From Herbidospora galbida (lineage in GTDB: Bacteria > Actinomycetota > Actinomycetes > Streptosporangiales > Streptosporangiaceae): a DNA stretch of 64,000 nt. This document shows positions 1-64,000 of the stretch, one piece after another (positions within the stretch are counted from its first letter, which is position 1; each line of letters begins with the position of its first letter). The stretch is from the NCBI RefSeq assembly GCF_005233835.1, contig NZ_SZQA01000001.1, positions 310,001 to 374,000 of the forward strand. Reading direction: 5' to 3'. The notes beneath the pieces were generated by a model, which worked only from the letters and a program-made list of their open reading frames with translations, was not told the DNA's origin and did no database searches. The position numbers and the translations under genes were made by a program.

Positions 1-33
1 CGGCGTGAGGGTTCGACGGTCTTCGACTCCCCA

Positions 34-1989
34 GTGGCGCATTCCACCATGAGCATCCGCATTGCGCCCCTGCAACTCGGGGAGCGCTTCGAGACCGATC
101 AGATCTTTCAACTGTGTAAGTCCCACAGCCAGGCGGATACCGGCGAGGTGGTGAAACTGCAGTCGCTTCTGCCGCCGCGGATCGACGGGCCGATGTGCAA
201 GACCGCGCAGAAGCTGACACTGAGCAGGCTCAAGCCGGCGGCGACGGTCATCTTGATGGCCAACGGCACCGAGATCGGCCGCTGGCAAGCAGGCGCTGCC
301 AGCATGCCCGTGGACATCGCCCTCCCCGCCGGCGCGACGCTCACCGCGCGGCAAGAACTCTGCGGCATCGTCAGCCCGGTGTCACGTGGTCGTCGGGTGA
401 CTTTCGCGGGTGGACGCTGGTTCCGGGTAGAGGACGAAAAGGGCAAGGATCTGCTCGCCAAGTCCTTCGCCATTCACGTCGCGCTGACCAATACCGGCAA
501 GATCGTGATCTTCAGTGGTGACAAGCACAGCAAGCCCACTGACCTCCAAGACGTCAACCAATGCGAGCTGTTCGACTGTGCGTCCCTGACCCTGAAGAAG
601 ATCGACGCCCCCACATCAGATGTCTTCTGCTCGGGACACGCCTTCCTGTCCGATGGACGTCTGCTCGTCGCCGGTGGTACGGAGAGCTGGCCGACGGACA
701 GCCCCGACCCGCACGGCGGTCATTTCGGCGGTCTGAAGGACGCGTGGATGTTCAACCCGCGGCCGGGCGAGGGGAAGCCGCACTGGAGCCGGGAGCAACC
801 CATGAAGGGCGGCCGGTGGTATCCGACGCTGCTCACCCTGCACAACGGAATCGTTCTCGCGCTGTCCGGGCATCCGGATGACGCCGACGCAGTCCGCCAC
901 CAGAACAACACGATGGAGGTATGGGCAGGCGACGGCTGGACGCAACTGGGTGACACAGACGCCATCGACATCCGGCGTGAGCCGCCCGCCGCCGTCCCGC
1001 CGCTCGCCGGCTATCTCTACCCGCGCATCTTCAGCGGCCCCCGCGGAGAGGTGTTCAGTGCGACTCCCATCGCCGCCGAACTGTCAGATCCACCCCAATT
1101 GCCGCGTGCGAGCGCGAGCTGGGCAGGCCCCGCCGCAGGCGTCAACTGGACGCGCAACTCCCGGCCCCCCGCGGGCATCCCCAGATGGGACGCCTACGAG
1201 GGCTTCAACATGCCCGCCACGCTACTGCCGCTGCTGGAGGAGGAGGGGTTTCGGTTCCAGGTGCTGCTGGCGGGCGGTGCAGGTCGGACCTCCGGCTGGA
1301 CCATCGATCTCGGCACGCCGGCCGCGCCCGTCTCCGCCCCGCAGTGGACAGTACTGGGCCCGCGTGGCCAGTCGAACGCGCGGGCGCGCTTCAACAGCAA
1401 CCTGGTGCTGCTGCCCAGCGGCGAGGTGCTCCTCTGCAACGGGGTGGAGGACGGCGCGGACGACGACACGGCTGTTCTTGAGCCGGAGATCCTCAAAAAC
1501 GTCGGCGCCGGCTGGGAATGGGACCAGAACGCCTTCCCGAGAGCGGGCGTCCCGCGCAACTACCACTCGACCGCGCTTCTGATGCCCGACGGCCGGGTGT
1601 TCACCGGTGGCGGCAACATCGACGCCAAGCCCGGCGGCCAGGAAGTGCGCCGTCTGAACCTGGAGATCTACGAACCCTGGTACGTCTGCCGGAACCGGCC
1701 ACGCCTCCTCAATGTGCCTGACAGGGTGTCCAACGGCCAGACGCTCAACGTCGATGTACGCGGTGTGGAACCGATCGACCGCCTCGCGCTCGTTCGGTGC
1801 GGCAGTGCGACCCACGCCTTCAATTCTGACCAGCGTTACATCGGCCTGATCGCTCATGAGGTGGAACCCGGCCGCTACTCCGTCAAGATTCCGTCCACCG
1901 TCGTCGCCGTCCCCGGCTATTACCTGTTGTACGCGTGTACGCAGGACAGGGTGCCGTCCAAAGGGGTGTTCATCCGCATCGGCCGGTGA
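34..1989 (+). CDS. Copper-radical oxidase, galactose/glyoxal oxidase family (possibly 5'-partial)
   Basis: Seven-bladed kelch-type oxidase with a C-terminal immunoglobulin-like (DUF1929) domain. The family oxidises alcohols or aldehydes to aldehydes or acids with release of H2O2, using one copper and a Cys-Tyr cross-link. Numbering from the GTG at 34, all key residues can be placed: Cys199 (FCSGH) and Tyr263 (RWYPT) for the cross-link, axial Tyr510 and ligand His511 (NYHST), and ligand His594 (THAFN). Blade motifs such as DGRLLVAGG and DGRVFTGGG recur. No signal peptide is visible. The frame is open to the window edge, so the true start may lie upstream; an internal ATG is at 49. Family assignment is firm; the substrate cannot be read from the sequence. 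The next gene on the same strand starts 192 bases downstream. Confidence 0.85.
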   Translation: MAHSTMSIRIAPLQLGERFETDQIFQLCKSHSQADTGEVVKLQSLLPPRIDGPMCKTAQKLTLSRLKPAATVILMANGTEIGRWQAGAASMPVDIALPAGATLTARQELCGIVSPVSRGRRVTFAGGRWFRVEDEKGKDLLAKSFAIHVALTNTGKIVIFSGDKHSKPTDLQDVNQCELFDCASLTLKKIDAPTSDVFCSGHAFLSDGRLLVAGGTESWPTDSPDPHGGHFGGLKDAWMFNPRPGEGKPHWSREQPMKGGRWYPTLLTLHNGIVLALSGHPDDADAVRHQNNTMEVWAGDGWTQLGDTDAIDIRREPPAAVPPLAGYLYPRIFSGPRGEVFSATPIAAELSDPPQLPRASASWAGPAAGVNWTRNSRPPAGIPRWDAYEGFNMPATLLPLLEEEGFRFQVLLAGGAGRTSGWTIDLGTPAAPVSAPQWTVLGPRGQSNARARFNSNLVLLPSGEVLLCNGVEDGADDDTAVLEPEILKNVGAGWEWDQNAFPRAGVPRNYHSTALLMPDGRVFTGGGNIDAKPGGQEVRRLNLEIYEPWYVCRNRPRLLNVPDRVSNGQTLNVDVRGVEPIDRLALVRCGSATHAFNSDQRYIGLIAHEVEPGRYSVKIPSTVVAVPGYYLLYACTQDRVPSKGVFIRIGR

Positions 1990-2169
1990 CGACTACGCGC
2001 CTCCAAGACGCACATGGCGGACCTGAGTCAATATCTGTGCGGAGCCGTCACCGGCGCCGGTCATGCTGGCGTGCATTTCCGCCGGAATTCGGTTGGCAAT
2101 GTCGCGGACGGCCACAGATTTGTGATCTTCCAAGGGTGTGGGGGCGCCCTTAGCGTGGGGCGAGCCGCG

Positions 2170-2176
2170 AAAGGAG
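2170..2176 (+). promoter_or_regulatory. Ribosome binding site of the ADF-H gene
   Basis: AAAGGAG five bases before the ATG at 2182. It decides the start against an in-frame ATG at 2014, whose extra 56 residues look non-coding and unlike the ADF-H fold. Confidence 0.7.
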
Positions 2177-2181
2177 ATGGC

Positions 2182-3210
2182 ATGTCCCAGAACCTTGATC
2201 TCGCCGCCGAAGTGATGTCCGCGTACTCCGACATGGTCGACGACCGAAGCGTCGACTATGTGATCTACAAGATCGACGACGACGGTTCGACGATCGTCCC
2301 GGAAAAGAGCGGTGACGGCTACGACGATTTCCTCGCGAGCCTGCCGGCCGACGAATGCCGGTGGGGCCTGTGTGAAATGGACCTCGGCTCCTACGGCGCC
2401 CTGTGCAGTTTCGAGCCCGTCTTCTTCACCTGGCTGCCCCCCGCCGCACCCGAAGCGCAGAGAGCGCTGTACGAACGGTCCAGTGGCCTGCTCTCGCAAG
2501 AATTCGACGTCGTGGTCGTCTCCACCACGGTCTCCGGGCCCGCCGAGGCGTCCCATGAGGCGCTGGTGAACCGGCTGGCGGCGGCAGGTCACCCGCGCCA
2601 CCTGGAGCTGCCGGATCACGACATCTCCATCGGCCGGTTCGCCGGGAAGGCGCAGGAGCTGCTCTTCGAGCTCCGGAGCAACGACGAAAACGAGAGGGAT
2701 ACCTACGGGCACGTCATTTTCAAGCTCAATCGTCTTTTCATGCACGATGTGGCACAGACCGGCGATCTCGCGGTGGCCCACGACGAGTTCCTCGCGGGAC
2801 TTCCGGCCGACGAATGCCGCTGGGTCCTTTACACCCTGGACATCAGTTCGCTGACCTCGGAGCACGAACCCACCTACACCTTCTTCTTCACGTGGATTCC
2901 CCGGGTCGCTCCAGAGCGCAACCGGAACCTCTTCTACCTCGGAGGCGACGGCACCGCCATGGGGGCCTACGAGACGCGGTTCACCCCGACGGGAATGCTG
3001 GCGGACAAGGTCGAGGAGATCGCCGAGTGTTTCATGGGTGACGTCTCCGGCCTTTCCGAGGTGTCCTACGAGAGGCTGTGGGAAATGGCCCGCCGCCGCT
3101 TCAAGCGCGCCGAGGCGGAGAAACAGGAAGACGAAGAAGCCGACCGGCGGCTGCGGCAGGAGGACGCGATCATCCAGGGTGAGGTGGCGGAAGGGGGGCT
3201 CTACCGCTGA
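2182..3210 (+). CDS. Tandem ADF-H (actin-depolymerising factor/cofilin-like) protein
   Basis: The 342-residue protein starts at an ATG behind AAAGGAG (2170-2176); an upstream in-frame ATG at 2014 lacks a ribosome binding site. Two ADF-H domains are seen. Domain 1 is about residues 8-132, with YVIYKIDDDG, then YDDFLASLPADECRW (47-61), then FFTWLPPAAP and a long helix with ALYERSS. Domain 2 is about 155-306, repeating HVIFKLN, DEFLAGLPADECRWVLY (201-217) and FFFTWIPRVAP. The order and wording match plant ADF and twinfilin. A charged, probably helical tail (307-342) follows. In eukaryotes the fold binds and severs actin. The basic pair on the actin-binding helix is only partly kept (Arg94 in domain 1). 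There is no signal peptide, transmembrane segment or actin-like neighbour. Homology is well supported; function in a bacterium is unknown. Confidence 0.8.
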   Translation: MSQNLDLAAEVMSAYSDMVDDRSVDYVIYKIDDDGSTIVPEKSGDGYDDFLASLPADECRWGLCEMDLGSYGALCSFEPVFFTWLPPAAPEAQRALYERSSGLLSQEFDVVVVSTTVSGPAEASHEALVNRLAAAGHPRHLELPDHDISIGRFAGKAQELLFELRSNDENERDTYGHVIFKLNRLFMHDVAQTGDLAVAHDEFLAGLPADECRWVLYTLDISSLTSEHEPTYTFFFTWIPRVAPERNRNLFYLGGDGTAMGAYETRFTPTGMLADKVEEIAECFMGDVSGLSEVSYERLWEMARRRFKRAEAEKQEDEEADRRLRQEDAIIQGEVAEGGLYR

Positions 3211-3365
3211 AGGTCCGCTCGAACGCGTCGAGGCCGTCCTCCTCGACGTCGGTGACGGCACATGACCAGGGTCGCCGAAGTCGTGACGTCACCATGACCG
3301 GCGGCACTTATCCGGAAAAGTCACCGCTCCTACCGTCGGAATCCCTTCGGTCAAGGAGTTCTCGC

Positions 3366-3941
3366 ATGCCCTCTCCCCTGCTTCGGTTCGGCGCCCTCTG
3401 CGGCGTCGTCATGGGCCTGTCGGTCGGCGTCCCCGGCGCCGTCGAGGCGTTCACCGGCGAGACGACGGTCACCAGTCTCGTCATCGGTCTCGGGGTCGCC
3501 TTCGGGCCGCCCGCGCTCACGGCCTTCCACCTGCGGCAGAGCGAGGTCTCCGGGCGGTTCGGCGAGGTCGCGTACGCCGTCAACATGATCGGGCTCAGCC
3601 TCTTCGCCGGCATCGCCTTCGCGCTCAACCTGGTCGTCTTCTTCCTCGACGACGCGGTGACGCGGGAGTTGCTCCTGGGGCCGACGAAGATCGTCCTGCT
3701 GGGCGGGACGGCGGTGTTCGTGGTCGGCACGGTCCTGTTCTCGGTGGCGATGCTGCGGGCGGGCGTCTTCCCGCGGGTGCCCGCCGCCGGGTACGGCGTC
3801 ACGCTGACGGCGCTCGCGCTCGGCGCGTCGTTGCCGGACGGCGCGCTGACGAGCCTGCTGCACGTCCTGGTCGGCGCGACGCTCATCTGGTTGTCGCTGT
3901 CGGTGCGGAGATCAGTGCGGCCGTATGCGGACCGACCGTAG
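3366..3941 (+). CDS. Small integral membrane protein, unknown function
   Basis: The 191-residue protein starts at an ATG eight bases after AAGGAG (3352-3357); longer starts in the same frame lack a ribosome binding site. It has about six hydrophobic segments: residues near 5-25, 35-53, 65-92, 103-127, 138-152 and 158-176. Loops are short and the C-terminus is Arg-rich. No conserved motif is recognisable. Its end overlaps or closely precedes the sensor kinase gene, so it may be co-transcribed with the two-component pair and could be the membrane system that the pair senses or controls; that is inference from position only. Confidence 0.7.
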   Translation: MPSPLLRFGALCGVVMGLSVGVPGAVEAFTGETTVTSLVIGLGVAFGPPALTAFHLRQSEVSGRFGEVAYAVNMIGLSLFAGIAFALNLVVFFLDDAVTRELLLGPTKIVLLGGTAVFVVGTVLFSVAMLRAGVFPRVPAAGYGVTLTALALGASLPDGALTSLLHVLVGATLIWLSLSVRRSVRPYADRP

Positions 3942-5040
3942 TCTTTCGGGCATGGCCCTGTCTCGTCCGGTGCCGTGGGTGTCGCCGGTGCTCTACGGCG
4001 CGGTCCTCATCGCGGGTCTGTACGCCTGGCTGGCCGGGCTGGGCGACACCCGGCCGGTCCCGTTCGTGGCGGGGCTGGCGGCGCTGGCCGTCCTCGACCG
4101 GTTCGAGCGGCGGATCGATCCGGTGCTGCTGCTGGCCCTGCGGGTGGGGTTGTTCACGCTGGTCGCGTCGGCCGACGGAGCCGGGCTGTCGCGGGTGTTG
4201 TTCGTGCTGGTGCCGTTCACTGCGTACTTCGCGTTCGGGCGGACGGTCTCCGTGGCGCTCGCCGTGGGGTGCGTCGTGGTCTTCGCGGCGGCCGGCACGA
4301 TCCACGACCCGCACTGGCTCGCCGACGCCGGGCAGGTATCCGACCTGCTGATGTTCTGCGTGGGGCTGGTCCTCGCGGTGACCATGGCGGCGGTGGCGGC
4401 CGAGGAGCGCAGGGCACGGATGGAACTGGCCGCCTCGGCGGCGGCGGTCGCCGAACTGTCGGCCACGGCCGAGCGCAACCGGGTGGCCAGGGACATCCAC
4501 GACGATCTCGGGCACCACCTGACCGCGATCGTGGTGCTGCTGGAGAAGGCCACCGCGTTCCGTGACCTCGACGCCGGGGCGGCCGACCGGGCGGTCGCGG
4601 ACGCGCACGGCTCCGCGCGGCGGGCGCTGGAGGACGTGCGGCGCTCGGTACGCACCCTGCGCGAGTCCTTCAGCCTCGAAGAGGCCCTGTCCGCCCTGGT
4701 CGAAGGCCAGCCGGATGTGGTCCTGGAGTTCTCCGGCGAGGAGGGCGGCCATGATCCGGCGGCGTTGCGGGCCCTCTACCGGGCGGCACAGGAGGGCATC
4801 ACGAACGCCCGGCGGCACGCCCGCGCCACGCGCGTGTCGGTCGCCGCGTCGCTCGACCCGCGGGGCGCGGAGCTGGTGGTCAGTGACGACGGGCGGGGCT
4901 TCGCGCCCGAGAGCGAGGGGTACGGCCTGCTCGGCATGCGCGAACGGGTCGAGCTCGCCGGTGGCCGGGTCGACATCGGCAGCCCGCCCGGCGGGGGCAC
5001 CCGGCTGACCGTCACCATCCCCCGGAGGGCCGCGCCGTGA
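3925..5040 (+). CDS. NarL-family sensor histidine kinase
   Basis: Membrane sensor kinase of the HisKA_3 class. The N-terminal half has five to six transmembrane segments (about residues 18-155) with almost no extracellular domain, so it probably senses within the membrane. A short coiled stretch (158-185) leads to the dimerisation/phosphoacceptor motif ARDIHDDLGHH with His192. A HATPase domain follows, with the N box QEGITNARRHA and glycine boxes DDGRGF and GYGLLGMRERV. It phosphorylates the adjacent regulator, whose GTG start overlaps this stop in GTGA. The start is uncertain: ATG 3925 overlaps the upstream gene by 17 bases, ATG 3952 does not, and neither has a clear ribosome binding site. 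Confidence 0.9.
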   Translation: MRTDRSLSGMALSRPVPWVSPVLYGAVLIAGLYAWLAGLGDTRPVPFVAGLAALAVLDRFERRIDPVLLLALRVGLFTLVASADGAGLSRVLFVLVPFTAYFAFGRTVSVALAVGCVVVFAAAGTIHDPHWLADAGQVSDLLMFCVGLVLAVTMAAVAAEERRARMELAASAAAVAELSATAERNRVARDIHDDLGHHLTAIVVLLEKATAFRDLDAGAADRAVADAHGSARRALEDVRRSVRTLRESFSLEEALSALVEGQPDVVLEFSGEEGGHDPAALRALYRAAQEGITNARRHARATRVSVAASLDPRGAELVVSDDGRGFAPESEGYGLLGMRERVELAGGRVDIGSPPGGGTRLTVTIPRRAAP

Positions 5041-5678
5041 GCGACGAGCCGGTGCGGGTGCTGGTCGTCGACGACCAGGGGCTGATCAGGGAGGCCATCG
5101 CCTCGCTGCTCGGCGTGCAACCCGGCATCACCGTGGTCGGCACGGCGGCCGACGGCCACGAGGCGGTCGAGCAGGCGGTCGCCCTGCGGCCCGACATCGT
5201 GCTGATGGACGTGCGGATGCCGCGCATGGACGGGGTGCGCGCGGTCGCCGCGCTCCGCGAGAGCGCACCCGAGATCCGGGTGGTCATGCTGACGACGTTC
5301 GACGACGAGGAGTACGTCCTCCAGGCCCTCCGCGCAGGCGCCACCGGCTACCTGCTGAAAGACCTCCCGGCACGGGAACTGGCGGCGGCCGTGCGGCTCG
5401 CGCGCGCCGGGGTCACCCAGCTCGACCCGGCGGTCACCGCCCGCCTGGTGGCGACCGGCGGCGCCCGTGCCCCGGAGGCGCCGGTGCCGCTGACGGCGCG
5501 GGAGCTCGACGTGCTGCGGCTGGTGGCCGGCGGGGCGTCGAACCGGGAGATCGCCGACCGGCTCTACCTCAGCGAGGGCACGGTGAAGAATCACATCTCG
5601 CGCATCCTCCAGCGCCTCGGCCTGCGCGACCGCACCCAGGCGGCGGTCTACGCCCGCGACCACGGTCTGCTTCCCTAG
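5037..5678 (+). CDS. NarL/LuxR-family response regulator
   Basis: Partner of the preceding kinase. The receiver domain (about 5-120) has acidic residues at VVDD, phosphoacceptor Asp58 in VLMDVRMP, and the switch Lys in GYLLKD. A linker leads to a LuxR-type HTH (about 148-208) with LTARELDVLRLVAGGASNRE and GTVKNHISRIL. It starts at GTG 5037 overlapping the kinase stop, which implies translational coupling. Its stop shares the CTAG tetranucleotide at 5675-5678 with the stop of the convergent regulator gene. Targets are unknown; the adjacent membrane protein gene is the simplest candidate. Confidence 0.95.
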   Translation: MSDEPVRVLVVDDQGLIREAIASLLGVQPGITVVGTAADGHEAVEQAVALRPDIVLMDVRMPRMDGVRAVAALRESAPEIRVVMLTTFDDEEYVLQALRAGATGYLLKDLPARELAAAVRLARAGVTQLDPAVTARLVATGGARAPEAPVPLTARELDVLRLVAGGASNREIADRLYLSEGTVKNHISRILQRLGLRDRTQAAVYARDHGLLP

Positions 5679-6685
5679 ACCAGGCCCCGCCGGCGGGCCT
5701 GGACGCCCGCCTGGAACCGGGTCTCGGCGTTGAGCTCGTCGAAGAGGTGGCGCAGCTTGCGGCGGAGGCTGCGCGGGCTGGTGCCGAACTGGCGGGCGAT
5801 GGCGTCGTCCTTGAGCCCGGCCGCCAGCAAGGCCAGCAGGCGGCGGTCCTCCAGGTCGAGATCCATGCGCTCCCCGTCCTCCTCCGGCGCGGGGTCGCCG
5901 ACCGGCCCGGGCGTGGAGTCGGGCGGGGTGGCCTGCGGGTACATCGGCACCGCTTCGCGCCACATGCGCTCGAACAGCTCGACCAGGGCGACCACCATGG
6001 TGGATCCCCTGATCAGCACACTGCGGCTCAACGGCTGGTGCAGGTGGAGGTGCAGCGGCATGATCGCCACCCGCTGATCGGCGAGCACCATCTTGAACGG
6101 CAGGCCGGGCAGCACCCGCGCCTGCTCGCCCACCTTGAGCATGGTGTCCAGCTGGTCGAGCGCGCCCTCGTGCTGGAAGGCCTCCGGCGCGTAGATGGTG
6201 CGGTAGCGGACGCCGTCGCGCAGGCGGTCGCTCTGGAGGGGGTTGCGGTAGTCCAGCACGTACGGCGGGCGGTCGAAGGTGAGCACCTCGTCCTTGGCCT
6301 CCTGCTGCACCTGGCGATACCACCGGGCGAGCACCTCCGGACCGGCCAGCACCTCGAAGTGGCCGATGTCGTCCGGATCCTGGCCGACGGCGCGGAAGGC
6401 GGTCTCCAGCTCGTCGGCCGTGTCGGTGACGCGGTCGAGTTCGCCCTGGAAACAACGGACGAGAGAACGGATCGCGGTCCCCGGGTTGGTCGCGGTCCAG
6501 CGGGGTGAGCGGCCCCACAGCCGGTTGACCAGGCCCTTGGACTGGAGTCTCGTCAGCGAGGACTGGATGCGGCCCGAGCTCTCGCCGCTCCTGGCGACGA
6601 GCTCCTGCAGCGTGATGCCGGGAGAGGCCAGCACCGCCCGGTAGATCCGTTCGTCGAACGCGCTGATGCCCAGCACTTCAAGCAT
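5675..6685 (-). CDS. TrmB-like winged-helix / LuxR-type HTH regulator
   Basis: The 336-residue protein is taken from the ATG at 6685, where homology begins (MLEVLGIS); a longer start at 6745 is open. The N-terminal TrmB/MarR-like winged helix (1-70) reads LGISAFDERIYRAVLASPGI, then a helix with SSLTRLQSKGLV. A central sensor-like region of about 190 residues follows. The C-terminal HTH (about 270-336) has LLALLAAGLKDDAIARQF and SPRSLRRKLRHLF. It is divergent from the subtilisin gene with 90 bases between starts, so control of that protease is a reasonable inference. It converges on the response regulator, sharing the last four bases. Confidence 0.8.
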   Translation of the reverse strand: MLEVLGISAFDERIYRAVLASPGITLQELVARSGESSGRIQSSLTRLQSKGLVNRLWGRSPRWTATNPGTAIRSLVRCFQGELDRVTDTADELETAFRAVGQDPDDIGHFEVLAGPEVLARWYRQVQQEAKDEVLTFDRPPYVLDYRNPLQSDRLRDGVRYRTIYAPEAFQHEGALDQLDTMLKVGEQARVLPGLPFKMVLADQRVAIMPLHLHLHQPLSRSVLIRGSTMVVALVELFERMWREAVPMYPQATPPDSTPGPVGDPAPEEDGERMDLDLEDRRLLALLAAGLKDDAIARQFGTSPRSLRRKLRHLFDELNAETRFQAGVQARRRGLV

Positions 6686-6738
6686 GGGGAGATCATGGCC
6701 ATTTCCGGCGGCTGCCGCAATAGGCCACACGAGCACCA

Positions 6739-6767
6739 TTGGCACCAGTGTTAACAGACAGTTAGAA
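6739..6767 (+). promoter_or_regulatory. Candidate promoter of the subtilisin gene (leaderless)
   Basis: TTGGCA (6739-6744), a 17-base spacer and TTAGAA (6762-6767) place transcription start at or next to the GTG at 6776, and no ribosome binding site precedes that GTG. A leaderless transcript is therefore likely. The -10 match is only moderate. Confidence 0.35.
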
Positions 6768-6775
6768 ATCTGGTC

Positions 6776-9700
6776 GTGCTACAGCGAACTCTCCTCACCG
6801 GCGTTCTGATATCAGCGCTGGTAGCGACCGCCGCCCCTGTTCAGGCGACTCCCGCCGCCCCCGAACCCGGGCGGGTACCCCCCAAGACGATCACCCTCAT
6901 CACCGGGGACACGGTCACCCTCCGCCCGCTCCCCGACAAGCAGACCCAGCTCGACGTCAAGCCGGGCCCCGGCCGGGAGAAGATCACCTTCGTGCACCGG
7001 CGCGGCCAGGACGGCCTCAGCGTCGTCCCCGTCGACGCGATGCCCCTGCTGGCCGAAGGCCGGCTCGACCCCCGGCTGTTCAACGTCACCCAGCTCGCCG
7101 CCTTCGGGTACGACGACGCCGCCAGCCCCGCGCTCCCGCTGATCGTCACCTACGGCGCCGACGTCTCCGCTCTGCGCGTCGCCGGCGGACGCCCGCTGAC
7201 CGCGATCGACGCGATGGCTCAGCGTGAGCCCCGCGCCGCGGCGGGCACCCTCTGGAAGTCGCTGACCGCCGAGGCCAGGGCCGCCGCCGCGCCCGAGAAG
7301 ATCTGGCTGGACGGCAAGGCCAAGCTCTCGCTGGACGTCAGCGTCCCGCACATCGGCGCGCCCCAGGCGTGGGCGGCCGGGCACACCGGCAAGGACGTCA
7401 GCGTGGCCGTGCTCGACAGCGGCTACGACCCCGACCACCCCGACCTCCAGGGCTTGGTCGTCAAGACCGCCAACTTCACCTCCGAGCCCGACGTCCGTGA
7501 CCTGAACGGGCACGGCACCCACGTCGCCTCGACCATCGCGGGCTCCGGCGCGGCCTCGGGCGGCACGCACAAGGGCGTCGCCCCGGGCGCGAAACTGATG
7601 ATCGGCAAGGTCTGCGAGCAGAGCGGCGACTGCCCCGACTCGGGCATCATCGAGGCCATGACGTGGGCGGCGGAGAACGGCGCCCGGGTCGCCAACCTCA
7701 GCCTCGGCAGCCCCGACGCGCCCGGCGACGACCCGCTGGAGCAGGCCGTCGACTCCCTGACGGAGAAGTACGGCACGCTGTTCGTCGCCGCCTCGGGCAA
7801 CTCCGGGCCGCAGACGCTCGGCTCGCCGAGCAGCGCCGACCGGGCGCTGTCGGTCGGCGCGTCCTACCGTGACGCCGACGTCGTGGCCGGCTTCAGCAGC
7901 ACCGGCCCCCGCGTCGACGACGGCGCGGTCAAGCCCGACCTGATCGCCCCCGGCGTGGGCATCGTGGCGGCCCTGGCCGGGAGCGACTCGTACACCTCGA
8001 TGGACGGCACCTCGATGGCCACGCCGCACGTGACGGGCGCGGCGGCGATCCTGGCCGGGCTGCACCCCGATTGGAAGGCCGACCGCATCAAGGCCGCCCT
8101 CATGGCCTCCACCGCCCCCGGCGAGGAACTGGGCGCCTACGTCCAGGGCTCGGGCCGGGTGGACGTCGCCCGCGCGGTGACCCAGCAGGTCACCTCCGAG
8201 CCCACGGCGCTGACCATGGGCGACTTCGAGCTGCCCGTCGCGCCCGCCAAGCGCACGCTCACCTACCGCAACGACGGAGACGCCGCCGTGCGGCTGAACC
8301 TGAGCGTCGTCGCCAAGGACGGACAAGGCGCGGCGGTGACGCCGTTCACGCTCAGCGCCACCACGGTGGACGTGCCCGCGCACGGCACCGCGCAGGTCGA
8401 GGTGACCTCGGAGGCGTCCGCGATCGGCCGCTACAGCGGCACCGTCATCGCCACCGGCGACGGGGTGTCGGTGCGTACCGGCATCGGCATGCGGGTCGAA
8501 CCGGAGAAGCGGCGGGTCAAGCTGACCTTCACCGGCTCGGACCGCAAGCCCGCCTCGGCCGCGTTCGCCGGTGTCATCGACCTGGACGCCAAGGAGCAGA
8601 CCAACTTCGACGTCTCCGGCGGCAGCCTGGACCTCAAGCTGCCGAAGGGCGGCCGCTACACGGTCGTCACGCTCATGCTCGACCACGACGGCACGCTCGT
8701 GATGGCCGCCGACCCCGAGTTCACCCTCACCGCCGACCGCGTCATCGCCGCCGACGCCCGCGCGGCCCGGCCGGTGGACGTGCGGACGCAGGAGCCGACG
8801 GCCCGGCTGGCCATGGGCATGCTCGGCATGCTCCAGCTCGTCGAGGGCAAACAGCCCTTCGGCGTGGACGTCGACCTGGCCCGCGACGCCGACCGCGTCG
8901 AGGGGATCAAGGCCATCCCCTCGGGGCGCATGGTGAGCAAGAAGTTCGCCTACTACCGGTGGACGCAGTGGGCCAAGCCGAACGGCGACGGCTACGACGC
9001 CAGCCCGTACTGGTACCACCTGATGAAGGCCGAGCCGGGCATCCCCGCCGACCCGGGATACCGGCCGCGCCGCCACGACCTCGCCGAGGTCACCTCGACG
9101 TACGCCACCCAGCAGGACGGCAAGCACGGCGAGCGCTTCGCCCTTCCCGTCCTGTACGGCAAGGAACTGGCGTGGATGCCCTACGGCTCGCTGTCCACGT
9201 TCCCGTTGCCGTTCCGCCGCACCGAGTACTTCACGCCGGGCGAGACCACCTGGTACCCATCGTTCATCCAGTACAAGGCCCTGGACGCCTGGGACAACAT
9301 CGACCAGTTCTTCTTCGGCCAGATGACGTCCTTCCGGGCGGGCCAGAAGACGTCCGACCGCTGGAACTCCGGCGTCTTCGCCGCCTCGCTGAACCCCGGC
9401 AACGATTCGTGGCGTGAGGACGGCTACCTCCAGTTCGCCACCGGCCAGTTCGAGGACGCCGTGCCGGGACGGTACTCCTTCGGCGAGTACCAGAACCCGC
9501 GGGCCACGCTCTACCGCGACGGCAAGGAGATCTTCACAGACCAGTACCTGCCCGGCACCGTCGAGGTGCCCGTGGACACGAAGGAGAGCCAGTACCGGAT
9601 CACCATGACGGCCGACCGGGCCGCGTCCATGACCCGGTTCTCCACCCGGGTCGACGCCGAGTGGAGGTTCCGCTCGAAGACCCCGGCGCCGGGCACCCGC

Positions 9701-10033
9701 CAGGTGCTGCCGCTGCTGTCGGTCAAGATCAGCCCGGAACTGGACGACCGCAACCGCGCCGAGGTCGGCCGGATGCGCATCCCGCTGACGCTGCAGCGCC
9801 AGGACGCCTCCCCCGGACTGAAGGTGCACGCGCCGACCGTCGAGATCTCCTATGACGACGGCCGCACCTGGCAGCCGACGCAGGTGCACGCCGCCGGCAA
9901 GGACGCCTGGGCCGCCGAGACCAGGCACCCGGCCACCGCGCGCGGGCGCTTCGCCTCCCTGCGGGTGAAGGTCGCCGACGTCGGCGGCAACGCCTTCGCC
10001 GAGACCGTCATCAGGGCCTACGAGATCAAGTGA
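6776..10033 (+). CDS. Large secreted subtilisin-like (S8) serine peptidase
   Basis: The 1085-residue extracellular protease starts with GTG. A signal peptide (1-25, ending near VQATPA) precedes a pro-region containing KTITLITGDTVTL, common in actinobacterial S8 enzymes. The catalytic domain (about 190-480) carries Asp214 (VAVLDSGYD), His246 (NGHGTHVAS), oxyanion Asn342 (AASGNSG) and Ser413 (GTSMATPHV). The remaining 600 residues are beta-rich, resembling the C-terminal parts of very large actinomycete subtilisins; no cell-wall anchor or transmembrane helix is seen. It probably degrades extracellular protein. A TrmB-LuxR regulator is divergently transcribed upstream; a hairpin follows the stop. 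Confidence 0.93.
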   Translation: MLQRTLLTGVLISALVATAAPVQATPAAPEPGRVPPKTITLITGDTVTLRPLPDKQTQLDVKPGPGREKITFVHRRGQDGLSVVPVDAMPLLAEGRLDPRLFNVTQLAAFGYDDAASPALPLIVTYGADVSALRVAGGRPLTAIDAMAQREPRAAAGTLWKSLTAEARAAAAPEKIWLDGKAKLSLDVSVPHIGAPQAWAAGHTGKDVSVAVLDSGYDPDHPDLQGLVVKTANFTSEPDVRDLNGHGTHVASTIAGSGAASGGTHKGVAPGAKLMIGKVCEQSGDCPDSGIIEAMTWAAENGARVANLSLGSPDAPGDDPLEQAVDSLTEKYGTLFVAASGNSGPQTLGSPSSADRALSVGASYRDADVVAGFSSTGPRVDDGAVKPDLIAPGVGIVAALAGSDSYTSMDGTSMATPHVTGAAAILAGLHPDWKADRIKAALMASTAPGEELGAYVQGSGRVDVARAVTQQVTSEPTALTMGDFELPVAPAKRTLTYRNDGDAAVRLNLSVVAKDGQGAAVTPFTLSATTVDVPAHGTAQVEVTSEASAIGRYSGTVIATGDGVSVRTGIGMRVEPEKRRVKLTFTGSDRKPASAAFAGVIDLDAKEQTNFDVSGGSLDLKLPKGGRYTVVTLMLDHDGTLVMAADPEFTLTADRVIAADARAARPVDVRTQEPTARLAMGMLGMLQLVEGKQPFGVDVDLARDADRVEGIKAIPSGRMVSKKFAYYRWTQWAKPNGDGYDASPYWYHLMKAEPGIPADPGYRPRRHDLAEVTSTYATQQDGKHGERFALPVLYGKELAWMPYGSLSTFPLPFRRTEYFTPGETTWYPSFIQYKALDAWDNIDQFFFGQMTSFRAGQKTSDRWNSGVFAASLNPGNDSWREDGYLQFATGQFEDAVPGRYSFGEYQNPRATLYRDGKEIFTDQYLPGTVEVPVDTKESQYRITMTADRAASMTRFSTRVDAEWRFRSKTPAPGTRQVLPLLSVKISPELDDRNRAEVGRMRIPLTLQRQDASPGLKVHAPTVEISYDDGRTWQPTQVHAAGKDAWAAETRHPATARGRFASLRVKVADVGGNAFAETVIRAYEIK

Positions 10034-10040
10034 ACCCGGG

Positions 10041-10073
10041 AACCCCGCCGCTCCGCCCGGGGGCGGCGGGGTT
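10041..10073. terminator. Bidirectional hairpin terminator
   Basis: Ten-base arms AACCCCGCCG (10041-10050) and CGGCGGGGTT (10064-10073) are perfect complements around a 13-base loop. It lies between the convergent subtilisin gene and the gene ending at 10086. No T-run follows, as is usual in very GC-rich genomes. Confidence 0.6.
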
Positions 10074-10085
10074 CGGCGGGTGACC

Positions 10086-10523
10086 TCACGCCCCCAGCGT
10101 CGACCCCTGGCAGGTCGGCTTGCCGAGGCCGAGCCCGGTGAACCAGACCCGGGCCCGCACCCGGTCGTCGAGGCCCGGGGCGCCGGTGCGCACGGTCGAG
10201 CCGTCCGGCTTGCGGGGCACGATCGCGTACACGCGTCCCGGGCGCTTGCCGGAGTAGGACCCGCTCCACACGACCTCGTCGCCGTCGAGGATCGACAGCG
10301 TGACCACGTTGGCGGAGCTGCCGTCGTCGAGGACGAACTCCAGCTTGGTCCAGGTGTGCAGGCCGTCGGCCGAGGTGAAGGTGCCGCGGAAGGCGGCCCC
10401 GTAGGAGCCACTGGAGCACTGGCCCCAGGTCGTCGTCGCCGCGGCGGCGGGGGTGGCGACGACGAGGGTGAGGGCGGCGGCCGCCGCCGCGGCCTTGCTG
10501 ATCATTCGGTACGTCGTTCTCAT
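10086..10523 (-). CDS. Small secreted protein, unknown function
   Basis: The 145-residue protein starts at an ATG that overlaps the permease stop in ATGA, with an internal ATG six codons on (10505). A signal peptide (about 1-29, ending in ATPAAAA) precedes a beta-rich mature part of about 115 residues. Two Cys (WGQCSSG near the start, KPTCQG near the end) could form a disulfide. No family is recognised. It is translationally coupled to the permease, which is unusual for a secreted protein. Convergent with the subtilisin gene. Confidence 0.7.
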   Translation of the reverse strand: MRTTYRMISKAAAAAAALTLVVATPAAAATTTWGQCSSGSYGAAFRGTFTSADGLHTWTKLEFVLDDGSSANVVTLSILDGDEVVWSGSYSGKRPGRVYAIVPRKPDGSTVRTGAPGLDDRVRARVWFTGLGLGKPTCQGSTLGA

Positions 10524-11968
10524 GGTTCGAGGGTCGCGACCGCATGTTGCCGCTCGCCTGTCTCCGCCTTGCCGTCGGGCAGGCGGACGGCCGGCCAGTA
10601 GTAGACCTGCCGCCAGTCGGGCACCGGTTCCTGCTCCCTGCGGGGCGACAGCAGGACGTACAGGCCGCCGGAGAGCGCCCCCGCCAGCAGGTAGCTGACG
10701 TCGTATCCGCCGGTCAGCGCCACCAGGGGGCCGGTGTAGAAGGTGCTGTCGGCGTCGAGCAGGCCGACGGCCGCGCCCGCGAGCCAGGCCAGCAGAGCGG
10801 GCCGGTTCCAGCCGCCGGTGAACCAGTAGCGCCCACCCGTGCCGCCCTTGCGGTGCACCTGGAGGTCGCGTACGTCGTAGCCGCCCGACCGCAGGTGCCC
10901 GATGAGCGCGATGACCGCCCACGGCACCGTGATCACGGTCAGCACCACCACGAAACCGGTCACCGCGTCCTGCATCGTGTGCCGGCCGAGGAACAGCAGG
11001 CAGAGCGTCGCCGCCGCGACCAGCGTCGTGCCGGCCACCCGGGACAGGCGCGGCCACATGCCGTGCAGCTCCAGGCCCATGTTGTACAGCGGCACCCCGG
11101 CCGCCCCCAGGCTGCCCAGCACTCCCCCGGCCAGGATGAACGGCGCGTACCAGCCGGGCGCGGCGGCCACCACGGCCGGGAGGTAGGAGTCACCGGCCCG
11201 CGCCGCGATCGCCAGGAAGGCTCCGAACAGCGCCGGTACGACCAGGCCGCAGAACAACCCGGCCGCCGTGGCCGCCATGACCGCCCCCGGCCGGTGCCGC
11301 AGCGGGGAGACGTAGCGGGTGAAGTCACCCAGCATCGTCACGTAGGCCACCGGGCCGCTCAGCCCGGCCGTGACCAGGGCCAGGATCCAGGTGCCGGCCG
11401 CGCCGTCCATCACGTACGGCCCCGCCGTCCAGGTCACGTCGAAGTCGTCCCAGAAGGCCGCCACCCCGGCCGTGAACGTCACCGCCATCACCGGGATCAG
11501 CCACCGGTTGAGCCTGGTCAGCACGTCGAAGCCGAACACGGCCAGACCCGTCACCGCCAGCGCGATCGCCAAATGCACCAGCGGCTGGTCGCCCGCCCCG
11601 GTCACCGCGACGACGGCCTCACCGGCGGTCCAGACGGCGACGGCGACGTACCCCAGTGACAGCACCATGCCGATGGCCGAGCTCAGCAACCGGCCCCGCA
11701 CGCCGAAGAACGCGCCGCTGGCGACCGTGCTGCTGGTGCCCGACCGGTAGCCCAGCAGCGCCAGCGGCGCGGCCATCAGCAGCCCGAGCACGGTGCCCGC
11801 GATCGTCGCGGTGACGACCTGCCACCAGTTCAGGCCGTAGGTGACCGGCAACCAGCCGAAGACGCTCGCGCTGAGCGACAGGTTCGAGCCGGCCAGCACC
11901 GCCGCGACGGTCCGGGGGCGGGTGGTGCGCCGGTGCTCCGGCATCGACGCGACACCGTGCGTCTCCAT
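10520..11968 (-). CDS. NCS1-family (cytosine/purine/hydantoin-type) permease
   Basis: The 482-residue transporter begins METHGV, six bases after AAGGAC; a longer frame start at 12040 lacks a ribosome binding site. About twelve hydrophobic segments span residues 25-455. The opening RTVAAVLAGSNLSLSASVFG, the motif GYRSGTSSTVASGAFFG and a helix with GPVAYVTMLGDFTRYVSP fit the NCS1 nucleobase/cation symporter family of CodB-like and PurP-like proteins. Substrate (cytosine, purine, allantoin, hydantoin or thiamine precursor) cannot be told. No catabolic gene lies beside it. Confidence 0.85.
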   Translation of the reverse strand: METHGVASMPEHRRTTRPRTVAAVLAGSNLSLSASVFGWLPVTYGLNWWQVVTATIAGTVLGLLMAAPLALLGYRSGTSSTVASGAFFGVRGRLLSSAIGMVLSLGYVAVAVWTAGEAVVAVTGAGDQPLVHLAIALAVTGLAVFGFDVLTRLNRWLIPVMAVTFTAGVAAFWDDFDVTWTAGPYVMDGAAGTWILALVTAGLSGPVAYVTMLGDFTRYVSPLRHRPGAVMAATAAGLFCGLVVPALFGAFLAIAARAGDSYLPAVVAAAPGWYAPFILAGGVLGSLGAAGVPLYNMGLELHGMWPRLSRVAGTTLVAAATLCLLFLGRHTMQDAVTGFVVVLTVITVPWAVIALIGHLRSGGYDVRDLQVHRKGGTGGRYWFTGGWNRPALLAWLAGAAVGLLDADSTFYTGPLVALTGGYDVSYLLAGALSGGLYVLLSPRREQEPVPDWRQVYYWPAVRLPDGKAETGERQHAVATLEP

Positions 11969-12212
11969 GACAGGTCCTTTCCTCGTGTCCTGCCATGAAG
12001 GTCCACCCGCGGCGTTGTCCCGCTGTTGCCCGCGCGGCAAGCGACGTGCAAGGGATGCCGCTTAGAACTGGTTCACACCACGAAGCACCACATCGGGGAG
12101 ATGGACATGGGACTGCCCACGCCGCGGCCGAACCGGCCCACCACACGCCGGATGGGCGAGGCCGAGGGGCCGCGCCGGGAGGAGGAGTTCGAGATGACCG
12201 GCGAAGTCCGAC

Positions 12213-15200
12213 TCACGACTCGATCGCCACGGTGATCACAGCGGGAACGGTCTGACCGCGGCCTGCCGCCAGGGCTTCCCGGTACGCGGGCTCGCCGAGA
12301 GTCTCGGCGAGCGAGGCGCGGAGCTCGTCGAGGTCCGCCCGCTCCGCCGGGGGCACCGGGGAACCGATCGCCGTCCTGATGACGGAGGCGCCGCCGACCA
12401 GCTCGGCGGCTCTTCGCGTCTCTCCGGCCAGGTACGCCGCCCGCGCCATGGCCTCGACGAGGCTGGCGCCCCGGCAGAGATCGCCGAGATCGCGCTGGAT
12501 GCGCAGCGCCGTGCGCAGGTGCGCGGTGGCCGTGGCCACCTCGCCCCGGCCAAGCGCCGTGAGAGCCAGCAGGTTCTCCGTCCACCCCTGTCCCTCGGGG
12601 AAGCCGACCTCGCCGAAGAGCCGCTCGGCCTCCCTCAGGCGCGCGGACGGGTCCCGGCCGGTGTAGTGGTCGACGGCGGCCAGGTCGAGCAGGGTCCAGC
12701 CGAGGCGTTCCTTGTCGCCGAGCCCGGCGAAGACGTCGTGGGCCCGGGTGGCCCAGTCGCGGGCCTCGTCCCAGCGGGCGGCCAGCCATCCGGCCAGCGC
12801 CATCAGCTCCAGCTGGAAGCCGACGCCCCAGGTGTCGCCGCGCGTCTCGTGGTGGCCCATGGCGCGTTCGTGGTGGGCGATCGCGTCGTCGTGGCGTCCG
12901 GTCTCGCGGGCGATCTCGCCGAGCAGGCTCAGCGCGCCGGGATCCTCCTCGATCTCCAGTACGCGCTCCGCGTGCCCGGTGGCCGTCGCGTAGTCGCACT
13001 GGTACGCCGTCAGCGTGGCCAGCCCGACCAGCGCCTTCGCGCGCAGGGGCGTGGGGGCCTCGCCGGACAGGGTGGACTCCAGCCACTGGCGGCCCTCGGA
13101 GTAGTGGCCGCGCAGATAGAGATAACGCCAGGTGGCGACGGCCAGCCGGAGGGCCCGGTCGCCGCTGGCGTAACCGAGGGCGGCGCGCAGGTTGGCGTGC
13201 TCGGCCGACATCCGGTCGAGGGCGGCGACCAGGGTCGCGCCCCGCAGCCCGCGCTCCGCCTCTTCGGCCAGCTTGAGAAAGTGCCCGGCGTGCGCCTGCC
13301 TGGCCCGCTCCCCGTCGCCGAGGGTCTCGGCGGCGAAGCGCCTGATCGTCTCCAGCATCCGGTACCGCGCCCCGGCCGGGGTGACGTCGGCGGTGAGCAG
13401 GGACTTGTCCACGAGTCTGGCGAGGGTGTCCAGCACCGCCAGCTCGTCGTGGTGCCCCGCCACGGCCGCCGCCGCGGCCAGGTCGAAGCCGCCGGTGAAG
13501 ACCGACAGGACGGCCATGAGGTCGCGTTCCTCGTCGTCGAGGAGCTGGAAACTCCACTCGCAGGCGGCCCGCAGCCCCCTGTGGCGCGGCAGAGCGGTGC
13601 GCGGACCGCCGGTGAGCAGCGAGAACCGGTCGTTGAGCCGGTCGGCGATCTCCCTGAGCGAGAGCACGCGCGCCCGTGCCGCGGCCAGCTCCAGGGCGAG
13701 CGGCAGTCCGTCGAGCTCGGCGCAGATGCGCTCCAGCGCGGCCACGTCCTCGCGCGAGAGGTCGGAGGACAGCCCGGCGCGTTCGAGGAACAACTCGGGG
13801 CCGTGCCCGGTGAGCGGCCGCACCGGACGCACCACCTCGCCGCTGACGTGCAGCACCTCCCGCGAGGTGACCAGGAGGTGCACGCCCGCGGCCCTGCCCA
13901 GCAGCCAATGCGCGAGATAGGCGACCTCGGCCGCGACATGCTCGCAGTTGTCCAGCACGAGCAGCACCCGCCGCCCGCGCAGCGCCTCGGCCAGCGCGGC
14001 TTCCAGCCCGCGCGCCCCGGTCGCGTGTACGGCCAGCGCGTCGGCGACCGCCGGGACGACGAACTCGGCCGTGGCCACCCCGGCGAGCTCGACCATCTCG
14101 ACCCGGTCGAACAAATCGCCCGTCTGGGCGGCCACGGCTCCCGCCAGCCGGGTCTTGCCCACTCCCCCTGGCCCGGTCAGGGTGACCAGCCGTTGCGCGG
14201 CCACCAGCTGCGACACGTGCGCGAGGTCGGCGTCCCTGCCGATCAGCCGGGTCACGACGGCGGGAACCGTCGGCGACAGAGCGGCGGCTGCAGGCCTGCT
14301 CTCCACCTGAGGGGCTGCGACGTGGCGGATCGCCATCGAGCCCAGCGGCGCGGCTCCAGGGCGGCGCGTTCCCCCGGCCGGGCTGCGGTAGGCGAGCCGA
14401 GGTGGCGGGGCCGCGCCCGGCGCCCGCGCGGCCGAGGAGGACTCACCCCGGTAGGCCAGCCTCGGCGGAAGCACCCCACCGGGCGCCCGCGAAGGAACCG
14501 GCGAGACAGTGGGCCGCGCGGTCGCCCGCGCGGCGACGCCCGGTTCGCCGACGGGTTCGCCTTGGCGGTCAGGGGCGGTCGGGCCGGGTTGGCCGCTGGG
14601 TTCGCTGCGGCGGTCAGGGATGGTCGGGCCGGGTTGGCCGCTGGGTTCGCTGCGGCGGTCAGGGGCGGTCGGGCCGGGTTCGCCTCGGCGGTCGGGAGCG
14701 GTTGAACCTGGTCGGCCGCCCGGCTCGGCTCGGCGGTCAGGGGCGGTCGGGCCCGGTCCGGTCCGCCGGGCTGTTGCGGTGGGCGGGGCCGTATCGGAAA
14801 GGGGTTCGCCGGAGAGGACCGCTGCTTCCAGGCGGCGTAGTTCGGGGCCGGGTTCCAGACCCAGTTCGTCGAGGAGCACCCGGCGCACCCGCTGGTAGAC
14901 GCGCAACGCGTCGGCCTGGCGGCCGGCCAGGGCGTGGGCGGTCATGAGGAGTTCCCAGAGGTGTTCGCGCAACGGGTCCACCGTGACCAGGGCCTCCAGT
15001 TCGGCCGCCGTGGCGCGGTGGTCGCCGAGACGGATCCTGGCGTCGAGGAGGTCCTCGGTCGCCGCCATGCGCAGTTCGCGCAGGCGGCCCGACTCGCCGT
15101 GGGCCCAGCCGTGCACGTCGCAGTCGGCCAGGGCGTCGCCACGCCACATCGCCAGCGTGGTGCCGAGGGTGGTGGCGGCGGTCATCGCGTCGCCCGCTGC

Positions 15201-15554
15201 CAGCGCGGCCCGGCCGGCCGACACGCCCTGCTGGAACCGGAAGACGTCCACCGACGACTCGGGAAGCGCCAGGCGGTAACCGGGCGACCGGGTCTCGACG
15301 ATCTCCCGGGCCCCGAGGTCGGACAGCGATCGGCGAAGGTAGGAGACGTGCGCGTGCAGGGTGCGGGTCGCGGCGGGCGGCGGATCCTCACCGTGGAGCC
15401 CGTCGATCAGGGCCTCGACGGGGACGACCCGGCCCGCCCGGAGGGCCAGCAGTCCCAGGACGGCGCGGAGCCGTGATCGTGGCGGGGAACTCGTGCGGCC
15501 CCCCGAGGTGACCTCGACGGAACCGAGCAGCGCCACCCGCATGTCCGACGCCAC
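12213..15554 (-). CDS. SARP-type regulator with BTAD, NB-ARC ATPase and TPR domains (AfsR-like)
   Basis: The 1113-residue protein is taken from GTG 15554, eight bases after GAAAGGAG. An OmpR-type DNA-binding domain (about 1-95, SPPRSRLRAVLGLLALRAGR) is followed by the bacterial transcriptional activation domain (about 100-245). A disordered linker (about 260-430) contains imperfect 15-residue repeats around PGPTAPDRRSEP. The ATPase has P-loop GPGGVGKT (461-468) and LLVLDNCEH as the Walker B region. The C-terminal 500 residues are helical TPR-like repeats. Such proteins activate secondary-metabolism or other genes in response to nucleotide binding and partner proteins. No biosynthetic cluster is adjacent. 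Confidence 0.9.
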   Translation of the reverse strand: MASDMRVALLGSVEVTSGGRTSSPPRSRLRAVLGLLALRAGRVVPVEALIDGLHGEDPPPAATRTLHAHVSYLRRSLSDLGAREIVETRSPGYRLALPESSVDVFRFQQGVSAGRAALAAGDAMTAATTLGTTLAMWRGDALADCDVHGWAHGESGRLRELRMAATEDLLDARIRLGDHRATAAELEALVTVDPLREHLWELLMTAHALAGRQADALRVYQRVRRVLLDELGLEPGPELRRLEAAVLSGEPLSDTAPPTATARRTGPGPTAPDRRAEPGGRPGSTAPDRRGEPGPTAPDRRSEPSGQPGPTIPDRRSEPSGQPGPTAPDRQGEPVGEPGVAARATARPTVSPVPSRAPGGVLPPRLAYRGESSSAARAPGAAPPPRLAYRSPAGGTRRPGAAPLGSMAIRHVAAPQVESRPAAAALSPTVPAVVTRLIGRDADLAHVSQLVAAQRLVTLTGPGGVGKTRLAGAVAAQTGDLFDRVEMVELAGVATAEFVVPAVADALAVHATGARGLEAALAEALRGRRVLLVLDNCEHVAAEVAYLAHWLLGRAAGVHLLVTSREVLHVSGEVVRPVRPLTGHGPELFLERAGLSSDLSREDVAALERICAELDGLPLALELAAARARVLSLREIADRLNDRFSLLTGGPRTALPRHRGLRAACEWSFQLLDDEERDLMAVLSVFTGGFDLAAAAAVAGHHDELAVLDTLARLVDKSLLTADVTPAGARYRMLETIRRFAAETLGDGERARQAHAGHFLKLAEEAERGLRGATLVAALDRMSAEHANLRAALGYASGDRALRLAVATWRYLYLRGHYSEGRQWLESTLSGEAPTPLRAKALVGLATLTAYQCDYATATGHAERVLEIEEDPGALSLLGEIARETGRHDDAIAHHERAMGHHETRGDTWGVGFQLELMALAGWLAARWDEARDWATRAHDVFAGLGDKERLGWTLLDLAAVDHYTGRDPSARLREAERLFGEVGFPEGQGWTENLLALTALGRGEVATATAHLRTALRIQRDLGDLCRGASLVEAMARAAYLAGETRRAAELVGGASVIRTAIGSPVPPAERADLDELRASLAETLGEPAYREALAAGRGQTVPAVITVAIES
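14535..14756 (-). repeat. In-frame tandem repeats in the SARP linker
   Basis: About five imperfect copies of a 45-base unit (one shortened to 33 bases) encode variants of PGPTAPDRRSEPSGQ. Unit lengths keep the reading frame, so the linker can expand or contract without breaking the gene. Confidence 0.8.
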
Positions 15555-16100
15555 CTGGCGATCTCCTTTCGTGTCGCCAGGCAATCATCGAGCATCCGGC
15601 CGCTATTTCAAGCGGGTATTTCCGGCATGTCCGGCGGGGATCGTGCAAGCCTGCTGGAGCGCCACGCTGGCCGCGGCCGCCCGAGGCGCCCAGGACCACC
15701 GTGCCCGAGCTGGGGCCGAGCTTCGTCGACCTGCCGGCCGACAGCGGCCCGGCGGGCGGCGGGGACGGCATGTCGAGTTGCGCAAGTCCTCGACGGCCCT
15801 CGGGGCGACGGCGAGCGCGACCACCTGCCGTCAGCCGGCGCGTCGCGGGTGACAGTGGTGGCATAGTCGTCGGATCAGGACGCAGTTCCGCCGACCTCAG
15901 CCCCGACGGGTGAACCGTGTCGGCGGTGAGCCATGACCGGCGGCCCTGGACGAACCGGAACTTCCGGCATACCCCACCACCTTCAGCGCGGGCGGAAAAC
16001 CCGGCTGTGGGACCTCACCTCGCTGAACTGTCCGGTACTTCACTCCCGAGGCCGGATGCCCCTTACCGCACAGAAGGGTGACCCGGAAGACTGTGGTGGC
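15555..16100. other. Intergenic stretch, no supported gene
   Basis: About 545 bases between the divergent SARP regulator and aminotransferase starts. Several open frames cross it on both strands, but none has a ribosome binding site, recognisable motif or consistent codon pattern. It presumably holds both promoters; I cannot assign them. Confidence 0.5.
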
Positions 16101-17306
16101 ATGAGCCTCGACATTGCGCGGATTCGCGCGCTTTATCCTGCCCTCTCTGACGGATATGCCTGGCTGGACGCCGCTGCCGGCACTCAGGTGCCCCGGCCGG
16201 TGATCGACGCCATCGCCGCCGCCTACACCGAGGGCATCGGCAACACGCACGGCGCCTTCCCGGCCAGCGCGCGGTCGGACGTGATCGTCGCGCGGGCGCG
16301 GCAGGCCGTGGCGGACCTGGTCGGCGGGGACGCGGGCGGCGTGGTGTTCGGTCCGAACATGACCACGTTGACCTACCGGTTTGCGTACGCCCTGGCGAAA
16401 GACTGGGGGCCGGGCGACGAGATCGTGGTGTCCCGGCTTGACCATGACGCGAACGTGCGGCCGTGGGTGCAGGCCGCCGCCCGGGCCGGAGCACAGATCC
16501 GGTGGGCGGACGTCGAGGTGCCCAGCGGGGAACTGCCGGCCGAGCAGTACGACGAACTGGTGACCGACCGGACGAGACTGGTCGCGGTGACTGCGGCCAG
16601 CAACATCCTGGGCACCATGCCCGACGTCCGGCGGATCACCGAACGGGCCCACGCCGTCGGCGCGCTGACCTACGTCGACGGTGTGCACGCCACCCCGCAC
16701 ACCCCGATCGACATGGTCGCCCTCGGCGCGGACTTCTACGCGACCAGCTCCTACAAGTGGTCAGGCCCGCACATCGGCGCTGTCGCCGCCCGCCCCGACC
16801 TGCTCGAACGGCTCTCGCCCGACAAGCTCGCCTCCTCGCCGGCGGAAGTGCCGGACCGGTTCGAAACGGGCACGCTGCCCTTCGCCGACCTGGCGGGCGT
16901 GGCCGCCGCGGTCGACCATCTGGCCGGGCTCGACCCGGACGCGACCGGCACCCGGCGGGAGCGGCTGCTCGCCTCGATGACGGCGGTCGAAGCCCACGAG
17001 CAGGCCGAACTCGCCCACCTGCTCAAGGGGCTGTCGGCGCTGCCCGGCGTCGGCCTGGTCGGCTCGCCCCGGCGGCGTACGGCCACTGCGTTCTTCACCG
17101 TCGGCGGGCACACCCCCCGCCAGGTGGCCGAGCACCTGGCCGCCCGCGAGGTCAACGTGTGGGACGGGCACTGCTACGCCTGGGAGCTCACGCAGGCCTT
17201 CGGCATCCGCCACGCCGGGTCCGGGGTGCGGGCCGGGCTGGTGCACTACAACGACAGATCGGACGTGGACCGCCTGCTCAACGCCCTGGAAGACCTGACC
17301 GCCTGA
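16101..17306 (+). CDS. Class V aminotransferase, cysteine desulfurase-like
   Basis: The 401-residue PLP enzyme is taken from the ATG where homology begins (MSLDIARIRALYPAL); longer frames upstream lack signals. It shows the fold-type I layout: NTHGAFPASARSD, the cofactor-binding region FGPNMTTLTYRFAYALAKDW, acidic DGVHATPHTPID, and the Schiff-base lysine in SSYKWSGPHIG. This is closest to the cysteine-desulfurase-like subfamily, whose members often lack the sulfur-transfer cysteine; no Cys is seen in the expected late loop, though one lies near the end (DGHCYAW). Its real substrate is uncertain. It converges on the phosphotransferase gene with five bases between stops. Confidence 0.88.
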   Translation: MSLDIARIRALYPALSDGYAWLDAAAGTQVPRPVIDAIAAAYTEGIGNTHGAFPASARSDVIVARARQAVADLVGGDAGGVVFGPNMTTLTYRFAYALAKDWGPGDEIVVSRLDHDANVRPWVQAAARAGAQIRWADVEVPSGELPAEQYDELVTDRTRLVAVTAASNILGTMPDVRRITERAHAVGALTYVDGVHATPHTPIDMVALGADFYATSSYKWSGPHIGAVAARPDLLERLSPDKLASSPAEVPDRFETGTLPFADLAGVAAAVDHLAGLDPDATGTRRERLLASMTAVEAHEQAELAHLLKGLSALPGVGLVGSPRRRTATAFFTVGGHTPRQVAEHLAAREVNVWDGHCYAWELTQAFGIRHAGSGVRAGLVHYNDRSDVDRLLNALEDLTA

Positions 17307-17311
17307 CGGCG

Positions 17312-18202
17312 TCAAACGCCCTTCAGAACACGATCGAGTGCGGCCCGGCCGGCAGGTCCCCAGTTCGGCTTGCCGCCGGGCAGGCCCCGATCTCCGTTCC
17401 GCCCCATGAGCATCAGGAAGAGGCTCTTCATGGCGGCCAGCCCGCGGGCGCGCCGGATCGCCGCCTCGTCCGCATGCGCGTACCCGTCGAAGAACCGTGC
17501 GGCCGTGCCCTCGGGTAGCAGCACCCATGCGGCGGCGAGGTCCCACGCCGGATCGCCGGCGAACAGGTCACCGAAGTCGATGACGCCCGTGAGGGTGCCG
17601 TCCGAGACGACGACGTTCGCGGGATGGAGATCGCCGTGCACCCACACCGGCGGGCCCTCCCACGCGGGGGCCGCAACCGCGTCGTCCCAGACGTCCCGGA
17701 CGTCGGCCGCGAGGTCGTCGGGGGCGACGGCCCGGAAGAAGTGCTCGAAACCGTCCGTGCAGTTTTTGGGATGGGCGCCGCGGTCCGTAGCGATCGGCGC
17801 CTCGTCGGGCGCCTCCACGTGGAGCGCCCGGAGGAAGCTCGCCAGCGTGTCGGCCGCGTGGGTGCCGCGGCTGATCGAGTCGTGGTCCAGCGGCTCGCCG
17901 GGAACCCACGTCATCACCGTCCAGTGCTTGGGGAAGCGCTCGGACGGTTCGCCGAACCGCACGGGGATCGGCACCGGGAGCGGCAGGCGGGGGGCCAGCA
18001 CGGGTAGCCACCGCCGCTCCTTGAGCTGGAGCTCCGGGGTGGGGTCCATACGCTGCATGCGCACGGCCAGATCGTCCCCGAGGCGCCACATCTGGTTGCC
18101 CCACCCGCCCGCCACCTCGCGGACGGCCAGCCCCGCAAGGTCCGGATGTTGCTCCTGCAGCAGGTCGCGGACCAGGTCTGCGGTGATCTTCATCTCGGTC
18201 AT
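17312..18202 (-). CDS. Aminoglycoside phosphotransferase (APH)-family kinase
   Basis: The 296-residue protein has the choline/aminoglycoside kinase fold. Motifs: WGNQMWRLGDDLAVRM near the N-terminus (nucleotide-binding lysine equivalent unclear), catalytic VHGDLHPANVVV (about residues 186-197), and metal-binding VIDFGDLFAGDPAWDLA. Members phosphorylate hydroxyls on aminoglycosides, macrolides or small metabolites. Resistance is possible, but soil actinomycetes carry many such kinases without known substrates. Two close ATGs (18202, 18193) are possible starts; I keep the first. CATACT upstream suggests a nearly leaderless message. Confidence 0.85.
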   Translation of the reverse strand: MTEMKITADLVRDLLQEQHPDLAGLAVREVAGGWGNQMWRLGDDLAVRMQRMDPTPELQLKERRWLPVLAPRLPLPVPIPVRFGEPSERFPKHWTVMTWVPGEPLDHDSISRGTHAADTLASFLRALHVEAPDEAPIATDRGAHPKNCTDGFEHFFRAVAPDDLAADVRDVWDDAVAAPAWEGPPVWVHGDLHPANVVVSDGTLTGVIDFGDLFAGDPAWDLAAAWVLLPEGTAARFFDGYAHADEAAIRRARGLAAMKSLFLMLMGRNGDRGLPGGKPNWGPAGRAALDRVLKGV

Positions 18203-18404
18203 GCGAAGTCACAGTATGGGAGCGGCAGACGGAGCGAGGGGTGTTCTGGGCTCGGCGCTTGGCGGAACGCGGCGTAAGGCTCGGCAGGGCCGGTGTCTGC
18301 AGATGCCTGTTCGCCGCCCCGTACTTCTGGGTCTTGTGAGGCATGTAGAAAACGGGCCGCCGGCTCCGACTCATCGGTGAAAGCCCGACCAAAGGAGCCT
18401 GCTC

Positions 18405-19046
18405 ATGTCCGCGGTACGCGTACACAACCTCTCGATCTCGCTTGACGGTTTCGCCACCGGCGACGGCCAGGCCCTCGACGCGCCGTTCGGGCACGCCGGG
18501 GAACGGCTGCACGAGTGGATGTTCGCCACCCGGTTCTGGCACGAGATGGGAGGTGGCGGCGACGGCGCCGCGGGCGCCGACCACGTGTTCGCGGCGCGGC
18601 ACGGTCAGGGCATCGGCGCCGAGATCATGGGGGCCGGCAAGTTCGGCCCGCCCGGCTGGCAGGACGACCCGGCCTGGCAGGGCTGGTGGGGGGACACCCC
18701 GCCGTTCCGGACGCCCGTCTTCGTGCTCACTCACCGGCCGAGGCCCTCGATCGAGATGGGCGGCGGCACCACCTACCACTTCCTGGACGCCCCACCCGCC
18801 GAGGCGCTCGAGCGGGCCCGGGAGGCCGCCGGCGGCCTGGACGTGCGCGTCGGCGGCGGGCCCACGGTCGTTCGCGACTTCCTCGCCGAAGGGCTGGTCG
18901 ATCATCTGCACGTGGTGCAGGTGCCGATCCTGCTCGGCCGTGGGGTCCGGCTCTGGGACGGACTGGAGGCGCTGGAGAAGACGTACACGATCGAAGCGGT
19001 GTCGACGCCCTCGGGCGTCACGCACCTGACGTTCACCCGGGTCTAG
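18405..19046 (+). CDS. RibD-C / dihydrofolate-reductase-like reductase
   Basis: The 213-residue protein begins at an ATG seven bases after AAAGGAG. It has the DHFR fold of the RibD C-terminal family: VHNLSISLDGFATG at the start, FVLTHRPRPSIEMGGG in the middle, and VRVGGGPTVVRDFLAEGLVDHLHVVQVPILLGRGVRL as the NADPH-binding and closing strands (read here as a continuous stretch near residues 144-180). Such orphan members probably reduce unknown small carbonyl or pyrimidine compounds with NADPH. A second, divergent member of the family lies at 59384-59980. Confidence 0.85.
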   Translation: MSAVRVHNLSISLDGFATGDGQALDAPFGHAGERLHEWMFATRFWHEMGGGGDGAAGADHVFAARHGQGIGAEIMGAGKFGPPGWQDDPAWQGWWGDTPPFRTPVFVLTHRPRPSIEMGGGTTYHFLDAPPAEALERAREAAGGLDVRVGGGPTVVRDFLAEGLVDHLHVVQVPILLGRGVRLWDGLEALEKTYTIEAVSTPSGVTHLTFTRV

Positions 19047-19234
19047 CCGAACCGGCGGGACTGGCCGTTCGGGTCCTGCTGGGTCGCCGATCCACGCGAT
19101 GTGGTCGTCGGGGGCGGAGCAGGGCAGTGGGGCCCGAGCAGCCGTTCGGCGCGGTGCAGCAGGCTGTGAAGGCGGCGGCCGCCGATCGTGGTGATCTTCT
19201 CGAACAGGAGGTACTTCACCTCGTCGGCGTTCAT
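19043..19234 (-). CDS. Doubtful short ORF
   Basis: A 63-codon frame between convergent and tandem neighbours. Its first half (DEVKYLLFEKITTIGGRRLHSLL) looks protein-like and helical, but the second half is Pro/Thr-rich and non-descript. It could be the remnant of a longer gene. No ribosome binding site is obvious and the last four bases overlap the reductase stop. Confidence 0.2.
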   Translation of the reverse strand: MNADEVKYLLFEKITTIGGRRLHSLLHRAERLLGPHCPAPPPTTTSRGSATQQDPNGQSRRFG

Positions 19235-19248
19235 CGGTGCGGTGGCGG

Positions 19249-19986
19249 TTACTCCGCGACCGCGTCGCGTCTGGCTGCGCTGATCATGTGGGCGCGGCGC
19301 AGCACGTCGATCTGAGCGCGGTTGTAGAGGGCTTCCAGAGCGCGGCCGATGGCGGTTTGGGCCGCTCTGACCTGCCGCGGTGTGGAGGCCTTGAGCTCCA
19401 ACGTGACCGCGTGATCGGCGGACGCGCCGTCCACGATCGGGGCGAGCCGCTCGGCTAGGGACTGCCGCGTGAGGTCGTCGGCGTCCTCGGGGAGGTCGCG
19501 GAACTCCTCGTCGAGTGCCGGATTGGGGCGTGCCTCGAGGGTCCGTTTCACGGCGTCCATCGACTCCTCCGAGAACAGCTGAGCGTAGATCATGAGGAGT
19601 GCGCGGTCGTTGTCGCGCAGGTCCTCCGCCACGCCGCTGAACTCGGTCGGCACGTCCGCCGCCGCGCCCGGCTCGGACAGGGTGGCCAGCGCCCGCCGGA
19701 TGTTCTGGAGCCGCTCCACGGTCGCCTCGAGTTCGGCGTCGACGGTCCGGAAGATCGAGGCGTGGCCTTCGGTGTCCGCGCCCATCGCGGCGATCTGCGC
19801 GAGCGGCACGCCCAACCCCGTCAGTCGCTTGATCTGCAGAAGCCGCGTCAGGTGGCGGACCTCGTAGCGCTTGTAACCGTTGGGTTCGCGGTCAGGCTCG
19901 TCGAGCAGGCCGATCTCGTGGTAGTAGCGCACCGTCTTCACGGTGGTCTCCGCGAGCTCGGCTATCTCACGAGTGCTCCACGTCAT
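19249..19986 (-). CDS. MerR-family transcriptional regulator
   Basis: The 245-residue protein has an N-terminal MerR HTH: STREIAELAETTVKTVRYYHEIGLLDEPDR (about 4-33) with the wing GYKRYEV, then helix LTRLLQIKRLTGLGVPLAQI. A long C-terminal helical domain of about 130 residues, with no metal-binding Cys, is probably a ligand or dimer domain. Its ATG overlaps the stop of the upstream CPBP protease gene in ATGA, so both are one transcription unit and the regulator probably controls that unit. Confidence 0.85.
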   Translation of the reverse strand: MTWSTREIAELAETTVKTVRYYHEIGLLDEPDREPNGYKRYEVRHLTRLLQIKRLTGLGVPLAQIAAMGADTEGHASIFRTVDAELEATVERLQNIRRALATLSEPGAAADVPTEFSGVAEDLRDNDRALLMIYAQLFSEESMDAVKRTLEARPNPALDEEFRDLPEDADDLTRQSLAERLAPIVDGASADHAVTLELKASTPRQVRAAQTAIGRALEALYNRAQIDVLRRAHMISAARRDAVAE

Positions 19987-20897
19987 GCGGCCCCCGCCTT
20001 CCTGTGCCGTTCGCGCAGCCAGACGAGGACGACCATGCCGACGTTGCCGGCGACGAGGATCAGCAGGGACGCGTCGCCGGTGTCGGTGGACCGGTCGAGA
20101 GGGAACGCCTCTCCGTCCGCCATCAGCGTGTTGACGGTCGTCGCCAGGACGTTGTTGGCGACGTGGAAGGCGATCGGCGCCTCAAGGCCCCGGCTGATGA
20201 TCGCCATCAGCCCGGTGCAGACGCCGAACACGGCGTAGTAGCCGAACAGCCACGGGTCGGTCGAGCCGTGCATCACGGCGAAGGCCAGGCTGGAGACCAC
20301 GAGCCCGACGACCAGGGCCGGGCGAACCGCGCGCACCCACGACGCGGCGGCGGGCAGGGCGGCGCTCCGGAACATCAGCTCCTCCCCGGCGGCCTGTATC
20401 GGAGTGGTCGAGAAGGTGAGGATCAGTATGGCGATCGTCGTGGCGCTCACGCCGAAGGCGGTCCAGCCCGGAGCCTCGGGCGCGACCAGGGCCACGACCC
20501 CGATCCCGGCGCCCGCCAGCAGCGTCGCGCCGAGAAGGTACTCCGTCAGACGACGCCCGTCGAACGCTCGCGGAAAGCTGATCAGACTGCGCCACGGCAC
20601 CCTCGCCGTCCACACCAGGAGCCCGATCGCCAGCAGACCCGCCGCGCCCACGCTCAGGTTGACGGCCAGGAACTTCAGCGGCGTGAAGGTGGCCGCCAAC
20701 GGGTCGTCGCTGCCCTCGATGACGCCGACGAGCTGGTAGAACACGACCTGCATGACGATCATCGCCAGCGACGGCACGATGATCACCACGAGCGCCTTCC
20801 ACCAGCTCATGCGCAGGTGCGCGCCGAACGGCCGGAGACGCTCCCGCGTCAGGGGACTCGTCGCCTCTCGGTGATCGGCGGGGCCTGTTGCCTCCAT
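19983..20897 (-). CDS. CPBP-family intramembrane metalloprotease
   Basis: The 304-residue membrane protein starts at the ATG behind GAGAGGACC; an in-frame upstream ATG at 20966 is less likely. About eight transmembrane segments. The Abi/CPBP signatures are present: EELMFRSAAL (EExxxR glutamates and Arg), then FAVMHG, then FHVANN with the last metal-ligand His. In eukaryotes the family cleaves prenylated CaaX proteins; bacterial members act in bacteriocin immunity or unknown membrane proteolysis. It is translationally coupled to the MerR gene downstream. Confidence 0.85.
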   Translation of the reverse strand: MEATGPADHREATSPLTRERLRPFGAHLRMSWWKALVVIIVPSLAMIVMQVVFYQLVGVIEGSDDPLAATFTPLKFLAVNLSVGAAGLLAIGLLVWTARVPWRSLISFPRAFDGRRLTEYLLGATLLAGAGIGVVALVAPEAPGWTAFGVSATTIAILILTFSTTPIQAAGEELMFRSAALPAAASWVRAVRPALVVGLVVSSLAFAVMHGSTDPWLFGYYAVFGVCTGLMAIISRGLEAPIAFHVANNVLATTVNTLMADGEAFPLDRSTDTGDASLLILVAGNVGMVVLVWLRERHRKAGAA

Positions 20898-20989
20898 GGG
20901 GAAGGTCCTCTCAAGTTCGAATCGGTCGATGCGCTCAAGAGCGAACACCATGCCCTGGGGGCACACTCAAGTCGTCCACGATGCCCGCG

Positions 20990-21122
20990 TCGAAGGCGTC
21001 GTACATCTCCTCTTCCAGCCTGCGGCATACCAGGTGATGCGGACGACGTCGTGGAACGTGGCTCCGGCCGCGTCCAGCGCTTTGGCGACGTTGCGGTAGA
21101 CCTGGGCGACCTGCCCGGCGCC
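20990..21122 (-). pseudogene. RidA (YjgF/YER057c)-family fragment
   Basis: Reading leftwards from about 21122, the frame gives GQVAQVYRNVAKALDAAGAT then FHDVVRITWYA, the middle of a RidA deaminase. After a frameshift an adjacent frame continues with EEEMYDAFDAGIVDD. The N-terminal third is missing, replaced at the right-hand end by an HxlR fragment on the other strand. Not functional. Confidence 0.55.
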
Positions 21123-21300
21123 GACTCCCTGGCGCGGGAGATCTTCCCGGACGTCGCCGACAAGTGGGCCCTGCTGATCATCGAGACCCTCGGCGAGCGC
21201 ACCCTCCGCTTCAGCGAACTGCGCGACGAGGTCGAGGGCATCAGCCACAAGATGCTGACCCAGAACCTGCGCATGCTGGAGCGCAACGGCCTGGCCGTGC
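21123..21300 (+). pseudogene. HxlR-family regulator fragment
   Basis: The frame reads DSLAREIFPDVADKWALLII then ETLGERTLRFSELRDEV and a helix KMLTQNLRMLERNGL, the winged-helix core of an HxlR regulator. The start and the expected YxLT wing and C-terminus are missing. It abuts the RidA fragment head to head, so a divergent regulator/target pair has lost the intergenic region and both gene starts. Confidence 0.6.
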
Positions 21301-21405
21301 CGGCGGCTCAATCGGGCGTCGACGTGCCTTCGGCCAGGGACCAGACCATCGGCTCAGCCTGCTGACGGGCGTTCCGAGTCTCGTCGTGCCGGGGCTGTGG
21401 AGGGT

Positions 21406-21825
21406 TCAACGCGTCAGCGCGTTGTGCAGGGCGGCGAGACCATCGCGGTAGATGGTCGTGAACAGGGCGACCACGTCGCTTTCGCTCACTCCCGTCGGGG
21501 TGAAGCATCCGGACCACAGCACCTCAGCGGCGTCCTCACGCCCCGGCACCGGATAGACCCGCAGGGTCGAGACGTAGCCGGTCGCGGGAAAGGGCCCTTC
21601 GACTATGGCGTAGGTGTAATAGCGCTCGGCCTCACTGAAGGCCGTCAGCCGCTCGACGATCACCCCACCGTCCGGGTTCACCAGCCGACGCACACGGCCG
21701 CCTTCGAGCATGGTGCTCTCGGGAATGTAGGGAAGCCAGTCGGGCAGGGCGTGGAACCCGCCGATGAGCTCCCAGACCTGCTCCGGGGAGGCGGGCAGGA
21801 CGCGGCTGACCGAGGTCGATGCCAT
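21406..21825 (-). CDS. SRPBCC (START-like) family protein
   Basis: The 139-residue protein starts at an ATG after AGGAGA. It has the Bet-v1/PYR-like small-molecule binding fold: SRVLPASPEQVWELIGGFHALPDW at the start (a typical polyketide-cyclase-2 opening), GGRVRRLVNPDGG, YYTYAIVEGP and the long C-terminal helix ESDVVALFTTIYRDGLAAL. Such proteins bind hydrophobic ligands or act as cyclases; the ligand is unknown. It lies 40 bases downstream of the aldo/keto reductase pseudogene on the same strand and was probably its operon partner. Confidence 0.85.
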   Translation of the reverse strand: MASTSVSRVLPASPEQVWELIGGFHALPDWLPYIPESTMLEGGRVRRLVNPDGGVIVERLTAFSEAERYYTYAIVEGPFPATGYVSTLRVYPVPGREDAAEVLWSGCFTPTGVSESDVVALFTTIYRDGLAALHNALTR

Positions 21826-21865
21826 GGTCGTTCTCCTGATGGTCGTGGCGGTGCGGGTGGTCGGG

Positions 21866-22875
21866 TCAAGCGCCGTCGGGGAGAGGCGCGGCGGGGCTGA
21901 CCAGGCCGGAAGCGCGTAGCTCCTGCCAGAACGCGGCCGGGACGGTCTCGTCCACGGCGGCGATGTCCTCGGCGATCCGGCTGGGCCGGGTGGCGCCGGG
22001 GATGACGGCGGCGGCCACCGGGTGGGCGAGGGAGAACTGCAGTCCGGCCGCCTTGATGCCGACGCCGTGCCGCCCGGCGAGGGCCTTGAGCTTCTCGACG
22101 CGCGCGAGGATCTCCGGTGCCGCCTGCCGGTACTCGAAGTGGGTGCCTCCGACCAGGACGCCGGAGTTGTAGGGCCCGCCGACGACCATGCCGACGTTCT
22201 GCTCCTGGGCCATGGGCAGCAGCCGCTGCAGGGCGTGCTCATGGTCGAGGATCGTGTAGCGGCCGGCGAGCAGGAAGCCATCGGGCTGGGGCTCGTCCAG
22301 GGCCAACGTCAGTTCAATCGGTTCGGTACGGTTGACACCCAGCCCCCAGGCCTTGATCACGCCTTCGTCGCGCAGCCGGGACAGCGTCCGGAAGGCGCCG
22401 GTGCGGGCCTCCTCGAACTTCTGCAGCCACTGGTCGCCGTTGAAGTCCTGGGCGATGTCGTGGACCCAGACGATGTCCAGCCGGTCGACGCCCAGACGTT
22501 CGAGGCTGTCCTCGATCGAACGCTCGGTGGCCGCGGCGGTCCACTCGTTGATCATCCGGTTCGGGCGGCCGTGCTCGAACAGTCCGCCCTTGTCCCCGAG
22601 CTCGCGGGTGCCGACCTGCACCTCGTCGAGGATGACCCGGCCACCTTGGTCGACAGGACGAAGGAATCGCGGGGCTTGGTGGCCAGCAGGGTGCCGAGCC
22701 GGGCTTCGGCCAGCCCGGCCCCGTAGAACGGGGCGGTGTCGTAGTAGCGGGTGCCTTGCTCCCAGGCGGCCTCCAAGGTGGCGTGGACCTCTTCCTCCGG
22801 GATGGCGCGGAACATGTTGCCGAGGGGAGCCGTCCCGAACCCTCGCCGGCCGGGAAGGATCGCAGTCAGCGACAT
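21866..22875 (-). pseudogene. Aldo/keto reductase with a one-base frameshift
   Basis: The 5' part (22875 to about 22640) encodes an intact start: MSLTAILPGRRGFGTAPLGN, then YYDTAPFYGAGLAEARLG with the active-site Asp and Tyr and SFVLSTKVAG. At about 22640 the frame is lost; the rest continues in another frame (RVILDEVQVG, then SLERLGVDRLDIVWVHD and GVIKAWGLGVN, to PGATRP). Insertion of one base restores a normal protein of about 335 residues, most like D-threo-aldose 1-dehydrogenase/fucose dehydrogenase. It is either a fresh pseudogene or a sequencing error in a G run. Confidence 0.8.
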
Positions 22876-23380
22876 GACATCTCTTCTTTCACCGTGCTGG
22901 CACCGGGCCAGGCCCTTGGACGACGGCGCACCTGGAGTCCTGCGGCGCTGACTCGCCTCTCCCCTGTGTCGCGCGCCACCTCAGCGGTAGCGCCGGTCAG
23001 TCCCGCTGAGCCGTCTGGAACCAAATTCCCCGCTGGTGGGAGGCCGCCACTCCGCGTTGGGCAAAGATGGCGGTCTCAACTGATCAACACATCGCCCTAG
23101 GGACCGGCCGTGCCGGTACTCAGTGTCGATCTCTCCGCGTTCTACAAGAGTGAATCGCCGGCGTGACAACGCCATGCGCGATGTCTGACCGCTCGGGGGG
23201 TCGCACGAGTCCCCCGGTGTGGAGTGTGCATCGGATGACAGTCGGGTGGCCGCGTTCGAAAGTGGGGTGCGGTCCACGTCGATCCGTCGCGATCACTCGC
23301 CCAGGCCACGCTGCTCTGAGCGGATCTGCCGCAGGCGGATCGGGTCGATATCGCACCGGGCGGCCTCACATGATGGACGC
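22876..23380. other. Intergenic stretch with possible transposase trace
   Basis: About 500 bases between the aldo/keto reductase and clpP-like genes. On the minus strand, 23175 to about 23050 reads MALSRRRFTLVERGEIDTEY then RHGRS, reminiscent of an IS30-type transposase N-terminus, but the match is short. The right end holds a probable operator at 23323-23341. Nothing else is supported. Confidence 0.4.
23323..23341. promoter_or_regulatory. Candidate ClgR/PopR-type operator before the clpP pair
   Basis: A 19-base interrupted palindrome, GATC-T-GCC-GCA-GGC-G-GATC, centred 49 bases before the first clpP-like start. Symmetric positions fit binding by an HTH dimer, and the convergent gene after the pair encodes a ClgR/PopR-like regulator. 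Linking the two is inference. Confidence 0.45.
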
Positions 23381-24007
23381 ATGAGCGATGAATCGAAAGC
23401 CCCTTTGTTCGACGTGCATGTGCGGCGTCGGCTTTACGAACAGCGAACGCTCGTTCTCGACGGGCCTCTCGACGACGACAACGGCACCCTTCTCACCACC
23501 CAGCTGATAACCCTCGCCACGCAGGATCCCTCGGCCGACATCGCATTGTGGATCCATTCCCCGGGTGGTTCCGTTCCGTCGATGCTGGCGATCCGTGACG
23601 TCATGCGGCTCATTCCGTGTGATGTGTCGACGCTGGTGCTGGGCATCGCCTACAGCGCGGGCCAGTTCCTGCTCTCCTCGGGCACCCGGGGCAAGCGCCG
23701 CGCCCTGCCCCATGCGCGGGTGCTGATGCACCAGGGATCGGCCGGGATCGGCGGCACCGCTGTCGACATCGAACTGCAGGCCAGCGACCTGCGCCACACC
23801 CGCGACACGGTGCTCGGCCTCATCGCCGAAGACACCGGCCAGCCCGTGGAGCGCATCTTCGACGACTCCCTGCACGACCGCTGGTATACGGCGCAGGAGG
23901 CGCTCGACTACGGCTTCATCGATTCGATCGTCAGCGATTTCGGCGAGATCGCGCCGCTCTCCCACCATCGACTCGGTTTCGGCGTCACCGCAGGAGCAGC
24001 CCGATGA
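23381..24007 (+). CDS. ClpP-like serine protease subunit, catalytically complete
   Basis: The 208-residue protein starts at ATG 23381; the frame upstream does not look coding. It has the ClpP fold with the catalytic triad in place: Ser92 (GIAYSAGQFLL), His117 (ARVLMHQG) and Asp166 (LHDRW), plus the oxyanion loop HSPGGS (59-64). The family forms double heptameric chambers fed by Clp ATPases and degrades unfolded or tagged proteins in the cytoplasm. Its stop overlaps the next clpP-like start in ATGA. The arrangement matches the alternative ClpP3/ClpP4 pair of actinomycetes rather than the housekeeping ClpP1/P2; no clpX or tig is adjacent. Confidence 0.88.
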   Translation: MSDESKAPLFDVHVRRRLYEQRTLVLDGPLDDDNGTLLTTQLITLATQDPSADIALWIHSPGGSVPSMLAIRDVMRLIPCDVSTLVLGIAYSAGQFLLSSGTRGKRRALPHARVLMHQGSAGIGGTAVDIELQASDLRHTRDTVLGLIAEDTGQPVERIFDDSLHDRWYTAQEALDYGFIDSIVSDFGEIAPLSHHRLGFGVTAGAAR

Positions 24008-24600
24008 GCACCTATACGATCCCCAACGTCATTGCCCGCAATTCGCGTGGCGAGCGCGTTCTCGACGTCTATTCGCATTTGCTCACCGAGCGAATCGTCT
24101 ATTTGGGCACGGCGATCGACGCGGGCGTCGCGAACGCGCTCATCGCGCAGATGATTTTCCTGGAGTCCGACAACCCCGACGCCGACATCCAGTTCTACAT
24201 CAACTGCGAGGGCGGCGACCCGAGCGCGATGCTCGCGATCTACGACACGATGCGCTACATCCGCCCGAAGGTCGCCACGACCTGCGTCGGCCAGGCCATC
24301 GCGGTGGGCGCGGTGCTCCTCGCGGCGGGCGCCGAGGGGAAGCGGGCCGCTCTGCCGCACGCACGGGTGGTCCTGCACCAGCCGGCCGCCCAGGGGCGCG
24401 GCGCGATCCCCGACCTCATCCTGCAGGCCGACGAGGTCGTGCGCGTCCGGGCCGACATCGAGCGCATCCTGTCGCGTCACACGGGCCAGACCGTCGAGAC
24501 GCTGCGCGCCGACACCGACCGCGACCGGGTGTTCACCGCGACGGCGGCGATGGAATACGGGCTCCTCGACCAGATCATCGAGGAGCACTCACGCACCTGA
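24004..24600 (+). CDS. ClpP-like subunit lacking the catalytic serine (ClpR-like)
   Basis: The 198-residue ClpP-family protein is translationally coupled to the preceding one. The nucleophile motif, normally GQAASMGA, reads GQAIAVGA, so Ala100 replaces Ser. The oxyanion loop is also altered (NCEGGD instead of NSPGGS). His125 (VVLHQP) and Asp174 (DRDRVF) are kept. It should be unable to cleave peptides and probably assembles as a structural or regulatory ring with the active partner, as ClpR subunits do in cyanobacteria and plastids. Other fold elements (AIYDTMRYIRP, EYGLLDQII) are intact and there is no sign of decay. Confidence 0.85.
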   Translation: MSTYTIPNVIARNSRGERVLDVYSHLLTERIVYLGTAIDAGVANALIAQMIFLESDNPDADIQFYINCEGGDPSAMLAIYDTMRYIRPKVATTCVGQAIAVGAVLLAAGAEGKRAALPHARVVLHQPAAQGRGAIPDLILQADEVVRVRADIERILSRHTGQTVETLRADTDRDRVFTATAAMEYGLLDQIIEEHSRT

Positions 24601-24642
24601 TCCCAAAGAGCTCTCTGCGAAGTCCAGGGCTGGCGGGTCACG

Positions 24643-25014
24643 CTAGGCAGCCAGCAGTGTGGCCCCCGCCGCCGGGCCGCCCGGGGCTGCTCGGAGGTCC
24701 TGTGCCGCCCGCGAGCTCTGTGCCCCCCGCAGGATCTCGGTCACGGAGGAGGTCAGCTCGACCAAGGTGACCTCAAGCGCCCCGGCGACCGCGGCGATCA
24801 TCTCGCTCGACGGCTCTTTGACGCCCCGTTCCATCTCGGAGAGGTACTGCGGCGAGACCCCGGCGCGCTGCGCCGTCTCGGCCAGCTTCTCACCACGCTC
24901 GTGGCGGATCCCCCGCAGGCACTCACCGAGCGCCTCCCGCCACAGCGGCTCACGCGCGGGCTCCGGCTCGCTTCGATCGCTCACCCGCCGCAGCGGCGTA
25001 ACAGAGGAGGCCAT
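24643..25014 (-). CDS. ClgR/PopR-like HTH regulator with C-terminal Leu-Ala-Ala
   Basis: The 123-residue protein has an XRE-type HTH (about 28-85): LGECLRGIRHERGEKLAETA, then AGVSPQYLSEMERGVKEPSS, closely matching the ClgR/PopR class that activates clp genes in actinomycetes. The C-terminus ends TLLAA. In Streptomyces, PopR is known to be degraded by ClpP through C-terminal alanines, so this tail probably makes the regulator a Clp substrate. It is convergent with the clpP pair (42 bases between stops), the context expected for the regulator of an alternative ClpP system. Confidence 0.8.
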   Translation of the reverse strand: MASSVTPLRRVSDRSEPEPAREPLWREALGECLRGIRHERGEKLAETAQRAGVSPQYLSEMERGVKEPSSEMIAAVAGALEVTLVELTSSVTEILRGAQSSRAAQDLRAAPGGPAAGATLLAA

Positions 25015-25215
25015 GCCTCACCATAAACAGCCCCCGCGCCGCCGTCGCGGCACCTTCGCCCACAGCACAAACAGAACTCCCGCCGCCTGGCCGCATATCG
25101 CCGAGGCTGCCTCGGTCAGGCAGGATCCGGAGGAGGTGCAGGGGCAGCCCCTCCGCAGTGCCGCCCATGCATATGTTCCTCAGCCGCTCATGAGCGCCGG
25201 CCGTCGATCAGTTTC

Positions 25216-25479
25216 ACGATCCCGTCAGGCGACCGCTGCACCCCGAACTCTCATCGCAGCGGAGTAGACGACCGCTGGTAGGCCGGGATCCGGTGCGGTT
25301 GCAACACCGTGATCCGTCTGGCGACCACTCCAGCTCGAGTTGCGTTGCAGCGGATTGGACGACCGATGGCAGGCCGGGATTCGGTGCAATTGCAACACCG
25401 CGATCTCGTCCGGCGACCGCTCCAGCGTTGCAAAGGAGTAGACGATCCCCTGCAACCCGGGATCGGGTGCGGTTACAAC
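25216..25479. repeat. Degenerate tandem repeat array, unit about 83-91 bases
   Basis: Units begin at 25256 (GCAGCGGAGTAGACGACC), 25347 (GCAGCGGATTGGACGACC) and 25430 (GCAAAGGAGTAGACGATC, partial), preceded by a tail fragment from 25216. Each contains CCGGGAT, GGTGC and TTGCAAC-like elements, then a GATC..GTC..GGCGACC segment. Unit lengths (91 and 83) are not multiples of three and the copies differ by an eight-base indel, so the array is not coding. Its last copy runs into the stop of the secreted-protein gene at 25473. Confidence 0.7.
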
Positions 25480-26240
25480 GTCTTGGTGGTCACCAGGTTC
25501 GCGGCCGGTGCCTTGATCGAGCTCTTGCCGCCCCAGCCCTTGTAACGGGTCTCGGTCTCGAACGTCCGGCCCTCCCAGCTGGGGCTGTCCCAGATACCGG
25601 TGGCCGGGAACGACGTCGCGAGCTTCTGCGGCAGGCCGTTGCCGCCTACGGTCAGCTTGTACGTCAGCACGGTCTTGTCCCACCGGATGGGCAGGGACGC
25701 CTTGAACCAGGGCGAGACCTTGGCCAGTCGGCCGAAAGTGATCGTGCCGGAGTAGGTGGCGCCCGACCGCTTGCCGGCCTTGACCAGCGCCGCGAGGGTG
25801 GCCGGCTCGGCGACGTTCACGACCTGGCTGAACCAGCCGTTGGAGTCACCCGTCATGCCGTTCTTCGCCTGCTTGAACCAGCGCGTGCCCTCGGGCAGTT
25901 TGCCCTTGTACTCGCCGCCGGAACTGTAGACGACGGTGCCGATCCGGATCGTCCGGCCGTTGTTGTGGGAGTCGCCGAACGCGCCCTTCTCCCACGTGGC
26001 GGTGATGTCGGAGGCGGCGATCTTGCCTCGGCCGAACATGAGCGACCCGGTGCGCCGCTGCACGGTGACGCCGCCGTCGTCCCTGGTCACGATGTCGGTG
26101 ACATCGGTGAACTTGACGCCCTTGCCGGGAGTGAGCACGGCCCGGACTGCCTTGACCGGGTCCTTGGGGGCGGCGGCCTGCGCAGGGGTGGCGACGAGCA
26201 CGAGCGCGGCGGCGGAGACGGCGGAGATCATTAATCGCAT
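25473..26240 (-). CDS. Secreted protein of a three-member family (paralogue A)
   Basis: The 255-residue protein has a signal peptide (about 1-23, ending in TPAQAAA) and no lipobox. The mature part carries YSSGGEYKGKLPEGTRWFKQ, a strand with VVNVAEPATLAALVKAGK, YSGTITFGRLAKVSPWF and a C-terminal TRYKGWGGKSSIKAP. The same order of motifs recurs at 60511-61491 and 63531-64000. The repeated beta-strands and the LPxG-W-K pattern recall the LppX/LprG half-barrel of mycobacterial lipid-binding proteins, but that is a guess. The 3' end coincides with the last unit of the tandem repeat array. Confidence 0.75.
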   Translation of the reverse strand: MRLMISAVSAAALVLVATPAQAAAPKDPVKAVRAVLTPGKGVKFTDVTDIVTRDDGGVTVQRRTGSLMFGRGKIAASDITATWEKGAFGDSHNNGRTIRIGTVVYSSGGEYKGKLPEGTRWFKQAKNGMTGDSNGWFSQVVNVAEPATLAALVKAGKRSGATYSGTITFGRLAKVSPWFKASLPIRWDKTVLTYKLTVGGNGLPQKLATSFPATGIWDSPSWEGRTFETETRYKGWGGKSSIKAPAANLVTTKTL

Positions 26241-26333
26241 CGGCCGATCTTGGCATGAGGTGATCTGTTTGTGGTGTTCTCTGACAAGCTGCCAAGAACG
26301 CGGTCGATGGGCGTGGGACGTACCGTCGGTGGC

Positions 26334-26546
26334 ATGAAGACGAAAGTCGTGAGGGTTCTCCCCCGGCAGCCCGCCGATTGGTACAACGACCCGAACAGCA
26401 CGGCCGCGCGGGGAGGCTGCAGCCAGCACGGGACACCGCCGTGCCATGACGAGATCGTCGCGAGCGTGATCCTCGAGGACGCCGGGAGCCACGACATCCG
26501 GTGGGCCGTGTGCCGGCGGGGCCTCGACCAGCTTCCACCCGCCTGA
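26334..26546 (+). CDS. Small hypothetical protein
   Basis: A 70-codon frame from ATG 26334, divergent from the secreted-protein gene 93 bases away. It contains three Cys (GGCSQHG, PPCHDE, AVCRRG) and a mixed, plausible composition. No ribosome binding site or family is recognised. Codon usage is GC3-rich like its neighbours, which is the main support. Confidence 0.35.
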   Translation: MKTKVVRVLPRQPADWYNDPNSTAARGGCSQHGTPPCHDEIVASVILEDAGSHDIRWAVCRRGLDQLPPA

Positions 26547-27000
26547 CGCGAACGCCGAACGCGCGCGGCCACCTCACTGCCTGCTCGGGTGTGTTCCTCG
26601 TCCATGAGGTGCGCCTCGCGGACGACTCTCGACGATCGCCTCGTGTCAGGCGTGGGCCGACGAGCAGCGGCACAAGTCAGACCGCACGACAGTCGGCCTT
26701 CGAACCTGTCGGGCTCTCGATCGTCTGGATGTCCCGCGCACACGCGAGCAGGTCTGACGGCCGTTGCAGATCACCGAGCGACAGGTCGGCCAAGTCGGTG
26801 GCGGGTCGGTGAGGCGATGGGGATGCCCGGCCGGAGGATGTGGGATCGGCGGCCGACTCGCCGATGCCGTCCAGGACACTTGACTGAAATCCATTCTCAC
26901 ATGAGATGAAAAAAGTCGTGACATTAGTTTCCTCCAACCTCTTGACCTATGAGAGAGCGCTCTCAAAGATCAGTGGTGCCCCCCAAGGAAGGAACGAACC
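26547..27000. other. Intergenic stretch ending in a regulated promoter
   Basis: About 450 bases with no supported gene. The right end (26880-26970) is AT-richer than its surroundings and carries the promoter and operator of the beta-helix gene. A minus-strand frame reading DLADLSLGDLQRPSDLL near 26760-26800 may be a gene remnant, but cannot be assigned. Confidence 0.4.
26942..26970 (+). promoter_or_regulatory. Promoter with LacI-type operator in its spacer
   Basis: TTGACC (26942-26947), 17 bases, AAAGAT (26965-26970; weak). The spacer contains the perfect palindrome GAGAGCGCTCTC (26953-26964), whose 14-base frame matches the actinobacterial CelR/CebR box TGGGAGCGCTCCCA at 11 positions. Repression of the beta-helix gene in the absence of an oligosaccharide inducer is a fair inference. 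Confidence 0.55.
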
Positions 27001-28833
27001 ATGACGACCACCCGCCGGCCCTATCTCGGCAGGTTGTTCGCCTTAGGGCTGCTACTGGCGGCCTCCGTCGTGTCGACAGGCCCGGCCGCCACTGCGGCGG
27101 CGCCGGTGGCCGACCTCGGCTCGAACGTCACCGTCTTCGACCCGAGCATGCCGCTCAGCACGATCCAGGCGACCCTCGACGCGGCGCACGCCGCCCAGGT
27201 CGACAACGAGATGGGCACCACCCGGCACGCCTACCTCTTCAAGCCGGGCACCTACGGGACCGCCGAGCAGCCGCTGCACTTCAAGGTCGGCTACTACACC
27301 GAGATCGCCGGTCTGGGCGCCTCGCCCACCGACGTCGTCATCAACGGCAAGGTCGAGGTCTACAACCGCTGCCTGACGCCCACCAACTGCATCGCCCTGA
27401 CCAACTTCTGGCGGACCATCTCCAACCTGTCGATCAACATCACCGGCAAGGGCTCGGAGGGCTGCCGTACCGGAACGAACTTCTGGGCGGTCTCCCAGGC
27501 GGTGTCCATGCGCCGGCTCAACGTCACCGGCGGCAACCTGTCGCTGATGGACTACTGCACCGCCGGCCCGCAGTACGCCAGCGGCGGCTTCATCGCCGAC
27601 TCCAAGCTGCCGTCCGTCACGAACGGATCGCAGCAGCAGTGGCTGACCCGCAACAGCGAGGTCGCCAGCTGGTCGAACGCCGTGTGGAACCAGGTGTTCG
27701 CGGGCACCGTGGGCGCTCCCGACGACTCCACGTTCCCGAGCCCGCCCTACACCACGCTCGACACCAACCCCGTCAGCCGGGAGAAGCCCTACCTGTTCGT
27801 GGACGCCGAGGGCGACTACAACGTCCGGGTGCCCGCCGCGCAGAAGAACTCCCGTGGCATCACCTGGGCCAACGGCCTGACCCCGGGGTACACGCTGCCG
27901 CTCAGCGACTTCTTCATCGCCAAGCCGTCGGACTCGGTGAAGGACATCAACAAGGCCCTCGAACAGGGCAAGCACCTGCTGCTCACGCCCGGCGTGTACG
28001 ACGTCGAGCGGAGCATCGACATCAAGCGCGCGAACACGGTCGTCCTGGGCATCGGGCACGCCACGCTGACCGCCGTCAACGCCGCGACTCCGGTCGAGAT
28101 CGCCGACGTCCCCAGCGTGATCTTCGCCGGCGTGACCATCGACGCGGGACTCAAGAAGTCGCAGGTCCTGCTGAAGGTGGGCAAGAAGGACAAGCGGAGC
28201 CACAACCCGGCGGACAACCCGACGACCCTGTCCGACGTGTACTTCCGCGTCGGCGGCCCCCACATCGGCCGGACCAACACCGCGCTCGAGGTCAACACCG
28301 ACAACGTGCTCATCGACCACACCTGGGTGTGGCGCGCCGACCACGGTGTCGAGGGCTTCACCGACACCCAGCGGTGGAACACCAACGACGGCCGCAACGG
28401 CGCCATCATCAACGGCGACAACGTGACCGCGACCGGCCTGTTCGTCGAGCACTTCCAGCGCTACAACACGATCTGGAACGGTGAGAACGGCACCACGATC
28501 CTCTACCAGAACGAGCTGCCCTACGACCCGCCGACGCAGGCCGACTGGATGAACGGCGACGTCGAGGGCTACGCCGGCTACAAGGTCGGCAACGGCGTCC
28601 AGAAGCACCAGCTCTACGGCGGCGGCGTCTACGTCTTCAACCAGAACAACCCGTCGATCCACACCGAGAACGGCTTCGAGGTGCCGGACCGTCCGGGCGT
28701 GAAACTGCACCACATCATGACCGTCAACCTCAGCGCCGGCATCATCGACCACGTCGTCAACGGCGTGGGCGGCCCGGCCGACCTGACGCGGGTCGGTTCG
28801 CCGGTGTACATCACCGACTACCCCGCTCCGTAG
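27001..28833 (+). CDS. Secreted parallel beta-helix (pectate-lyase-like) protein
   Basis: The 610-residue protein starts after AAGGAA. A signal peptide (1-35, ending TAAAPV) precedes a long beta-helix: LSTIQATLDAAHAAQVDNEM at the start, HAYLFKPGTYG, then short repeating strands such as INGDNVTATGLFVEHFQRYN and TVVLGIGHATLTAVN. Homologues in Streptomyces are sometimes labelled adenylyl cyclase, which is misleading; the fold is that of polysaccharide lyases and GH55-type glucanases. Enzymatic activity is not proven. The CelR-like operator and neighbouring hydrolases suggest action on plant polysaccharide. A strong hairpin follows six bases after the stop. Confidence 0.75.
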   Translation: MTTTRRPYLGRLFALGLLLAASVVSTGPAATAAAPVADLGSNVTVFDPSMPLSTIQATLDAAHAAQVDNEMGTTRHAYLFKPGTYGTAEQPLHFKVGYYTEIAGLGASPTDVVINGKVEVYNRCLTPTNCIALTNFWRTISNLSINITGKGSEGCRTGTNFWAVSQAVSMRRLNVTGGNLSLMDYCTAGPQYASGGFIADSKLPSVTNGSQQQWLTRNSEVASWSNAVWNQVFAGTVGAPDDSTFPSPPYTTLDTNPVSREKPYLFVDAEGDYNVRVPAAQKNSRGITWANGLTPGYTLPLSDFFIAKPSDSVKDINKALEQGKHLLLTPGVYDVERSIDIKRANTVVLGIGHATLTAVNAATPVEIADVPSVIFAGVTIDAGLKKSQVLLKVGKKDKRSHNPADNPTTLSDVYFRVGGPHIGRTNTALEVNTDNVLIDHTWVWRADHGVEGFTDTQRWNTNDGRNGAIINGDNVTATGLFVEHFQRYNTIWNGENGTTILYQNELPYDPPTQADWMNGDVEGYAGYKVGNGVQKHQLYGGGVYVFNQNNPSIHTENGFEVPDRPGVKLHHIMTVNLSAGIIDHVVNGVGGPADLTRVGSPVYITDYPAP

Positions 28834-28839
28834 TCCGAC

Positions 28840-28869
28840 CCTCGGGTGGGCCGCCCGGCCCACCCGAGG
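28840..28869 (+). terminator. Strong hairpin terminator
   Basis: Perfect 13-base arms CCTCGGGTGGGCC (28840-28852) and GGCCCACCCGAGG (28857-28869) around loop GCCC, directly after the beta-helix gene. No T-run. Confidence 0.75.
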
Positions 28870-29722
28870 ATCCTCGCGCGGGACGCCGCCGCGCTCGGCT
28901 GGGGTGTCTCCAGCGAGGGACCCGGCGTGACCAACCTGGAACCCGGGGGCTTCGCCTCTCCGAACCCCGGCGGCCGAGTGCGGGTGCGCGGATGCCTGCC
29001 GGAGAACGACGATCCGGTCGAGTAGGCCACTTCGCGCGTGCACGTGTCATGACCGTCGAAGAGCCCTCGTAGGGCACTCCGCCGACCGGGCCTTGGAAGC
29101 AGCACCGCGCGATGCCTTCAGCTTGTCGGGTTTCCGACTCGGCCGACCCCTTGACCGGATGTCCCGCAGTCGGTGTGTGCAACCGGCCCCGCGGCCCGCA
29201 AGGTCCGGCGACCTTGGGCTCCCCCTGGATGACTGGGATCGCTTCCCCGCAGACGACCAACTTCATCTGCGCGATCTCGTCCTGATATCCAAGCCCCGTA
29301 GCCGACCCCGCTTTCGATCGAAACTATCGGAGTCTTGTCGAAAGTTCTGGCGGGGACGCCCTGCAGGTGACGCCGGAAACCCATGATCATCGTGGTGCGC
29401 CATCGCCCCCTCTCGGCATGCGATCGGCCCCTCACGGCGAAAGTTTCACGCTGTGCGCCCGGAACCAGAACGAAGCTTCCCCGGCCGTCCCAGCACAGAG
29501 GCGGACTGCGCACGACCGCGTCCTGAGTTACGTATCAAGCTGCTTGACATCCGTGAACAGGTCGTATGTGCTCCCTTGCGTTACACGCCATGCCGATAAG
29601 CCCTCAGAGATGTCAGCGCTCCCACGGTTTCGCGGCTCCGGGCATTCGATGCCCCTGAAGGAGAGGAACGCAGAACATGTCTTTATCGTCGGCCCGGCCC
29701 CGACAGCCGGAGGGAATCGCGA
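28870..29722. other. Long intergenic region with a 3' gene relic and operators
   Basis: About 850 bases. From the hairpin to a stop at 29023-29025, the plus strand reads ILARDAAALGWGVSSEGPGV then CLPENDDPVE, which looks like the tail of a lost gene. Further right are palindromes TTTCGATCGAAA (29312-29323) and GAAAGTTTC (29439-29447), and a CelR-like site at 29611-29624. No complete gene is supported. Confidence 0.4.
29611..29624. promoter_or_regulatory. CelR/CebR-like operator before the esterase gene
   Basis: TGTCAGCGCTCCCA matches the 14-base CelR/CebR consensus TGGGAGCGCTCCCA at 12 positions, about 100 bases before the esterase start. The regulator gene is not in the window. Confidence 0.5.
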
Positions 29723-31099
29723 ATGTTCAGGAATAGGTCCGTCTTCGGGGCCGTGGCGCTCGCGGCGGCATTCGTCCTGGTGGCGGGGCACGCGGCGGTG
29801 ACCAGCGGGACCAGCGCAGGCTCCTCGGCGTTCGCCGCCGCGACCTCGGGATGCGGGAAGAACCCGACGCTGACCAGCGGAACCCACACCATTCAGTCCA
29901 GCGGAAGGAATCGCAGCTTCATTCTGCGGATTCCGTCGAACTACAACAACAACAATCCCTACCGCCTGATCTTCGGCATTCACTGGCTGAACGGCACCAT
30001 GAACGACGTCGACTCCGGTGGAAGCAGCGGTGCCTCCTGGTCCTACTACGGCCAGCGGCAGCTGTCGAACAACAGCACGATCTTCATCGCGCCCCAGGGC
30101 CTCAACAACGGCTGGGCCAACTCCAACGGCGAGGACGTCACCCTCTTCGACGACATCCTGCAGCGCGTGGAGGCCGACCTCTGCATCGACACCTCGCTGC
30201 GGTTCGCCATGGGCTTCAGCTACGGCGGCGGCATGAGCTTCTCCCTCGCGTGCAGCCGCGCGAACGTCTTCCGGGCGGTCGCGGTCTTCGCCGGCGCGCA
30301 GCTCAGCGGATGCAACGGCGGCAACCAGCCCATCGCCTACATGGGCCTGCACGGCATCACCGACAACGTCCTGAACATCTCGCAGGGACGGGCGCTGCGG
30401 GACAGGTTCGTGCGCAACAACGGCTGCACCTCCCAGAACCCGCCGGAACCGTCGTCGGGCAGCCGGGGGCACGTCGTCACCGCCTACTCGGGGTGCCAGG
30501 CCGGATATCCCGTCGTCTGGGCCGCGTACGACAACGGCCACACGCCGGCCCCGGTGGACGGGACCTACACGGAGAACGGCGCCCAGACCTGGACCAAGAC
30601 GGAGGTGTGGAGGTTCATCTCCCAGTTCCAGAGCACGTCGGGGCCCAACCCGACGCCCAGCCCCAGCCCCAGCCCCAGCGCCAGCCCCAGCGCCAGCCCG
30701 ACGCCCACTCCGACGCCGACCCCCGGCACCAGTTTCCGCCTGCGCAACGAGGCCGCCGGACGCTGCGTCGACTCTCCCAACAGCGCCAGCGCCAACGGCA
30801 CCCTGCTGCAGATCTACGACTGCCACTCCAACGCCAACCAGCTCTTCAGCTACGGCTCAGGCAGACTCTCGACCCTCGGCAAGTGCCTCGACTCCCCCAC
30901 GAACGCCGGATCGGGCACCCGCGTCCAGCTGTGGGACTGCCACACCAACAGCAACCAGCAGTGGACCTTCAACTCCAACGGCACCGTGACCAGCGGCGCC
31001 AACAACCTGTGCCTCAATGCCACGGGCACCGGTAACACCGCCACCGTGACGGTCGCCTCGTGCAACGGCCAGGCCAGCCAGAGATGGACCCGGGCATGA
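29723..31099 (+). CDS. Secreted CE1-type (feruloyl/acetylxylan) esterase with CBM13
   Basis: The 458-residue protein starts at ATG 29723 behind GGAGGG. A signal peptide (about 1-40) leads to an alpha/beta-hydrolase domain (about 42-305) with nucleophile Ser166 in GFSYGG, Asp214 (GITD) and His273 (NGHTPAP), the layout of CE1 feruloyl esterases and PHB-depolymerase-like enzymes. A Pro/Ser/Thr linker (about 307-331) joins a ricin-type CBM13 (about 332-458) with repeated DCH-N-N-Q-W units. It probably removes ferulate or acetyl from arabinoxylan outside the cell, fitting the arabinofuranosidase next door. Confidence 0.88.
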   Translation: MFRNRSVFGAVALAAAFVLVAGHAAVTSGTSAGSSAFAAATSGCGKNPTLTSGTHTIQSSGRNRSFILRIPSNYNNNNPYRLIFGIHWLNGTMNDVDSGGSSGASWSYYGQRQLSNNSTIFIAPQGLNNGWANSNGEDVTLFDDILQRVEADLCIDTSLRFAMGFSYGGGMSFSLACSRANVFRAVAVFAGAQLSGCNGGNQPIAYMGLHGITDNVLNISQGRALRDRFVRNNGCTSQNPPEPSSGSRGHVVTAYSGCQAGYPVVWAAYDNGHTPAPVDGTYTENGAQTWTKTEVWRFISQFQSTSGPNPTPSPSPSPSASPSASPTPTPTPTPGTSFRLRNEAAGRCVDSPNSASANGTLLQIYDCHSNANQLFSYGSGRLSTLGKCLDSPTNAGSGTRVQLWDCHTNSNQQWTFNSNGTVTSGANNLCLNATGTGNTATVTVASCNGQASQRWTRA

Positions 31100-31114
31100 C
31101 CCGCTAGCGAACCG

Positions 31115-31148
31115 CGAACCGACCGCCACTGGGTTGTGGCGGTCGGTT
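31115..31148. terminator. Bidirectional hairpin terminator
   Basis: Perfect 14-base arms GAACCGACCGCCAC (31115-31128) and GTGGCGGTCGGTTC (31135-31148) with loop TGGGTT, between the convergent esterase and arabinofuranosidase genes. Confidence 0.75.
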
Positions 31149-31166
31149 CGTCGTCTTGGGCCGGGG

Positions 31167-32615
31167 TCAGCTGCGCAGGGTCCAGCGCTGGTTCTGCTGT
31201 CCGTTGCAGGACCAGAGGATGAGCCTGGTGCCGTTGGCCGTGCCGGCCGCGTTGGCGTCCAGGCACTTGCCTGACTGCACGCCGGTGATGGTGCCGTTGG
31301 AGTTGACGTTCCACCGCTGGTTGGCTCCGCCGTTGCAGTCCCAGATGATCACCGGGGTGCCGTCGGCGGTGCCCTGACCGGAGGCGTCGAGGCACTTGGT
31401 GCCGTGCACCTGCAGCTGCCCGGACGAGGTGCGGGTCCATCGCTGGGTGGTCGTCGTGGCGGAGCAGTCCCACAGGTGGACGGCCGAGCCGTTGGCGCTG
31501 CCGTTGTTGACCACGTCGACGCACCGGTTCGACTGGCCGCCGACGATCTGGACGCCCTGCTGCGGGGTGCCGCCCGACGGCGCGTAGCCGGCGGCGGTGA
31601 TGTTGGCCTGCACGGCGTTCTCGGTGGCCTCCGACGGGTAACCGGAGGTCAGCACGCCCTCGAAGAAGGTGCCTCGGCCGGAGACGCTGTTGTCGCCGCC
31701 GATGCCGAGCAGGATCGCGCCCTCCTTCTTCATCGGGTGGTAGCCGTTGGGCCGTCGCCCGTCGAAGTAGGTGGTCAGGCCGCCCGACTGGGCGTTGCCG
31801 CCGCGGATGGCCCAGTGGTTGGGCTCGCCCTTGACGATGGCGGTGACGAAGCGGTGGTTGATCGGGGCGAGGTTGTTGTAGCCCGCGTTCACTCCGGAGA
31901 ACAGGCCCCATTCCAGGTCGGCCATGATCCAGGGACCGGCTCCGGCCCCGTAGCCCCACTGCTTGTTGGCCCCGAAGTAGACGGTCTCCATGATGGCGGG
32001 GGCGTCGGCCTGGCCGTCGGTCTGCGCGTTGCCGTAGTCGAAGCAGCACCACTGGTTGTAGTGGGTGCCGTCGAGGACGGCGTAGATGCCCTCGGGCTGG
32101 TCGCCGGTGGCGACGCCGTTGGTGTTGTTGTTGCGGTAGCCGGTGCCGGGCTCGATGCGGACGCCGTAGGCCTTCTGGCCGCCGACGGTGATGGGGGCGG
32201 CCTTCGCGTCGGCCAGGTTGTCCCAGCCGCCGGGGGCGGGGCCGGGCCAGTAGCCGGGCGGGGCCTGGGTGAGGCGGTTGTCACGGCCCGACTGGTCGTA
32301 GAGGATCGTGATGACGCAGCTGGTGTCGGCGCAGAACGCGTCCTGGGTCGCGGCGTTGACCACCCCGCCCGCGCTGAGCAGCCCGATGTCGCGGGTGGTG
32401 TTGTCCGAAGACCGCCTGACCTGGTAGAGCGGGCCGTTGAAGGCGCCGTACAGGGCGCGGGTGGTGCTGTGTGCGGCGACGCAGGGAGTGCCGCCCGCCG
32501 CGTAGATGTCGCACGGGCCGGTGGTGGCGGCCTGCGCCGTGGGCACGTAACCGCTCGCGGCCAGGAGGAACGAGATCCCGGCCGTGGCCAGCAGGCTTTT
32601 CAACCTCGTCTTCAC
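31167..32615 (-). CDS. Secreted GH54 alpha-L-arabinofuranosidase with CBM13
   Basis: The 482-residue protein begins at GTG 32615, whose AGGAGCTG ribosome binding site lies across the stop of the upstream gene. After a signal peptide (1-29) comes the GH54 catalytic domain (about 30-345), beginning GPCDIYAAGGTPCVAAHSTT. The vicinal cysteines 190-191 (WCCFDYGNAQ), nucleophile Glu235 (ADLEWGLFSG) and acid/base Asp308 (GGDNSVSGRG) correspond to those of fungal AbfB. Fungal enzymes carry a CBM42; here a ricin-type CBM13 with three QxW repeats (about 355-482) replaces it. It removes arabinose side chains from arabinoxylan. It is the second gene of a two-gene operon. Confidence 0.92.
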   Translation of the reverse strand: MKTRLKSLLATAGISFLLAASGYVPTAQAATTGPCDIYAAGGTPCVAAHSTTRALYGAFNGPLYQVRRSSDNTTRDIGLLSAGGVVNAATQDAFCADTSCVITILYDQSGRDNRLTQAPPGYWPGPAPGGWDNLADAKAAPITVGGQKAYGVRIEPGTGYRNNNTNGVATGDQPEGIYAVLDGTHYNQWCCFDYGNAQTDGQADAPAIMETVYFGANKQWGYGAGAGPWIMADLEWGLFSGVNAGYNNLAPINHRFVTAIVKGEPNHWAIRGGNAQSGGLTTYFDGRRPNGYHPMKKEGAILLGIGGDNSVSGRGTFFEGVLTSGYPSEATENAVQANITAAGYAPSGGTPQQGVQIVGGQSNRCVDVVNNGSANGSAVHLWDCSATTTTQRWTRTSSGQLQVHGTKCLDASGQGTADGTPVIIWDCNGGANQRWNVNSNGTITGVQSGKCLDANAAGTANGTRLILWSCNGQQNQRWTLRS

Positions 32616-32619
32616 GCCA

Positions 32620-34395
32620 TCAGCTCCTGGTCCACTTCTGGCTGCTGGTGCCGGTGCAGGACCACAACTGGACCCTGGTCCCGTTCGCGGTGCCGAAGTT
32701 GCTCGCCTCCAGGCACTTGCCGGAGTGCACGCCGGTGACGGTGCCGTCGGCGTTGAGGTTCCACTGCTGGTTGGTCTGGCCGTTGCAGTCCCAGATGATC
32801 ACCGCGGTGCCGTTGGCGGTGCCCTGGCCGGAGGCGTCGAGGCACTTGTTGCCGTAGACCCGCAGTTCCCGGGCGGAGGTCGTCGTCCACTGCTGGTTGG
32901 CGGCGCCGGCGTTGCAGTCCCACAGGTGCACGGCCGCGCCGTTGGCCTGGGAGACGTTGGCGACGTCCAGGCACCGGTTCGCGTTCTGGTTGCGCAGCAC
33001 CGACGTCGACCCGTTGCCGGGATCGGTGGAGGGAGGCAACAGGGTGATCGTGTAGGTGTCGTCGATGGCGGTGTGCGGCAGGTTGACCGTCGTGGCGTTG
33101 CCCGACAGGGTCACCACGGCGTTCTGGACGGTGACCGGGGCGGTGACGGCCCCGCCTCCGTTGGACGGGATGCGCTCGGCGACGACCCGCACCTGGTTGT
33201 TCTGCACGATGCCGCTGGTGGCGTCGAGGCGCTGCAGGTTGACGGCGACGTTGCCGGTCGTGGTGCCGCCGCCGACCAGGATCTTGGCCGTCCCGGACGC
33301 CTTGGTGGCGAAGGCGTCGTAGTTGGCGCTGGGGGTGACGGAGACGATCTGGCCGGTCTGCGAGCCGTAGAAGCGGTAGGCCCACCATTCGCCCTTGGGC
33401 TGGTACTGGCCCGAGGAGTTGCGGACGAGCAGGTTGCCGAGGTCGTTGTGCAGGTTTCCGCCGCCCGCCCAGTTGGCGCGCAGGCCGTCGGCGCCGGCCC
33501 GCTCCAGGCGCGCGATGTACCAGGCGCCGTCGGCGGGGTTCTGCTCGTTGGAGGCCCCGTACTCGTTGATCTGGTAGGGCCGGGGGTGCGGGATGCTCCG
33601 GGAGTTCAGCGTGGTGTTGGCCGCCGCGACGTTGGCCACCGGGTCGCCCGGCAGGGAGTGCCAGCTGATGATGTCGGGCACCACGTTGTTGGCCTTGACG
33701 TAGTCGAGGTAGGCGTTCCAGAACGCGTGGCCGGTCGACGGCACGCACGCGCAGCTCGGCCCGACGATCAGATGCGCCGGGAACGCGGCCCTGATCCGCT
33801 GGTAGGTGCGCCGCCACAGCTCGAAGTACTGGGACTGGGGGCGGTTCCAGAACAGGGTGATGTTGGGCTCGTTCCACAGGTCCCACTGCACCGGCGCGCC
33901 GGTGGCCTGCACGTCGGCGATCAGGCGGGTGAGGAAGTTGTCGTAGTCGGTCCAGTTGCCGTTGTCGCCGGGGAAGCGGGAGATCGGGTAGCCGTCGGCG
34001 CCCCACAGGTCATGGACGAGCAGGATGAACTCCCCGCCGAGCGAACGGGTGCGCAGTAACTGGGCGCGGGTGGCGTTCCAGCGGCGGTCGTACTTGCCCG
34101 ACACCCAGCCGCCGGGGCTGTCGAGCTGGGCCCCGCCGGCCCGCATGTAGCGGAACTTCACGTCGGTGAAGTACTGGCTGGGCGGGCCGGACGCGTTCTC
34201 CGTCATGCCGTAGATCCAGCCGGAGGCCCGGTAGGTGGGCGTGCCGCCGCCGGCGGAGAAGTCGACGCTGATGGACTGGTCGGCCGCCTGGGCGGGCGTG
34301 GCCGTTGTCACGACGGGGACCGCGACGAGTGCGCCGACCGCGAGGAAGGCCGCGAGCACGCGGCGGCTCCGGCGGGCGATGTCGCCAACGTTCAT
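32620..34395 (-). CDS. Secreted clan GH-A glycoside hydrolase (GH39-like) with CBM13
   Basis: The 591-residue protein has a ribosome binding site GAGGAGA eight bases before the ATG. A signal peptide (1-38, ending PAQAAD) precedes a TIM barrel (about 40-340) with acid/base Glu176 in WDLWNEPN and nucleophile Glu278 in YQINEYG, then a beta domain (about 350-455). A ricin-type CBM13 (about 465-591) with DCNAG-NQQW-type repeats ends the protein. The family is probably GH39-like (beta-xylosidase), although related clan GH-A families cannot be excluded by eye. It is first in an operon with the GH54 gene, four bases apart, under a LacI-type palindrome at 34482-34495. Confidence 0.85.
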   Translation of the reverse strand: MNVGDIARRSRRVLAAFLAVGALVAVPVVTTATPAQAADQSISVDFSAGGGTPTYRASGWIYGMTENASGPPSQYFTDVKFRYMRAGGAQLDSPGGWVSGKYDRRWNATRAQLLRTRSLGGEFILLVHDLWGADGYPISRFPGDNGNWTDYDNFLTRLIADVQATGAPVQWDLWNEPNITLFWNRPQSQYFELWRRTYQRIRAAFPAHLIVGPSCACVPSTGHAFWNAYLDYVKANNVVPDIISWHSLPGDPVANVAAANTTLNSRSIPHPRPYQINEYGASNEQNPADGAWYIARLERAGADGLRANWAGGGNLHNDLGNLLVRNSSGQYQPKGEWWAYRFYGSQTGQIVSVTPSANYDAFATKASGTAKILVGGGTTTGNVAVNLQRLDATSGIVQNNQVRVVAERIPSNGGGAVTAPVTVQNAVVTLSGNATTVNLPHTAIDDTYTITLLPPSTDPGNGSTSVLRNQNANRCLDVANVSQANGAAVHLWDCNAGAANQQWTTTSARELRVYGNKCLDASGQGTANGTAVIIWDCNGQTNQQWNLNADGTVTGVHSGKCLEASNFGTANGTRVQLWSCTGTSSQKWTRS

Positions 34396-34481
34396 CTCGG
34401 ATCTCTCCTCATTGGGGGGTGCTGAGCACAGGTGAGGGAAGCGGCTTCACGGCGGTCGCGACACCCGGAAAAGCCTGACGA

Positions 34482-34495
34482 TCGAATCGATTCGA
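34482..34495. promoter_or_regulatory. LacI-type operator upstream of the hydrolase operon
   Basis: TCGAATCGATTCGA, a perfect 14-base palindrome with central CG, 87 bases before the start at 34395. A near copy, TCGAATCGATACGA, lies before the broken gene at 34862. The pair suggests one LacI-family regulator for both. Confidence 0.55.
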
Positions 34496-34683
34496 CCGCA
34501 GATTAGATCTCGCCCCCAGTGCTGTCAACAACGCGCGTCAGGCACGCTGCTCCCTCTCGCCACGGCCGGCTCGCCTGGGGTCGGCATACCGGCCGGGTAC
34601 AATAAGCAGGCTTATCGATGAGGTGTAGACGTCATCTTCCGGTTGAAATGCCGATTGAGGTCGTATTCGGTCAGGCGATGAGT

Positions 34684-34696
34684 ATGAAACTTTCAT
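34684..34696. promoter_or_regulatory. GAAA-N-TTTC palindrome
   Basis: ATGAAACTTTCAT is symmetrical around its central C. The core GAAA-N-TTTC also occurs at 29439-29447. In streptomycetes a similar sequence controls xylanase genes, so this may be a second operator class of the cluster. Short and possibly chance. Confidence 0.3.
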
Positions 34697-34783
34697 TCTC
34701 ATGCAGAGGATTGTCGCTGCCGTCTGCCTGTCGCAACGCCGCGTCCGCCGCACTGACGGCGGCAGACGCGAGAGAGCGCCTTC

Positions 34784-34811
34784 TTGACAAAGGAGGAGCG
34801 GATCTTACCCT
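34784..34811 (+). promoter_or_regulatory. Sigma-70 type promoter of the broken secreted-enzyme gene
   Basis: TTGACA (34784-34789), 16 bases, TACCCT (34806-34811). A LacI-type operator follows immediately at 34827-34840, then CAGGAGA and the GTG at 34862. Confidence 0.6.
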
Positions 34812-34826
34812 GAGGTCCTCACCTGA

Positions 34827-34840
34827 TCGAATCGATACGA
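34827..34840. promoter_or_regulatory. LacI-type operator, second copy
   Basis: TCGAATCGATACGA differs at one position from the perfect palindrome at 34482-34495 and lies just downstream of the promoter at 34784, a roadblock position. Confidence 0.5.
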
Positions 34841-34861
34841 CGCCCACCGACAGGAGACAGC

Positions 34862-35060
34862 GTGCTCCCCGCTCCTCTGTTGCGGCTCCGCCGTCGGGTC
34901 GCTCCGGCCGCAACCGCGCCGCTCGCCCTGGCCCTGCTCACCCTGTCTCCCGGACGGAGCCGGCCGAGGCCGCCCCCGCCGTCTACGAGCCCAGCATCCG
35001 GCCGCCCCCTGGCAGCACGGCGGCCTGTAGCTCGTCGAGGAGTCCAAGCGGCTCGACTTC
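34862..35060 (+). pseudogene. Remnant of a secreted protein gene (signal peptide only)
   Basis: A GTG after CAGGAGA encodes LPAPLLRLRRR and a hydrophobic core APLALALLTLSP, a clear signal peptide. A frameshift follows; in the next frame AEAAPAVYEPSIRPP looks like the start of a mature enzyme, after which coding is lost. Promoter, operator and ribosome binding site are intact, so the gene body was deleted. Its former identity, probably a glycoside hydrolase judging by the shared operator, cannot be read. Confidence 0.5.
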
Positions 35061-35270
35061 CTGGCCTACTGACAACCAGGCCGACGCGTGGCGCAAGGGA
35101 GTCGTCGTCGCCTCCGAGGACGGCTTCCACCTCGAGGGCGCGGTGTTCGACTACGAACGACGCCGTCAGCAACCCGTCGTGGTCCTGCACCAACGGGATC
35201 TCGAACACGTCCGAAGGGGCCATGACCCGATCTCGGTAGTGCTTCCCCGCTGGTCGACGCCGGTTTCCGG
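35061..35270. other. Decayed sequence, no supported gene
   Basis: Open frames on both strands read protein-like fragments (plus: DAWRKGVVVASEDGFHLEG; minus: DVFEIPLVQDHDGLLTASFV) but neither is complete nor recognised. Probably the far flank of the deletion that removed the secreted enzyme gene. Confidence 0.35.
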
Positions 35271-36563
35271 TCAGGTAGTGCTGCGCAGGTGAGAGGCTCC
35301 GGGACTGAGGGCCAGGACCTGCAGTTTCGTGTTCGCGGCCTCATGAACCTCAGGTGCCAGGGGATCGGCAGTCAACTCCCGCAGACGGGAGCGGACTGCG
35401 GCCGTATCCGGCGCTGCCTCACACGCGCGCTGCTGAACCATCGGCTCGCAATCGTCAAGTCCCTCGACCACGACGGCTTCGGCTTCATGCGGCGCACATC
35501 CCCGAAGCCCGTCCAGGAACGCTTCCCGGGCAAGTGAATGAACCGTGCCTTCCCACGCGGCCACGAGCTCGCTCGCGGCTTCTCGGATCCCCAACCGGCC
35601 CAGGCCTCGTGCCGGAACCTCGGCAGCGCACCATTCTCCAGCGGCGACTGTGCGGTGCAACGCGGCCAGCAACACCGGCGCATCGCCCCGGTCACCGACC
35701 TCTGCCACCACACACTCCCCGAACGCGACGAGCGTGTCGTCGCCGCTGCCGATCCACGTGCGGGCGCGTGGCAGCGCGTCTGGCCCAAGGTGGTGGAGCG
35801 CCTGTTGGACACCAGGCAGCCACCCGGCCGCGTTGCGTAGGCCGGGGTCTTCGGCGAAGTCGAAGACGATGCGATCGCCGCGCCTGCCCAGTTCCTCCAG
35901 CGCCCGCCGCCGCCCGGAGCCGCCGGCAGCGACAAGCCCGATCAGGTCTTCGTTGTCGATGGCGACGATTTCGGGTCGTGTGTCGCGCCTGGCCGGTCCG
36001 GGTGAACGGGAGGCCTTGAGCTCGTCGACGATTCGCCGGACCCGCGGCTGGGACTGCGCGAACGTCGTCCACGGCTCCGTGTCGCACCAGATCGCCTGTG
36101 CAAGCTGGGCATCGTCGCGGTTGGCGATGATGTCGTCAGCGAGCCCGTCCCAGACGGCGGGAAGCTTCATCGCCCCGCTATCGCCGATCGCCTCCAGTGC
36201 CATGGACCAGTGCGGCCCGTCGATCGCGTACCCGCGCAGCACGGCCGCCGCGTCGAGTCGACCGACCATCAGAAGCAGGGCGAGGACCTGCAAGGCAAGC
36301 TCAACCGGTTCGGCGTCCTCGCCGTCGTATGTGAGCAGGTGCTGTTGGATCGGCGCCAGTGGCAGGTCGAGCCGAGCGATGAGACCGGCGAGGTAGCTGT
36401 CGCGTTGATCAAATTGACGGTCCCAGCGCGTGTCCGTGATCACGCACTCATACACCGCGTCGGCGGCGCCGGGGACGGTCGATGCGCGATGCACTGCGGC
36501 ACCGCGTCCCCGTTGGAGCTGACCGCGGAACGAGGCCGGACTGTCATACTCGATCATCGACAT
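35271..36563 (-). CDS. HEAT-repeat-like protein, unknown function
   Basis: The 430-residue protein is taken from ATG 36563 (MSMIEYDSPASF); upstream of this the frame does not look coding. It has no signal peptide or transmembrane segment. The C-terminal 220 residues form alternating helices with HEAT/Armadillo character: GGSGRRRALEELGRRGDRIV, GECVVAEVGDRGDAPVLLAA and a last helix pair with VHEAANTKLQVLAL. The N-terminal half is helical with Asp/Trp-rich loops. It is probably a protein-interaction scaffold. A Tn3 transposase relic and a decayed repeat protein gene lie upstream. Confidence 0.65.
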   Translation of the reverse strand: MSMIEYDSPASFRGQLQRGRGAAVHRASTVPGAADAVYECVITDTRWDRQFDQRDSYLAGLIARLDLPLAPIQQHLLTYDGEDAEPVELALQVLALLLMVGRLDAAAVLRGYAIDGPHWSMALEAIGDSGAMKLPAVWDGLADDIIANRDDAQLAQAIWCDTEPWTTFAQSQPRVRRIVDELKASRSPGPARRDTRPEIVAIDNEDLIGLVAAGGSGRRRALEELGRRGDRIVFDFAEDPGLRNAAGWLPGVQQALHHLGPDALPRARTWIGSGDDTLVAFGECVVAEVGDRGDAPVLLAALHRTVAAGEWCAAEVPARGLGRLGIREAASELVAAWEGTVHSLAREAFLDGLRGCAPHEAEAVVVEGLDDCEPMVQQRACEAAPDTAAVRSRLRELTADPLAPEVHEAANTKLQVLALSPGASHLRSTT

Positions 36564-36626
36564 GCAGTATCCCCGTGCTGGAGGCGCTGAGCGAGCGAAT
36601 AGCGCCATGGCCATGACGCCCGGGGT

Positions 36627-37090
36627 GTGACGTCGATCGATCGCACCGCCTACCCGACGTTCAAGCGGATGGCGTCGCGTGATCCGGCCGACGCGTTCAC
36701 CCCGTCGGACGACGAGATCGAGTGGGCGCGGGGCAGGTCCTCGACCGACGCGCATCTGCCGGCCCTGATGGTGTGGCTCAAGAGCCACCGACGCCTGGCT
36801 AGTTCCCAAGGCTGGAGGACGTACCGGACGCCGTTGTCGGACATTGATGGTGGCGGATCCGGCAACCGGGCGCAGCGGCTTCGACAAGCTGACGGATCCG
36901 CCGAAGGCGGCGAGCCCGACGAAGTTCAAGCAGCTCCTGGAGCACACGCGGTGGCTGGGCTCCTTCGGCCCCACCGCGCCTCCGGGACGTCGTCAACGCT
37001 TTCGCGGCCCTGGACGTGGCGCGGATGTGGAGCGACGGATCGGTGGCCGCGGTCGACGGCTCGCAGATCGAGACGTGGATCAGGGAATAA
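36627..37090 (+). pseudogene. Internally deleted Tn3-family transposase relic
   Basis: From GTG 36627 the frame reads MTSIDRTAYPTFKRMASRDP, then FTPSDDEIEWARGRSSTDAH and ALMVWLKSHRRL, the standard N-terminus (DUF4158) of Tn3-family transposases. A second frame gives FDKLTDPPKAASPTKFKQLL. A third ends RMWSDGSVAAVDGSQIETWI, around the first catalytic Asp. About 250 residues between these blocks and the whole C-terminal half are missing. The end overlaps the 3' end of the decayed gene on the other strand by 11 bases. No terminal inverted repeats were found. Confidence 0.75.
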
Positions 37091-38059
37091 GCTCTCGCAT
37101 CGCGGCGAGCGGCAACGACGGGTTAGCGGCCGCGGCCTCTACTACCTGCCAGTCTTCGTCGTGGAGTAGTTCGACGATCGCCGAGAGCGGCAAGGCGGGG
37201 TGGCGGGCGGCCAAGGGTCTGGCCCGGCGATCGTCGAGGCAGGCCAGCAGCGCCACGGCCGTGGCCCTGGGATGCCGAGCGATCTCGCGGAACGCCTTCT
37301 GCACCGGCGGCCGGTGCTGAGCGAGGTCCTCCAGCAACCGGGCCGTGGCGTCCGGGTTTGACGGCCACTCTCGCCAGCACCCGCGCACCGTGGCGTGCGA
37401 CCATCGCACGGAGCTGCGCCTCGGACAGGCCCGGGTGCGGCGCGACGGACGTGACCACCTTCGCATCGGGATCGTCGGCGAGCGCGCCGCGGATCTCGGG
37501 TGACGGGTCGCGCCGCTGGGCGAGCAGCATGCGTACCGCCGGGATCGCTGACGCGGCCAGTGCCATGATCTCGGCCCCAGAGGCAGATGCGATGCGCGGC
37601 AGGAGTACCTGGCCGATCCGGGTGTTGCCTGCGACGTCGGACAGAACGTCGAGCGGCACCTCGGGATGGTGGGCGAGTCGACGCCGGACGTCGTGGCCCC
37701 GATCGGTGGCCAGGGCGCGGATCAGGTTCTCGCCGATCGAGGGGTTGCCCGCGAGCGTTGCGCGCACCCAAGGGATGGGCGCCCGGCGGCGGTGGGCAGT
37801 CAGATCGTTCGCAGTTCGGATCGTGAACGAAAGGGACCGGTTCTCGATCACAGACCACGCAGGACCGCGCCGACGGCAGCCCGTCACCGGTCAGCAACGA
37901 CGCCAGTACAGTTGGCGGCGTCCCTTCGTTGGCCGCCACCGAACGACGAACATCGGCATGCGAATGCGCCGCAAGCTCGCCGGCGATGTCCGCGGGCGCC
38001 CACAGCGCGAGCTCAGTGACCACCCGGACATCGGGGTCGGAGCCGAGTGTCTGCATCAC
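37080..38059 (-). pseudogene. Leucine-rich-variant (LRV) repeat protein gene with two frameshifts
   Basis: Three frames join into one protein. The first (from 38059) has VVTELALWAPADIAGELAAH and a four-Cys cluster CVVCDRE..DPNCERSDC typical of LRV proteins that bind an Fe4S4 cluster. The second (about 37800-37420) has VRATLAGNPSIGENLIRALA and LAHHPEVPLDVLSDVAGN. The third (to 37080) has AANPSLPLAAMRELIP. The repeat units AxxPxxPxxxLxxL are clear in all frames. At least two indels are needed, so it is decayed rather than missequenced. Its 3' end meets the Tn3 relic. Confidence 0.7.
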
Positions 38060-38080
38060 ATCCGATGAAGACCCCCGCCG

Positions 38081-38650
38081 TCAGTGCCAGGTGACCTCAC
38101 CGTTTCGCAGGTCGTCGAGCAGCCTCCGTACGTACTCCGCCTCCGCCGCCACCACCGCCCGCTGATATTCGGTCTCCACCAGGAACACCCGCGGCAGGAA
38201 GTTCGCGCCGTCCGCGAGTTCGGCGTCGAGGGCCGCCGCTCTGGTCTCCAGGGCGGTGAGCCGTTCGGTCAGCGCCTCGACGGCCTCGGGGACGGTCAGC
38301 ACCGGCAGGAAGGCCAGGGCCGCCGGGAACTCCGGGAACTCGCGTTTGGGGACGGCGAGCATGGTGCGCATCCACTCCCGCAGCGTGTCGCGGCCGGCGG
38401 GGGTGGGTTCGTAGACGGTGCGCTCGGGGCGGTTCTCGTCGCGGGTCGTCGTCTGGACGGCGATCAGGCCGTCGCGGAGCAGGCGGTCGATCGTCTGGTA
38501 GACGCTGTTGCGCTGCGCGACGTTGACGACGTCGTCCTTGTGGCGCTCCTTGATCAGTTGCTGCATGCGGTAGGCGTGCATCGGCATCTCCACGACGAGT
38601 GAGAGGACCGCCATCGCCAGAGGTGATCGCCGGGATGTCATGACGGCCAT
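38081..38650 (-). CDS. PadR-family transcriptional regulator
   Basis: The 189-residue protein begins MAVMTSRRSPLAMAVLSLVV and continues HAYRMQQLIKER and SVYQTIDRLLRDGLI, the PadR winged helix. The wing ERTVYEPTPAGRDTLREWM and the long C-terminal helical domain (about 100-189) follow. Two ATGs (38650, 38641) are possible; the first is kept. It is divergent from a flavin monooxygenase with 34 bases between starts and very probably represses it. Confidence 0.88.
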   Translation of the reverse strand: MAVMTSRRSPLAMAVLSLVVEMPMHAYRMQQLIKERHKDDVVNVAQRNSVYQTIDRLLRDGLIAVQTTTRDENRPERTVYEPTPAGRDTLREWMRTMLAVPKREFPEFPAALAFLPVLTVPEAVEALTERLTALETRAAALDAELADGANFLPRVFLVETEYQRAVVAAEAEYVRRLLDDLRNGEVTWH

Positions 38651-38672
38651 CGTATTTGTTAGTCATTTTATG

Positions 38673-38689
38673 TATAGTCATAGTATGAC
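38673..38689 (+). promoter_or_regulatory. -10 element and palindrome at the monooxygenase start
   Basis: TATAGT (38673-38678) lies seven bases before the ATG at 38685, implying a leaderless message. GTCATAGTATGAC (38677-38689), a perfect five-base inverted repeat with three-base spacer, overlaps both the -10 box and the start codon; AGTCAT is also repeated directly at 38661-38666. Probably the PadR operator. Confidence 0.5.
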
Positions 38690-39848
38690 CAAGGATGCAT
38701 TGATCATCGGTGGCGGTATCGCGGGGCCGGTCACGGCCATGGCACTCCGGAAGGCCGGGCTCGGGGTCCGGCTCTTCGAGGCGTACGACCGGGGCTCCGA
38801 CGGCGTCGGGGCGTTCCTGACCCTGGCTCAGAACGGGCTCGAGGCGCTGAAGGTCCTCGACCTGCACGACCTCGTGGCCGACCTCGGGATGGACACGCCC
38901 GAGGGGGTGATGGTCAACGCGAAGGGCCGCGAACTGGCCGTCATCCCGCAACCGAGCCGGACGCTCCGGCGGGGCGACCTCTACCGGACGCTCCGCGACG
39001 AGGCCGTCCGGCGCGGGGTGAGCGTCGAATACGGCAGACGGCTGACGGACGCGGGCGTCGTCGGCGGCGGCGTACAGGCCCGGTTCGAAGACGGGACCAC
39101 GGCGGACGGCGCGCTGCTCATCGGCGCCGACGGCCTCTGGTCGCGGACCCGCACGATCATCGATCCCGGCGCGCCGAGGCCCCGGCACCTGGGGCTGCTC
39201 AACACGGGCGGGTTCGCCGAGGGGGTGCGCGTGCCGGGGCGGCCCGGCGTCAGCCACTTCGTGTTCGGGCGGCGCTGCTTCTTCGGGTACCTGATCCACC
39301 CGAACGGCGAGGTCTGGTGGTTCGCCAACCCGGCCAGTCCCAAGGAGCCGACGGCCGCCGACCTGGCCGCTGTCACTCCGTCGGCGCTCATCGATCTGTT
39401 CCGCGACGACACCGGGCCGATGCGCGACATCATCGCGGCCACGCCCCACGTCATGCCGGCCTGGAACACCTACGACCTGCCGACCGTTCCGACCTGGTCG
39501 AACTCCCACATGGTGATCGTCGGCGACGCCGCCCACGCGACCTCGCCGTCGTCGGGGCAGGGCGCGTCGATGGCGATCGAGGACGCGGTCGTCCTGGCCA
39601 AGTGCCTGCGCGACCACGAGACGCCGGAGGCGTTCGCCGTCTACGAACGGCAGCGCCGGGCGCGCGTGGAGCGGATCGTCGCGCAGGGCAAACGCAACGG
39701 CGGCGGAAAGGCGCCCGGTCCGGTCGGCGCCTACCTCCGCGACCTGTTCCTGCCGGTGGTGCTACGGCAGGTGGCGAAACGAGGGTCGCTCTCCTGGATG
39801 TACGACCACCGCATCACCTGGGACGAGTCCGCTCAGCGCTTGGCGTAG
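38685..39848 (+). CDS. FAD-dependent aromatic-ring-type monooxygenase
   Basis: The 387-residue group A flavoprotein is taken from the ATG beginning MTKDALIIGGGIAGP. FAD motifs are IIGGGIAGPVTAMALRKAG (GxGxxG), the DG motif LLIGADGLWSRTR (about 145-157) and the GD motif VIVGDAAHATSPSSGQGASM (about 282-301). It resembles PHBH-fold hydroxylases and TetX-like enzymes. NAD(P)H and O2 are used to hydroxylate a phenolic or polyketide substrate. Substrate unknown; the PadR neighbour suggests induction by a phenolic or an antibiotic-like compound. Its 3' end overlaps the convergent gene by 16 bases. Confidence 0.88.
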   Translation: MTKDALIIGGGIAGPVTAMALRKAGLGVRLFEAYDRGSDGVGAFLTLAQNGLEALKVLDLHDLVADLGMDTPEGVMVNAKGRELAVIPQPSRTLRRGDLYRTLRDEAVRRGVSVEYGRRLTDAGVVGGGVQARFEDGTTADGALLIGADGLWSRTRTIIDPGAPRPRHLGLLNTGGFAEGVRVPGRPGVSHFVFGRRCFFGYLIHPNGEVWWFANPASPKEPTAADLAAVTPSALIDLFRDDTGPMRDIIAATPHVMPAWNTYDLPTVPTWSNSHMVIVGDAAHATSPSSGQGASMAIEDAVVLAKCLRDHETPEAFAVYERQRRARVERIVAQGKRNGGGKAPGPVGAYLRDLFLPVVLRQVAKRGSLSWMYDHRITWDESAQRLA

Positions 39849-40417
39849 AGCTTCTTCAGCTTGGCCACGGCCTTCTTGGTGTTCTTCACAGTGGTCGGCC
39901 AGGTCGAGTGGCCCTTGGCGGACTTGCCCTGGTAGACGATCACTCCGCTCTTGTACGCCACCAACACGAACTCCGACACGAAGGCCGGGACGTAGTTGAA
40001 GGAGATCTCGAACGCGTAGGTCGCGTCGCCCAGGTTGGCGACCTTCTTCCGCTTGAAGACGTGCTTCCGGTGGAGCGTGGTCTGCCCGTCACAGGCCGGC
40101 CAGACCTTCGAGGCGGCGGACTTCATAATCTTGATCGTGGCGGCGTCGCCGGTGAAGACCTGCTGCAGCGCGGCGACCTTCCCGACCGTCGTCACCGTGG
40201 GGTGACTTCCGCCGAAGACCTCGTCGTAGGCCTTGAGGGCGTCCATGCAGCGGGCGTTGTCGACCCAGAACCGGGACACGATCCCCGCGTCCGACTCCCC
40301 CACGAGCACCGCCGTGCCCTTCCCGAAGTCCTTCTTGGTCAGCAGAGCCTGCTTGAGCTCCGCCGTCGACAGCGGCGCCACCGCCAGCGCACCCGCCAGG
40401 ACCAGTGCCGTGATCAT
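39833..40417 (-). CDS. Secreted protein, unknown function
   Basis: The 194-residue protein starts at ATG 40417 after AGGAGA; the frame is open further up to 40468. A short signal peptide (1-20, MITALVLAGALAVAP) precedes a mature domain with ELKQALLTKKDFGKG, two Cys (DNARCMDAL, VWPACDGQ) likely disulfide-bonded, and a Lys-rich C-terminus. The layout resembles PknH-type or sensor-like extracellular domains of actinobacteria, but the match is by eye and weak. Confidence 0.7.
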   Translation of the reverse strand: MITALVLAGALAVAPLSTAELKQALLTKKDFGKGTAVLVGESDAGIVSRFWVDNARCMDALKAYDEVFGGSHPTVTTVGKVAALQQVFTGDAATIKIMKSAASKVWPACDGQTTLHRKHVFKRKKVANLGDATYAFEISFNYVPAFVSEFVLVAYKSGVIVYQGKSAKGHSTWPTTVKNTKKAVAKLKKLYAKR

Positions 40418-40594
40418 CCTCTGTCTCCTCGTGCGCGCCAGGGGGTGGTGGGAGGACGGTAGCGGCACCCGAGCCCTTGATCAACTGGGGATTGAAAGGT
40501 TCAGGGCTGACCTGGGGGTTCGTCGGGTCGACTTGCCGGGGGCGGGTCTTCTGAGGTGACGATCGGGGGTCGGTCTTCGCGTCTTGGGGGTGCC

Positions 40595-42316
40595 ATGAGG
40601 CTCCTGCGCGTGCTTGTCGGGGTCATGCTCGTGTTCGTCGTTCTTCCGGGGGTGGCCTGGGCCGCTCCGGGATGTGCGGTGACCTACAGGGCTGATTCGT
40701 GGCCGGGAGGGTTCACCGCGACGGTCACCGTCAAGAACACCGGTGATCGGATCGACGGCTGGGCGCTGCGGTTCGACTTCGCGGCCGGGCAGACGATCAC
40801 CCATGGCTGGTCGGCGCGGTGGAGCCAGGCCGGGACCCGGGTTCAGGCCCTGAACGAGCCGCACAACCGGGTGCTCGCGCCGGGCGCGACGGTGACCATC
40901 GGCTTCAACGGCCGCTGGAGCGGCGGCAACCCCGCTCCCACCCAGTTCACCCTGAACGGCACCAGCTGCGGCGGGCCGCCCTCGCCAAGCCCGTCGCCGT
41001 CCCCGTCCCCGTCTCCTTCACCGAGTCCGTCGCCCAGCCCGTCGCCGTCCCCTTCGCCTTCGCCCTCGCCTTCGCGGGTCGACAATCCTTACCTCGGGGC
41101 GCGCGGCTACCTGAACCCCGACTACGTCGCGAACGTCAACGCCGCCGCGACCGCCGCGGGCGGGGACGTCGGCACCGCGATGCGGAAGGTCGCGTTCCAG
41201 CCGACCGCCCTGTGGCTGGACTCCGTGGCGGCGATCGGGTCGATCAGGGGCGGACTGGGGCTGCGGGAGCACCTGGAACGGGCTCTGGTCCAGTCGCTGT
41301 CGCAGGGGAACATGGATCCCGTCGTCGTGACGCTCGTGCTGAGCGATCTTCCGGGCAAGGAGTGCTCGTCGTGGTGGTCCACGGCGGAGTTCCCCATGAC
41401 GGCCGACGGGCTGGCGGCGTACAGGAACCAGTTCGTGGACCCCATCGCGGCGATCCTGGCCGACCCCCGCTACGCCCGGCTCAGGATCGTCACCCTGGTC
41501 GAGCCGGAGACGCTGGGCAACATGGTCTCCTGGCCCCAGGAGACCCCGTGCGTGGAAGCGCGCACCTCCGGGGTGTACCTCCAGGGGATCAGGCAGGCCA
41601 TCACGGCCCTCGGGGCGGTCCCCAACGTCTACGTCTACCTCGACGCCGCCAGGTCCTCGGTCGCCGGGTGGACCGAGGTGTCCGGGCCGTTCGTCGACCT
41701 GCTCGCGGAGGTCGTCGAAGGAACGCCGGGAGTGCACGGGTTCGTCACCAACGTCGCCAACTACGTCCCGGTGGACGAGATCTTCCTCCCGGACACCGCC
41801 AAGCTGGTCGCCGGCCAGCCGCTGTACTGGACCCGGTGGGTCGACTGGAATCCCCACATCGACGAGGACGACTACACCCGCTTCCTGCGCGCCGCCCTCA
41901 TCGAGGCGGGGTTCCCGGCGGACATCGGCATGCTGATCGACACCTCGCGCAACGGCTGGGGCGGGTCCGCCAGGCCGACCGCCGTCAGCACCTCCTTCGA
42001 CGTCAACACCTACGTCGACCAGTCGAGGCTCGACCGGCGCATCAACCGCTACAACTGGTGCAACCAGCTCAACGCGGGCATCGGCGAACGTCCGGCCGCC
42101 GCTCCGAGACCCGGGGTGGACGCCTTCATCTGGGCCAGGCCGCCGGGTGAGTCGGACGGCGCGAGCGACGGGCCCAACCGCTGGTGCGACCCGACTTACG
42201 CCCCGCCGATCGGGTCGTACCGGCCGTCGGGAGCGACGCCGGGCGGGCCGGGCTACGGGATCTTCTGGCCGTCCTACTTCCGGGATCTCGTCCGGAACGC
42301 CTATCCGCCGCTCTGA
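40595..42316 (+). CDS. Secreted GH6 cellulase with N-terminal CBM2
   Basis: The 573-residue protein starts at ATG 40595 after GGGGGTG. A signal peptide (1-24) precedes a family 2 cellulose-binding module (about 25-125) with the Cys27-Cys125 pair and surface tryptophans 36, 56 and 72. A Pro-Ser linker (about 127-160) leads to a GH6 catalytic domain (about 161-573) with VTLVLSDLPGKECSSW near the catalytic Asp and VYVYLDAARSSVAGW. Domain length and order match exocellulases of the Thermobifida Cel6B type. It probably releases cellobiose from cellulose chain ends. No CelR box is seen upstream, unlike the other polysaccharidase genes. Confidence 0.93.
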   Translation: MRLLRVLVGVMLVFVVLPGVAWAAPGCAVTYRADSWPGGFTATVTVKNTGDRIDGWALRFDFAAGQTITHGWSARWSQAGTRVQALNEPHNRVLAPGATVTIGFNGRWSGGNPAPTQFTLNGTSCGGPPSPSPSPSPSPSPSPSPSPSPSPSPSPSPSPSRVDNPYLGARGYLNPDYVANVNAAATAAGGDVGTAMRKVAFQPTALWLDSVAAIGSIRGGLGLREHLERALVQSLSQGNMDPVVVTLVLSDLPGKECSSWWSTAEFPMTADGLAAYRNQFVDPIAAILADPRYARLRIVTLVEPETLGNMVSWPQETPCVEARTSGVYLQGIRQAITALGAVPNVYVYLDAARSSVAGWTEVSGPFVDLLAEVVEGTPGVHGFVTNVANYVPVDEIFLPDTAKLVAGQPLYWTRWVDWNPHIDEDDYTRFLRAALIEAGFPADIGMLIDTSRNGWGGSARPTAVSTSFDVNTYVDQSRLDRRINRYNWCNQLNAGIGERPAAAPRPGVDAFIWARPPGESDGASDGPNRWCDPTYAPPIGSYRPSGATPGGPGYGIFWPSYFRDLVRNAYPPL

Positions 42317-42710
42317 CGAGCGGCGGGTTACGCACGATCCGGTCCCAGGTCGATCTCGGCGCTTGTTTCGGAGGGCTCCTGGTGTCGCCGCCGTCGCGGG
42401 CGCGCTGCTATCGCTGATCGCCTTCACCCTCAACCCGGCGCTCGCCTTCGGCGCGCTCGTCCTGGGCGCGGGGGCGGCGCTGGGCCAGGTCCTCGCCGGC
42501 GTCCTCCTCATCGGCGCCCTGGTCCAGGTGGTGTTCCTCGCCCCGGGGATCGCAATCGTGATCTACGGTCTGGTCCGGGTCCGGCCGTCCCTGTCAGCGC
42601 TCGCGGGCTGCGCCGGCGCCGGTCTCCTCACTTGTCGCCACGGCGCTGACCAGCCGATATATCTCGCCTATAACGTCATGGCGCAGAGTGGTGCCCGTCA
42701 GGTCGGCCGA
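42317..42710. other. Intergenic stretch with membrane-protein relic
   Basis: Between 42371 and 42620 the plus strand reads GVAAVAGALLSLIAFTLNPA, LAFGALVLGAGAALGQVLAG and FLAPGIAIVIYGLVRVRP: two or three hydrophobic helices without start codon, ribosome binding site or stop of their own. Probably a fragment of a lost membrane protein. Nothing else is seen. Confidence 0.4.
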
Positions 42711-45700
42711 TCAGCCGCAGGTCGCCTGACGGGGAAGCCCGGCGGCGTACGTGTCCCACTCGGCGGCGGTGAGGTCACGTCCGGACGCCCGGCACAACCG
42801 AGAGACCGCCTCGGCGGGGTCGAGCGACCAGCGGATGATGCGGCCGGAGTCGTCACCGCTGATCAGCTCGCCCGCCGGGGTGAAGGTGAGGGCCTTGATC
42901 GGCAGAGTGGGGCCGGTCAGCCGGGCGATGGGGCGCCGGCTGGCCAGGTCCCACACGATGATCGTGCGGTCCTCCCCGGCCGAGGCGAGCAGCCGCCGGT
43001 CGGCGCTGAAGGCGACGGCGTGGACGGGCGCGGTGTGGCCGGGCAGGGTGGCGAAGGTCCGTCCGGCCGGGTCGTGCAGTTTGACGGTACGGTCCGAGCC
43101 CGACGTGGCGATCGTCTTCCCGTCGGGGCTGAAGGCGACGTCCAGGATCGACCCGTGGCCCGGTCGTACCCGGGAGATCTCCTTGTCGGTGGCGGTGTTC
43201 CAGAGCAGCAGCAGGTCCGACGGGCCGACCGAGACCAGCAGCGGGTCGCGCGGGCTGTAGGCCACCACCGTCGACAGGTACGGCGGGGCCGTGAACGGCG
43301 CCTGCTTCGGCGCGGCGGGGTCGGTGACGTCCCAGCGGAACCGGCTGAGCGCGGTCGTCACCAGCACCCGGCCCGAGGGGTCGAACGCCACGCTGGTGGT
43401 GGCGCCCGTGCCCGCGTAGCGGGTCTCGCTCAGCCGCCGCCGCGTGGGCACGTCCCACAGGGTGAGGCTGTGGTCGCGGCCGACGGCCGCCAGCACCCGG
43501 CCGTCGGGGCTGAAGGCGATCGACCTGACCTGGTCGGGATGGCCGTCGAGGATGGCGACGGGCTGTCCGGTCAGGTCCCACAGGCGGACGGTCCGGTCGC
43601 TGCCGGCCGAGGCGACGGTCGTACCGTCGGGGCTGATCTGGAGGTCGTTGACGGCCTGGCTGTGGCCGCCGAACAGCGGGACCGCGCGCTCGCGGATCAC
43701 GATCGACCGGCCCATGCCACCTGAGGCGAGCCGGGAGCCGTCGGCGCTGAGGGCCAGGGCGCGGGTCTCGGCCCGGCTCCGGTCGAGGTAGGTCTCCACG
43801 GGCTGCCTGCGGGTCAGGTCCCAGATGGTGATCATGCCGTCTTCGTCGGCCACCGCGACCCGGTCGCCGGCGGGCGCGGACACCTCCCACGCGTAGGGGC
43901 CGCTCGTCGGCAGCGCGAACAGGGAGGAGACGGCGTCGCGGGTCAGCCGCCAGAACCGGGCGCCGCCGGTGTCGGAGGCGGTGACCAGCGTCTCCCCCGA
44001 GACGATCACCCGGTGGACGTGCTCGACGGGCACCTCGGCGTGGCGGCGGCCGGTGCGGACGTCCCACACGACCGTCTCGTCGGGGCCGGTGGCGACCAGC
44101 AGCGAGTTCCCGGCGCCGAAGGCCAGCGAGCCGATCTTCGGCCCATGCGTGTCGATCACGCGGTGGGCGCGATCGGGCAGCGTCCACAGGTCGATGGTGC
44201 CGTCGTCGTGGCCGACCGCGACCGTGGCGCCGTCGGTGGAGAAGGCCATGGCGGGGGTGAGGTCGGTGAGCCGTTCGGCGAAGACGGCCTTCATCGTGGT
44301 GGTGTCCCAGACCACGACCGAGCCGCGCGCCTTCGCCACGACCGGCTCGCGGGCGGTCGAGGCGAGATAGCGCCCGTCGGCGCTGAACGCCACGGTCCTG
44401 ACGTAGAGCGGCACGTCGGCCGGGTGATCGGTGAGGGTGGCGATCCGCCGGTGGTCGCGGTCCCACACCGCGACGGTGCCGCTGACCCCGGCACCGGCCA
44501 TCATGCCGCCGTCGGGGCTGAACGCCAGCGCGTAGACGCCCGAGTCGTCTGCCTGGACCTCGACCCGCCGCCGGGCCGCCGCCGCCACGCTCAGCACGCC
44601 GCCGACCGTCTCGGCGTCGCCGTTGAGGCGGTGGGCGGCGACCGCGAGCAGGCCCGCCAGGTCGGGGTCGGTGTCGAGCAGGAACCGGGCCGTCAGCGAC
44701 AGCCGGCCGGAGGCGGCGGTGTGCTGCTGGCGCTGCGCCTCCCGTCCTTGGCCGACCGCGACGCCGCCGCTGACGAAGGCCACCAGGAGCAGCGCCGCGA
44801 TCCCGGCGACCATCCGCTTGAGCAGCCGGTTGCGCCGCCGGACCGCGACGATCTCGTCGTGCTCGGCCTCCCGGGAGGCGGTCAGGAAGGCGGTCTCCAG
44901 GGCGTTCGGCTCGCCGGGGTGCTCTTCGGCCCACGTACGGGCCGACGACAGCCGCGCCCCCCGGTAGAGCATGCCGGGGTCGCGGCCCTGGGCGTCCCAG
45001 AGCCGGGCGGCGTCGGTGACGCCCCGGTGCACCAGCAGCGCGGCGCGGTCGTCGGTGAGCCAGCCGCGCAGCCGGGGCCAGTTGCGGATCAGCGCCTCGT
45101 GCGCGACCTCGGCCGAGCCCTCGCCGAGGGTGACCAGCCGGGCGGCGGCCAGCCGCAGCAGCACCCCGGTGACCACCGGTTCGGGGGCGATGCCGACCAG
45201 TTCGGCGGGAGAGACCGGGCGGCGGGTGTCCTCGGTGCCCTCTCCCAGGGCCGACAGGCGCAGGAAGATCCTCCGGGCGACCTGGCGTTCCCGGGGGGCG
45301 AGGTCGGCGTACACCTGCTCGGCGGTCTGGGCGATGGCCCCGGTGACGCCGCCGGTGCCGTGGTAGGCCTTCAGGCTGAGCAGGGTGCCCTCGCGGGCCC
45401 GCCAGGTCTCCAGCAGGGCGTGCGAGACGAGCGGCAGCCCGCCCGGTTCGGCGACGGCGGCGGCGACGATCTCGGCCAGCATCTCGGGCTGCACCCGCAG
45501 CCCCGCCCGCGCGGCCGGGCCGACGACGATGTCCCGCAGCTCGGCGGTCGACGGCGGCCCCACCAGTAACTGGGCCTCGCCGCGGAGCGCCTCGACCAGG
45601 TCGGGATAGCGGGTCAGCCGGCCCAGGAAGTCGGCCCGGACGCCCAGCACGACCCGCCGCCCGGGTTCGAGCAGCCGGACCACGAAGGCCCGCCGCTCCG

Positions 45701-46754
45701 CCTCGTCGGCGCAGAGCGTGAAGAGCTCCTCGAACTGGTCGACGACCAGCAGCGCGCCGGTCTCCTCGGGCACCTGGGCGAGCGGGTGCTCCCCCGGCGT
45801 GACCAGCACGCTGCCCGGCCGGGCCCCGACCAGCCCGGCCCGCAGCAGCGACGACTTGCCACTGCCGGAGGCGCCGAAGACGGCCACGAGCGGCAGCCGG
45901 TCGGACAGGTCGACCAGCCGGTCGCGCAGCGCCTCCCGTCCGAAGAACCAGGCGGCGTCCGCCGCCTGGAAGGCCGCCAGTCCCCGGTACGGACACTCGC
46001 CGCTGTCGGCCGGAAGGGGGATCAGCTCCTCGTCCCCCCGCAGCATCGCCTCGTGCAGCCGCCGCAGGTCGAGGCCGGGTTCGACGCCGAGCTCCCGGTC
46101 GAGCACCTCTCTGGCCTCGTGGAAGCTCTCCAGCGCCTCGGCCTGCCGTCCGGACCGGTAGAGCGCCAGCATCAGCCGGCCGCGCAACCCTTCACGGAAG
46201 GGATGCCGCCGGGCCAGTTCGGTGAGGTCGGCGACGCTGTCCGCGGGACGACCGGCCCGCAGCAGGGCGTCCGCCCATGACTCGGCCGCGGCGAGCCGGG
46301 CCTCCTCAAGGGCGCGCGCGGCCTCGGCGACCGGCGGGCAGTCGGTGAACCCCTCGAATGCCTCGCCCCGCCACGTTCTCAGGGCCTCTCCCAGCCGTTT
46401 GGCGGCCAGTTCGGCCTCCCCGGCCGCCAGCGCCGCCTCGCCCTGGGCCGTCAGGTCGCGGAAGCGGCGGGCGTCGACCCCCGAGGCGTCGAGGGTGTAG
46501 CCGCCGGGCCCGCGGGTCAGCACGTCGTCGCCCAGGATTCGGCGGAGCCGGTGGACGTACAGGTAAAGATTGTGCCGCGCCGACGCGGGCGGCCGGTCGC
46601 CCCAGACCGCGTCGACGAGCGCTTCGGGCGACTGGGGCCGACCGGCCCCGGCCAGCAGTACGGCGAGCGTCAGCCGCAGCTTGCGGGCGTCTCCGAGAGA
46701 GACCACACGCCCGTCCCGGATGACCTGCAACGTCCCCAGTACGTTGAATTCCAT
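42711..46754 (-). CDS. Giant SARP-BTAD / STAND ATPase / WD40 regulator
   Basis: 1347 residues. The OmpR-like DNA-binding domain (1-90: MEFNVLGTLQVIRDGRVV, SPEALVDAVWGDRPPASAR) is followed by a BTAD helical domain (about 95-245). A novel-STAND ATPase (about 252-600) opens CPYRGLAAFQAADAAWFFGR, with P-loop GASGSGKSSLL and Walker B LLVVDQFEELF. A transmembrane helix (RMVAGIAALLLVAFVSGG, about 640-660) follows, then about 13 WD40 blades (about 705-1335) with the recurring LAFSPDG and LWDLT motifs. It is a membrane-tethered, nucleotide-dependent signal integrator with a DNA-binding head. The transcript diverges from an orphan kinase gene. Confidence 0.9.
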   Translation of the reverse strand: MEFNVLGTLQVIRDGRVVSLGDARKLRLTLAVLLAGAGRPQSPEALVDAVWGDRPPASARHNLYLYVHRLRRILGDDVLTRGPGGYTLDASGVDARRFRDLTAQGEAALAAGEAELAAKRLGEALRTWRGEAFEGFTDCPPVAEAARALEEARLAAAESWADALLRAGRPADSVADLTELARRHPFREGLRGRLMLALYRSGRQAEALESFHEAREVLDRELGVEPGLDLRRLHEAMLRGDEELIPLPADSGECPYRGLAAFQAADAAWFFGREALRDRLVDLSDRLPLVAVFGASGSGKSSLLRAGLVGARPGSVLVTPGEHPLAQVPEETGALLVVDQFEELFTLCADEAERRAFVVRLLEPGRRVVLGVRADFLGRLTRYPDLVEALRGEAQLLVGPPSTAELRDIVVGPAARAGLRVQPEMLAEIVAAAVAEPGGLPLVSHALLETWRAREGTLLSLKAYHGTGGVTGAIAQTAEQVYADLAPRERQVARRIFLRLSALGEGTEDTRRPVSPAELVGIAPEPVVTGVLLRLAAARLVTLGEGSAEVAHEALIRNWPRLRGWLTDDRAALLVHRGVTDAARLWDAQGRDPGMLYRGARLSSARTWAEEHPGEPNALETAFLTASREAEHDEIVAVRRRNRLLKRMVAGIAALLLVAFVSGGVAVGQGREAQRQQHTAASGRLSLTARFLLDTDPDLAGLLAVAAHRLNGDAETVGGVLSVAAAARRRVEVQADDSGVYALAFSPDGGMMAGAGVSGTVAVWDRDHRRIATLTDHPADVPLYVRTVAFSADGRYLASTAREPVVAKARGSVVVWDTTTMKAVFAERLTDLTPAMAFSTDGATVAVGHDDGTIDLWTLPDRAHRVIDTHGPKIGSLAFGAGNSLLVATGPDETVVWDVRTGRRHAEVPVEHVHRVIVSGETLVTASDTGGARFWRLTRDAVSSLFALPTSGPYAWEVSAPAGDRVAVADEDGMITIWDLTRRQPVETYLDRSRAETRALALSADGSRLASGGMGRSIVIRERAVPLFGGHSQAVNDLQISPDGTTVASAGSDRTVRLWDLTGQPVAILDGHPDQVRSIAFSPDGRVLAAVGRDHSLTLWDVPTRRRLSETRYAGTGATTSVAFDPSGRVLVTTALSRFRWDVTDPAAPKQAPFTAPPYLSTVVAYSPRDPLLVSVGPSDLLLLWNTATDKEISRVRPGHGSILDVAFSPDGKTIATSGSDRTVKLHDPAGRTFATLPGHTAPVHAVAFSADRRLLASAGEDRTIIVWDLASRRPIARLTGPTLPIKALTFTPAGELISGDDSGRIIRWSLDPAEAVSRLCRASGRDLTAAEWDTYAAGLPRQATCG

Positions 46755-46934
46755 CCAGCGTCACGACTCCCGGGCCCGAGCTTCTCGATCAAGGTGTCCA
46801 GGCTGGTCATGATCTTTTACTCTGTCAAGGCTTAATTGACCGATCTGAGGACTTTGCCTGCCGTCGGGAAGTTATGGCTGGTCATTGGGGTTTTTTGACT
46901 CATGGGGGCAGGTGAATCAGGCGGGGGAAGATCA

Positions 46935-48422
46935 ATGGGCAAGTTGAGGCGTTCGTCGTTCCGGACGCGGAGGACACTCGCCACAGGCGTTCTCATGGCG
47001 CTGATGTGCCTGGGGCTGAGTCTGCTCTTCCTCATGTACGTGGGCGGCAAGGAGGATGACAACGCGCTGCACCAGGGGCTCATGGCCTGGAGCAAGGTCG
47101 AACCCCAGATCCGGCAGGGGACGCTGCCCTCGCTGCTGCCGCACGACGACGACGAGGCGATCCAGGTGCTGGACGCCAACGGCACGGTGGTCGCGGCGAC
47201 CAGCCAGCTGACCGGCGCGCCGCCGATGGTCTCCTTCCATCCCACAAACGAGAAACTGAGCACCACCCAGGTCCTGTGCCCGCCGGCGGGGCTGTCGGGG
47301 TGCAAGACCGTGACCTCGATCAACGTCTACCAGCCCGACGGCATCTGGTCGATGCACGTGGCGACGCCGACGGTCCCCTGGTACGGCACCACCACCGCGG
47401 TGTTCCTGGCGGTCGGCACGTCCCTGCTGGTGACCACGGCGGTGAGCTGCTGGGTGTTCCGCGACATCTCCAAGGCGGTGGCGCCGGTCACCGCGATACA
47501 GCGGCAACTGGCCGACATCAGCGCCGCCCAGCTCGAACGCCGGGTCCCGGTGCCCGTCCCGTACAACACCTACGAAGAGGTCAGGGTCCTGGCCGAGACG
47601 GTGAACGGCACCCTCGACCGGCTGGAGGCCGCCTACGAACGCCTGCGGCGGTTCACCTCCGACGCCTCCCACGACCTGCGCAGCCCGATCACCGCGATGC
47701 GGCTGCAGCTGGACGAGGCCCTCACCTACCCCCAGGACGCCGACTGGCCGAAGGTCGCCACGGCGGTGCTCGCGGGTGTCGACCGGCTCCAGGCGATCGT
47801 CACCGACCTGCTGACCCTGGCCAAGCTGGACGCGGGCGCCCCCCTCAGCGGCGAGCCGACCGACCTGGGCGCACTCGCCGCCGCCGAGCTCGACCAGCGC
47901 GCCCACGGGGCGAAGATCGTCCGGCGCATCGAGGAGGGCGTGTGCGTCGACTGCGACCGGCTGCGCATCTCCCGGGTCCTCGTCAACCTGCTCGACAACG
48001 CCGAACGGCACACCGCGTCCCAGATCTCCGTCACCGTACGGGCCGAGAACGGGACCGCCGTCATGGAGGTCCTGGACGACGGCGACGGCGTCGCCGTCGC
48101 GGACCGCGAACGGGTCTTCGAACGCTTCACCCGGCTGGACGCGGCCCGCGACCGGGACTCGGGCGGGACCGGGCTCGGCCTGGCCATCGCCAGGGAGATC
48201 GCCCAGGCGCACGCGGGCACGCTGACCATCGAGGACAGCGACCGGGGCGCGCGCTTCGTGCTGCGCATCCCCCAGTGCCCGCCCCGTGCCCGCACGACCG
48301 AGGCGCCCCAGGAGAGCCCCGCCGAACGGCCGATCCCCCGCCGGCGGCTGGAGCGGCTGACGGCGATCGTCATGAACGGCCGGCGGCAGGTCGCCCCGCA
48401 CGAGACGAATCCGGCACGCTAG
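46935..48422 (+). CDS. Orphan sensor histidine kinase (HisKA/HAMP type)
   Basis: The 495-residue kinase is taken from the ATG after GGGGGAAG; ATG 46902 in frame is possible. The N-terminal membrane helix (about 15-38) and a second near 148-172 (TTAVFLAVGTSLLVTTAVSC) flank an extracytoplasmic domain of about 110 residues with a Cys pair (LCPPAGLSGC). HAMP, then HisKA with phosphoacceptor His in SDASHDLRSPIT. The HATPase domain has N box NLLDNAERH and G boxes DDGDGV and GGTGLGLAIA. No response regulator is adjacent; the neighbours are the giant SARP and a TetR gene, so its partner is elsewhere. Confidence 0.9.
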   Translation: MGKLRRSSFRTRRTLATGVLMALMCLGLSLLFLMYVGGKEDDNALHQGLMAWSKVEPQIRQGTLPSLLPHDDDEAIQVLDANGTVVAATSQLTGAPPMVSFHPTNEKLSTTQVLCPPAGLSGCKTVTSINVYQPDGIWSMHVATPTVPWYGTTTAVFLAVGTSLLVTTAVSCWVFRDISKAVAPVTAIQRQLADISAAQLERRVPVPVPYNTYEEVRVLAETVNGTLDRLEAAYERLRRFTSDASHDLRSPITAMRLQLDEALTYPQDADWPKVATAVLAGVDRLQAIVTDLLTLAKLDAGAPLSGEPTDLGALAAAELDQRAHGAKIVRRIEEGVCVDCDRLRISRVLVNLLDNAERHTASQISVTVRAENGTAVMEVLDDGDGVAVADRERVFERFTRLDAARDRDSGGTGLGLAIAREIAQAHAGTLTIEDSDRGARFVLRIPQCPPRARTTEAPQESPAERPIPRRRLERLTAIVMNGRRQVAPHETNPAR

Positions 48423-48469
48423 GGCGCGGGGGCGTATGTTAGCAGTGACTACAAAACCCGGAGGGGGCC

Positions 48470-49060
48470 ATGGCCGGCGGACGACCGCGGACCTTCGACA
48501 GCGACGCGGCCCTCGACGGGGCCATGGAGGTGTTCTGGCGTCAGGGCTACGAGGGCACCGGGATCTCCGACCTCCTCAAGGCGATGGGCATCAGCAACGC
48601 GCCCAGCCTCTACAACGCCTTCGGCAACAAGGAGCAGCTGTTCCGTAAGGTGCTCGACCGCTACGCGGAGGGCCCCGCGGGCTACATCCGCGAGGCGTTC
48701 CTGGAGCCGACGGCACGCGCGGCCGTGTCGACCCTCCTGCACGGCGCCGCCGACGCGACGACCCATCCCGACCATCCGCGCGGGTGCATCACGGTGCAGG
48801 GCGGCCTGGCCTGCTCGCCCGGCGCGGAGGCCGCCCGCGACGAACTGACGATGCGCAGGGCGGCCGGAGAGGCGGCCCTGCGGGAACGGCTGCGGCAGGC
48901 CGGCCAGAGCGGCGAACTTCCGGCGGGCAGCGATCCCGAGGCTCTGGCGCGCTACTTCACCACCATCTACCAGGGCATAGCCGTCCAGGCGGCCGGTGGC
49001 GCGACCCGGGAGCAACTGCACCAGGTCGTGGACCTGGCCATGACCGTCTGGCCGCAGTAG
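48470..49060 (+). CDS. TetR-family transcriptional regulator
   Basis: The 196-residue protein starts at an ATG after GGAGGG. The HTH (about 8-55) reads TFDSDAALDGAMEVFWRQGY, then SNAPSLYNAFGNKEQLFRKV, close to the AcrR/NemR-like group. A ligand-binding helical domain follows, with Cys in GCITVQGGLACSPG that could serve in redox or electrophile sensing, as in NemR (inference). The perfect palindrome at 49100-49123, downstream of this gene and over the promoter of the SDR gene, is the probable target. Confidence 0.9.
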   Translation: MAGGRPRTFDSDAALDGAMEVFWRQGYEGTGISDLLKAMGISNAPSLYNAFGNKEQLFRKVLDRYAEGPAGYIREAFLEPTARAAVSTLLHGAADATTHPDHPRGCITVQGGLACSPGAEAARDELTMRRAAGEAALRERLRQAGQSGELPAGSDPEALARYFTTIYQGIAVQAAGGATREQLHQVVDLAMTVWPQ

Positions 49061-49073
49061 CCCCGACTCCTGT

Positions 49074-49103
49074 TTGACACCCGTCCTTTGTCGGGTCTAG
49101 TTT
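49074..49103 (+). promoter_or_regulatory. Promoter of the SDR operon
   Basis: TTGACA (49074-49079), 18 bases, TAGTTT (49098-49103). The -10 box overlaps the TetR-type palindrome. Confidence 0.6.
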
Positions 49104-49123
49104 TTTAGTACTCACTAAAAAAC
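49100..49123. promoter_or_regulatory. TetR-type operator
   Basis: Perfect inverted repeat with arms GTTTTTTAGT (49100-49109) and ACTAAAAAAC (49114-49123) around ACTC, strikingly AT-rich for this genome. It covers the -10 and transcription start of the SDR gene, so binding would block transcription. Confidence 0.75.
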
Positions 49124-49139
49124 AACGAGGAGCGGGATC

Positions 49140-49889
49140 ATGGGACAGCTCGACGGCAAGACGGCCATCGTGACCGGGGGCACCAGCGGAATCGGCCTGG
49201 CCACCGCGGAGCGGTTCGCGGCGGAGGGCGCGCACGTCTTCGTGACCGGCCGCCGCCAGGACGCGCTCGACGCCGCCGTGGCCAAGATCGGCCCCAACGC
49301 GACCGGCGTGCGGGGCGACGTCGCCGACCTGGCCGACCTCGACCGGCTCTACGCCGCCGTCGCCGGGCAGAACCGGCGCGTCGACGTGCTCTTCGCCAAT
49401 GCGGGCGGCGGCGAGTTCTCCACCCTGGAACAGGTCACCGAGGAGCACTTCGACCAGACCTTCGGCACCAACACCAAGGGCATGCTCTTCACCGTCCAGA
49501 AGGCGCTGCCGCTGCTCAACGACGGCGCCTCGATCATCCTGCAGGCGTCCAACGCGGCCACCCTCGGCAACGAGGCGTTCGGGGTGTACGCGGCCTCCAA
49601 GGCCGCCGTCCGGTCCTTCGCCCGCACGTGGGCGGCCGAGCTCAAGGGGCGCTCGATCCGGGTCAACGCCATCAGCCCCGGCACGATCGACACCCCCGGC
49701 ATCGACGGCCTCGCCGCCGACCCGGAGGGGGCCGCCCAGCTCAAGTCGTACATGGCCGGCACCATCCCGATGGGCCGCGTCGGACGTCCGGAGGAGGTGG
49801 CCGGCGCCGTGCTGTTCCTCGCCTCCGACCAGAGCTCCTTCATCACGGGCATCGAGCTCTTCGTCGACGGCGGCCGGAACCAGATCTAG
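49140..49889 (+). CDS. Short-chain dehydrogenase/reductase (SDR)
   Basis: The 249-residue classical SDR starts after ACGAGGAG. Cofactor motif TGGTSGIG (about 12-19) with VTGRR suggesting NADP(H); structural NAG (LFANAGGG, with NAGGG for the usual NNAG); active-site Ser and YxxxK in YAASKAA; and RVNAISPGTIDTPG after the catalytic region. The C-terminal SSFITGIELFVDGG is standard. It reduces a keto compound or oxidises an alcohol; the substrate is unknown. First gene of an operon with the LLM oxidoreductase (four bases apart) and controlled by the TetR operator upstream. Confidence 0.92.
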   Translation: MGQLDGKTAIVTGGTSGIGLATAERFAAEGAHVFVTGRRQDALDAAVAKIGPNATGVRGDVADLADLDRLYAAVAGQNRRVDVLFANAGGGEFSTLEQVTEEHFDQTFGTNTKGMLFTVQKALPLLNDGASIILQASNAATLGNEAFGVYAASKAAVRSFARTWAAELKGRSIRVNAISPGTIDTPGIDGLAADPEGAAQLKSYMAGTIPMGRVGRPEEVAGAVLFLASDQSSFITGIELFVDGGRNQI

Positions 49890-49893
49890 GCAC

Positions 49894-50757
49894 ATGACCA
49901 TGCGACTGAGCCGAACGGGAATCTGGAGCATCGAACTGCGGACGGCCGACCCGCACGAGATCACCGACGCCGCCGCCGAACTCGACGAACTGGGCTGGGG
50001 CGCGTTGTGGATCCCGGGCCTGGGCGGCGGCGACGTCATCGGCGACGCCGAACGCCTGTTGCGGGCCACCCGCGACGCGACGGTGGCGATCGGGGTCGCG
50101 AGCATCTGGCGTCACCGGGCCGCCGACCTGGCGGCGGGGCACACGCGCCTCCAGGCCGCCTACGGCCGCCGGCATCTGCTCGGCCTCGGCGTCAGCGACC
50201 CGGCCGCCGCCCACGATGCGGGACGGCCGTATCGGCCCTTGGCCGACATGGCCGCCTACCTGGACAGACTCGAACAGGAACCCACGCCCGTGCCCCCTGG
50301 CGAGCGCGTCATGGCGGCGCTCGGCCCAAGAATGACCGAACTGGCCGGACGACGCACCGCAGGCGTCCATCCCTTCATGGTCACCCCGGAGTACTCCGCC
50401 GAGGCGCGCGAGCGGCTGGGCGACGGGCCTGTGATCGCGCCGTACCAGGCCGTCGTCCTCGAACGGGATCCGGGGAGGGCCCGCGCCGCGGCGCGCGACT
50501 TCCTGGCCGTGTTCCTCGGCATGGACCACTACGCGCGGAGCCTGCGGCGGCAGGGGTTCACCGAAAGCGACCTCGCCCACGGCGGCAGCGACCGCCTCAT
50601 CGACGGCGTCGTGGCCTGGGGCGACGTCGACGCCATCGGCGCGCGCGTCCGCGCACACCACGAGGCCGGCGCCGACCACGTCTGCCTGCACGTCGTGGGG
50701 GCCGACTCGGCGACGCCCCTGCCCCAGTGGCGGGAACTGGCCCCGCTCGCCTCCTGA
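49894..50757 (+). CDS. LLM-class F420-dependent oxidoreductase
   Basis: The 287-residue TIM-barrel protein of the luciferase-like monooxygenase superfamily starts at ATG 49894, four bases after the SDR stop (a second ATG is two codons on). Motifs: IELRTADPHEITDAAAELDE, LGWGALWIPGLGGGDVI, a strand with TVAIGVASIWRH, then YGRRHLLGLGVSDP, and AGADHVCLHVVG near the C-terminus. This fits the TIGR03620-like actinobacterial F420 subgroup. It probably uses reduced deazaflavin F420 to reduce a substrate handled together with the SDR. Confidence 0.88.
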   Translation: MTMRLSRTGIWSIELRTADPHEITDAAAELDELGWGALWIPGLGGGDVIGDAERLLRATRDATVAIGVASIWRHRAADLAAGHTRLQAAYGRRHLLGLGVSDPAAAHDAGRPYRPLADMAAYLDRLEQEPTPVPPGERVMAALGPRMTELAGRRTAGVHPFMVTPEYSAEARERLGDGPVIAPYQAVVLERDPGRARAAARDFLAVFLGMDHYARSLRRQGFTESDLAHGGSDRLIDGVVAWGDVDAIGARVRAHHEAGADHVCLHVVGADSATPLPQWRELAPLAS

Positions 50758-50793
50758 TCCATGCCCCACCACCCCGACATGAGAGTTCCTGCT

Positions 50794-51906
50794 ATGAACC
50801 ACAGCGAAGACCCGGAAATCGGCAGGCGATGGCTGCTCAGGACGGCGGCCATCGGCGCCGCGGCCGCGCCCTTCCTCGCCGGAGGCACGTCGCCGGCCCT
50901 CGCCCGGCCGGCGGCCGGGAAGCCGACCCCCGCCACCCGCCTACCCGGCCTGCCGAAGGGCTTCTGGAAGACCTTCACCAGCCGATACGTCGACGTCGAC
51001 GGAGTACGCCTGCACGCGGTGACCGGCGGTGAGGGCCCGCCCGTCCTCTTCATCGGCGGCTGGCCCCAGACCTGGTACGCCTGGCGGCACGTGCTGCCCG
51101 CGCTCGCCCCGGACTTCAGCGTCGTCGCGATCGACCCCCGTGGGGTGGGCCTGTCGGACAAACCCGTCTCGGGCTACGACTCCGGCACGCTCGCCGACGA
51201 CGCGGTGAAGCTCATGAGAGCCCTCGGCCACCGACGATTCGCCCTCGTCACCCACGACGTGGGGTCATGGACGGGATACGCGCTCGCCTCGGACCACCCG
51301 GCGGCCGTGGACCGGTTCGTGGCCATGGAGACGATCACTCCCGGTCTCACCGAGCCCGGCGCGCTGCTGATCCCGGGGCAGTTGAACAACCTGCTGTGGC
51401 ACTTCCCGTTCAACCGGGTCGACGGCGTCAACGAGCAACTGGTGCGGGGCCGGGAGGACCTCTACTTCAGGTACCAGTTCGCCTCCAAGGGCACAACGCC
51501 GACCTCGATGCCACCCGTGGCCGTCCAGGTCTACGTCGACGCGCTCAAGTCGAGCCCGCAGGCGCTGCGCGCCAGTTTCGAGTTCTACCGCGCGATCGAC
51601 GAGATCATCGCCCAGAACGCCGAGCGGAAGAAGACCCGGCTCACGATGCCCGTCCTCGCCGTCGCGGGCGAGCGCGCCGTCGGGACCGGCGTGGAGACGG
51701 AGATGCGAGCCGTCGCCACGAACGTCGCCAGCGTGATCATCCCCGGGGCCGGTCACTTCCTCATGGACGAGAACCCCGACCAGGTGATCGCGGCCCTGAC
51801 ACCCTTCCTCGCCCCCTACCGGGGCGCGGCGAGGACGTCGCGCAGCACGTCCTCCGGCGTGACGCCCGCCAGTTCGCGCCGCAGTGACTCCTCGATGCCC
51901 TCATAG
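50794..51906 (+). CDS. Secreted (Tat-type) alpha/beta hydrolase, epoxide-hydrolase-like
   Basis: The 370-residue protein is taken from ATG 50794 behind GAGAG; ATG 50761 is also in frame. The N-terminus IGRRWLLRTAAIGAAAAPFL looks like a Tat signal. The hydrolase core has HGxP-like GGWPQTWYAW (oxyanion), nucleophile Asp in VTHDVGSWTG, and catalytic His in PGAGHFLMDENP. A nucleophile Asp with the cap-domain layout suggests an epoxide hydrolase or dehalogenase. The last 30 residues (ARTSRSTSSGVTPASSRR) do not belong to the fold: they are read antisense through an Rrf2-like relic, so the original C-terminus may have been lost. Confidence 0.85.
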   Translation: MNHSEDPEIGRRWLLRTAAIGAAAAPFLAGGTSPALARPAAGKPTPATRLPGLPKGFWKTFTSRYVDVDGVRLHAVTGGEGPPVLFIGGWPQTWYAWRHVLPALAPDFSVVAIDPRGVGLSDKPVSGYDSGTLADDAVKLMRALGHRRFALVTHDVGSWTGYALASDHPAAVDRFVAMETITPGLTEPGALLIPGQLNNLLWHFPFNRVDGVNEQLVRGREDLYFRYQFASKGTTPTSMPPVAVQVYVDALKSSPQALRASFEFYRAIDEIIAQNAERKKTRLTMPVLAVAGERAVGTGVETEMRAVATNVASVIIPGAGHFLMDENPDQVIAALTPFLAPYRGAARTSRSTSSGVTPASSRRSDSSMPS

Positions 51907-51985
51907 ATGTTCTGCATGGCGGGTTGGATGCCGTAGCCGATCACGCATCCCGGATCGGGGGCGGCGCGGTGCATCGCGAACAGCG
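51825..51985 (-). pseudogene. 3' fragment of a regulator gene, Rrf2-like
   Basis: Reading leftwards from about 51985 the frame gives GCVIGYGIQPAMQNIYEGIE then ESLRRELAGVTPEDVLRDVL, resembling the C-terminal helix of an Rrf2-family regulator. The DNA-binding half is missing. The fragment overlaps the 3' end of the hydrolase gene and abuts the SDR fragment head to head. Confidence 0.4.
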
Positions 51986-51987
51986 GG

Positions 51988-52246
51988 GGCGAAGGCCGTC
52001 GCCTTCAGGTCCGACCAGGCGGACACGTCCCGCGCGCCGGGGCTGATCGACGACGTGGTCGCGCACTTCGGCGGCCTGGACATCCTCGTCAACAACGCGG
52101 CGATCTCCCCGGAGCAGGACCGCACCGTGGACGACCCGGACGCCGACACCGCCGCGCTCGACCGGATGCACGCCACCAGCTACCTCGGCGTGATCGCCGT
52201 CATCCGGGCGGCCTCCCGGGTGCTGCGCGCCGACGGCTACGCCTGA
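51988..52246 (+). pseudogene. SDR fragment
   Basis: The frame reads AFRSDQADTSRAPGLIDDVV, then GGLDILVNNAAISPEQDRTV and AVIRAASRVLRADGYA, the middle of a short-chain dehydrogenase including the NNA motif. The Rossmann start (TGxxxGIG) and the catalytic Tyr-Lys half are missing. Confidence 0.65.
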
Positions 52247-52273
52247 CCAAGACAACGAGACAAGGTGAGGATC

Positions 52274-52864
52274 ATGAGGATTTTTCTGGCCGGCGCGTCC
52301 GGCGTGATCGGGCAGCGGCTGATTCCCCGTCTGGTCGAGAGGGGGCACGTGGTCGGCGGCATGACCCGCTCGCCCGGCAAGACCGAGCTGCTGGCCCGGC
52401 TGGGGGCCGAGCCGATCCTGTGCGACGTCTTCGACCGGGAGGCCCTGATCAAGACGGTCGGCGACTTCGGCCCGGACGTCATCCTGAACGAACTGACCGA
52501 CCTGCCCGACGAGGTGGAGAAGATCGGTGAGCACGGGGAGCTGAACGCCCGCATCCGGACCGAGGGCAACCAGAACCTGATCGAGGCGGCCCGGCGGAGC
52601 GGATCGCCGAAGATCCTCGCCCAGACCGTCGCCTGGAAGCTGCCCGACGGGCCCGACGCCGAGGCCGTCGTCGAGCTGGAGCGTTCCGTTCTCGCCGAGG
52701 GCGGCGTCGTGCTGAGCTACGGGCAGTTCTACGGGCCCGGCACCTACAACGAGCAGCAGATCCCGGCGGAGCCCCGCGTCCAGATCGACCACGCCGCCGA
52801 CCGCACCGTGGAGCTGCTCGACGCGCCGTCGGGCGTCGTCGTCATCACCGACCGGCCCGCGTAG
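52274..52864 (+). CDS. NAD(P)-dependent epimerase/reductase-like protein, short
   Basis: The 196-residue protein starts at ATG 52274 after GGTGAGG (a GTG at 52265 is also possible). The N-terminal Rossmann motif is IFLAGASGVIGQRLIPRLVE, then GGMTRSPGKTELLARLGAEP, typical of extended SDR or NmrA-like proteins. Family members usually have 280-320 residues; the middle substrate-binding part (NEQQIPAEPRVQIDHAAD) jumps directly to the end, so about 90 residues appear deleted in frame. It may be non-functional or a small variant. Confidence 0.7.
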   Translation: MRIFLAGASGVIGQRLIPRLVERGHVVGGMTRSPGKTELLARLGAEPILCDVFDREALIKTVGDFGPDVILNELTDLPDEVEKIGEHGELNARIRTEGNQNLIEAARRSGSPKILAQTVAWKLPDGPDAEAVVELERSVLAEGGVVLSYGQFYGPGTYNEQQIPAEPRVQIDHAADRTVELLDAPSGVVVITDRPA

Positions 52865-52899
52865 GAGCGGGGCACACTTCAGGGACCTGTCGTGTCACC

Positions 52900-53169
52900 T
52901 CAGGTAACCGCCCGGCCCCGCCCTGACCGGACCTCGCGGCAGGCGCAGCTGCCGGTGCTCTACGAACGGCAGTGGAATCTCTCGCCGTCGCTTCTCACGC
53001 TGGGTCGCTCTCCCACCACATCGGCTGGGGCCCGGGCCACCTCGTGTCGAATGCCCTGTTCCTGGTCGCCTCCGACCCCGCCCACCGGGGCATCGGGATC
53101 GGACGGGAACTCGTCCGGTTCGCGGGATCTGGCGCCCCTCCTGGTGACACCATGCGACTTCGTGGTCTA
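52900..53169 (+). pseudogene. GNAT acetyltransferase fragment
   Basis: From about 53000 one frame reads HIGWGPGHLVSN and LFLVASDPAHRGIGIGRELV, the acetyl-CoA loop motif RGxGxG of GNAT acetyltransferases, followed by loss of frame. No full gene is present. It meets the FAD oxidoreductase stop on the other strand. Confidence 0.5.
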
Positions 53170-54414
53170 TCACAGGGATCTCTGATCGTTCAGGACCGCG
53201 TCGGCCCCGCGCCGCCCCGACCCCAGCGCCCCCTGAATGGACCCCGTGTCCCGGTGGTCGCCGCAGACATAGAGCCCCTCCCCCAGACGGACCCGCCGGC
53301 GCAGGGGCATGGGCGGCGGCATCGCCGGCAGGGCCTCGGCGATCGCGTAGGTGGCGAGGTGACGCCAGCTCTGGACGTCCGAACCGTAGATCTCCTCCAG
53401 GCGGGCCCGCACGCGCGGTTCGTCGTCGTCGCCGGCCACGCCCAGCACCGACGTGGAGATGAGCGCCTCATCCGAGGCGCTGTATTCGGGGGCCGCGTCG
53501 GTCATGACCAAGGTGTCGGCGATGACGCCGTCGGCGTCGATCACCTGGGTGGCCTCGCCGAGCGGGGACCGGGGCGCGGCGTGGTAGAAGGTCGTGACGG
53601 CCCGCATGGCGGGTGTGGGCAGGTCGGGCAGCAACGCCCCGGCGGTGCTCGGGTCGGTGGCCACCACCACGGCGGCGGCGGGCAGCTCGCTCCCGTCGTC
53701 CAAGACCACTCCTGTGCCGCTGACCGCCCGCACCGGGCACCGCAGGCGCACGGCCTCGGCGGGAAGACGGCTGGCCAGCTGCGCCGGGACCTCGCCCATG
53801 CCCAGCGCCGGCACGCCGATGGTGCCGCGCACGAACGAGCGCCAGATCAGGTGGAAGACCCTGCTGGAGGTCTCCAGCTCCCGTTCCAGCAGCACGCCGG
53901 CCAGGAACGGCCGCATCAACCGGTTGACCATCACCGGTGACATGCCCCAGTGGCGGAGCTCGTCGAGGACGGTGCGCTCGGTGCCCGCCCGCAGCACCCC
54001 GGCGGGAAAGGCCAGGTCACGGGCGCTCACTGTGGCCAGGACCGCCTTGTCGACCAGCGTGCCGAGGTCGGCGGTCAGGCCGGTGAGGGCGTGCCGGGGA
54101 TGCTTCCACGGCAGCATGACCCGTTCCCTGCCGGCGCCCGTGCGGAAGACCAGCATGCCGGAGTTGAAGGCGCGCAGCCGCAGCGCCTCGACGTCCAGGA
54201 CGCGGGGCACCTCGGGATAGCCGGTGTTCAGCACCTGGAAGCCGCGATCGAGCCGGAAGCCGTCGACCACGTCGGTGCGCATCCGGCCGCCCACCCCCTC
54301 GGAGGCCTCCAGCACGGTGACGGGCACGCCCGATCGGTGCAGCCGCACCGCGCAGGCCAGCCCGGCCAGGCCCGCGCCGACCACGATCACCGGTTGCCGA
54401 TCTCCGTATGCCAT
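53170..54414 (-). CDS. FAD-dependent amine-oxidase/protoporphyrinogen-oxidase-like protein
   Basis: The 414-residue flavoprotein opens IVVGAGLAGLACAVRLHRSG (dinucleotide-binding motif near residues 10-29), then VLEASEGVGGRMRTD (the GGR motif of the amine oxidase superfamily). A C-terminal FAD-contact segment has YVCGDHRDTGSIQGALGSGR. Members dehydrogenate amines, protoporphyrinogen or carotenoids; desaturase genes are not adjacent. It is divergent from the MerR-aldo/keto reductase operon, which may be co-regulated from the shared 65-base gap. Confidence 0.85.
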   Translation of the reverse strand: MAYGDRQPVIVVGAGLAGLACAVRLHRSGVPVTVLEASEGVGGRMRTDVVDGFRLDRGFQVLNTGYPEVPRVLDVEALRLRAFNSGMLVFRTGAGRERVMLPWKHPRHALTGLTADLGTLVDKAVLATVSARDLAFPAGVLRAGTERTVLDELRHWGMSPVMVNRLMRPFLAGVLLERELETSSRVFHLIWRSFVRGTIGVPALGMGEVPAQLASRLPAEAVRLRCPVRAVSGTGVVLDDGSELPAAAVVVATDPSTAGALLPDLPTPAMRAVTTFYHAAPRSPLGEATQVIDADGVIADTLVMTDAAPEYSASDEALISTSVLGVAGDDDEPRVRARLEEIYGSDVQSWRHLATYAIAEALPAMPPPMPLRRRVRLGEGLYVCGDHRDTGSIQGALGSGRRGADAVLNDQRSL

Positions 54415-54442
54415 GAGCTGGTCCTACCCGAGAAATGCCCGT

Positions 54443-54473
54443 TTGACCTGTAGTGCACTACAGGTGGCACTGT
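54443..54473 (+). promoter_or_regulatory. MerR-type promoter with long spacer
   Basis: TTGACC (54443-54448), a 19-base spacer and CACTGT (54468-54473; a weak -10). The perfect palindrome ACCTGTAGTGCACTACAGGT (54446-54465) fills the spacer. This is the architecture of promoters activated by DNA-distorting MerR proteins. The predicted transcription start falls on the ATG at 54480, implying a leaderless mRNA. Confidence 0.65.
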
Positions 54474-54479
54474 GGACGC

Positions 54480-54884
54480 ATGAGCGAGGTTCTGCTTCCC
54501 GAGGTCACCGTGGAAGTGCCGCCCGAGGGCCTGTCGATCAGCGAGGTGTCCCGGGTGACCGGGATCGGCGTCGAGGCCCTGCGGTACTACGAGCGCGAGG
54601 GGCTGCTCCTGGACCCCGCGCCGCGCGACGGCGGGGGCCGCAGGCGCTACCGCGAGGGTGACCTGGCCTGGCTCGGCGGCCTGGTCATGCTCCGCGAGAC
54701 CGGCATGTCCATCGCCGACATCCGGGTCATGGCCGACCTGTGTCGCCGTGAGGGCACCGAGAAGGAGCGCCTGGAGCTGCTGACCCGGCACCGGGAACAC
54801 GTGCTCGCCGAGGTACGGCGCACCCAGCGCCACCTGCGCGCCATCGAAGCGAAGATCACCAGATACGAGGCATCCATCACATGA
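54480..54884 (+). CDS. MerR-family regulator
   Basis: The 134-residue protein is taken from ATG 54480. The HTH (about 18-50) reads [20 protein letters not shown], wing [11 protein letters not shown], then helix [21 protein letters not shown] coiled-coil dimer helix ends the protein ([20 protein letters not shown]). It has no Cys in the metal-binding positions, so it is of the aldehyde/oxidative type rather than metal-responsive. Its stop overlaps the aldo/keto reductase start in ATGA, a common pairing. Confidence 0.9.
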
Positions 54885-55849
54885 ACGACGTCAGTCTCGG
54901 CGCACTCCGCGTCTCCCCCCAGGGCCTCGGGGCCATGGGCATGAGCGCCTTCTACGGCACCCGCGACGAAGCCGAGGCCATCGCCACCCTCAACCGGGCC
55001 GTCGACCTCGGGGTCACCCACATCGACACGGCCGAGGCCTACGGCCCGTACGAGAACGAGAAGCTGATCGCCAAGGCGCTGGGGGCGCGCCGCGACGAGA
55101 TCACCATCGCCACCAAGTTCGCCCTCGACTTCGAGAACGGCGCGGTGATGGACGGCAGCCCCGCCCACGTGCGCCGCGCCGTGGAACGTTCCCTGCGGCA
55201 CCTGGAGATCGACGTGATCGACCTCTACTACCTGCACCGGGTCGACCCGGACGTACCGATCGAGGAGACCGTCGGCGCGATGGCCGACCTCGTCACGGCC
55301 GGGAAGGTCCGCCACCTGGGCCTGTCGGAGGCCGCCCCGGCCACCATCCGCCAGGCCCACGCGACCCACCCCATCGCGGCGGTGCAGTCGGAGCTGTCGC
55401 TGTTCGTCCCCGATCTGCTCCACAACGGCGTGAAGGACGTCCTGGACGAACTGGGCATCGGCCTGGTGGCCTTCTCCCCCATCGGGCGCGGCCTGCTGAG
55501 CGGCGCGATCCAGAAGGTCGACGATCTCGACCCCGACGACGCCCGCCGCACCCTCCCCTGGTTCACCCCGGAGAACATCGCCGCCAACCGGCATCTGGTC
55601 GACCGCGTCTCCGCCGTGGCCGCCGACCGGGGCGCGACCCCGGCGCAGATCTCGCTGGCCTGGGTCGCGGCGCAGGGCGCGGTCGCCATCCCGGGCACCA
55701 AGCGGCGGCGCTACCTGGAGGAGAACGCGGCGGCGATGGAGATCACCCTCACCGCCGCCGAACTGAAGGCCCTGGACGAGGCCGTCCCGGCCGGATCGGT
55801 CACGGGCGCCCGCGACACCCCCGCCGGCCTGGCCAGAAACCACCTGTAA
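54881..55849 (+). CDS. Aldo/keto reductase
   Basis: The 322-residue protein follows the MerR gene with translational coupling. It has a TIM-barrel AKR fold: [12 protein letters not shown], catalytic Asp and Tyr in [14 protein letters not shown] (about 47-60), Lys in ITIATKF, His in [10 protein letters not shown] (about 109-118), and C-terminal cofactor motif [13 protein letters not shown]. It is closest to the AKR13/YakC-like group that reduces aldehydes with NADPH. The MerR partner suggests induction by a toxic aldehyde or quinone; that is inference. Confidence 0.92.
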
Positions 55850-55923
55850 GGCTCCGGAACGTTCGCCGAGGCGGCGAGTCCCGTCCCGGCGCGTCGGGCA
55901 CCCAGAACCGCGATGGCACCGGT

Positions 55924-56916
55924 ATGACTGATCCGGTGAAGGCCGTTGTGCTCGCCCGTTTCGGAGGGGTCGATGCGTTCGAGTTGCGCGACGTCTCCGT
56001 ACCGCGACTCGAACCCCGTCAGGTGCGGGTGCGCGTCCATGCGACCGCCGTCAACCCGCTCGACTATCAGATCCGTCGCGGAGACTACGCGGATCAGGTG
56101 CCGCTCCCGGCGATCATCGGGTACGACGTCTCCGGCGTGATCGAGGAAGTCGGATCCCACGTGACCGAGTTCCGCGCCGGGGATGCGGTGTACTACACGC
56201 CCCGGATCTTCGGCGGCCCCGGCTCCTACGCCGAGCAGCACGTCGCCGACGTCGACCTCGTCAGCCGGAAGCCGGAGAACCTCAGCCACCTGGAGGCGGC
56301 GAGCCTGACCCTCGTCGGCGGAACGGTCTGGGAGGCCCTGGTGACGCGAGCTCGGCTCACCGTGGCGGAGACGATCCTCATCCATGGAGGCGCGGGCGGT
56401 GTCGGCACGATCGCGATCCAGATCGCGAAGGCGATCGGCGCACGAGTGATCACCACCGCGAAGGCAGGCGACCATGAGTTCGTGCGCTCTCTCGGAGCGG
56501 ATGCGGCCATCGACTTCACTTCGACGGACTACGTCGAGGCCGTGGCCGAGATGACACGAGGCGAGGGGGTCGATGTCGTCTTCGACACGATCGGCGGCGA
56601 CACGCTCACACGAAGCCCGCTGACGCTCGCCGACTTCGGACGCGTCGTCAGCATCGTCGACATCGCGCAGCCGCAGAACCTCATCGAGGCGTGGGGCAGG
56701 AACGCCGCCTATCACTTCGTCTTCACCCGACAGAACCGGGGAAAGCTGGACGCGCTCACCAGGCTGGTCGAGCGCGGTCTCGTGAAGCCGGTCATCGGCG
56801 CGACTCTGCCGCTCGCTCGCATGGGCGAGGCTCATGAACTCCTGGAGAACAGGCGGTCGTATGCACTGCGCGGCAAGGTCGCGATCGATGTGGCGGGCGA
56901 AACCGTCGCCAGGTGA
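55924..56916 (+). CDS. Zinc-free MDR-type quinone/NADPH oxidoreductase
   Basis: The 330-residue medium-chain dehydrogenase begins [20 protein letters not shown], with the early motif [20 protein letters not shown]. The cofactor motif is [20 protein letters not shown] (about 158-177), followed by [14 protein letters not shown]. The zinc-ligand Cys of alcohol dehydrogenases is absent, so it belongs to the quinone oxidoreductase branch. It has its own transcription start, 75 bases after the aldo/keto reductase. Codon use is slightly less GC-biased than in neighbours (cga, gat and gcg-gat runs), which may indicate later acquisition. Confidence 0.9.
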
Positions 56917-56928
56917 GGTCCGGAGCGG

Positions 56929-58005
56929 CTACGACGCCATGGACGCGCGCAGGAGTCCCAAGGTGAGCGTGCCGTTGAGTTCCTCGAGGTTCCACTTCCC
57001 CGCCCGATAGGCGTGGTTGCTGATCCAGAACACCATCACGCCCTTGTCGAGGAACCGGGCGAGGTCGCCGTACGACCAGTCGTTGCCGCCGTCGTGCTCG
57101 ACGACCCGGCCGTGATCGGTGCGCGGAAACACGCCCCAGCCGTAGCCGTAGTACAGCTTCGCCTTCCGGTCGACGACCACCTGCGCCCCGAACATCTCGG
57201 CCTTGGCCCGGCGGGACAGCACCGTGTCTCCCTCCAGCGCCCGGTGCCAGCGGTAGAGGTCGCGGGCGGTGGAGAGCATGCCGCCGTTGCCCCGCAGGTA
57301 CCAGTAGGGGCCGTCGGCCGCCCACGGATGCTCGGTGGGCCGCCCTCGCCTCTTCCCCGTCTCGTCATACTCGACCGCGATCTGACCCCTCGCCCAGCGG
57401 GGCAGCACGTATCCCGTATGGGTCATGCCGGCGGGCGCGAACAGGTGCTCGGCCAGGAAGCGTTCGTACGACATGCCGGACACGCGCTCGATCACGGCGG
57501 CCAGCAGGCTGTAGCCGACGTTGGAGTAGTGGAACTCGGCTCCCGGCTTCGACCGCAGCGGCGAGGCCAGGGCGCGGCGCGTCATGGCGTCACGGGAGAC
57601 GGGGTCGTAGTCGTCGCCGAGGTCGGACAGCCCTGAGGTGTGGGTCAGCAGATGGCGTACCGTGATCAGCCGCTTGTCGGCGGGCACCGGACCGAGGTGG
57701 ACGGAGATCCGGTCGCTGGTGCGCAGCCTGCCCGTCATCTGCAGCTTCATGATCGCGGCGGCGGTGAACTGCTTGGTGATCGACATGATGTCGTAGGCCG
57801 TGTCGCACCCGGCCGGGATCCCGGCCTCACGATCGGCCGGCCCGAACCCGGCGCAGTGGACGAGCTCGCCGTCGCGGGCCACCGCCACGGTGCCGCCGGG
57901 GCCTCGCGGCATCGTCCGATCGAGGAACGACTCGATCCGCGGGTGGACCGGAGCAGTCGACAGCAGGACGCCGGCCAGTGCGGCGTGGAACCAGGTGGAG
58001 ATCAT
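56929..58005 (-). CDS. Secreted serine hydrolase of the class C beta-lactamase/esterase family
   Basis: The 358-residue protein has a signal peptide (1-18). It shows the penicillin-binding fold with catalytic Ser75-x-x-Lys78 in YDIMSITKQF, the YxN motif Y160SN162, and HDGG in VVEHDGGNDW in place of the KTG triad. This is the EstB/AmpC-like peptidase-esterase family of actinomycetes. It is probably an esterase or D-peptide hydrolase acting outside the cell rather than a resistance enzyme, because the third motif is not KTG. It converges on the oxidoreductase gene with 12 bases between stops. Confidence 0.88.
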   Translation of the reverse strand: MISTWFHAALAGVLLSTAPVHPRIESFLDRTMPRGPGGTVAVARDGELVHCAGFGPADREAGIPAGCDTAYDIMSITKQFTAAAIMKLQMTGRLRTSDRISVHLGPVPADKRLITVRHLLTHTSGLSDLGDDYDPVSRDAMTRRALASPLRSKPGAEFHYSNVGYSLLAAVIERVSGMSYERFLAEHLFAPAGMTHTGYVLPRWARGQIAVEYDETGKRRGRPTEHPWAADGPYWYLRGNGGMLSTARDLYRWHRALEGDTVLSRRAKAEMFGAQVVVDRKAKLYYGYGWGVFPRTDHGRVVEHDGGNDWSYGDLARFLDKGVMVFWISNHAYRAGKWNLEELNGTLTLGLLRASMAS

Positions 58006-58098
58006 GCGATCGACGCTGGCCGAGCCGCCGGCCGGTGAGCAAGGAATGTGCTGTTCCGGCTTGTGCGGATCTGTGCGACTCCGTTGTACTGCCTGGTT

Positions 58099-58599
58099 AT
58101 GAGCTCAGACGCTTTGGCGGCACGTCCCGACCCGGCCGCCGCGCACACCGACGCCGAGTTCGTGGCGATGCTCCAACGGCTCAAGACCTGGTCTGGACGC
58201 AGCTACCGCGACATCCAGCTCCACGCGCAGCGAGCCGGCCACCACCTGCCCTATTCGACGGCGGCCGGGATGCTCAAGCGCCGGACGCTGCCCCGGCAGG
58301 AGGCGGTCACGGCGTTCGTCCTCGGCTGCGGCCTCGACGAACAGGCGGCCGCGGCGTGGCACACCGCCCGCACCCGGCTGGACCTGGGCCTGCCACCGGA
58401 ACCGGAACCTGAGCCGGAACCGCAGCCGGAACCGGTGGACGTCCGGCCGCGGCGCCGCCGGTGGACGGCCGCCGGCGCGGCGCTGGCCGCGATCGCGGCC
58501 GCCCTGCTGGTCGTCGCCACCGTCGACCAGACCGAAGACGAGATCACCCTGTCCGGCGCCCCGGCACAGCACGGGCAGCCTCATCAGGTGAACCGCTGA
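58099..58599 (+). CDS. HTH protein with C-terminal transmembrane helix
   Basis: The 166-residue protein starts at ATG 58099. It has an N-terminal XRE-like helix-turn-helix domain (about 15-90: RLKTWSGRSYRDIQLHAQ, PYSTAAGMLKRRTLPRQEA), common in actinobacteria next to kinase-like or ATPase domains. An EPEPEPEPQPEP hinge and an Arg-rich patch precede one transmembrane helix (about 122-142) and a short outer tail. A membrane-tethered DNA-binding or signalling protein. No ribosome binding site; probably leaderless. Confidence 0.75.
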   Translation: MSSDALAARPDPAAAHTDAEFVAMLQRLKTWSGRSYRDIQLHAQRAGHHLPYSTAAGMLKRRTLPRQEAVTAFVLGCGLDEQAAAAWHTARTRLDLGLPPEPEPEPEPQPEPVDVRPRRRRWTAAGAALAAIAAALLVVATVDQTEDEITLSGAPAQHGQPHQVNR

Positions 58600-59390
58600 C
58601 TCTGCCCTTCGTGCACGTCGCCCACCCACTCCCAGCCGGGCTGGGCCGACGGGCCGATCCGGGGGTCGGCGGGGACGCCGCCGTCGCGCAGCGCGAGCAC
58701 GTAGGCCCGATCCAGGTCGATCCGGGCCCGCACCTGGCCGGATCGGCCGACGGACCCGTGGCCCGGGATGACGACCTCGGCGTCGCCCGCGACGTCCTCG
58801 ATCAGCCGCAGCGCGGTGAGGTAGTCGTCGATCGGGTCGACGGCGTCCTCCGCCTCGAACATCGGGATCAGGACGTCGGACAGCATGTCCCCGGCGACCA
58901 GGACGCCGCGTTCCTCGATCAGCAGCGCCGCGTGACCGGGGGCGTGTCCCTCGTGTTCGATGATCCGGACCCGGGGGCCGTCCCAGGGGATCCGGCCGGT
59001 TCCGGCGGGCAGGCCGGTGATCAGGCCGAGGAGGTCGAGCGGCACCTGCCCGGCGATCTCCGTCTCCAGCAGGTGGTCGGCGATGCGGTCTTTCGCGTTC
59101 GCGTCCGACAGCTCGTCGCGGATGGCGGCCGCGCAGCGCGCCGTGCCGTAGCGGGGCGCCCCACCGAGCCGGGGGTGCCAGAGCACGTGGTCCCAGTGCG
59201 GGTGCGTCGAGAAGCCCGCGACCACGGTCTGCCCCAGCTCCGCCAGGTCGCCCACAAGACAGTCGAGCTCGGCGGCGGTCAGCCCCGGGTCGACGAGCAG
59301 CACACCCTCCCGGCCTTGCACCACGACGCCGTTGCTCTGCAGGAACGCGCTTACGTGGACCAGCACGCCCTCGGCGACCTGTGTCAGCAC
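58584..59390 (-). CDS. MBL-fold metallo-hydrolase
   Basis: The 268-residue metallo-beta-lactamase superfamily protein has the zinc motif HPHWDH in GFSTHPHWDHVLWH, a third ligand in HEGHAPGHAALL, an Asp in VLVAGDMLSD and a final His in VVIPGHGSVG. This layout is closer to glyoxalase II and lactonase-like enzymes than to true beta-lactamases. The last 16 bases overlap the end of the convergent HTH protein gene. It overlaps the upstream reductase gene by seven bases on the same strand, so the two are one operon. Confidence 0.9.
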   Translation of the reverse strand: MLTQVAEGVLVHVSAFLQSNGVVVQGREGVLLVDPGLTAAELDCLVGDLAELGQTVVAGFSTHPHWDHVLWHPRLGGAPRYGTARCAAAIRDELSDANAKDRIADHLLETEIAGQVPLDLLGLITGLPAGTGRIPWDGPRVRIIEHEGHAPGHAALLIEERGVLVAGDMLSDVLIPMFEAEDAVDPIDDYLTALRLIEDVAGDAEVVIPGHGSVGRSGQVRARIDLDRAYVLALRDGGVPADPRIGPSAQPGWEWVGDVHEGQSQRFT

Positions 59391-59980
59391 GGGCTCTCCC
59401 CCTTCACGCCCAGGACGGCGTAGTGATGCATGGTGACGCCCTGCTCGAACGATCGCCGTTCGATCAGGTCGAGGTCGATCGGGCGGTCGTAGTCGTCGAA
59501 CAGCGGCCTGCCGAAGCCGAGGATGGTGGGATGGGTGAAGAGCAGCAGCTCGTCGAGGAGCCCGGCCCGCAGCAGCTGGGTCGCCAGCGCGGCTCCGCCG
59601 ACGCCGATGTCGCCGCCGGTCTCGGCCCGCAGGGCGGCGAGCCGCTCGATCGCGTCGTCTCCGCCGATGATCCGGGTGTTGTGGTCGGCGTCGCGGCGGG
59701 TGCGGGAGACGAGCACTTTGGGCTTGGACGTCCAGATCTCGCCGAATTCATGCATGAAGTCGGGCAGGGACGCGTCTTCGTGCGCCCGTGGCCAGAACTC
59801 CTCCATGACCTCGTAGTGGACGCGGCCGTGGACCAGGAGCGCGAGCGCCCGCGTCCGCGCGTTGGCCTCGCGGTGCAGTTCCTCGTGGATGCGCAGCCAC
59901 TCGCCTGCGCCGTTGTCTCCGGGCACCTGTTCGATCCGCAGGTCGAGGGAGACCTGCATCGCATAGACGAAACGGCCCAT
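59384..59980 (-). CDS. RibD-C / dihydrofolate-reductase-like reductase
   Basis: The 198-residue protein is taken from ATG 59980 (MGRFVYAMQVSLDLRIE) behind GGGGAGG; a longer start at 60016 would run into the divergent promoter. DHFR-fold motifs are KPKVLVSRTRRDADHNTRII and GGDIGVGGAALATQLLRAGL (NADPH site), with the final strand ILGFGRPLF. First gene of an operon with the MBL hydrolase. It is divergent from an HxlR regulator 76 bases away, which very probably controls it. A second member of the family is at 18405-19046. Confidence 0.88.
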   Translation of the reverse strand: MGRFVYAMQVSLDLRIEQVPGDNGAGEWLRIHEELHREANARTRALALLVHGRVHYEVMEEFWPRAHEDASLPDFMHEFGEIWTSKPKVLVSRTRRDADHNTRIIGGDDAIERLAALRAETGGDIGVGGAALATQLLRAGLLDELLLFTHPTILGFGRPLFDDYDRPIDLDLIERRSFEQGVTMHHYAVLGVKGESPC

Positions 59981-60056
59981 CGGCCCCACCTCCCCAAGAG
60001 TGATTGTATTCTGCAACTACTATCGGCAGGGCGAAACGCCTGTCAAGGAGGGAATC

Positions 60057-60539
60057 GTGGAACCACGGTCCGGGTGTCCGATCAACGCCGCCGTCGAGGT
60101 GCTCGGCGACCGGTGGTCGCTGCTCGTGCTGCGCGACGTCATGTTCGGCGACCGCCGCCACTTCCGGGCGCTGCTCACCGGCTCGGCCGAGGGCATCGCC
60201 TCGAACATCCTCGCCGACCGCCTGGTACGGCTCGTCGAAGCGGGGATCCTCACCCGCGGCACCGCCGCACGCGGGCAGCGCGCCCGCTACAGCCTGACCG
60301 AAGCCGGCATCCAGACGCTGCCGATCATCTACGCCCTCGGCAACTGGGGCCTCGACTGGCTGCCCGGCAGCGACGAGCTCCGGAACCGCCAGCGGTTCAT
60401 GCGCGACGAGGGCCCGGCGTTCGTCGAGGAGTTGATGGACGAGCTTCGCGTACGCCATCTCGACGCCCCGCCGAAGCTCCACGACGGCCCGGGCCCGTTC
60501 GAACGCGTCGTCAACTCCGGGGGCGTCTCCCCCGGATGA
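60057..60539 (+). CDS. HxlR-family transcriptional regulator
   Basis: The 160-residue protein is taken from GTG 60057, six bases after AAGGAGG; a frame start at 60000 lies in the divergent promoter. The winged helix opens with the conserved Cys (GCPINAAVEVLGDRWSLLVL), then RHFRALLTGSAEGIASNILA, and the wing ARYSLTEAG. HxlR proteins are often repressors that sense electrophiles through the first Cys. It faces the RibD-like reductase/MBL operon. Its stop lies within the 3' end of the convergent secreted-protein gene. Confidence 0.9.
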   Translation: MEPRSGCPINAAVEVLGDRWSLLVLRDVMFGDRRHFRALLTGSAEGIASNILADRLVRLVEAGILTRGTAARGQRARYSLTEAGIQTLPIIYALGNWGLDWLPGSDELRNRQRFMRDEGPAFVEELMDELRVRHLDAPPKLHDGPGPFERVVNSGGVSPG

Positions 60540-61491
60540 CCTCCATGACGTCGTCGAACTCCGGCAGCCCCGCCGCCGGGTTCGGCAGCGGCGCCGCCTT
60601 CGTGGAGTGCGGCGGCTTGACCGGAAGACCGGTCCGCCAGCCGACGAAGTCGGTGACCGTGTTGCCCGAGGCGCGTTCCCTGGTCGCGTAGTGGCCCTGG
60701 TAGGCGGTGTCCCACATGACGTTGAACCGCACCGGGATCCCGGCCCGGTCGGTCAGCAGGTCCCACCACACCAGCGCCGGGCCGTACGACTCGTCGGGCT
60801 TGGTCTGGGCGAGCGCCCGGAAGGTCGGCGAGACGGCGTACAGGTCGTCGAAGGTGAGCTTGCCCCGCCACGAGTAAAGGTTCTTGTGCGAGCGCCCCAA
60901 CGGGTCGATGAACACCGGCCCGGAGATGTACTTCTTCTCGTAGGTGTCCGAGAGAAGGCGCTGCAGGGTCTTCGGCTCGAAGATGTTGACGATCTGGTCG
61001 CCGAACGCGCCGCCGCTCACCGCCTTGCCCCGATAGGCCCAGGGCCGCCCCTTCGGCAGGGCCGGGGAGTAGAGCTTCCCGGCCGAGTAGTGCCGGCCGT
61101 TCGCCGTGACCGACCGGTGCGGGGACGTCTGGGCCAGGAGGCTCCTGGCCTGGAGGTCGCCGTTGGCCGCGTCCTCCTTGGCGATGGCGAGGGTGCCGTC
61201 GCGCTTGAACATGACCTTCCGGGTCAGGTTGGAGCCGACCACCCCGCCCGACCCGAACTGGAGCCAGCCCTTGCGCTCGAAGTGGTAGTCGAACAGGTGC
61301 ATCATGCTGTTGATCTTGCGACCCCGGCCGCCCAGCATGACCGAACCCCACTCGATGACCTTCGCCGTGCGCTTCTGCGCCATCAGCCGCTGCACGGCCG
61401 CGACCGGGTCGGCGGCGGCCTCGGCGGGCAGCGGCACCAGGACGACGGAGGCGAGCACCGCGACGCCGATCCCGGCGATCTTTGACTTCAC
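60511..61491 (-). CDS. Secreted protein of a three-member family (paralogue B)
   Basis: The 326-residue protein is taken from GTG 61491 after GGGAGG. A signal peptide (1-26, ending AEAAADP) precedes a mature domain with YSAGKLYSPALPKGRPWAYR, QIVNIFEPKTLQRLLSDTYE, KLTFDDLYAVSPTFRAL and a C-terminal TDFVGWRTGLPVKPP. The order of motifs equals that in paralogue A at 25473-26240 and in the gene at the window end. It is longer by about 70 residues (an added PxxPxxAGLPEFDDVM tail and an insertion near the middle). Function unknown; LppX/LprG-like lipid binding is only a guess. Confidence 0.75.
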   Translation of the reverse strand: MKSKIAGIGVAVLASVVLVPLPAEAAADPVAAVQRLMAQKRTAKVIEWGSVMLGGRGRKINSMMHLFDYHFERKGWLQFGSGGVVGSNLTRKVMFKRDGTLAIAKEDAANGDLQARSLLAQTSPHRSVTANGRHYSAGKLYSPALPKGRPWAYRGKAVSGGAFGDQIVNIFEPKTLQRLLSDTYEKKYISGPVFIDPLGRSHKNLYSWRGKLTFDDLYAVSPTFRALAQTKPDESYGPALVWWDLLTDRAGIPVRFNVMWDTAYQGHYATRERASGNTVTDFVGWRTGLPVKPPHSTKAAPLPNPAAGLPEFDDVMEVIRGRRPRS

Positions 61492-61587
61492 GGGTCCGCA
61501 TCCTCCCACAGGAATCGGGGAGGAATGCGCCGCTGATCCCGAATGCCGAGCGGGGGGCCACGCACCCGTCAGTACGCGGCCCGACTG

Positions 61588-61791
61588 CTACGCGTACAGG
61601 AACCAGTAGCCGTGTTCCGGGACGCACTGGTAGGACGTCCACCAGCCCTCGGTGATGCCGAGGTTGCCCACCCGGTTGCAGTCCCAGTTGTAGTAGTAGA
61701 CGTTGCGGAGTGTGGCCGCCTGCGCGGGCGCGGCGCCCACGGACAGCACGAAGCCGAATGCGAGCAGTGCGGAGACCATCAGTTTGCGCAT
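61588..61791 (-). CDS. Very small secreted peptide
   Basis: A 67-residue protein with a clear signal peptide (1-25, ending PAQAAT) and a mature part of about 42 residues rich in Tyr and Trp (NVYYYNWDCNRVGN, ITEGWWTSYQCVPEHGYW) with two Cys that may be disulfide-bonded. No family is recognised. The composition suggests a stable small fold or a binding peptide rather than an enzyme. The frame ends cleanly and the signal peptide is good, so I accept it despite its size. Confidence 0.65.
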   Translation of the reverse strand: MRKLMVSALLAFGFVLSVGAAPAQAATLRNVYYYNWDCNRVGNLGITEGWWTSYQCVPEHGYWFLYA

Positions 61792-61934
61792 GGCGCGAGA
61801 GTCGCATCCCGGCGGCCCCTCGGCCAGCGTGTTGATCTTGGGCTCGCGATGACCTGGACCGGTCTTCCGGCACGGCTGAAAGATTCACCTCCAGATTGCT
61901 AGCCTGACCCGGACAAACGTCCACAGGAGGTGCG

Positions 61935-62504
61935 ATGCGCGCAGCGAGCGCCCGGATACTGACCTGTCTGACGTTGCTCGCGACCGCGATGGCCTGCGGC
62001 CAGGAGCCGCCGGCCCCCGCTGCGCGGATCACCGAAGAACCACGCGAAAGCGCCGTCGAGGAACACGTCGGGGTGGAGCTGACGCTCCCGGACGGGCGCC
62101 GGGTGGCGATGCAGTACAAGAACGGCCGCGGGCTCTTCGAGCAGCACTACACACCGGAGACCGGGACGTGGTCGGATCCTCTCCTCATCTACGGCACGAA
62201 GACCGACGCCTGCCAGAGCATCAAGCTCGGGGCCGAGAACGGCACGGTCACGGCGATCGCGAACTTCGGCCGCTACTGCTCGGACGGCGAGCCGCCCACC
62301 GAGTCCGTCGCCGCGGTGGCCGTGGGTGACCTCGGCACGTGGGAGCACCACCTGACCAGGAAGTTCGACGGCTGGGCGCGGGCCACCGTCGCCGACGACG
62401 GGCGGAAGGTCACGTTCGTCCGCAACGCCACCCATGTCCGGGTGAGGCTCGTCTGGACGGCGTCCGACGGCTTCTCCGACGCCGTGTTCACCTACTTGGA
62501 GTGA
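61935..62504 (+). CDS. Lipoprotein, unknown function
   Basis: The 189-residue protein has a strong ribosome binding site AGGAGG four bases before the ATG. A lipobox ATAMAC gives lipid attachment at Cys21. The mature domain is beta-rich (ELTLPDGRRVAMQYKNGRG, then GTVTAIANFGRYC) with two Cys (TDACQSI, GRYCSDG). Surface-exposed. It is the first gene of an operon with the beta-propeller lipoprotein, which starts six bases downstream. Confidence 0.75.
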   Translation: MRAASARILTCLTLLATAMACGQEPPAPAARITEEPRESAVEEHVGVELTLPDGRRVAMQYKNGRGLFEQHYTPETGTWSDPLLIYGTKTDACQSIKLGAENGTVTAIANFGRYCSDGEPPTESVAAVAVGDLGTWEHHLTRKFDGWARATVADDGRKVTFVRNATHVRVRLVWTASDGFSDAVFTYLE

Positions 62505-62509
62505 TCGCC

Positions 62510-63529
62510 ATGAGAACCCGGACGACGGCGCTGGCCGCCTGCCTGATCACCGTGGGCTGCGCCTCCCCGGCGACGAGCGCGCCCGTCGCGGTGGTCGCCG
62601 AGACGTGGGTCCGCGTCCCCGGTTTACCCGACGACGAGCGCTGGGAGCGGGGGCTGTACGACGTGAGCGCCATCGGCCCCGACCTGGCGTGGGCGGTCGG
62701 GTACACCGGCTGGGAGGACAACGTGGCGACGTCGCTGCGCGTCTGGAACGGGTCACGGTGGCAGTCGGTGCAGATGACGGGCATGAAGGGCGGCCTGGCG
62801 AGCGTCGACTCCGACGGCCCGCGCAACGCCTGGATGCTCAGCGGCGGCTTCCACGCGTCGTTCGCCCACCAGTGGGACGGCCGGACCTGGCGGCGGCACC
62901 AGCTCCCCACCTACGGGAGGGACGTCGCGGTCGACGGCCGCCGGGTGGCCGTGGTCACCGACGCCGACGTCCTGACCTGGAACGGCACCGCCTTCGTCCG
63001 GGAGACCAGGCTCGGCGACAAGCGGACCCGGCTCACCTCGGTGGACACCGAAGCCGGGCACACCTGGGTCGCCGGCTACCGCGACCCCGACCAGCCCGTC
63101 GTCTGGCACGGGCACCGGGGCAGGTACAAGACCACCCCCGCCCTGCCCAAGGGCCGCCTCAACCGGATCCTGCAGCTCGCCCCCGACGACGTCTGGGCGG
63201 TCGGCGGCGACGGCGAGAAACCCCTGCTGCTGCACTGGGACGGCCGGTCGTGGCAGCGGCCCGCCATCCCGCAGGTGCGGGGTGAGGTGAACAGCGTGAC
63301 CGCCTTCGGCCCCGACGACGTCTGGTTCGCGGGCCGCGACCTCAGCCGGCCGGGGCACATCACCGTCCTGCACTGGGACGGCCGGACCTGGACTCAGGAG
63401 ACGCCCCCGCAGGTCGGCACCGGCCTGCATGCGCAGATCGAGCGCATCCCCGGCACCTCCCGGCTGTGGCTGACGGTCAACGTCCTCAAGGGCGACTCCG
63501 AGAAGATCGCCACCTTCCGCCGGAAGTGA
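62510..63529 (+). CDS. Secreted or lipid-anchored beta-propeller protein
   Basis: The 339-residue protein starts at ATG 62510 after TGGAGTG, close behind the lipoprotein gene. A signal sequence ends in ITVGC (possible lipidation at Cys17). The mature part consists of about six repeats with W-DGR-W and LAPDDVWAVGG-type blades (VWNGSRWQSVQM, QWDGRTWRRHQL, HWDGRSWQRPAI, HWDGRTWTQETP). It is probably a scaffold or sensor outside the cell. Its stop and that of the convergent gene are separated by one base. Confidence 0.8.
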   Translation: MRTRTTALAACLITVGCASPATSAPVAVVAETWVRVPGLPDDERWERGLYDVSAIGPDLAWAVGYTGWEDNVATSLRVWNGSRWQSVQMTGMKGGLASVDSDGPRNAWMLSGGFHASFAHQWDGRTWRRHQLPTYGRDVAVDGRRVAVVTDADVLTWNGTAFVRETRLGDKRTRLTSVDTEAGHTWVAGYRDPDQPVVWHGHRGRYKTTPALPKGRLNRILQLAPDDVWAVGGDGEKPLLLHWDGRSWQRPAIPQVRGEVNSVTAFGPDDVWFAGRDLSRPGHITVLHWDGRTWTQETPPQVGTGLHAQIERIPGTSRLWLTVNVLKGDSEKIATFRRK

Positions 63530-63530
63530 C

Positions 63531-64000
63531 CTAGCGCTTGAGGTCCTTCTCGTCGATCACCTGGTCGGCTCGGGGCGCCGCGACCGAGACCCTGGCGCCC
63601 CAGTTGTAGAGACGGGTGTCGGAGACGTGGTCGACGATGCTGCCGCCGGGGACGGGCATCCGCATCGTGGCGTGCAGGCGGGTGACCAGGCCCTCCTTGT
63701 TGAGGGTGAACGCATAGGTGATCTTGGAGATCTGCCCGCTCTCGCTCTTGCCGCCGGGGCCGTACTGCTTGCGGAACACCGGGGAGAGCGCGGCCATCTT
63801 CGCGCTCGTGGTGGACCCCTTCACCACGCCCCCGCGGACCGAATCGGCCCTCGCGATCAGGGCCTTGACCGTGTCCGGCTCGAACACGCTGATGATGATC
63901 CCGTCGGGGACCGGGGGGATCGGCCGCTTCCGGACCCACGACTTGCCCTCGGGCAGCTCCCCGGCCCAGCGTCCCTGCATGTACGCCGCCTTCGGCAGCG
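63531..64000 (-). CDS. Secreted protein of a three-member family (paralogue C, 5'-partial)
   Basis: The frame is open to the right edge of the window, reading LPKAAYMQGRWAGELPEG before KSWVRKRP, so the ATG at 63980 is internal and the start, with its signal peptide, lies outside. Motifs GELPEGKSWVRK, IIISVFEPDTVKALIARADS, KMAALSPVFRKQYG and LNKEGLVTRLHATMRM line up in order with paralogues A (25473-26240) and B (60511-61491). It converges on the beta-propeller gene with one base between stops. Function unknown. Confidence 0.7.
   Translation of the reverse strand, partial: LPKAAYMQGRWAGELPEGKSWVRKRPIPPVPDGIIISVFEPDTVKALIARADSVRGGVVKGSTTSAKMAALSPVFRKQYGPGGKSESGQISKITYAFTLNKEGLVTRLHATMRMPVPGGSIVDHVSDTRLYNWGARVSVAAPRADQVIDEKDLKR

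What the first reader, a model, noticed from the sequence alone, without database searches (positions are those of the whole stretch)
2182..3210. Bacterial twinfilin-like protein with two ADF/cofilin domains
The protein carries the ADF-H signature twice (YDDFLASLPADECRW... FFTWLPPAAP... LYERSS, and DEFLAGLPADECRWVLY... FFFTWIPRVAP). The similarity to plant ADF is far beyond chance, in a clearly bacterial genome with normal high-GC codon use and its own ribosome binding site. ADF-H proteins act on eukaryotic actin, and bacteria have only distant actin relatives. It may act on a bacterial actin-like filament, be delivered against predatory protists or hosts, or have a new role. No secretion signal is visible. 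A two-domain arrangement implies filament binding rather than monomer binding alone.
Basis: partly seen in the sequence, partly recalled or inferred. Interest (0 to 1): 0.92.

Follow-up and report, generated by a model that had tools for sequence, protein, structure and literature searches.

The report
Bacterial protein with two cofilin domains
A soil bacterium (Herbidospora) carries a real protein built from two cofilin-type domains, a kind normally used by complex cells to take actin filaments apart; single-domain bacterial cofilins were already known, but this doubled form has lost the usual filament-binding residues and its cell has no actin of the complex-cell type, so it has probably been put to another use.

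Summary
ORF 2182-3210(+), 342 aa, carries PF00241 twice (whole protein 2.7e-27; each half above Pfam's cut-off). A predicted model of the second half matches cofilin structures at Z 13-14. The genus is Herbidospora; the gene occurs twice here and once each in H. cretacea and H. solisilvae, with decayed pieces in three genomes and no other tandem form in 343 genomes of the family. Bacterial cofilins are not new: the closest solved structure is Streptomyces griseoflavus cofilin (5IVU), a 2009 paper listed a Streptomyces homologue, NCBI names Streptomyces genes 'cofilin family protein', and 17 of 393 Streptomyces-like genomes carry single-domain versions. New here is the tandem protein: most likely an internal duplication, with a conserved 16-residue insertion in the second actin-binding helix and a conserved charged tail. 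It is not twinfilin by sequence, and it does not imply filament binding: both halves have lost the F-actin-site basic residues, domain 1 has lost half of the G-actin site, and the genome's only actin-family hit is MreB. There is no secretion signal. Most likely an accessory, cytoplasmic, repurposed ADF-H binding protein; use against eukaryotic actin is the main rival.

The parts
2182..3210 (+). tandem ADF-H (cofilin-type) protein, 342 aa
   Evidence: PF00241 twice; four homologous copies in the genus
2215..2571 (+). domain 1 (aa 12-130), ADF-H; canonical F-actin-site residues and R96 lost; most constrained around beta3-beta4 (aa 54-80)
2596..3093 (+). domain 2 (aa 139-304), ADF-H fold end to end; Pfam core at 2698-2931
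2938..2994 (+). conserved stretch GGDGTAMGAYETRFTPTG (about aa 253-271) holding the roughly 16-residue insertion in the alpha3 (actin-binding) helix of domain 2
   Evidence: 13 of 19 positions invariant in four copies
3094..3207 (+). charged C-terminal tail (aa 305-342), predicted to continue the last helix, ending in the conserved (E/D)GG(L/I)Y
   Evidence: a similar end is kept in the G002 remnant
2119..2159 (+). promoter-like block TTTGTGATCTT...TTAGCGTGGG, found only upstream of the four full copies in seven Herbidospora genomes at up to 3 mismatches
2113..2124 (.). inverted repeat CACA-N4-TGTG conserved upstream of all four copies (operator-like; function inferred only)
2170..2176 (+). 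ribosome binding site AAAGGAG
34..1989 (+). neighbour in the same variable slot: galactose-oxidase-like protein (PF09118), absent from this place in the six other species
3252..5678 (+). right edge of the variable slot: from 3252 on, DNA syntenic in all seven Herbidospora genomes (86-96%), with a histidine kinase and a LuxR-type response regulator

Best explanation
The gene encodes a cytoplasmic accessory protein made of two ADF-H domains. SHOWN: both halves are ADF-H by sequence, domain 2 also by predicted fold; the gene belongs to a patchy set of actinomycete cofilin homologues; it is an orphan gene with its own conserved upstream block, present or decayed in a patchy way between Herbidospora species; it is under purifying selection. 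LIKELY: the ancestor came from eukaryotes by horizontal transfer and the tandem arose by internal duplication. INFERRED mechanism: it no longer severs or decorates actin filaments. It works as a two-headed protein-binding module: domain 2 keeps the basic pair at the start of helix alpha3 (the G-actin site of cofilin and of the twinfilin C-terminal domain) and, with the conserved inserted loop GDGTAMGAYE..F.PTG, forms the main binding face; domain 1 contributes a different face (conserved beta3-beta4 hairpin), and the charged tail ends in a docking-like motif. The partner is most likely a bacterial protein, not actin.
For: PF00241 in both halves; D2 model Z 13.6 to yeast cofilin over 130 residues. 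No eukaryote-like actin in the genome: the only PF00022 hit above cut-off is the MreB gene (28.4 bits as actin, 499.6 as MreB). F-actin-site residues R80/K82 lost in all eight Herbidospora domains, R96 lost in D1 (A/S), whereas S. griseoflavus cofilin keeps them all; D2 keeps K/R at 96 and R at 98. Constraint lies on D1 beta3-beta4 (21/27 invariant, p 0.0003), on the start of D2 alpha3 and on the insertion, not on D1 alpha3 (8/22). dN/dS 0.23-0.63 in both domains. No signal peptide. Streptomyces class-b relatives sit beside Ku, DNA ligase, PRC-barrel, Asp23, CBS and STAS genes, a cytoplasmic stress setting, and one is fused to a STAS domain.
Against: No partner is identified; no neighbour is shared between the four loci, so an intracellular partner is not indicated by context. 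D2's retention of the G-actin-site basic pair is what one would expect if it still bound actin monomers. Patchiness, two diverged copies in one genome and decay elsewhere also fit an arms-race gene. The stress-island setting is that of distant single-domain relatives, not of this gene. Actin-site residue roles were taken from general knowledge of yeast cofilin and mapped by alignment.
Confidence: 0.5

Rival explanations
1. Anti-eukaryote protein: it is released or delivered and binds actin monomers of amoebae, fungi or plants, as a monomer-sequestering rather than severing factor, with domain 2 as the active head.
For: Only eukaryotes have such actin and the genome has none. D2 keeps the G-site basic pair in all four copies. 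Patchy, multi-copy, fast-turnover genes in variable slots suit an interaction gene. The related S. griseoflavus cofilin keeps the whole actin-binding set.
Against: No signal peptide or hydrophobic N-terminus; contractile-sheath genes occur in the window's genome and G002 but in neither G003 nor G005, which carry the gene; F-site lost in both domains and an insertion in D2 alpha3.
Confidence: 0.28
2. It regulates the bacterium's own actin relative, MreB, as cofilin regulates actin.
For: The genome has one MreB; the ADF-H fold binds the actin cleft in eukaryotes (established knowledge).
Against: Four of seven Herbidospora genomes have no full-length copy, and over 95% of the Streptomyces-like genomes searched have no ADF, so any such role is dispensable; there is no linkage to mreB (contig C22 versus C1).
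Confidence: 0.1
3. A recently acquired gene on its way out, without a selected function.
For: Decayed pieces in G001, G002 and G005; GC3 0.82-0.86 against about 0.9 in many neighbours.
Against: Four intact 342-365 aa frames with dN/dS below 1 in both domains (0.23-0.29 between G003 and G005) and a conserved upstream block.
Confidence: 0.1

Closest known systems
Streptomyces griseoflavus cofilin (PDB 5IVU) and other single-domain Streptomyces 'cofilin family protein' genes
   Same: Actinomycete ADF-H proteins; 5IVU is the best solved-structure hit of domain 1 (8.1e-13; named); patchy accessory genes (17 of 393 genomes)
   Different: One domain; 5IVU keeps all canonical actin-binding residues mapped; no insertion, linker or tail
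Eukaryotic ADF/cofilin (yeast cofilin, actophorin, plant ADF1)
   Same: Fold and sequence signature in both halves
   Different: Here tandem; R80/K82 lost in both domains, R96 lost in D1, insertion in D2 alpha3; no actin in the cell
Twinfilin
   Same: Two ADF-H domains plus a C-terminal tail; about 340-350 aa
   Different: No twinfilin hit by sequence for the whole protein (E up to 1) or D2 (E up to 10); tandem most likely an independent duplication
Streptomyces class-b ADFs of arms and linear plasmids (GNLTHDEL motif)
   Same: Divergent bacterial ADF-H
   Different: Single domain, stress-island neighbours; separate clade (100/100)

Membership tests
ADF-H domain superfamily (PF00241) | Profile match above the curated cut-off | tested here: met
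   D1 73.3 bits, D2 26.2 bits, cut-off 22.4; whole protein 95.4 bits
ADF-H domain superfamily (PF00241) | ADF-H fold (alpha1-beta1-beta2-alpha2-beta3-beta4-alpha3-beta5-alpha4) | tested here: met
   D2 model pLDDT 74, order of elements as expected, Z 13.6 to yeast cofilin. The full-length model is poor (pLDDT 50) but D1 shows the same order and matches cofilins
Canonical ADF/cofilin (filament-severing) | F-actin-site basic residues (yeast R80, K82) | tested here: not met
   S/P and E/D/Y/F/L at these positions in all eight domains
Canonical ADF/cofilin (filament-severing) | G-actin-site basic pair on alpha3 (yeast R96, K98) | tested here: inconclusive
   D1: A or S, then R/K (lost at 96); D2: K/R and R (kept), but alpha3 carries an insertion
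Canonical ADF/cofilin (filament-severing) | Binds and depolymerises actin | not testable with these tools
   needs purified protein and actin
Twinfilin | Two ADF-H domains in tandem | tested here: met
Twinfilin | Domains more similar in sequence to twinfilin domains than to cofilin | tested here: not met
   Only cofilin/ADF and coactosin chains found by sequence, no twinfilin chain, although twinfilin chains of the same library are hit by L052
Twinfilin | Tail binding capping protein | not testable with these tools
   no capping-protein search was made; the tail is charged and ends in GG(L/I)Y
Secreted anti-eukaryote effector | N-terminal export signal | tested here: not met
   maximum 15-residue hydropathy in the N-terminal region 0.79; first helix of domain 1 starts at residue 7
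Secreted anti-eukaryote effector | Co-occurrence with a contractile injection system | tested here: not met
   PF04984 in G000 and G002 but not in G003 and G005; other secretion systems not tested
MreB regulator | Binds MreB | not testable with these tools
   MreB gene present in the genome, unlinked

The most novel reading that the evidence does not exclude
A eukaryote-derived cofilin was duplicated inside a bacterium into a two-headed protein that binds a bacterial (non-actin or actin-like) partner through a remodelled actin-binding helix: a bacterial invention made from a eukaryotic cytoskeletal part.
Probability: 0.4. Interest if true: 0.72.

Novelty: new variant of a known kind. Interest (0 to 1): 0.5.

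Why it matters
ADF/cofilin proteins are defined by actin. Finding them tandemly duplicated, remodelled and selected in a bacterium without eukaryote-type actin makes testable what the fold does when its partner is absent, and whether bacteria use a cofilin against eukaryotes. The wider set (single-domain cofilins in about 4% of Streptomyces-like genomes, some on linear plasmids among stress genes) appears unstudied: searches of the held papers found no functional study.

Tried and rejected
Twinfilin ancestry: no sequence support. Phage, plasmid or viral origin of the tandem gene: no match. Regulon from the upstream block: the block occurs only at the four copies. Conserved operon partner: none, the four loci share no ADF-linked neighbours. 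CIS-delivered effector: presence does not match. NCBIfam: no model for the family. First AlphaFold run with four sequences gave a poor model (pLDDT 50), so D2 was folded alone with a wider alignment. Single-origin test for bacterial ADFs: not resolved (AU p 0.186).

Full report
OBSERVATION. The ORF at 2182-3210(+) is real and complete: ATG, AAAGGAG ribosome binding site, 342 aa. Pfam-A finds one family, PF00241 Cofilin_ADF, in two stretches with 2.7e-27 for the whole protein. The genome-wide scan gives D1 8.8e-20 and D2 3.3e-5, both above the curated cut-off, and finds a second tandem gene in the same genome at C1:190644-191738 (57% identical). None of the 14 control genomes rings. Domain 2 alone finds ADF/cofilin chains in the PDB (4.7e-8).

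FOLD. With only the four Herbidospora sequences AlphaFold gave a weak full-length model (pLDDT 50), yet with the ADF-H order of helices and strands in D1, and Foldseek hits to actophorin and cofilin at 2e-8. Domain 2 folded alone with 23 sequences gave pLDDT 74, with 80-94 in much of the core, and the full ADF-H order; Foldseek 8.8e-8 and VIA Z 13.6 over 130 residues to yeast cofilin.

WHERE IT OCCURS. The genus is Herbidospora: G003 is H. cretacea NBRC 15474 and G005 H. solisilvae NEAU-GS84. Of seven species genomes three have full-length genes (this one two). G002 keeps a disrupted piece with part of D2, the insertion and the tail; G005 a second, decayed piece with the upstream block plus the first 21 codons of a window-type gene; G001 a 19-residue scrap. 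No tandem form is found in the other genera among 343 family genomes; PF00241 adds one divergent single-domain protein in another genus of the family (G073). No match in plasmids, phages or viral contigs. A 396-genome sample of the phylum gave only the window's genome.

IT IS NOT THE FIRST BACTERIAL COFILIN. Yutin et al. 2009 (PMC2651865) list for cofilin 'a homolog only in Streptomyces (112791749), probable HGT'. The best solved-structure match of the window protein, 5IVU, is 'Crystal Structure of Streptomyces griseoflavus Cofilin', released 2017. Annotated Streptomyces plasmids carry 'cofilin family protein'. In 393 genomes of a genus that is Streptomyces by inference, 17 carry 19 PF00241 places, each with a single domain. 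They fall into a cofilin-like class A (L050, L051, L053; L050 is 5.5e-40 to actophorin) and a divergent class B with the motif GNLTHDEL. In the held paper library no functional study was found.

ORIGIN. In a 24-row tree class A groups with yeast cofilins (95/94), class B is its own clade (100/100), and the Herbidospora D1 and D2 clades join each other (93/96), which favours internal duplication but is short of firm. Each domain forms one clade holding all four copies, so the tandem predates the split of the copies. One or several transfers from eukaryotes cannot be told apart (AU p 0.17-0.19). Only four eukaryotic sequences were used, so this is a sketch.

GENE SURROUNDINGS. The four full copies lie in four unrelated contexts with no shared neighbour linked to the gene. 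What they share is about 70-100 bp upstream, including TTTGTGATCTT-N20-TTAGCGTGGG, which occurs at exactly these four places in seven genomes at up to three mismatches; overlapping its start is CACA-N4-TGTG in all four. At the window locus the right flank from 3252 is syntenic in all seven species (86-96%); the left flank resumes about 5.5 kb upstream (checked in G002 and G004); between them is a variable slot holding here an SDR gene, a galactose-oxidase-like gene and the ADF gene. The gene thus behaves as an orphan accessory gene with its own promoter.

WHAT THE RESIDUES SAY. Mapping onto yeast cofilin (the residue roles are established knowledge, not tested here): the F-actin-site pair R80/K82 is absent from all eight Herbidospora domains; the G-actin-site pair R96/K98 is A-or-S then R-or-K in D1 and K-or-R then R in D2. 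S. griseoflavus cofilin keeps every one of these. D2's alpha3 helix carries a roughly 16-residue insertion within GGDGTAMGAYExxFxPTG, 13 of 19 positions of that stretch invariant. Invariant positions concentrate on D1 beta3-beta4 (21/27, p 0.0003) and on the D2 alpha2-beta3 stretch, alpha3 start and insertion, whereas D1's alpha3 is not conserved (8/22). So the conserved faces are not the canonical filament-binding ones; tandem ADF-H does not here imply filament binding.

SELECTION. Nei-Gojobori dN/dS is 0.33 for G003/G005 (D1 0.29, D2 0.23) and 0.45-0.57 between the more diverged copies: a maintained but fairly fast-evolving protein.

TARGET. The genome's only PF00022 hit above cut-off is its MreB (28.4 bits as actin, 499.6 as MreB). 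There is no signal peptide. A contractile sheath gene is present in this genome and G002 but in neither of the two other genomes with the gene. Class B relatives sit in Streptomyces arms or linear plasmids among Ku, ATP-dependent DNA ligase, isoamylase-early-set, PRC-barrel, Asp23, CBS and STAS genes, and one is fused to a STAS domain, which suggests that ADF-H has been absorbed into bacterial cytoplasmic settings at least once. I therefore favour a repurposed cytoplasmic two-headed binding protein (0.5), keep action on eukaryotic actin monomers as main rival (0.28), and MreB regulation (0.1) and decay (0.1) behind. The partner is not shown by anything here.

VERDICT. It is a new tandem variant of a known but little-studied bacterial branch of ADF/cofilin.

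Noticed in passing
L068:9758-10549:- (Streptomyces-like genome G911): One open reading frame joins a STAS domain (PF01740/PF13466) to an ADF-H domain (PF00241), a fusion of an anti-sigma-antagonist-type domain with a cofilin domain.
   Followed up: partly
L070-L073 (Streptomyces linear plasmids), also L061-L068: Class-b cofilin genes recur near isoamylase-early-set (AMPK1_CBM-like), Ku, ATP-dependent DNA ligase, PRC-barrel, Asp23/Gls24, CBS and STAS genes: a stress and end-joining island on arms and linear plasmids.
   Followed up: partly
G005:C26:231678-231843, G001:C32:166472-166534, G002:C9:327913-328011: Decayed pieces of the tandem gene in three Herbidospora genomes; the G005 piece keeps the upstream block and 21 codons.
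   Followed up: partly
window 2356-2406: Domain 1 has three invariant cysteines (C59, C64, C75) around the beta3-beta4 hairpin, two of them unusual for cofilins; a disulfide or metal site is conceivable but untested.
   Followed up: no
window 3094-3207: The C-terminal tail ends in a conserved (E/D)GG(L/I)Y, with a similar end even in the disrupted G002 copy (EVADGGVRN); meaning unknown.
   Followed up: no
window 34-1989: Galactose-oxidase-like gene in the same variable slot; two further partial matches (84-86%) lie at contig ends C69 and C49 of the same genome, perhaps one second copy split by the assembly.
   Followed up: no
L057 and L058 (G910:C9, about 71 kb apart): Two closely similar class-b cofilin genes on one contig of a Streptomyces-like genome.
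   Followed up: no
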